A program made the translations under genes and the position numbers. The notes beneath the pieces were generated by a model. The model saw only the letters and a program-made list of their open reading frames with translations, was not told the origin of the DNA and searched no databases. From Elusimicrobiota bacterium (GTDB lineage Bacteria; Elusimicrobiota; Elusimicrobia; UBA1565; UBA9628), in NCBI GenBank assembly GCA_016194625.1, contig JACQBB010000403.1:1-8767 (forward strand): 8,767 bases of DNA, given 5' to 3'. How positions within the stretch are numbered: position 1 is the first letter of the stretch; the number at the start of each line of letters is the position of its first letter. This document shows, one piece after another, positions 1 to 8,767 of this stretch.

Positions 1-123
1 CGGCACGCGGTCGCGGTAGCGCGGCAGCACGTCCACGGTCCCCGACAGGCGGAAGTCCGCCGAGAAGACGTCGCAGCCCGCCAGCGCGGCCGCGGCGAGC
101 GCGAGCGCGGCGGCGCGTCTCAT
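1..123 (-). CDS. N-terminus of a lipoprotein, cut by the window edge
   Basis: Only the first 41 codons are inside the window; the frame is open to base 1. The start is MRRAAALALAAAALAGCDVF: two Arg, a short Ala/Leu hydrophobic stretch and a lipobox LAGC with the lipidated Cys at residue 17. This is a classic signal peptidase II signal, so the protein should be an envelope lipoprotein. The residue after the Cys is Asp, which in enterobacteria favours retention in the inner membrane; whether that rule holds here is unknown. The ATG overlaps the TGA of the DUF1189-type gene (ATGA, bases 120-123). There is no purine-rich ribosome site before it, so translation is probably coupled to that gene. 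The visible part of the mature protein matches no family I recognise. Confidence 0.75.
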   Translation of the reverse strand, partial: MRRAAALALAAAALAGCDVFSADFRLSGTVDVLPRYRDRVP

Positions 124-920
124 GCGGCGGGGGCGGGGGGCGGCGCGTCCGCGGAGCCGTGCGCGCGCACGCCCAGCCACAGGAAGGTCAGGCTCAGCCC
201 CGCCGACACCAGCGGCAGCAGCGGGATCGCGACCGGCGAGAGCGCGTCGAGCGCGTACAGCGCGCAGCCGGCGGTCTGCGCGTGGATGCCGAGGCGCAGG
301 AGCTGGGCGTAGCTCAGCGTCGCGCGCGCGGCCGAGGCGAGGAGCATCCCGACCAGCGCGTAGACCAGGCCGCTGACCAGGATGGAGAGCGCGAACGCCA
401 GGAAGAAGAACAGCAGCAGCGCGGGGTAGAAGATCCAGTCGAACGCGGCCTCCATCCCTTTATAGGTGCCGGCGTCCACCTTGATCGGGCGCTCGGACGC
501 CGCCTTCGACAGGTCGATCGTCTCGACCTGGCCCGAGCCGCGGTCCAGGTACAGCGCGTTGCCGGTCAGGTAGGCGAGGACCTTCGACTCCGTCATCTGC
601 GCGGAGGTCACCGGGTCCTTGCGCGTCGTGTCCACCATCAGCGCGACGTCCTTGGTGCGCGGATGCTCCAGGCGCGTCGGGCCGGGCGGCGTCGCCGTCA
701 CCACGCCGCCGGCGAAGTCGATCGTCGGCATGTTCGTCTCCAGCCAGGAGAAGGTCTCGGTGAACAGCGGCGCCAGGCGCAGCTTGACCGCGACGCCGAT
801 CGCGGCGACGAAGATCAGCGACAGGAACGCGACGTAGGAGGCGGTGCGGCCGGCCTTCTCCGCGGAGAAGCGCCGGTACGCGGCGGGACGGGACACGGCG
901 TCGAGCAGGTCGGGGAACAT
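120..920 (-). CDS. DUF1189-family integral membrane protein
   Basis: A 266-residue protein with the layout of DUF1189 proteins. A short cytoplasmic N-terminus is followed by a membrane segment at about 28-46, an extracytoplasmic domain at about 47-160, and a hydrophobic C-terminal half with segments at about 163-194 and 218-251. The extracytoplasmic part holds the typical features: a hydrophobic strand ending in the DTT motif (97-99), then a segment reading as residues LTGNALYL at 118-125. The YAQLLRLG stretch at 204-211 resembles the conserved cytoplasmic motif of the DUF1189/YIP1-like group. The biochemical role of this family is unknown. The tail is Ala/Pro-rich. The ATG at 918-920 is preceded by a -10-like hexamer and no Shine-Dalgarno site. 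The gene is followed by an overlapping lipoprotein gene, which suggests a joint envelope function. The family call rests on pattern recognition only. Confidence 0.7.
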   Translation of the reverse strand: MFPDLLDAVSRPAAYRRFSAEKAGRTASYVAFLSLIFVAAIGVAVKLRLAPLFTETFSWLETNMPTIDFAGGVVTATPPGPTRLEHPRTKDVALMVDTTRKDPVTSAQMTESKVLAYLTGNALYLDRGSGQVETIDLSKAASERPIKVDAGTYKGMEAAFDWIFYPALLLFFFLAFALSILVSGLVYALVGMLLASAARATLSYAQLLRLGIHAQTAGCALYALDALSPVAIPLLPLVSAGLSLTFLWLGVRAHGSADAPPPAPAA

Positions 921-926
921 GGAGCC

Positions 927-932
927 ATTCTA
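927..932 (-). promoter_or_regulatory. -10 hexamer TAGAAT, six bases before the DUF1189 gene
   Basis: Read on the minus strand, TAGAAT lies exactly 6 bases before the ATG at 920. With a normal 6-7 base discriminator, transcription would begin at the start codon itself, giving a leaderless mRNA. No convincing -35 box is seen at the usual spacing; the region there is plain GC. No Shine-Dalgarno sequence exists between hexamer and ATG. It sits back to back with the plus-strand promoter at 958-986. Confidence 0.45.
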
Positions 933-957
933 GACAATCCGGGGGCCGCCGCGCGCA

Positions 958-986
958 TTGACGAAGCGCCCTTCTCCCGTTACACT
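958..986 (+). promoter_or_regulatory. sigma-70-like promoter TTGACG-N17-TACACT for the Cys-rich lipoprotein gene
   Basis: The -35 box TTGACG (958-963) matches the consensus at 5 of 6 positions. It is separated by an ideal 17 bases from TACACT (981-986), which matches TATAAT at 4 of 6. Only 6 bases remain before the ATG at 993, so the predicted first transcribed base is the A of the start codon. AGGG at 987-990 is too close to the ATG to act as a ribosome site. This is the best-formed promoter in the window. Confidence 0.65.
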
Positions 987-992
987 AGGGCC

Positions 993-1445
993 ATGCGCGG
1001 TTTGATCCTGATCGCGGCGGCCGCGGCGCTCCTCGGCGCGTGCGACTCCTCGGGCTGCGGCGGCCCTCCGGAGAAGCAGTCCAGCGGCGAGTCCGCCTCC
1101 ATGTCCGGCGGCGGCGGCTCCCACGGCGGCCTCGGCGAGGCGGTCTCGTTCCAGGGCATCGGCAAGAAGCAGGATCCGCCTCCGGCCAACGGGACGGGCC
1201 AGCCCCAGCAGGCGGCGGGCGCCGGCTCGCCCGCGGCGCAGGCCGCGGCGGCGCCGGCCGCGCAGGCGTCCGCGCAGAGCGTGATCTGCGGCGGCTTCCC
1301 CGGCCTCCCGGCGGACTGCTCGAAGGCGCCGGAGTTCGACGCGATCAAGAAGAAGTGCTGCCCGACGGGCCAGGTGCAGGCCTGCCAGGGCATCCCCGGC
1401 GGCGCGCGCCTCATCGGCCAGGGCTGCACCGCCGCCGCGAAATAG
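993..1445 (+). CDS. small lipoprotein with a low-complexity linker and a six-Cys C-terminal domain
   Basis: A 150-residue protein. Residues 1-17 are a lipoprotein signal with lipobox LGAC, so Cys17 is the lipidated residue, followed by Asp18. A second Cys lies at 22. Residues 25-96 are a flexible linker rich in Gly, Ser, Ala, Pro and Gln. The C-terminal 55 residues hold six cysteines (99, 109, 122, 123, 131, 145), including a CC pair, which could form three disulfides; this suggests a small folded extracytoplasmic domain on a tether. I do not recognise the family. The frame stays open far upstream of 993, but I chose this ATG because it begins directly at the lipoprotein signal and just after a good promoter. 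The next gene downstream is also Cys-rich and secreted but has its own leader. Confidence 0.7.
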   Translation: MRGLILIAAAAALLGACDSSGCGGPPEKQSSGESASMSGGGGSHGGLGEAVSFQGIGKKQDPPPANGTGQPQQAAGAGSPAAQAAAAPAAQASAQSVICGGFPGLPADCSKAPEFDAIKKKCCPTGQVQACQGIPGGARLIGQGCTAAAK

Positions 1446-1448
1446 GTG

Positions 1449-1454
1449 TAGAAT
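1449..1454 (+). promoter_or_regulatory. -10-like hexamer TAGAAT upstream of the Cys-repeat gene
   Basis: TAGAAT begins 4 bases after the stop of the lipoprotein gene and is one of the few AT-rich spots in the region. It has the same sequence as the -10 candidate of the DUF1189-type gene. The matching -35 region would lie inside the preceding gene and is poor. If used, it would give a leader of about 55 bases, unlike the leaderless arrangement of the other genes here. Confidence 0.4.
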
Positions 1455-1461
1455 ACCCCTG

Positions 1462-1501
1462 AGGTCCTAAAGGCCCAGGGCGCATCCGGGCCATCCGACC
1501 T
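1462..1501 (+). promoter_or_regulatory. two-step inverted repeat in the leader of the Cys-repeat gene
   Basis: An outer 5-bp stem, AGGTC (1462-1466) with GACCT (1497-1501), encloses an inner 5-bp stem, GGCCC (1472-1476) with GGGCC (1488-1492). The internal loop is 5 by 4 bases and the apical loop 11 bases. The structure ends just before the ribosome site at 1504-1510. It could stabilise the mRNA or control access to the start, but GC-rich DNA forms such stems by chance, and no known riboswitch or T-box pattern is visible. Confidence 0.3.
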
Positions 1502-1503
1502 AC

Positions 1504-1510
1504 AAGAGGT
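1504..1510 (+). promoter_or_regulatory. Shine-Dalgarno site AAGAGGT of the Cys-repeat gene
   Basis: AAGAGGT lies 7 bases before the ATG at 1518 and is a good match to the ribosome-binding consensus. It supports this start and contrasts with the four genes in the window that lack such a site. Confidence 0.7.
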
Positions 1511-1517
1511 ACGAGCG

Positions 1518-2360
1518 ATGACCCGCACCCCGGCCTTCGTCGTGACTTTCCTGGCGCTGGCGTCCGCCGCCGCCGCCCAGCCCGCCGCCCTGAGCCAGCT
1601 GCGCTCCTGGGCCGGCCCCGAGGCCGTCGCGGCGTCCGCCGCCTGGACCGCCGCCCCCGCGCCGCGCTCCGTCGCCTACCGCCCCGACGGGCTCCCGGCG
1701 CTGCGCGTCTACGACGACGGGCGCGACGACGCGGCGCGCCTGTGCGGCCGCCTGCCGTTCGACTCGGACAAGAACTCCTGCCTCCAACAGGTCTCCCGCG
1801 CGCGCTACATCGAGCGCGAGGCCGCCGCGGTCTGCGCGAAGCTCAGCTTCAACGACTCGATCCCGAACTGCCTGACCGCGATCTCCGACAAGGCGTACCT
1901 GCGCGCGGAGACCGACGTGTGCGCGAAGGAGTCGTTCGACGACGACAAGGTGAACTGCCTGCGCGGCTCCGGCCGCTCGGAGTGGGGCCAGTACCCGGGC
2001 GCCGACGACCACCGCGAGGAGGCCGCCTCCGCCTGCTCGCGCGCGTCGTTCGACTCCGACCGCAAGGACTGCGTCCAGGTCGTCGGCCGCTCCTACTACT
2101 TCGACCGCGGGGCGATCGGCGTCTGCTCGGCGCTGAGCTTCTCGGAGAGCTACCCGAAGTGCTTCGGCGCGATCGCCGACAAGGAGTACCTGCCCGCCGT
2201 GTTGGAGATCTGCGCGAAGGAGTCCTTCGACGACGACAAGGTCTCCTGCCTGCGGTCCTCGGGCGCGCCGTGGCGCGGCCTGCCGCGCTGGCCGAACCCG
2301 GGCTACCCGCGCCCGCACCCGCGGCGCCCGTTCCCCCGGCAGCCGCTGCCGCCGCGCTAG
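1518..2360 (+). CDS. secreted protein with six C-x4-F-x6-C repeats
   Basis: A 280-residue exported protein of no family I can name. Residues 1-20 are a signal peptide, with a likely cut near AAAA-Q (20/21). Residues 76-244 contain six units of C-x4-F-x6-C, with Cys pairs at 76/88, 106/118, 135/147, 173/185, 203/215 and 232/244. The Phe is usually followed by acidic residues (FDSD, FDDD), and most units are followed by a conserved Tyr or by Leu-Arg. Units 1-3 and 4-6 form two copies of the same module, offset by exactly 97 residues. The even Cys count and constant 11-residue gap suggest one disulfide per unit; the acidic loops could bind a cation, but this is inference. The C-terminus (251-280) is rich in Pro and Arg. 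A Shine-Dalgarno site at 1504-1510 supports the ATG. The next gene converges on it, leaving 13 bases between stops. Confidence 0.75.
   Translation: MTRTPAFVVTFLALASAAAAQPAALSQLRSWAGPEAVAASAAWTAAPAPRSVAYRPDGLPALRVYDDGRDDAARLCGRLPFDSDKNSCLQQVSRARYIEREAAAVCAKLSFNDSIPNCLTAISDKAYLRAETDVCAKESFDDDKVNCLRGSGRSEWGQYPGADDHREEAASACSRASFDSDRKDCVQVVGRSYYFDRGAIGVCSALSFSESYPKCFGAIADKEYLPAVLEICAKESFDDDKVSCLRSSGAPWRGLPRWPNPGYPRPHPRRPFPRQPLPPR
1743..1958 (+). repeat. first three-unit Cys module (residues 76-147)
   Basis: This codes for units 1 to 3 of the Cys-repeat protein. It aligns without gaps to the second module, with 40 of 72 residues identical by my count. The third unit of each module is almost the same, reading CAKESFDDDKV then one variable residue and Cys. 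All six cysteines keep register. Confidence 0.8.
2034..2249 (+). repeat. second three-unit Cys module (residues 173-244)
   Basis: This is the second copy, 291 bases downstream of the first and in the same frame. A 25-residue linker carrying Trp, Tyr, His and acidic residues separates the two modules. The uneven similarity between units (3 with 6, 2 with 5, 1 with 4) shows that a whole three-unit block was duplicated, rather than six single units one after another. Confidence 0.8.
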
Positions 2361-2369
2361 TCCGCGGCG
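2350..2369. terminator. 7-bp GC hairpin over the stop codon at the convergent junction
   Basis: CGCCGCG (2350-2356) pairs perfectly with CGCGGCG (2363-2369) around a 6-base loop that contains the TAG stop of the Cys-repeat gene. On the plus strand only a weak T-rich stretch (GTTCATTT) follows, so it is not a canonical intrinsic terminator. Its place between converging genes is what suggests the role. Confidence 0.3.
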
Positions 2370-2373
2370 CCGT

Positions 2374-2949
2374 TCATTTGGGCAGGCCCGTCCAGGGCGT
2401 CTCGGGACGGGCCTGCGCCTTGTTGGCCCAGCGCGCGGCCATGAACAGCCAGGTGGACAGGCGGTTCACGTAGACGATCACGCCGTCGGGGGCGGGCTCG
2501 CGCGCGGTCAGCTCGACGACCTCGCGTTCGGCGCGGCGCGCGACGGCGCGCGCGACGTGCAGCGCGGCGCCGGCGGCGCCGCCGCCGGGCAGTATGAAGG
2601 TCTTCAGCGCGGGCAGGCCGGCCTCCCACGCGTCGATCTCGGATTCCAGGCGCTTCGCGGCGTCGGCGGGCAGGCCGCGGTCGAACGGGGCGGAGAGCTT
2701 GGCGGCCTTGTCGGCGGGCGTGGCGAGCAGGGCGCCGACCATGAAGCACTCGGCCTGCACGCGCGCGAGCGCGGCGTCGAGGTCCTTCAGCGCGGCCTCG
2801 CCGGCCAGCGCGGCGCGCGCGGCGCCGAGGTGGCTGTTGAGCTCGTCGAGCGTGCCGTAGGCCGCCACGCGCGGATGCGTCTTGGGCACGCGCGCGCCGC
2901 CGAACAGGCCGGTCTCGCCCTTGTCTCCGGCGCGGGTGTAGATGCTCAT
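2374..2949 (-). CDS. pduO: PduO-type ATP:cob(I)alamin adenosyltransferase
   Basis: A cytoplasmic enzyme of 191 residues, the normal length for the PduO/MMAB family. It transfers the adenosyl group of ATP to the cobalt of cob(I)alamin to form coenzyme B12. The signature motifs are all present: YTRAGDKGETGLFGG at 4-18 (ATP binding), RVAAYGTLDELNS at 27-39 with the conserved Asp35, FILPGG at 118-123, ARAVARRAER at 133-142 and YVNRLSTWLF at 160-169. The last motif usually has Asp where Thr166 stands here. The ATG overlaps the TGA of the upstream peptidase gene (ATGA) and has a strong Shine-Dalgarno site, so the two are translated together. No B12-dependent enzyme is in the window, so which pathway it serves is open. 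The family call is firm; the symbol follows the subfamily. Confidence 0.93.
   Translation of the reverse strand: MSIYTRAGDKGETGLFGGARVPKTHPRVAAYGTLDELNSHLGAARAALAGEAALKDLDAALARVQAECFMVGALLATPADKAAKLSAPFDRGLPADAAKRLESEIDAWEAGLPALKTFILPGGGAAGAALHVARAVARRAEREVVELTAREPAPDGVIVYVNRLSTWLFMAARWANKAQARPETPWTGLPK
2382..2416. repeat. perfect 12-bp inverted repeat in the 3' end of the adenosyltransferase gene
   Basis: GCAGGCCCGTCC (2382-2393) and GGACGGGCCTGC (2405-2416) are exact reverse complements with an 11-base loop. The stem begins 22 bases after the stop of the plus-strand Cys-repeat gene and lies inside the last codons of the adenosyltransferase gene. For plus-strand transcription it could act as a terminator-like structure, followed by GCGCCTTGTT, which is a poor T-tract. 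For the minus-strand mRNA it would be a 3'-end hairpin that may protect against exonucleases. Confidence 0.5.
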
Positions 2950-4037
2950 CGCAGCGCTCCTTTCATGGACGCGTGCCGGGCCGTCAGCCGCGCGCGCAAG
3001 GTCCCGCGCAGGGTCTTCGCGGGGAACAGCCGCGCGGCCTCGACGAGCAGGCGCACCGCGCCCTCCACGTCGGACACGCGCACGCGCTCGGGCGCGACGG
3101 CGTCGGCGCCCCAGCCGTTGTGGTAGTTGACCAGCGGAACGGCGACGCCCGCTGCTTCATAGCCGAAGGTCTGGTAGGCGGTCGCCTCGCAGGTGCCGCC
3201 GGTCAGGCGCAGGCGCTGGACCTTCGTCCCTCTGCGGCGCAGGCGCGCGGCGGCGTCGTCGAGCAGGCCGACCAGGTTCGGGTCGAACGCGCAGGCCTTG
3301 TCGCCGAGGCGGATCGTGGGGCCGTTGCCGGGCTTGGAGCCGGGCAGCTCGCGCGAGGACTCGATGGACAGGTACGAGTCGTCGGGCGAGAGGACGCCGG
3401 AGCGCAGCATGTCGAGCGCGCCGACGAAGCCGACCTCCTCGGCGCGGTTGAGCAGGACGGTCAGGTTGGTCTTCGCGCGCGCGGCGGCCAGGCGGCGCAT
3501 CGCTTCCAACGAGACGGCGGCGCCCAGCAGGTCGTCCACCGAGCGCGAGTCGAGCCAGCCGTCCTTCACGCGGCAGGCGGGCAGGGAGAGCACGGCGAAG
3601 ACGGGCTTGGCGCCGGGCTTCGGCGGCAGGGTCCAGCGGATCGTCCACGGCGCGCCGTCCTTCGGCGGGCGCGGGCCGACCACGCCCAGCGCGAGCGGCG
3701 CGTTGTCCTTCGGGACCGCGGGGAACGCCTCGACCGCCGCGCCGGGCAGGAGGTGCGGCGGCAGGCCGCCCTGCAGGGTCGCGACCGCGCCGTCGCTCCC
3801 GACGGAGTCGAGGCGGAACGCGGGATGGTCCAGGTGCGCGGCCAGCGCCAGCGCCGGGCCCTTCCCCGCGCCGCGGTAGCTCACGATCAGGCCGCCGCGG
3901 ACCTTGCGCACGCTCGCGCGCCGGCCGAGGTGGCGGGCGATCCAGGCGCGCGCCTTCGCGGCGACGGCCTTCTCGCGGAACGGCGCGGTGGGGACGGAGG
4001 TCAGGCGCTGGAAAAGGGGGATGGCTCCGGGTCTCAT
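2946..4037 (-). CDS. dinuclear-metal aminopeptidase, M42/M28 type (clan MH)
   Basis: A 363-residue protein with no signal peptide, so probably cytoplasmic. The metal and catalytic residues of this clan appear in order: His68 and Asp70 in AHLDHP, the bridging Asp at 168/169 in SVDDLLGA, the Glu pair 200/201 in NRAEEVGFVGA (catalytic base plus ligand), Glu226 in SIESS, and His306 in NYHN after the GGTCEA motif at 280-285. M42 enzymes such as TET peptidases have a similar length and an EE-VG-x-x-GA motif, but usually Asp at the position of Glu226 and GGTDA rather than GGTCEA, so this may be a divergent branch. The expected role is release of N-terminal amino acids from peptides. It lies 22 bases after the FecR gene and overlaps the adenosyltransferase by four bases. 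A promoter-like sequence inside the end of the FecR gene may also drive it. Confidence 0.8.
   Translation of the reverse strand: MRPGAIPLFQRLTSVPTAPFREKAVAAKARAWIARHLGRRASVRKVRGGLIVSYRGAGKGPALALAAHLDHPAFRLDSVGSDGAVATLQGGLPPHLLPGAAVEAFPAVPKDNAPLALGVVGPRPPKDGAPWTIRWTLPPKPGAKPVFAVLSLPACRVKDGWLDSRSVDDLLGAAVSLEAMRRLAAARAKTNLTVLLNRAEEVGFVGALDMLRSGVLSPDDSYLSIESSRELPGSKPGNGPTIRLGDKACAFDPNLVGLLDDAAARLRRRGTKVQRLRLTGGTCEATAYQTFGYEAAGVAVPLVNYHNGWGADAVAPERVRVSDVEGAVRLLVEAARLFPAKTLRGTLRARLTARHASMKGALR
2957..2963 (-). promoter_or_regulatory. Shine-Dalgarno site AAAGGAG of the adenosyltransferase gene
   Basis: Read on the minus strand, AAAGGAG lies 7 bases before the ATG at 2949 and within the last codons of the peptidase gene. 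It is the strongest ribosome site in the window. Together with the ATGA overlap it fixes the start. Confidence 0.8.
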
Positions 4038-4043
4038 GCCGGG

Positions 4044-4073
4044 ATGATAGCCTTTCCGCTCAGCGGTCGTCAG
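4044..4073 (-). promoter_or_regulatory. promoter-like CTGACG-N18-TATCAT before the peptidase gene
   Basis: On the minus strand, CTGACG (4073-4068) and TATCAT (4049-4044) are 18 bases apart. TATCAT matches the -10 consensus at 5 of 6 positions and ends 6 bases before the ATG at 4037. The -35 part overlaps the last codons of the FecR gene. The mRNA would be leaderless. The only purine-rich stretch upstream, GGAAAGG, is about 13 bases from the ATG, too far for a good ribosome site. Read-through from the FecR gene is equally possible. Confidence 0.4.
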
Positions 4074-5217
4074 CCGGCGCGGGCGCGGCGGACTTGGGCG
4101 CGGACGCCTTCGGGGTGCCGCCGACGGGGCCGCCGAGCAGGGCCTGGAACAGCGCGTTGAGCATGGCCGGCGAGACCTGTCCGCCGGCGCCTCCGCCCGG
4201 GCCCGCGGTCCGCAGCTGCTGGAGCAGGGCTTGGTCCTGCGCGGAGAGCCGGGCGTCGGCCCCTCCGCCGGTCGGGTCGAAGCCCATGCCCCGCAGCGAC
4301 TTCGCCAGCGATTCGTCGATCCCGCCGAGGTAGGCGCCGCCGACGGTCCCGCTGCCGTCCACGCTCACCGCCGACGCGGTGTCGCCGTCGTCGGCGGCCG
4401 CGGCCTCGCCTTCGGAGGCGGCCGTCAGCCAGCCGTGGGCGCGCGCGAACTCCCGCAGCTCCTCCTGCTGGTGGGCGCGCAGCTCGGCGGAGTCGTCCAG
4501 GGTCAGGTCGCCGGTCTTGGCGAGCCGCGCGCGCTGGCCGCGCTGGCAGGCCGCGACCTCCTCGATGTCGCCGCGCAGGGCCCCGTTCTTGCCGTGCAGG
4601 CAGTCGGGCCATTCGCGCTCGACCTTCGGGGCCGCGGCGGACGCGGGCCGCTTCGACCCGTCCTCGCGCGGGTGCGGGAGCAGGCGCAGCGGGCGGCCGG
4701 CGATGACGAGCAGCGAGCGGTGGTCCTTCTCCGGCCCCAGCTCCGCGGTCTCGCCGTTCTGCAGGCGCACGGTCGCCGCGCCGTCGTAGACCACGACCTG
4801 GGTGTCGCGCAGCGGCGAGATCTCGACGGAGTACTCGGCCCCGGCCGCGGACAGGTAGGCGGTCGGCGTGCGCAGGCGCAGGCGCGGCTTCGGCGCCCTC
4901 TCGGCGAAGGCCTCGACCGAGCCCTCCTGCAGCTTGAGGTCGAAGCCCTTCGGCCCGATCTCGTCGACGACGAGCTCCGAGCCGCCCGCCAGCCGCAGCC
5001 GGCTGTGGTCGGAGAAGACCACCGTCGCCGAGGCCCCGCCGCCGGCGCGCACGTGCATGCCGGCCTTCAGCGCGGCGGGGAGCTTGGCGACCGGGACCCA
5101 GCGGTCGTCGCCGATCGAGGCGGTCTCGATGACGCCGGAGGAGGTGCCGATCCAGGCCTGCGCGCGCGCCGCGACGGCGGCGCAGGCGAGGAGCAGCGCG
5201 ACGGCGATGGTCCGCAT
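4060..5217 (-). CDS. secreted FecR-domain protein with a long disordered tail
   Basis: A 385-residue exported protein. Residues 1-19 are a signal peptide (cut near ARA-Q). Residues about 53-152 form a FecR domain: VRAGGGASATVVFSD at 56-70, a Leu/Arg-rich strand with GGSELVV at 78-84, LQEGSVEAF at 96-104, then RTPTAYLSAAGAEYSVEI at 116-133, the counterpart of the usual RTP...VRGT.F.V motif, and VVVYDGAATV at 141-150. A linker follows, then a region with Cys206 and Cys224 and a Gly/Ala/Pro/Asp-rich tail that looks disordered. Classical FecR proteins are inner-membrane anti-sigma regulators next to a sigma factor and a TonB receptor; none is here, there is no transmembrane anchor, and the domain starts right after the signal peptide. 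It is therefore more likely a secreted or periplasmic FecR-like protein than a sigma regulator. The function is unknown. Confidence 0.75.
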   Translation of the reverse strand: MRTIAVALLLACAAVAARAQAWIGTSSGVIETASIGDDRWVPVAKLPAALKAGMHVRAGGGASATVVFSDHSRLRLAGGSELVVDEIGPKGFDLKLQEGSVEAFAERAPKPRLRLRTPTAYLSAAGAEYSVEISPLRDTQVVVYDGAATVRLQNGETAELGPEKDHRSLLVIAGRPLRLLPHPREDGSKRPASAAAPKVEREWPDCLHGKNGALRGDIEEVAACQRGQRARLAKTGDLTLDDSAELRAHQQEELREFARAHGWLTAASEGEAAAADDGDTASAVSVDGSGTVGGAYLGGIDESLAKSLRGMGFDPTGGGADARLSAQDQALLQQLRTAGPGGGAGGQVSPAMLNALFQALLGGPVGGTPKASAPKSAAPAPADDR

Positions 5218-5225
5218 GCTCCCGG

Positions 5226-5254
5226 ATTATGGCTCAGCGGGACCGGACGCGCAA
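5226..5254 (-). promoter_or_regulatory. sigma-70-like promoter TTGCGC-N17-CATAAT for the FecR-domain gene
   Basis: On the minus strand, TTGCGC (5254-5249) is followed after exactly 17 bases by CATAAT (5231-5226), which matches TATAAT at 5 of 6 positions. Eight bases then lead to the ATG at 5217, so the predicted leader is only 1 or 2 bases. It lies in the 49-base gap after the small secreted-protein gene and shows that the FecR gene can be transcribed apart from the peroxidase unit. Confidence 0.5.
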
Positions 5255-5266
5255 GGGGGCGCGGGG

Positions 5267-5836
5267 TCAGTTCCCGGGCGCGGACGGCGGGTCCGGCAGG
5301 ACCGACCACTGCGCGCGGTCGAAGTCGAGCGCGAACAGGATGTCGGCGCGCGGCGTCTCGCCGTGGTCGCCGCGCTGGTAGGCGAAGCCCAGGTACAGCC
5401 CGGGGGCGACCTCGCGGATCTCGTCGCGGATGCCGCGCGCGAGCGCCGAGGTGTCCTGGTAGTCGATGATCACCGACTCCTTGCCGTCGAGCCAGCTCGG
5501 GCCGTAGAACACCTTCGCCTGGACGTGCTTGCCGCCGAGGATCTTGTTGATCAGGCGGCCTTGCGCGCGGTCGAACACCTTGCCCTGCCAGAAGATCCCG
5601 AACAGGTCCTCCTGGATCCGGCCGACGAGGGTGCCGGGGAAGCCGGTCGCCGAGCCCATGGACTCGCCGTCAGGCAGCGCCCCGGCCTCGGCGGCGCGGT
5701 ACAGAGCCTCCAGGTCGCCGCGATGCTTTTTAAGGAGGGCCCGCTCGCGGGCGGAGGGCCCCAGGCGCGGCGCGGCCGCCTGCGCGGACGCCGCGACGGG
5801 GACCGACAGCAGGACGCCGAGGAGGAGGGCGCGCAC
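5267..5836 (-). CDS. small secreted protein of a conserved unnamed family, partner of the dioxygenase-like gene
   Basis: A 189-residue protein beginning with GTG. Residues 1-18 are a signal peptide (ASA-QA), so it is exported. The mature part has the marks of a conserved single-domain family: DLEALYRA at 41-48, PDGESMG at 55-61, FPGT at 66-69, WQGKVFD at 83-89, INKI at 96-99, AKVFYGPSWLDGKESVIIDY at 107-126, and RDEIREVAPGLYLG at 137-150. I recall similar unnamed proteins in other bacteria but no experimental function. No catalytic triad or metal site is obvious, and a lipid- or ligand-binding role is only a guess. The GTG lies one base after the TGA of the large heme peroxidase gene, with a strong ribosome site inside that gene, so the two are surely co-translated. 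This link suggests a role in the same fatty-acid oxygenation step. Confidence 0.75.
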   Translation of the reverse strand: MRALLLGVLLSVPVAASAQAAAPRLGPSARERALLKKHRGDLEALYRAAEAGALPDGESMGSATGFPGTLVGRIQEDLFGIFWQGKVFDRAQGRLINKILGGKHVQAKVFYGPSWLDGKESVIIDYQDTSALARGIRDEIREVAPGLYLGFAYQRGDHGETPRADILFALDFDRAQWSVLPDPPSAPGN

Positions 5837-5837
5837 G

Positions 5838-8767
5838 TCACTTCCCTCCCGCGGCGGCGCGCTCGTCGAGCAGCTCGCGCTGGGCGGCGCCGGTGTAGAA
5901 CGACCACAGGCGCTCCTTGCCGATCGCCGGCACCAGGCGGCCGACCTGCTCGTCCTCCCAGACCACGTGGTCGGCGAACAGCTCCATCAGCTGGTCGGCG
6001 CGGCGCTTGGCCGCGAAGCGCCCGATCAGGCGCTGCAGCCGCGTGCCGCGGCCCTCGACGGCGTCGCGCCACTGGTTGGCCTCGCGGACGCGGGCCAGGT
6101 CGTAGGCGGTCAGGTAGTCGCGCCCGCCGAAGTCGCGGAACAGGCGCTCGAACTCGGCGCGGTCGACGTTCCCGCGCTCCGGGCCCGTCTCGGCGTACAC
6201 GCGGGTGTTGCCGTAGCCCGCGGCGTCGATCAGGCCGGGCACGAACAGGTCGAAGCGCCCGGGCTTGAAGCGCGCTTTCTGCTCCGCGGTCATGCTCTTC
6301 TGCGACTTGGCCGAGAACGACAGGTGCGACAGCGCCGCGGTGACGAACGCCTTCGGCGCCGCCAGCCCGCCGCGCTTCAGCGCCGCGTAGCTGTCGGAGA
6401 ACGTCGCGACCGGCGTGTCCTTGCCTTCGAGCAGGAACCAGTAGCGCTTGGCGAGCGCCGTGTCGCCGGGCAAAGTCGCCGGGTCGACCTTCGCAGCGCC
6501 GCGGCGCAGGGACGCGAGCGTGCCGACGCGCAGGACGGCCAGGTCGGCGTCGAAGGCCTTCGCCTTCTTGAGGAAGGAGAGTCCCAGGACGAGCGCCGTC
6601 GCGCCCAGCGCGACGGCGGCGACGGGGTGCAGCGCGGACAGGGACCACGCGACCATGCCGGCCAGGTCCAGCACGGTGAACGCGCCGAGCTTCGCCCAGA
6701 GCCGGGCCGAGCGCGCGTCCGCCGCGGCCTCCTCGACCCGCGCGGTCAGCGCGGGACGCGCCGACGGCACGGAGCCGGCGGCCGCGCGGGCGACCTCCGC
6801 CGCCGACCAGCGCGCGCGGGCGCGCCGGTACAGGGAGTAGGTCAGCGCCAGCGGCGCCGCGGCCAGGCCGGCGGTCCACCACAACGGGGCGGAGACGAAC
6901 GGCGTCGCGAGGATCGCGGCCGTCGCGACGAACGAGAGGATCAGGCCGGCGTCGTCGGCCTTCTTGTCCGACGCCTCCGCCGCCGCGATCATCCGCGCCG
7001 GCAGGGTGCCCGGCGCCGCCCACGGGGCGAACGCGTTGGGCAGGGCCTCCACGTCGGCGGCGCGCAGGCCGGGGTAGGCGCGCGCCAGGACGTTGGCGAA
7101 GTTGGTGTGCTCGATGTACTCGATGCCCGCCGCGCCGTAGGTCCCGGCGCCGTACTGCTCGGACAGGAAGCGGTCGTTCTTCAGGCGCGCGGGCGCCGAG
7201 AGCACGAACACCTTGAACTGGCGGTTGCCCAGCGCGAACGCGTCCGGCTTGCGCTCGGCCAGGATGCCGATGGAGAAGTCCACCTTGTCCACGGAGCCGT
7301 ACACGGCGCGCAGCTTGTCGGCCGCCTCCCGGTCGCCGCCGGTGAGCTCCTCGAAGGTGCGCGGCGGGCGCTCGCCCAGGCGCGTCGTGAACTTCACGTA
7401 GGTGCTGGCCTCCAGGCGCTCGCGGGTGCGGATGGTGTCCACCGCCGCCAGGTCGATCTTGCGGCCGTCCTGCGTGGTCAGGTTGCGCAGGAGGTTCGGC
7501 GTGTTGTTGATGGCCAGGGCGCCGGACGATTCCAGGCCGTAGGACAGCGCCAGGTCCTCGCCGGAGAACTCCTTGAGCACGCCGGTGGTCTTGTAGCCGT
7601 TGGCGTCCTCGAGCGCCAGCTCCTTGAGCAGGCGGACCTCGACGGTGCCGTCGGCGTTCGGCTGGAGGCGCTTGATCTGGTACAGGTCGCGGATCATCGA
7701 GTGCAGGCGGTACACGTCGGGGAACTCCTCGACGAAGCCGTAGCGCTTGCCGTAGTGCTGGGTCGGGGTGCCGGGCACGCCGAACAGCAGCTCGTAGCGG
7801 ACCAGCTTGCCGAGCAGCTTTCCGAGCGCCGGGTGGCGGTCGGAGAAGCGCATGATCCACAGCTTCAGGCGCTTGCCGACGAAGCCGTACCAGTCGGCCC
7901 ACATGCCGTCCTGGAGGGTCGGGTGCGGCAGGAGCGCGCGCGTCCACTCGGTGGTGTGCAGGCGGGCGTTCAGCGCGGTCACGCGCAGGCGCGCCATCTG
8001 GAAGACGGCCTCGTCGTCCCAGTCCGGGTGCTCGGCCTTCACCATGTCGGCGACGCGGTTGTGCTCGAGCGTCCACACGGTGTGGAGCATCGCGAGCTGG
8101 GGCGTCATGTTGTCGTTGAAGCCGGTCAGCGGCACGCCGGGCTTCTCGGGGTCGTCGAGCAGCTTGCCGTCGGCGCCGATCTTGAGCTTTCCGTCCTTCA
8201 TGGTCCGGACCTGGAGCTGGCGCTCCAGGCTGGAGCCGTAGACCATCGACATGTCCCAGCCCGAGGTCTCCATGTTGCGGTGCACGGCGGGGCCCTGGTA
8301 GTCCTTCGGCAGGTTCGGGTCCAACTCGGTGCGGTCGAGCACGGCTTCCTTACTACCGTCGGCCGTCATCGGATGGCCTTCCGGCAGCGGGATGCGGATC
8401 GGGTCCTGGGTGATCGGCTGGCGGGCGTGGTTCTCCCAGTCGTGCACGTTGAACTGGATGTGGCCGGCGGCCCAGTCGTTGAGGATGCCGGCTTCCTTGA
8501 TGACGGGCTTGCCGTCGGGGCCGACCGCGCGCTTCTGCAGCTTCTCCGAGACGACGAACGGGTTCGGGTCCATCTTGTCGAAATGCGGGTCCGGCGGGCC
8601 CGCGGGCTCGCGGAGCTGGTTGAAGCGGGCGCCGGCCTTGGCCATCGACGGGTCCTGGTCGTCGAAGTACGAGCCGTCGGCGGAGCGGTGCTTCATCTGC
8701 GCCTCGGTGGCGGGGCCGTAGGCCTCGACCGCGGTGGTCGGCAGGGAGTTCGCGTCCCACATGTGCA
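5838..8767 (-). CDS. alpha-dioxygenase-like heme peroxidase fused to membrane segments and a caleosin-like C-terminal domain (N-terminus outside the window)
   Basis: At least 974 residues, counted from the first ATG seen (8762). The frame stays open to the window edge, and the first residues (MWDANSLPTT) resemble a segment that is internal in alpha-dioxygenases, so the true start is probably further upstream. Residues 1-566 are an animal-type heme peroxidase of the alpha-dioxygenase/cyclooxygenase branch. The distal His107 is in QFNVHDW. LEHNRVAD (232-239) and LHTTEW (268-273) follow. Tyr351-x-x-His354 (VYRLH) matches the catalytic Tyr and proximal heme His of cyclooxygenase (Tyr385/His388). 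Such enzymes add O2 to fatty acids. Residues about 605-645 and 689-731 give four membrane segments. Residues about 770-965 resemble caleosin/peroxygenase in layout: TFSDSYAAL, a hydrophobic stretch, then EFERLF, LTAYDL and a final KERLWSFYTG. The usual family length is near 640, so the last 400 residues are an addition. It is followed one base later by the small secreted-protein gene. Confidence 0.85.
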   Translation of the reverse strand, partial: HMWDANSLPTTAVEAYGPATEAQMKHRSADGSYFDDQDPSMAKAGARFNQLREPAGPPDPHFDKMDPNPFVVSEKLQKRAVGPDGKPVIKEAGILNDWAAGHIQFNVHDWENHARQPITQDPIRIPLPEGHPMTADGSKEAVLDRTELDPNLPKDYQGPAVHRNMETSGWDMSMVYGSSLERQLQVRTMKDGKLKIGADGKLLDDPEKPGVPLTGFNDNMTPQLAMLHTVWTLEHNRVADMVKAEHPDWDDEAVFQMARLRVTALNARLHTTEWTRALLPHPTLQDGMWADWYGFVGKRLKLWIMRFSDRHPALGKLLGKLVRYELLFGVPGTPTQHYGKRYGFVEEFPDVYRLHSMIRDLYQIKRLQPNADGTVEVRLLKELALEDANGYKTTGVLKEFSGEDLALSYGLESSGALAINNTPNLLRNLTTQDGRKIDLAAVDTIRTRERLEASTYVKFTTRLGERPPRTFEELTGGDREAADKLRAVYGSVDKVDFSIGILAERKPDAFALGNRQFKVFVLSAPARLKNDRFLSEQYGAGTYGAAGIEYIEHTNFANVLARAYPGLRAADVEALPNAFAPWAAPGTLPARMIAAAEASDKKADDAGLILSFVATAAILATPFVSAPLWWTAGLAAAPLALTYSLYRRARARWSAAEVARAAAGSVPSARPALTARVEEAAADARSARLWAKLGAFTVLDLAGMVAWSLSALHPVAAVALGATALVLGLSFLKKAKAFDADLAVLRVGTLASLRRGAAKVDPATLPGDTALAKRYWFLLEGKDTPVATFSDSYAALKRGGLAAPKAFVTAALSHLSFSAKSQKSMTAEQKARFKPGRFDLFVPGLIDAAGYGNTRVYAETGPERGNVDRAEFERLFRDFGGRDYLTAYDLARVREANQWRDAVEGRGTRLQRLIGRFAAKRRADQLMELFADHVVWEDEQVGRLVPAIGKERLWSFYTGAAQRELLDERAAAGGK
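5844..5850 (-). promoter_or_regulatory. Shine-Dalgarno site GGGAGGG deciding the GTG start of the small secreted protein
   Basis: On the minus strand, GGGAGGG lies 7 bases before the GTG at 5836 and within the last codons of the peroxidase gene. It decides in favour of the GTG start, which also begins directly at a well-formed signal peptide. Confidence 0.7.

Follow-up and report, generated by a model that had tools for sequence, protein, structure and literature searches.

Can a single bacterial polypeptide both make a fatty-acid hydroperoxide and consume it? This question is raised by a gene in the 8,767-nucleotide stretch of DNA analyzed here (the window; contig JACQBB010000403.1 of an Elusimicrobiota bacterium), for which the original prediction proposed an alpha-dioxygenase, a membrane region and a caleosin peroxygenase in one chain. 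The two families are known together from Arabidopsis, where alpha-DOX1 and caleosin 3 are both located on the lipid droplets of leaves and take part in the formation of 2-hydroxy-octadecatrienoic acid, as described in PMC10940516.

The open frame reaches the end of the window (Table 1): from the first ATG it covers 8762..5838 on the minus strand (974 amino acids), and upstream of this codon it is still open. Relatives spanning the full frame mostly have ~1,170-1,260 amino acids, and the longer ones aligned to 99-100% of the window frame. We concluded that the dioxygenase protein is truncated at its N-terminus. Residue numbers (1-975) run from the contig end and are one higher than the ATG-based numbers used earlier. 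The named close relatives belong to Elusimicrobia/Elusimicrobiota (P0004, P0008, P0011, P0017, P0023, P0026), and P0028, a more distant full-length relative, is from Candidatus Obscuribacterales. Mean identity of 22 relatives to the window was 67% for the dioxygenase, 56% for the caleosin-like part and 30% for the hairpin stretch between them. An NCBIfam search of the dioxygenase frame gave no match.

Table 1 Positions of the features in the 8,767-nucleotide window
Feature	Position	Strand	Remarks
Entire open frame (975 residues, numbered from contig end)	5838..8765	minus	first ATG at 8762; N-terminal part absent
Alpha-dioxygenase / animal haem peroxidase domain, residues 27-568	7062..8687	minus	
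Distal heme His108 (rice His157)	8442..8444	minus	42/44 aligned rows; role PMC8720084
His270 and Thr275 (rice His311, Thr316)	7941..7958	minus	44/44 rows; roles PMC8720084
Catalytic Tyr352 (rice Tyr379) and proximal heme His355 (rice His382)	7701..7712	minus	each 44/44 rows
Arg527 (rice Arg559)	7185..7187	minus	44/44 rows
Pair of helical hairpins at residues 588-753, probably within the membrane	6507..7004	minus	model and hydropathy; least conserved part
Caleosin-derived domain, residues 765-973	5847..6473	minus	tree, profile comparison, Pfam matches, identity by region
Arg774, at first caleosin heme His	6444..6446	minus	
Leu779, at position 1 (Asp) of caleosin EF-hand loop	6429..6431	minus	
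His814, former lipid-binding helix	6324..6326	minus	
Gly850, at second caleosin heme His	6216..6218	minus	
Possible partner gene, 189 aa	5267..5836	minus	signal-peptide-like start by eye
FecR-domain protein	4060-5217	minus	downstream, same strand as dioxygenase
M42-type peptidase	2946-4037	minus	downstream, same strand as dioxygenase
Cobalamin adenosyltransferase	2374-2949	minus	downstream, same strand as dioxygenase
Protein with Cys-containing repeats	1518-2360	plus	weak galaxin-repeat and DUF4476 matches under cut-off
DUF1189 protein	120-920	minus	

The closest fold match of the N-terminal domain was a plant alpha-dioxygenase, which has the haem peroxidase/cyclooxygenase fold; the fold searches were filled by peroxidases and barely probed the caleosin-like part. 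In a dioxygenase-domain tree (75 rows, quick method), in which three peroxidases (P0104, P0109, P0110) served as the root and cyclooxygenase was absent, the window protein grouped with the alpha-dioxygenases, apart from animal peroxidases. P0004, P0017, P0018, P0027, P0105-P0108, P0111, P0112 and the alternate rows of P0030-P0099 were left out of this tree. The distal His, catalytic Tyr and proximal His originally numbered 107, 351 and 354 are indeed in place as His108, Tyr352 and His355; among the 44 aligned rows, the two that lack the distal His have a gap and an Arg at this position. The residues that handle the substrate in the rice enzyme are present as well, His311 and Thr316 being described as binding the carboxylate and positioning the alpha carbon, and Arg559 as making an ionic contact with the fatty-acid carboxylate (PMC8720084). 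In alpha-dioxygenases, the Tyr radical leads to O2 insertion at the alpha carbon (PMC8720084). Fold, tree and carboxylate-channel residues agree on the predicted identity of this part, and they support a bacterial alpha-dioxygenase in which the catalytic residues and those for the substrate carboxylate are intact, and whose activity is predicted from sequence. Like the plant and cyanobacterial alpha-dioxygenases (rice 4kvj, Arabidopsis 4hhr; CalDOX and LepDOX, PMC8720084), it has the fold, the heme His pair, the catalytic Tyr, the carboxylate-binding His/Arg and the positioning Thr. The solved enzymes are 620-650 residues long and stop behind the heme domain, whereas the window chain continues with a pair of membrane hairpins and a domain derived from caleosin (the pseudo-caleosin), with a leader in some relatives.

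The predicted model places four helices at residues 588-753, arranged as two long hairpins, and a simple hydropathy scan of this region found two strong segments (means 2.06 and 2.08) and two weaker ones (1.3-1.5), in agreement with the four membrane segments expected. Docking to the membrane by hairpins is not general, since P0025 and P0026 possess the pseudo-caleosin and no hairpins. At residues ~850-1180, P0021 and P0022 carry an extra hairpin together with the pseudo-caleosin's C-terminal half, which looks like a partial duplication of the module. Among five relatives scanned by hydropathy, P0003, P0008 and P0022 start with a hydrophobic segment of the kind seen in exported proteins, and P0026 and P0028 showed no leader at the threshold used, so that export is not supported for every member. 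From the leaders of these relatives we infer that the window protein is probably exported. A leader rich in Ala and Pro, beginning with a hydrophobic stretch, was seen in the N-terminal 200 residues of relatives; it also matches many otherwise unlike Elusimicrobiota proteins, some of them thousands of residues long.

Taken by itself, the window sequence could resemble caleosins by chance: the caleosin profile PF05042 gave 12 bits (E 0.2) with the window protein and 15.9 bits (E 0.012) with its C-terminal domain alone, both under the Pfam cut-off, and there was no NCBIfam match. However, PF05042 matched all nine domains of a set made of the window and eight loci at E 0.1 or better (best 2.8e-11), and a profile-profile comparison with 14 free-standing caleosins gave 99.5% and E 2.6e-23 over 187 columns, so that the resemblance is not due to chance. 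In a larger set, 13 of 24 proteins were matched at E 1 or better (best 7.9e-7), and four of the 24 lack the domain. We conclude from these sequence profiles that the C-terminal domain is homologous to caleosins, which supports the prediction that one chain combines an alpha-dioxygenase with a membrane region and a domain derived from caleosin. Profiles were required for this: BLASTP of P0022 against one free-standing caleosin gave nothing useful, and a search that used the C-terminal domain as a single query sequence returned four matches, none with a Pfam label. A SnoaL-like match at the C-terminus (E 0.0088 for the whole protein) was under the cut-off and was taken as chance; it appeared in one of nine members of the nine-domain set (E 0.0023) and in 4/24 of the larger set. 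The model predicts a helix (803-822) at the former lipid-binding segment, with no hydropathy peak above 1.3 and no proline knot by eye. Compared with caleosins, the fused domains carry, by eye, an extra Gly-rich stretch.

According to PMC6309107 and PMC5957377, caleosin/peroxygenases are marked by a single EF hand, a region that binds lipid and two invariant His that coordinate the heme. Among 46 free-standing caleosins (a few of them identical across the counted stretch), 44 have the first His, 46 the first EF-hand Asp and 44 the second His, and none lacks both His. In contrast, 4 of 23 fused domains have the first His (P0008, P0013, P0021, P0022) and none has the EF-hand Asp or the second His; P0028 and P0029, shortened in that alignment, were left out of the count. 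The loss of heme ligands is unevenly complete, since in addition to these four the first His is kept, by eye, in L002 and L003 (outside the 23-domain count), and six of the 23 domains have a His one residue off the second site (P0005, P0019, P0020, P0023, P0024, P0026). In the window, all three positions are substituted (Table 1). The canonical peroxygenase site is absent from its sequence, and the original prediction of a dioxygenase and a peroxygenase in one chain is therefore not supported.

We consider it probable that the protein is an exported, membrane-held alpha-dioxygenase making 2-hydroperoxy fatty acids, with the pseudo-caleosin as a lipid-docking or scaffold module. The heme domain would take a free fatty acid, the tyrosyl radical would abstract its alpha hydrogen and O2 would be added to give the 2-hydroperoxy acid. 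Such an acid is converted to an aldehyde one carbon shorter by decarboxylation or to a 2-hydroxy acid by reduction, and either could be the product here. The two hairpins would anchor the dioxygenase in the membrane, and the C-terminal domain, derived from a bacterial caleosin, would most likely dock to a lipid surface or act as a scaffold and not as a peroxygenase. We propose that the hydroperoxide is handed over to other proteins: a free-standing caleosin where one is present or, alternatively, the catalase-like domain of some relatives or the co-encoded 189-aa protein. A lipid-droplet role would be borrowed from plants and fungi, and such droplets are hypothetical in these bacteria.

The pseudo-caleosin could instead be a protein-protein docking or regulatory domain recruiting a partner, such as the 189-aa protein or a free-standing caleosin, which we regard as unlikely. 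The 189-aa gene starts one base past the dioxygenase stop (TGA C GTG, with GGGAGG upstream), a homologue lies directly downstream of the fusion gene in L007/L043 (44% identity for L007), and in P0016 a homologue is fused to the C-terminus (54% identity, E 1e-38). Moreover, free-standing caleosins accompany the fusion in two of 11 fusion genomes, with both heme His in G207 and the first only in G187. However, L007 is the only one among the fusion loci examined that has the 189-aa homologue, which was found in 2/334 genomes with one weak match that looks spurious, and some genomes in which no fusion was detected have free-standing caleosins too. The G203 match to the 189-aa gene was dropped, as it lies across a dihydropyrimidine-dehydrogenase-like frame (named by eye). 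Pfam gave no match at E 1 for the 189-aa protein, nor any for two homologues, and a structure prediction from two sequences reached a pLDDT of 40. A short and weaker match to it was found near the N-terminus of P0025 and P0026 (E 3e-4 to 5e-4), and Nocardia farcinica has a weak homologue (33% identity, E 1e-7). The genes around the fusion in L001, whose full-length gene spans 7974-11630, revealed no evident lipid pathway (eight frames, Pfam); a short-chain dehydrogenase adjoins the fusion gene there on the other strand.

It is rather improbable, in our view, that the protein is a two-step enzyme whose caleosin-derived domain has re-invented a heme site, for example with His814 and a partner, and consumes the hydroperoxide made in the same chain. 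The domain is conserved, and the position of His814 is His in 22/23 fused domains, compared with 25/38 bacterial or metagenomic free-standing caleosins and 2/8 eukaryote-like ones; this nearly invariant residue could be an alternative heme ligand. The occasional first His and the His close to the second site described above point the same way. Against this stand the complete absence of the second heme His and of the first EF-hand Asp from the 23 fused domains, and the treatment in PMC5957377 of AtCLO7, which is without an EF hand and both His, as not a true caleosin. The pseudo-caleosin module is also found without a dioxygenase: in G187, L046 (1562-3328) encodes a 588-aa protein with the leader, both hairpins and the pseudo-caleosin, its domains being assigned by eye and by a family-profile match, and it lies inside a 396-kb contig. 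The same genome contains the fusion L015, where a shortened caleosin part is followed by a further C-terminal stretch of ~200 residues that was not seen in the aligned rows of the family. If the two-step reading were true, two plant families of leaf lipid droplets would be joined as a single bacterial machine.

An ordinary haem peroxidase lacking fatty-acid oxygenase activity is a very improbable reading of the N-terminal domain, as the fold match, the active-site and carboxylate-channel residues and the tree rule out a simple peroxidase and favour an alpha-dioxygenase. An assembly chimera of two unrelated genes, to which the window as a single short contig with one cut end might point, has a negligible probability and is refuted by relatives carrying the same fusion: the dioxygenase and a caleosin-like part occur together in 17 further database proteins, of which 15 also have the hairpins, and in other genomes fusion genes sit within long contigs.

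In the dioxygenase tree, all 31 fused rows formed one clade (support 100), neighboured by L014, an unfused alpha-dioxygenase of the same phylum (support 91); because of long branches where the two fusion subgroups meet, for which the program gave a warning, the union of these subgroups could be false. In the caleosin tree (70 domains), the fused domains were again one clade (100/100), which sits among bacterial free-standing caleosins (90/93) and apart from plant and fungal ones (99/94); the rows nearest to it have long branches flagged by the program. With these long-branch caveats, the two trees support a single origin of the fusion, and the simplest reading would be one fusion event from bacterial parts, followed by ligand loss in the caleosin half. 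Bacterial caleosins as such are already known from Sorangium cellulosum (PMC5957377).

Of 340 genomes of the phylum, 12 had a match over the dioxygenase sequence, 11 of the fusion type, some of them truncated at a contig end, and one, G177, with an unfused gene; the family profile matched 45/340, and rows over the leader or a free-standing caleosin only were left uncounted. In the phylum to which G001 belongs (Elusimicrobia bacterium, the genome that contains L001), PF05042 reached its cut-off in 9/334 genomes, five with free-standing and four with fused domains, compared with 0/14 control genomes. A protein search with five free-standing caleosins found 41 caleosins, among them five named Elusimicrobia/Elusimicrobiota, one from Myxococcota, one plant and two fungal. 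Free-standing caleosins were seen in six Elusimicrobiota genomes (L034, L035, L036, L037, L038, L016): all six have the first EF-hand Asp and, by eye, signal-peptide-like starts, and four have both heme His, while L037 has the first only and L038 the second only.

Like the caleosin/peroxygenases of plants, fungi and Sorangium (PF05042), with which it shares homology across the domain and among whose bacterial members its clade lies, the fused domain is a caleosin by descent; unlike them, it has lost the EF-hand loop and heme His and is joined to a would-be supplier enzyme. The families are those of Arabidopsis alpha-DOX1 and caleosin 3, which are separate there and here form one chain with an inactive-looking caleosin; the parallel is one of families and is not evidence of function. 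A second parallel is offered by the coral allene oxide synthase-lipoxygenase fusions, described in PMC5617202, in which a dioxygenase is joined to a hydroperoxide-handling protein. Similarly, P0028 and P0029 have a catalase-like domain (N-terminal 370 residues) ahead of the alpha-dioxygenase, the match in P0029 being under the Pfam cut-off. With an approximate query sequence, the best solved relatives of the P0028 domain were 3e4w, listed as uncharacterised (8.7e-10), followed by catalases, and coral allene oxide synthase scored 0.0013. The coral proteins differ in using a lipoxygenase, and the present part of the window protein contains no catalase domain. In P0051, a cyanobacterial alpha-dioxygenase, the first 36 residues match the end of that catalase-like domain. 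We found no published account of an alpha-dioxygenase-caleosin fusion in the open-licence part of PubMed Central.

Most work on alpha-dioxygenases and caleosins concerns plants and, for caleosins, fungi as well; in plants, members of both families sit on the lipid droplets of leaves and contribute to the synthesis of a defence oxylipin. The occurrence of both families in one bacterial phylum, joined and free-standing, would provide a bacterial setting for this oxylipin chemistry, and the two forms offer a natural way to ask whether both proteins work as a unit. Since the caleosin domain has been kept over a deep clade after the loss of its calcium and heme ligands, a non-enzymatic role of caleosins may become directly testable.
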